This document shows, one piece after another, positions 1-8,678 of a stretch of 8,678 bases of DNA (the first letter of the stretch is position 1; every line of letters begins with the position of its first letter). The notes beneath the pieces are model-generated. The model did not search any database. It was given only the letters and a program-made list of their open reading frames with translations, and was not told where the DNA came from. A program made the position numbers and the translations under genes. Source of the DNA: an uncultured Rhizobiaceae group bacterium (GTDB lineage Bacteria; Pseudomonadota; Alphaproteobacteria; Rhizobiales; Rhizobiaceae); contig CAJQOR010000442.1 of the NCBI GenBank assembly GCA_905479965.1, forward strand, positions 1 to 8,678, given 5' to 3'.

Positions 1-1766
1 AAAGCATGGCTTGGCTCAAGTGCTGGAATAATACCTTCAACACGTGTCAAAAGCTGAAAAGCCTCTAGAGCTTCGTGATCCATAATTGGCACATATTCAA
101 CACGCCCAGTATCTTTTAGCCACGAATGCTCTGGTCCAATCCCAGGATAATCAAGACCTGCAGAAATGGAATGTCCTTCTTCAATTTGGCCATCACTATC
201 TTGCAAGAGATATGTTCTGTTACCGTGAAGGACCCCAGGATTACCTGCAGTTAGTGATGCGCAGTGTTCATCTGTATCAAGGCCTTTACCCCCAGCTTCA
301 ACACCAACGATTTCAATATCCTTGTCATCAAGGAATGGATGGAACAAACCAATCGCATTTGAACCGCCGCCAACAGCAGCAACAAGCATATCTGGCACAC
401 GGCCTTCACGCTCTATCATTTGCTCACGCGTTTCTTGACCAATAACGGATTGGAAATCGCGTACCATTTCAGGGTATGGATGAGGACCAGCGGCCGTACC
501 AATGATGTAATATGTATCATCAACATTGGTCACCCAATCGCGCAACGCTTCGTTCATTGCATCTTTAAGCGTTCCGTTACCTGCAGTAACAGGGATCACT
601 TCTGCGCCTAAAAGCTTCATACGAAATACATTTGGCGCCTGACGTTCAACATCTTTTGCACCCATATAAACAACACAAGGCAATCCAAAACGCGCCGCAA
701 CGGTTGCAGAGGCAACACCGTGTTGTCCGGCACCTGTTTCTGCAATAATGCGCTTTTTACCCATGCGTTTTGCAAGAAGGATCTGGCCAAGACAATTGTT
801 GATCTTGTGAGAACCTGTGTGGTTCAATTCATCGCGTTTGAAATAAATCTTCGCGCCGCCTAATTCTTCAGTCAATCGCTCAGCAAAATATAACGGGCTA
901 GGACGGCCAGTATAATGCTTGTTCAAATCTTCCAGTTCATCTTTGAATGTCTGGTCAGTTTTCGCAAAATCCCAGTGCTCTTGCAGATCAAGGATCAGCG
1001 GCATTAAAGTTTCAGCAACAAAGCGGCCACCATAAATGCCAAAGCGCCCATCTTCGTCAGGACCTTCCCTGAGTGAGTTAGGTAATGATTGTTGGTTCAC
1101 GCGTTTCTCCTCGGATCCAAATTTTGAACATGATTTGATAGCGCTAAAAAAGCCACCCATCAATTCTTTATCTTTAACGCCCGGTTTAATTTCTATCCCC
1201 GAAGAGACATCCATTCCAATTGCATGTGTGTTATTGATCGCCTCACACACATTTTGAGCATTTAGCCCACCTGACAACATATATTCAACACTTTGATCTA
1301 AGCTTTCAAGCAAGCGCCAATCAAAGGAAACACCATTTCCGCCCGGTATTTGTGAAACCTTTGGTGCTTTGGCATCAAATAACAAGCAATCAGCGACGCC
1401 AATATAGGGTTTTATCTTTTCCAAATCGTCCGCATCACAAATGGAAAATGCCTTCATAACAGGCAGGTTATACCGTGCTTTAACCTCACTCACGCGCTCA
1501 GGTGTTTCGCCACCATGTAGCTGCATCATGTCAGGTTTAAGGACATGATTGATCTCATCCAGGTATTCATCGCTTGCATTGACTGTCACCGCCACAATTT
1601 GCGACTTACCGCGCGCAGGCACCGCTGCCGCTGCCGCTTCTTTTGGCGATACATGTCGAGGGCTTTTCTCAAAGAAAATAAACCCGATCTGGTGAGCACC
1701 ATTCTGCGTGGAATGCGCAACCATTTCAGCAGTTTTCAAGCCACAAGTTTTGATCAACATAGTCAT
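1..1766 (-). CDS. trpF-trpB: Fused phosphoribosylanthranilate isomerase / tryptophan synthase beta chain (TrpF-TrpB), 3' end outside window
   Basis: This one open frame covers two enzymes of tryptophan synthesis. Residues 1-222 are TrpF, a (beta/alpha)8 barrel that isomerises phosphoribosylanthranilate to CdRP. Visible motifs are KTCG with the catalytic Cys8, [22 protein letters not shown] with catalytic Asp131, [10 protein letters not shown] and [14 protein letters not shown]. From about residue 223 it is TrpB, the PLP enzyme that joins indole to serine: [36 protein letters not shown] with PLP lysine K321, AETGAGQHG with E343, and GGGSN at 466-470. I traced the frame through the junction and found no stop. 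About 40 C-terminal TrpB residues lie beyond the left edge. The start is ATG 1766 or ATG 1760 (MTMLIKTCG or MLIKTCG); neither has a clear ribosome binding site. In relatives trpF and trpB are normally separate adjacent genes, with trpA next. Both domain assignments are certain; whether the protein is always made fused is inference. Confidence 0.9.
1098..1112 (-). promoter_or_regulatory. Internal ribosome binding site and GTG start for stand-alone TrpB
   Basis: Within the fused frame, GAGGAG (1112-1107) is followed by a six-base spacer and GTG (1100-1098). The peptide from this GTG begins [16 protein letters not shown], which is the usual length and composition of a TrpB amino terminus. From there the in-window TrpB is 366 residues, with its PLP lysine at residue 99. 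The same bases contain a TGA in the +1 frame (1099-1097) overlapping the GTG, as in the overlapping stop-start junctions common between operon genes. It suggests that free TrpB is made by reinitiation or direct entry; this is inferred from sequence only. Confidence 0.6.
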
Positions 1767-1853
1767 AGTTTCGCAAGTGCCATGAATTTCGCTCAGAGTC
1801 GAGACATTTGATGAAAATGCGGCAATTAGCTCGCAAAAACATCCAAGATTTAG

Positions 1854-2600
1854 CTAACCGAAATCAACGGCATGCAACAAACTGCCGTTTTTCTTGAGCC
1901 ACTTTTTACCTTCTTGCATATGTGGGCACAAACTTTCGCATAATTGCCAAAATTGCGGCTCGTGGTTCATCTCAACCAAATGCGCTACTTCATGCGCGGT
2001 CAAGTAATCTAAAACGTAGGATGGCGCCATGATAATGCGCCATGAATAAGACAACCTACCGTCAGATGAGCACGAGCCCCAACGACTGCGTGTATCGCGC
2101 AATGTGATCGACTTATATGGCTTTCCAAGTTGCTCAGCATGATAATTTGTGAATTTTTCTAAATCGTCACGGGCTTGTTTTTTTAAATAATCGGCTATCC
2201 GACGGTTTAAATGTTCCGCGCCTCCAGACACGCGCAAGATATGTTGGTCCCCGTCGCTAATGGCTTCGGTAACACCACGAATTTCCCCTGTGCGTTCGAT
2301 CACATGATCAATCCCGCGAATAGGGATGGTGTGTCCTTCACGAAGGCCGGTTTCTTTTGGAAATTTTGCAAGTTTGGTTAGGATCCAGCCGTGGTATTTG
2401 TCCAGAAATTCAGATATTTCCCCTTCATCTAGATGGGGCGGAACTGTAAGGCTTAGCCCGCGTCCGCCAGGGTCAATACGAAGCGTAATTCGTTTAGCGC
2501 GTTTGTTGGACTTAATTTTGAGCGGCAAAATGCGATCGCCAACCGCTAAAGTGCGGTTGGCTGGTCGTGGGCTCGATCTCTTTTTCGCAAACGAAAACAT
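1854..2600 (-). CDS. YgjP/DUF45-family zinc metallopeptidase (M48-like), 248 residues
   Basis: This is a predicted cytoplasmic zinc metalloprotein of the YgjP/DUF45 family, distantly related to SprT and M48 peptidases; no substrate can be given. The fold signature is in the C-terminal half: RSRWGSCSSDGRLSYSW at 171-187, then the zinc motif HEVAH at 203-207 and the third ligand His213 in MNHEPQFW. This RxRWGSCxxxG ... HExxH ... NHxxxFW order is characteristic. The N-terminal half (about 25-130) is the usual beta-rich region, with SNKRAKRITLRID near its start. Length is typical. There is no signal peptide or membrane segment. The start is ATG 2600; its A-rich leader has no obvious Shine-Dalgarno sequence. 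The terminator upstream implies its own promoter in 2601-2650. It ends 87 bases before trpF with no terminator between, so read-through into trpF-trpB is possible. Confidence 0.85.
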   Translation of the reverse strand: MFSFAKKRSSPRPANRTLAVGDRILPLKIKSNKRAKRITLRIDPGGRGLSLTVPPHLDEGEISEFLDKYHGWILTKLAKFPKETGLREGHTIPIRGIDHVIERTGEIRGVTEAISDGDQHILRVSGGAEHLNRRIADYLKKQARDDLEKFTNYHAEQLGKPYKSITLRDTRSRWGSCSSDGRLSYSWRIIMAPSYVLDYLTAHEVAHLVEMNHEPQFWQLCESLCPHMQEGKKWLKKNGSLLHAVDFG

Positions 2601-2649
2601 GTTTTTATTTTATCTGATTCGCAAATTAGCGGTTAAATATCTTTCACGC

Positions 2650-2677
2650 ATAAAAAACGGCGCGATGAAGCGCCGTT
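2650..2677 (-). terminator. Rho-independent terminator after the DUF2852 gene
   Basis: On the minus strand AACGGCGC (2677-2670) pairs perfectly with GCGCCGTT (2663-2656) around a six-base loop and runs into TTTTTTAT. It lies 20 bases beyond the stop of the DUF2852 gene and separates that gene from the peptidase gene and trpF-trpB. Confidence 0.85.
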
Positions 2678-2697
2678 AATTGCACAAGTTTCAAAAC

Positions 2698-3147
2698 CTA
2701 TTTTGTGGTTTTAGGAACCGAACTTTTTTTCTTAGACTTTTCGTCAGATTGTTTACGGCTTTTCATAAAAGCATCAAACTCTTCGCGGTCACGTGCTCTG
2801 CGCAGATCACGCATATGTGCATCAAATTCTTCGCGCATCTTATCAAGTTTGCGGCGTTCTTCATCCAAACGATCTAATTCTTCCTCACGCCACTCATCAA
2901 AAGCACCATTTCCTGATCGGTAATGTGCACCTGATCGGCCATAACGTTGATCTTTTGACCGACGGCAAGATTTGAAAAATCCGTCCGTTGCATGATTAAC
3001 TTCGGTTTTAAATTCGTTTAGCCGATCGCCCCACAAAATATAAGCAAGCATTGCAAGACCCAATGGCCAAAAGACCATGAAGCCTAACACCATCAGTGCA
3101 ATTGTCGCTGGCGTCCATGCAGGTCGAATTAAGGCAGACTGTGTCAT
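2698..3147 (-). CDS. DUF2852 family membrane-associated protein, 149 residues
   Basis: This protein of unknown function belongs to DUF2852, recognised from RPAWTPATIALMVLGFMVFW near the N-terminus and a conserved charged C-terminal block. Residues 14-38 form one hydrophobic segment (PLGLAMLAYILWGDRL follows the Phe-Trp), presumably a membrane anchor. Residues 82-130 are rich in Glu, Arg and Asp (GAFDEWREEELDRLDEE through RDREEFDAFMKSR) and look like a long amphipathic helix or coiled coil. The last 19 residues are strongly basic. I chose ATG 3147 because family similarity begins at MTQSALIRPAW and a GAGGA lies ten bases upstream. A longer frame back to ATG 3231 adds 28 residues unlike the family. 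It is followed by its own terminator. A link to the upstream phaZ gene is possible but unproven. Family assignment is good; function is unknown. Confidence 0.82.
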   Translation of the reverse strand: MTQSALIRPAWTPATIALMVLGFMVFWPLGLAMLAYILWGDRLNEFKTEVNHATDGFFKSCRRSKDQRYGRSGAHYRSGNGAFDEWREEELDRLDEERRKLDKMREEFDAHMRDLRRARDREEFDAFMKSRKQSDEKSKKKSSVPKTTK

Positions 3148-3173
3148 TTCTTGGTTATCCTCATCAGCTTTAA

Positions 3174-3190
3174 AGAACAAAAATTGTTCT
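3174..3190. repeat. Perfect 7-bp inverted repeat in the DUF2852 leader
   Basis: AGAACAA and TTGTTCT flank a three-base AAA centre, giving a 17-bp palindrome 27-43 bases upstream of the chosen DUF2852 start. It could be an operator or a weak hairpin in the mRNA leader; the regulator is not identifiable. Confidence 0.45.
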
Positions 3191-3200
3191 CTTACTAGAA

Positions 3201-3232
3201 TAGATGTGGTGAGAATTTTATGGCGTTTCAAG
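3201..3232 (-). promoter_or_regulatory. Candidate heat-shock (sigma-32-like) promoter of the DUF2852 gene
   Basis: On the minus strand CTTGAA (3232-3227) is followed after 17 bases by CCACATCTA (3209-3201), one mismatch from the E. coli sigma-32 -10 element CCCCATNTA. The spacing is about three bases longer than in well-known examples such as groE and dnaK, and the alphaproteobacterial -10 version (CYTATNT) fits less well, so this is tentative. A start point just downstream would place the 3174-3190 palindrome at the very start of the transcript. Confidence 0.3.
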
Positions 3233-3345
3233 ACAAATTGATTGAATTTGCAGTGATTTTGATCAGTTTCATGCTAAAATACATCAGAAACCGAACGAAA
3301 TTCAGTCACTTAGACAAGTTATGTCAGTACAAAGAATTTTAGGGC

Positions 3346-4584
3346 TTAAGCGCTTTTTTTGTCCAGATTACCAATGAAATCCAAAATCATTGGAGAAATT
3401 TCCGCACGGAACTTTGAGCCATTAAACACGCCATAATGACCAACATTTGGTTGGATATAATGTTTGCGTTTTGCTTTTGGGATATTTGGACAAATCGTTT
3501 GTGCGGCTTCTGTTTGTCCGACGCCGGAAATATCATCGTTTTCGCCTTCAATCGTCAAAAGCGCACATTTTTTAATGGCGCCCGTGTCGATTAATTCACC
3601 ACGGTGCATCATCTCACCTTTTGGAAGTGAGTGCTTGATGAAGACGGTTTCAACGGTTTGGAGATAAAACTCTTCAGTTAAATCCATCACCGCAAGATAT
3701 TCATCATAAAAATCACGGTGTTTCTCAGCAGTTTCCCCGTCACCTTTCACAAGATTGAGGAAAAAGCCCTGTTGAGCTTCCATGTGCTTATCCAAATTCA
3801 TCGACATAAAGCCTGATAATTGCAAAAAGCCAGGATAAACGCGACGTCCAGCTCCTTTAAGCGGCCAAGGCACAGTCATAATCACATTATCGCGGAACCA
3901 TGATAGCGGCTTAGATTCGGCAAGCTCATTCACGGCTGTTGGGTTAACGCGCGTATCAATTGGACCACCCATTAATGTCATAGAGCGCGGGATATTCTTT
4001 TCATTCCTGCTTTCCATTAAAGCAATGGCTGCAAGAACAGGAACAGAGGGCTGACAGACGGCCATCACATGCGTATCGGGGCCGAGCGTGTTGAACATAT
4101 CAATCAGATAATCGACATAGTCATCGAGATCGAACGAGCCGTTTGATTGGGGTACAATCCGCGCATCAGTCCAGTCGGTGATGTAAATCTCTGCATTGGG
4201 TAACAGCGTCTCAACGGTCCCGCGTAGCAATGTAGCATAATGGCCTGACATTGGTGCAACGATCAAAATTTTAGATTGTGATTTAAGGTTTTTAGGTAAG
4301 TCACGTTTGAAATGAATAAGATCGCAAAATGGTTTTGACCAAACCACATGTTCCTCAACACTCACTGTGCCTGAGGCTGTCTTAATCGTTCCAATGCCAA
4401 AGTCTGGCTTGCCATAGCGACGGGTTGAGCGCTCAAAAACTTCAAACCCGGCATTCATGGCACGGCCCATTGGCGTATTTGATAAAGGGTTGGCAGGATT
4501 TACATATGTAAAACGCATGGCGTCCGCAAACGCACGAACCGGTGCAATAGCTGCATGGTTCATTTCATAAAGTTTATAGTACAT
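3346..4584 (-). CDS. phaZ: Intracellular poly(3-hydroxybutyrate) depolymerase PhaZ, 412 residues
   Basis: This cytoplasmic alpha/beta hydrolase degrades native intracellular PHB granules and so mobilises stored carbon. It resembles the Ralstonia PhaZ1 family throughout: the N-terminus MYYKLYEMNHAAIAP, PMSGHYATLLRGTV, YITDWTDAR, MGGPIDTR, GRRVYPGFLQLSGFM, VEGD-type VKGDGETAEKHRDFYDEY, and GENDDISG. The nucleophile is a cysteine, Cys177 in VCQPSVP, not the serine of a normal lipase box. Asp350 or Asp351 and His383 (VGHYG) complete the triad, with spacing close to that of Ralstonia PhaZ1. There is no signal peptide, as expected for the intracellular type. I chose ATG 4584 because family similarity starts there and AGGCGGTAGGT lies just upstream. 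The frame extends to ATG 4662, which would give 438 residues with a dissimilar 26-residue extension. No clear terminator follows it. No pha synthesis gene is in the window. Confidence 0.92.
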   Translation of the reverse strand: MYYKLYEMNHAAIAPVRAFADAMRFTYVNPANPLSNTPMGRAMNAGFEVFERSTRRYGKPDFGIGTIKTASGTVSVEEHVVWSKPFCDLIHFKRDLPKNLKSQSKILIVAPMSGHYATLLRGTVETLLPNAEIYITDWTDARIVPQSNGSFDLDDYVDYLIDMFNTLGPDTHVMAVCQPSVPVLAAIALMESRNEKNIPRSMTLMGGPIDTRVNPTAVNELAESKPLSWFRDNVIMTVPWPLKGAGRRVYPGFLQLSGFMSMNLDKHMEAQQGFFLNLVKGDGETAEKHRDFYDEYLAVMDLTEEFYLQTVETVFIKHSLPKGEMMHRGELIDTGAIKKCALLTIEGENDDISGVGQTEAAQTICPNIPKAKRKHYIQPNVGHYGVFNGSKFRAEISPMILDFIGNLDKKSA

Positions 4585-4634
4585 ATACCTACCGCCTGTG
4601 CTTGGAACCGGTTTTATTGCGGTCCTCGTAATCG

Positions 4635-4726
4635 ATTGCAAACTACCATGCTGATTTTGCATTGCAACATGCGCACCCTTATTTTTGCATAGAGAATCAA
4701 CAAATAGGTTAATACTGGTGCAAAAA
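4635..4726. promoter_or_regulatory. TGC/GCA-rich cluster upstream of phaZ, possible PhaR-type operator
   Basis: Within about 90 bases upstream of the phaZ start are ATTGCAAA, the perfect 11-bp palindrome TTGCATTGCAA (4657-4667), TGCGCA (4670-4675), TTTTGCAT and GGTGCAAAA. PhaR, the regulator of PHB granule genes in Paracoccus and Rhodobacter, is known to bind TGC/GCA-rich sites. The match is by general character only, so the assignment is speculative. The palindrome covers the alternative upstream ATG at 4662, which fits a regulatory rather than coding role there. Confidence 0.3.
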
Positions 4727-4764
4727 TGTCCAATATTACGGATTATTGAGACTTATTCTAATTT

Positions 4765-4787
4765 AAAATGAGAACAATGCTCATTTT
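4765..4787. repeat. 8-bp inverted repeat between phaZ and grpE
   Basis: AAAATGAG and CTCATTTT are separated by seven bases (AACAATG). The repeat is followed directly by TTATAAAAT, which resembles a sigma-70 -10 box reading toward grpE, with the repeat occupying the -35/spacer area. An operator for either divergent gene is plausible. A terminator role is unlikely because the stem is A+T-rich and lies upstream of both genes. It contains no CIRCE (HrcA) consensus. Confidence 0.4.
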
Positions 4788-4808
4788 TATAAAATAGTGA
4801 GACTTCCT

Positions 4809-4840
4809 CTTGATTTTTCTGTAAATTATATCGATATGCA
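4809..4840 (+). promoter_or_regulatory. Weak promoter candidate for grpE
   Basis: CTTGAT (4809-4814) precedes the A+T-rich TTATATCGATATG, about 45-75 bases before the grpE start. CTTG is the -35 core of alphaproteobacterial heat-shock promoters, and grpE is normally heat-inducible, but no -10 element with the right spacing fits well. Expected position is the main support. Confidence 0.22.
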
Positions 4841-4884
4841 CTCATAAATTCCTATTTAAGTAATGAGAGTGAGATTTCTGCGTA

Positions 4885-5538
4885 ATGAGCCAGGAAAAAC
4901 CCGATGAAAATCTAGAGCACAACGACGTAGACAATGATCTGAACGACATTCTCGATGCGTTAAATAACGCTGAGGAGAAGATCGCAGACATTCCTGCTGA
5001 TTATGATGTTGGTGAAGATGATGAGCATCCCAACGATCATGAAGTTCTTGAAAAGTTATTGATTGAAAATGAAACGTTGAAACAAGACGTCTTGCGTGCT
5101 GCCGCTGACATGCAAAATTTGCGCAAGCGCACGCAACGCGAAATCGCCGATGCGAAGACGTTTTCAGTTTCAAACTTCGCGCGTGACATGTTGGGTGTTT
5201 CTGACAATCTACGCCGCACTGTTGAAGCTGCACCCAAGCAAGATGACGAAAACCTAAAAACGCTGCTAGAAGGCGTTGAGATGACTGAGCGTTCTATGTT
5301 ATCTGCACTTGAGCGTCACGGCGTTAAAAAGCTTGACGTATTGCAAAAGAAATTTGATCCAAATTTCCATCAAGCTATGTTTGAGGTTCCCGATACAGAA
5401 ACACCAAACAATACGGTCGTTAAAGTTGTCCAAGATGGTTATATTATTGGATCGCGTGTTTTGCGCCCTGCAATGGTGGGTGTTGCAAAAGGTGGCCCAA
5501 AAATCGTTGAGACAGAACAAAATTCTGACGACGAATAA
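4885..5538 (+). CDS. grpE: GrpE, nucleotide exchange factor of DnaK, 217 residues
   Basis: GrpE is the cytoplasmic co-chaperone that releases ADP from DnaK (Hsp70) so that substrate can be let go and the cycle restarted. The order is typical: a disordered, very acidic N-terminus (1-50), a long coiled-coil dimerisation helix (about 52-105, [20 protein letters not shown] then [13 protein letters not shown]), a short helical bundle ([24 protein letters not shown]), then the C-terminal beta domain that contacts DnaK. The family signature is present as FDPNFHQAM (157-165) followed by [16 protein letters not shown] (185-200). Start ATG 4885 is the only candidate, since an in-frame TGA lies just upstream; the ribosome binding site (GAGAGTGAG) is rather distant. 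It is a lone plus-strand gene, divergent from phaZ and ended by a strong terminator. hrcA and dnaK, frequent neighbours, are not in the window. Confidence 0.96.
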
Positions 5539-5558
5539 AATATGTTATTCAGATATCT

Positions 5559-5588
5559 AAAAAGCCGGGTGATTGCCCGGCTTTTTTT
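5559..5588. terminator. Bidirectional intrinsic terminator between grpE and the adenosine kinase gene
   Basis: AAAAAGCCGGG (5559-5569) and CCCGGCTTTTT (5576-5586) form an 11-bp perfect stem around the loop TGATTG. It has a T run on the plus strand and, by symmetry, one on the minus strand. It lies 20 bases after the grpE stop and 2 bases beyond the convergent kinase stop, so it can end both transcripts. Confidence 0.93.
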
Positions 5589-5590
5589 AT

Positions 5591-6586
5591 TTAGCTGATT
5601 AAGCCGGCTTCTTTGGCAAGGTCTGATAGTGACTCTTGCAAGCGTGGCCCAAGTTGCTGGATAATTTTGCCGGCAACGAAATTACCCAAACGCGCACAAG
5701 ATTCTAGATCTTTACCATTGGTGTAACCGTATAAGAACCCAGCTGCGTAGAGATCACCTGCACCGGATGTATCAACAATATTGTCAATCTTATCAATCGC
5801 TACTTCGATTATTTGACCATCAGATACAACAACAGAGCCGCGGGGCCCGCGTGTGACAGTTGCAAGCTTACAATCTTGTCCTAATTGTTTTATCGCGTCA
5901 TCAAAACTATCGGTTTGATATAATGATTTTGCCTCATCTTCATTGGCAAAAATCATATCGACAGTGCCATTTCTTAAAAGCTCTAAAAATTCGCTGCGAT
6001 AGCGATCAACACAAAATGAATCCGATAATGAGCCGGCTACAATTCGGTTGTTTTCATGCGCAATTTTTGCAGCAAGTTGGATCGCGTCTTTTGCGCGCGG
6101 TGGGTCCCACAGATAACCTTCAAAATAGGTGACTTTAGAATCTGCAACGATTTTTTCGTCGATATCCTCTGGACCGATTTCAACACATGCACCCAAATAC
6201 GTGTTCATCGAGCGCTCAGCATCCGGTGTCACAAAAATCATTGAACGCGCTGTTGGGGGATGACCGTCAAGCGGCGTGCTTTCAAAATGTGTTCCAATTG
6301 CGCGAATGTCGTGGGTAAAGATCTTACCCAATTCATCATTTGAAACCTTCGCAAATAAAGCAGTTTTAGCGCCAAATCCTGCGACACCAGCGGCTGTATT
6401 ACATGCACTGCCTCCCGATGTTTCAATAGCGGGGCCCATTCGCGCATATAAAAGCTCGGCGCGGTCCGCATCAATTAAATTCATAGCACCTTTGATAATT
6501 TCATTATCTTCTAGGAATGTATCATCACATTTTGCGATGATATCCACGATAGCATTTCCAATGCATACAACGTCGATGGATGGCAT
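5591..6586 (-). CDS. PfkB-family sugar kinase, probable adenosine kinase, 331 residues
   Basis: This ribokinase-like enzyme most likely phosphorylates adenosine to AMP (purine salvage) in the cytoplasm. The PfkB layout is complete: N-terminal IGNAIVDIIAKCDD (9-22), the substrate-binding GGSACNTAAG at 58-67 with FGAKTALFAKV after it, ERSMNTYLGAC in the lid region, SLSDSFCVDRYR (186-197), FANEDEAK (213-220), TRGPRGSVV for nucleotide binding, and the second PfkB signature DTSGAGDLYAAGF with catalytic base Asp278. This pattern matches proteins annotated as adenosine kinase in alphaproteobacteria, but PfkB substrate choice is hard to read from sequence, and another nucleoside or sugar is possible. 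ATG 6586 follows the mutS stop codon by one base, so translation is probably coupled to mutS. It ends at the terminator shared with grpE. Confidence 0.88.
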   Translation of the reverse strand: MPSIDVVCIGNAIVDIIAKCDDTFLEDNEIIKGAMNLIDADRAELLYARMGPAIETSGGSACNTAAGVAGFGAKTALFAKVSNDELGKIFTHDIRAIGTHFESTPLDGHPPTARSMIFVTPDAERSMNTYLGACVEIGPEDIDEKIVADSKVTYFEGYLWDPPRAKDAIQLAAKIAHENNRIVAGSLSDSFCVDRYRSEFLELLRNGTVDMIFANEDEAKSLYQTDSFDDAIKQLGQDCKLATVTRGPRGSVVVSDGQIIEVAIDKIDNIVDTSGAGDLYAAGFLYGYTNGKDLESCARLGNFVAGKIIQQLGPRLQESLSDLAKEAGLIS

Positions 6587-6587
6587 A

Positions 6588-8678
6588 TTAGGTATCTTTC
6601 TTGGCTAAGCTGCGCTTTAAGTCGTAAAGAGCTTCTAAGGCTTCGCGAGGGGACATATCATCAGGATTGATGTTTTGCAAAAGATTCTCAACTTCGCTCT
6701 CTTTCGACGATTGATGTTTATCATTTGCATCTACCTGGACGGAAAACAATGGAAGGTCATCAATGAGCTGTTGAGCAGGGTTTTGTCGGTCGCTTTCTTC
6801 AAGCTGGGTTAATACATCCCGTGCACGATTGACGACAACTTCGGGCAATCCGGCAAGTTTGGCAACCTGAATCCCGTAAGAACGATCTGCAGTTCCTGGC
6901 CCGACCTCGTGCAAGAAAACGACATCGCCGTCCCATTCTTTCACCTTCATCGTGGCACTTGAAAGGCGCGCCAGCTTTTCCGATAGTGCGGTTAACTCGT
7001 GGAAGTGCGTAGCAAATAAGCCACGGCATTTGTTAATTTCATGCAGGTGTTCAACCGCAGCCCATGCGATTGATAATCCATCAAATGTTGATGTGCCGCG
7101 CCCAATTTCATCTAAGATAACCAGAGATTTCTCGGTTGCTTGATTTAAGATCGCTGCGGTTTCAACCATTTCGACCATAAATGTTGAGCGGCCCCGTGCA
7201 AGATCATCAGACGCGCCAACACGCGAGAACAACCGATCCACAACGCCAATATGTGCTTGGCCTGCAGGTACATACGAGCCCATCTGAGCCATGATAGCGA
7301 TAAGCGCATTTTGCCGTAAAAATGTGGATTTACCACCCATATTTGGCCCGGTTAATAGCCAAATCGCTGCGTTCTTTTCATTATTTGGTGGAGATAGATC
7401 ACAATCATTGGCAACAAACGGATCAGCAGATTGCTTACGCAGCGCCTGTTCGACCACGGGATGTCGTCCGGCGGTGATTTTAAATTCTGTTGTTTGGTCC
7501 ACAACAGGTCTGCAATAACCTTGTTCTTGAGCAAGATCTGCATTGGCTTGCGCGACATCAATAATAGATATCGCATCTACTGCATTTTTGATGATCGATG
7601 CGTAGTGAACGGCGCGCTGGGAGAGTTCTTCAAATAATTGCAATTCGATTTTTAATGCTTCACCTGCAGCATTTGCGATCTTGCTTTCTAAATCTGCAAG
7701 CTCAGTCGTTGTAAAGCGCATTGCATTAGCTAAAGATTGGCGATGAATATATTGTGCTTTGGCCTCATCATTATCTGTCAGTGCATTGCCATATTGTGCA
7801 GTCACTTCGATAAAATAACCTAATACATTATTATGCTTGATTTTGAGCGTTTTTACACCTGTATCCTGAGTATATTTATGTTGCAGCTCAGCAATAATTT
7901 GACGCGATTGATCACGAAGCGTTCTAAAATCATCAAGTTCACAATGACAGCCTTGGCGGATAAACCCACCATCGCGTTTTAAAAGCGGTAACTCATCCAT
8001 AAGCGATGTATCTAAGATATTGATCAGATCATCAGGCACTTTTAAAAGATGCGCAACGGCCTCTTCAATTTCCTCTGGCATGAGTTTGTCGTTAAATAAA
8101 CTGGCGATATCGCGTGCCGCTAATAACCCTGCCTTCAGCGTGCCAAGATCACGTGGACCTCCTCGGTTTAAAGATAAACGTGACAATGCACGCTGCATGT
8201 CAGGGACTGATTTGAGCGATGTCTGCACATCATCTGATAAAATATTGTCTTTGATAAACCAGCTGACGGCCTCTAGTCTGGTATTAATAAGATGCTGATC
8301 GGTAAGTGGCGACATTAGGCGTTCGGATAAAAGCCGCCCACCGCCACCTGTTACGGTTCTATCAATTGTTTTTAAAAGACTACCACTTTTCTCACCAGAA
8401 AGCGTTCTGACAAGCTCGAGATTTGTGCGGGTTGCAGGATCGATGAATAAACTCTGGCCCGCACCATCATATTCTGGATATTCAAGAACAGGACGTTCGC
8501 TTAATTGGGTTTTCTCAATGTAGGCAATCGCCGCTGCGATGGCTGAAAGCTCTGCGCGTTCGAAGTTTCCCATGCCATCTAAAGCAGAAAGATTGTAATA
8601 GCGTTTGATGCGATCCTCTGCGACGGTGCTATCAAATAACACGGCTGACTGCGGGACAACGGCTCTTCCTAATATGTC
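6588..8678 (-). CDS. mutS: DNA mismatch repair ATPase MutS, 5' end outside window
   Basis: MutS binds base mismatches and small loops as a dimer and recruits MutL. The window holds the last 696 residues; the frame is open to the right edge, and the missing part (roughly 200 or more residues) includes the Phe-x-Glu mismatch-reading domain. Visible parts are the end of the connector domain ([16 protein letters not shown]), the core/lever entry ([33 protein letters not shown]), the clamp helices, and a complete ATPase: Walker [10 protein letters not shown] at fragment residues 444-452, [17 protein letters not shown], Walker [18 protein letters not shown] with Asp523-Glu524, the ATHFHEL switch, and the dimer-contact [18 protein letters not shown]. 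Near the C-terminus DDLPLF resembles a beta-clamp-binding motif, and [13 protein letters not shown] is the usual terminal oligomerisation helix. A GTG at 8642 is internal, not the start. The adenosine kinase gene follows after one base. Confidence 0.97.

Follow-up and report, generated by a model that had tools for sequence, protein, structure and literature searches.

The locus analyzed here comes from a marine rhizobium-like bacterium in which two neighboring tryptophan-synthesis genes appear to be read as one, and it raises the questions of whether trpF and trpB are truly fused, how they came to be joined, and whether the tether between the two enzymes matters. The window, i.e., the entire 8,678-nt stretch of DNA, contains on its minus strand, from position 1766 to position 3, one stop-less frame that encodes a complete TrpF followed by TrpB according to the list of open reading frames and their translations. 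The frame opens with an ATG (1766-1764) and exits at the window edge after 588 aa (Table 1); by comparison with P0003, a 406-aa TrpB described below, the C-terminal ~40 residues of TrpB lie beyond the window. A Pfam scan placed PRAI (PF00697) at residues 6 to 207 with 157.2 bits (membership threshold, >22.7 bits) and PALP at residues 287 to 582. Among the NCBIfam models, the TrpF equivalog NF002295 matched residues 1 to 213 with 290.8 bits (cutoff, 216), and the trpB model TIGR00263 matched residues 240 to 588 with 586.6 bits despite the cut C terminus (cutoff, 392.45 bits). PRAI and TrpB domains thus occur in a single frame without a stop, which bears out the first-pass annotation of this DNA, and at the level of sequence the open-frame fusion is real. 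The complete protein is expected to be ~628 aa long, i.e., 222 residues plus a 406-aa TrpB like that of P0003. Both parts have been under purifying selection relative to the related locus L088 (dN 0.056 and dS 0.96 for TrpF; dN 0.020 and dS 0.87 for TrpB). A structure model of the fused protein (30 rows, with the end of TrpB missing) predicted most of TrpF well except residues 136 to 145, gave pLDDT values below 50 for residues 216 to 255, and predicted TrpB poorly; with a mean pLDDT of 66.6 and a pTM of 0.42, it was set aside for claims about assembly.

Table 1. Features of the trpF-trpB frame, in window coordinates.
Feature	Position	Strand	Evidence or comment
Single open frame, TrpF-TrpB	3..1766	-	588 aa, extends past window edge; ORF list, Pfam, NCBIfam
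TrpF (PRA isomerase) part, residues 1-214	1125..1766	-	PF00697, 157.2 bits; NF002295, 290.8 bits
Former intergenic spacer, now coding, residues 215-222 (KFGSEEKR)	1101..1124	-	Comparison with L088 and L089
AAA codon, residue 215; TAA in L088 and L089	1122..1124	-	Junction comparison
GAG codon, residue 219; TAG in L088 and L089	1110..1112	-	Junction comparison
GAGGAG, Shine-Dalgarno-like, 6 bases before GTG	1107..1112	-	Pairing, -8.7 kcal/mol
GTG, in-frame TrpB start as annotated in P0003	1098..1100	-	Comparison with P0003
TrpB part, 366 codons counted from GTG	3..1100	-	TIGR00263, 586.6 bits

How the join arose can be read from L088 and L089 (genomes G248 and G018), which represent the two nearest species available as DNA and whose TrpB proteins are ~97% identical to that of the window (10 and 11 differences, respectively, in 366 residues). 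Together with L087 (G121) and G190, they make up four genomes of one genus. L088 and L089 both read TCG-TAA-TTT-GGA-TCC-TAG-GAG-AAA-CGC-GTG across the junction, whereas the window reads TCA-AAA-TTT-GGA-TCC-GAG-GAG-AAA-CGC-GTG. Since the spacer has the same length and frame in all three and differs in TAA and TAG versus AAA and GAG, the genes were joined by substitutions and not by an indel. The first-pass annotation had proposed that a one-base difference at the junction, restoring a stop, might expose the fusion as an artifact. Read by eye, the off-frame TGA (1099-1097) and TAA (1080-1078) that it named are at those positions, but L088 and L089 differ from the window by two stop codons in the same frame, and a frameshift or indel artifact is rejected as the main account, given the matching spacer. 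Its count of about 20 linking residues was fair, except that only 8 codons, the former spacer, form a new joint; the residues downstream are TrpB's own N terminus, starting at the GTG (1100-1098).

TrpF proteins P0122, P0123, P0127, and P0128 stop at the equivalent Ser, and these ends, together with the stops in L088 and L089, make a stop after this Ser ancestral near the window by parsimony. As judged from the protein termini, the end of TrpF is variable in the wider group: P0124 and P0125 extend nine residues beyond that Ser, and P0129 and P0130 have different ends. The TrpF protein P0121 (89% identical) has the C terminus SCS-KLDPRRDA, with Lys after Ser as in the window; since it continues like the window, either the first stop would have been lost in a lineage containing both or the change would have spread by recombination. 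In a hand reading of the protein alone, the P0121 end fits a spacer shorter by one base, with a TGA overlapping the TrpB GTG. The one-base difference sought by the first-pass annotation would thus be matched by the P0121 protein but not by the DNA of L088 and L089, which has the window's spacer length and frame.

The start signals of trpB are still present within the fused frame. Under a simple pairing model that assumes an anti-Shine-Dalgarno sequence, GAGGAG was matched or exceeded at 12 of the 577 remaining positions of the frame (positions overlap and are not independent), and the trpF ATG showed little pairing (-1.5). The corresponding value for the TrpB starts of both L088 and L089 was -7.3 kcal/mol, compared with -8.7 kcal/mol in the window. 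L087, a second fused locus described below, has a TTG at the TrpB start and likewise a value of -7.3 kcal/mol, but 146 of 589 positions were as strong, so its site is not distinguished. Because the GTG and its Shine-Dalgarno sequence are retained in the window, free TrpB is expected beside the fusion; it is probably produced by internal initiation, and we infer that free TrpF would not be produced by ordinary termination. The suggestion that tethering is the point of the arrangement is unsupported here.

Fusion proved to be unusual in the group, as the first-pass annotation had expected. Among the 80 loci listed, one (L076) was excluded because no trpF lies nearby. In the remaining 79, trpF lies no more than 1,500 bases upstream of trpB (in L074 the two genes are 1,080 bases apart), and in none of them is the frame open across the junction. 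We also searched three draws of genomes for same-frame matches spanning both genes. In the family draw (family of G001), 386 of 394 genomes matched, and G121 alone among the 46 spanning rows listed lacked a stop. For the class draw, 28 spanning rows were listed (matches in 304 of 385 genomes), and for the phylum draw, 50 (matches in 386 of 398), with G121 again the sole stop-less row in each; both draws were centered on G121, which is therefore present by construction, and for the other genomes the counts are 0 of 27 and 0 of 49. These rows were counted by eye among the best matches listed, the draws overlap, and fusions with a very divergent TrpF could escape such counts.

A protein-database search for relatives, in line with a check recommended in the first-pass annotation, listed fused models: there were 9 (P0001, P0002, P0004 to P0007, P0010, P0015, and P0017) among the best 120 of 7,999 scored proteins, and a search with the TrpF part yielded a further one, P0241 (6 proteins). 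L087 apart, these models were examined as protein sequences. By eye, the TrpF ends of P0005 and P0015 appear frameshifted, and the long linker of the fused model P0007 resembles a translated intergenic repeat between TrpF and TrpB. P0002, from a eukaryote collection, is a TrpF-TrpB fusion 68% identical to that of the window, with the TrpF end missing; it probably derives from a bacterial contaminant or associate.

A second case is L087, from G121 of the same genus, where TrpF and TrpB also form one frame (633 aa) without a stop. It differs from the window in its linker sequence and in having TTG, not GTG, at the TrpB start. P0001 (ENA) has this 633-aa frame as well, differing at 3 residues, and shares these features. 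The genomes G121, G248, G018, and G190 each gave one PRAI match, so G121 has no TrpF of the PRAI family besides the fused frame. The TrpB part of L087 differs by 1 residue from the EG35 TrpB (P0008) and is identical to P0009 (NCBI), a 406-aa TrpB from Lentilitoribacter sp. Alg239-R112 that was thus annotated from inside an open frame of the L087 type. The stop losses in the window and in L087 appear to have been independent, given that the linkers differ and that the TrpF protein P0126, whose longest contig equals in length that of the TrpB P0013 (22,997 bases), ends before the join.

A TrpB very similar to that of the window is P0003, a JGI 406-aa protein found on 18 contigs, which starts at the same GTG and has 3 differences in 366 residues (99% identical). 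Either the P0003 contigs have a stop upstream or, as with P0009, an open frame contains the start that the gene caller chose for TrpB. The best 120 hits of the search with TrpF included no separate TrpF more than 89% identical, which favors an open frame in these contigs; no fused protein closer than 83 to 84% was found among the best 120 of the 7,999 scored proteins, which does not.

The explanation that we consider probable is that the window carries a recent fusion by stop loss, from which both fused and free TrpB would be made, TrpF being a passenger that is tolerated or slightly beneficial. In this scheme, trpF and trpB would initially have shared a frame, separated by a short spacer, and point mutations would have removed the TAA that terminated TrpF and the next in-frame TAG. 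Ribosomes starting at trpF would continue through trpB, yielding a single polypeptide of ~628 aa (TrpF, an 8-residue joint, and TrpB), while the retained GTG and Shine-Dalgarno sequence would give free TrpB through internal initiation; free TrpF would be lost. The beta subunits that assemble into tryptophan synthase would then be a mixture, some free and some carrying TrpF. The production of both polypeptides and the near-neutrality of the fusion are what we infer from these sequence features. Counted against this explanation are the annotation of P0003 as separate, the varying TrpF ends, the indistinct Shine-Dalgarno sequence of L087, and the poor structure model.

Formally, the fusion could instead be a selected bifunctional enzyme in which the TrpF tether aids flux or fixes stoichiometry, perhaps in an assembly with TrpC. 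Two stop-less frames in one genus, apparently independent, and the 9 alphaproteobacteria-like fused models among the best 120 relatives listed would fit this reading. However, TrpC acts between the TrpF and TrpB steps (the first-pass annotation was right on this textbook point), and the fused enzymes are thus not consecutive in the pathway; moreover, the window's join is a recent one and is missing from the two nearest species, TrpB has kept its own start, and fused frames are rare among the loci and rows listed. We therefore regard selection for a bifunctional enzyme as unlikely. An error of sequencing or assembly is also improbable, as is a rare variant in a population that normally has the stop and separate genes. 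The window is a single contig, P0003 is annotated as separate, and the P0121 TrpF ends before TrpB, all of which would agree with such an account, but it needs two substitutions exactly at both stop codons with no indel; a fused frame was found in L087 and again in P0001, and the lack of a separate TrpF closer than 89% among the best 120 hits, where one would be expected if the P0003 contigs had a stop, argues indirectly against it. That the change of TAG to GAG was favored for a stronger TrpB Shine-Dalgarno sequence, with fusion as a by-product and nearly all TrpB coming from internal initiation, is very improbable, for although the substitution falls on the initial base of GAGGAG and pairing is stronger than in L088 and L089, the difference is small, comes from the simple model with its assumed anti-Shine-Dalgarno sequence, and accounts for neither the loss of the TAA nor L087. 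In favoring a recent stop-loss fusion, we also give little credence to a more speculative scenario for this marine genus, in which the trpF stop was lost at least twice because a TrpF-TrpB tether is useful, and the retained internal start supplies free TrpB, so that fused and free beta subunits come from one gene in a set ratio, along with a TrpF-decorated alpha-beta complex.

The first-pass annotation could not say whether such fusions had been described; they have, in sources PMC6736304, PMC10239878, and PMC11237513 and as the model NF010376, and the fusion in the window belongs to an already known, rare kind. The passages on CBU1155 of Coxiella burnetii describe a fused trpF-trpB gene (PMC6736304 and PMC10239878) that, as in the window, joins PRA isomerase and TrpB; C. 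burnetii differs in being a pathogen among the gammaproteobacteria, and some of its trp genes are broken. Whether the Coxiella fusion protein works is unknown according to the relevant passage of PMC6736304. A rare trpF-trpB fusion in bacteria and archaea is described as cluster 830.1 in PMC11237513; the same two genes are fused there. The TrpC-TrpF fusion of Escherichia coli, named in passages of PMC2395257 and PMC4755613, also fuses PRA isomerase to another pathway enzyme but joins consecutive steps, with TrpC and not TrpB as the partner. Passages of a Sargasso Sea survey (PMC2395257) name E-G, C-F, E-PLPDE_IV, and F-TruA fusions, with F-B not seen among them, and we did not find the fusion of this Lentilitoribacter-like genus in our searches of open-license PMC papers. 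The NCBIfam model NF010376 (PRK13803; bifunctional PRA isomerase/TrpB) has the same domain order, and its profile aligns along the whole frame. The window, whose truncated frame reaches position 558 of the 600 in the profile, scored 701 bits, and the complete relative P0001 scored 743.2 bits, both below the cutoff of 819 bits; since a gene pair with stops between the genes (G936) scored 752.2 bits, this score cannot separate fused from unfused arrangements.

The window holds a well-resolved young fusion by stop-codon loss, in which the nearest two species keep the stops, the joint is 8 codons long, and the downstream start signals are present. Alongside L087, it supplies natural before-and-after comparisons for asking whether fusions of nonconsecutive enzymes arise by neutral chance in tightly packed operons or through selection. 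As for a role of the tether, nothing in the sequence evidence shows that it matters. A practical consequence is that genomes of this group could lack a trpF annotation wherever TrpB is annotated from inside a fused frame; P0009 shows the TrpB side of this.

Synonymous divergence is markedly lower around the junction than outside it. Between the window and L088, synonymous differences affect 13 of 87 codons in window positions 1032 to 1316 (codons 151 to 245), compared with 59 of 127 and 124 of 321 codons outside this block; between L088 and L089, the block shows 7 of 88, and 0 of 500 shuffles were as low. Among 5,721 other locus pairs (not independent, as several loci are possible per genome), none had a block-to-outside ratio of ≤0.4 (lowest, 0.43; median, 1.2), and a general RNA constraint at the junction was rejected since the trough of this genus is absent from them. 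RNA folding there was no stronger than in shuffles (z values of 0.74, 0.25, and 0.56). The trough is probably a block recombined within the genus, which is likelier than RNA constraint. A gene encoding 248 aa lies upstream of trpF (window 1854-2600), and L087 has a 248-aa counterpart upstream of its trpF; in our own reading of the L087 sequence, a trpA-like ORF follows trpB with a one-base overlap, whereas the corresponding region of the window's locus lies past the window edge. Finally, a six-codon minus-strand ORF, MALAKL (window 1763-1783), has a TGA that overlaps the trpF ATG. The equivalent upstream start in L088 and L089, at a distance of 18 bases, shares the trpF frame, and P0122 and P0138 begin with MALAK in frame; the short ORF is possibly a coupled leader or a shifted start.
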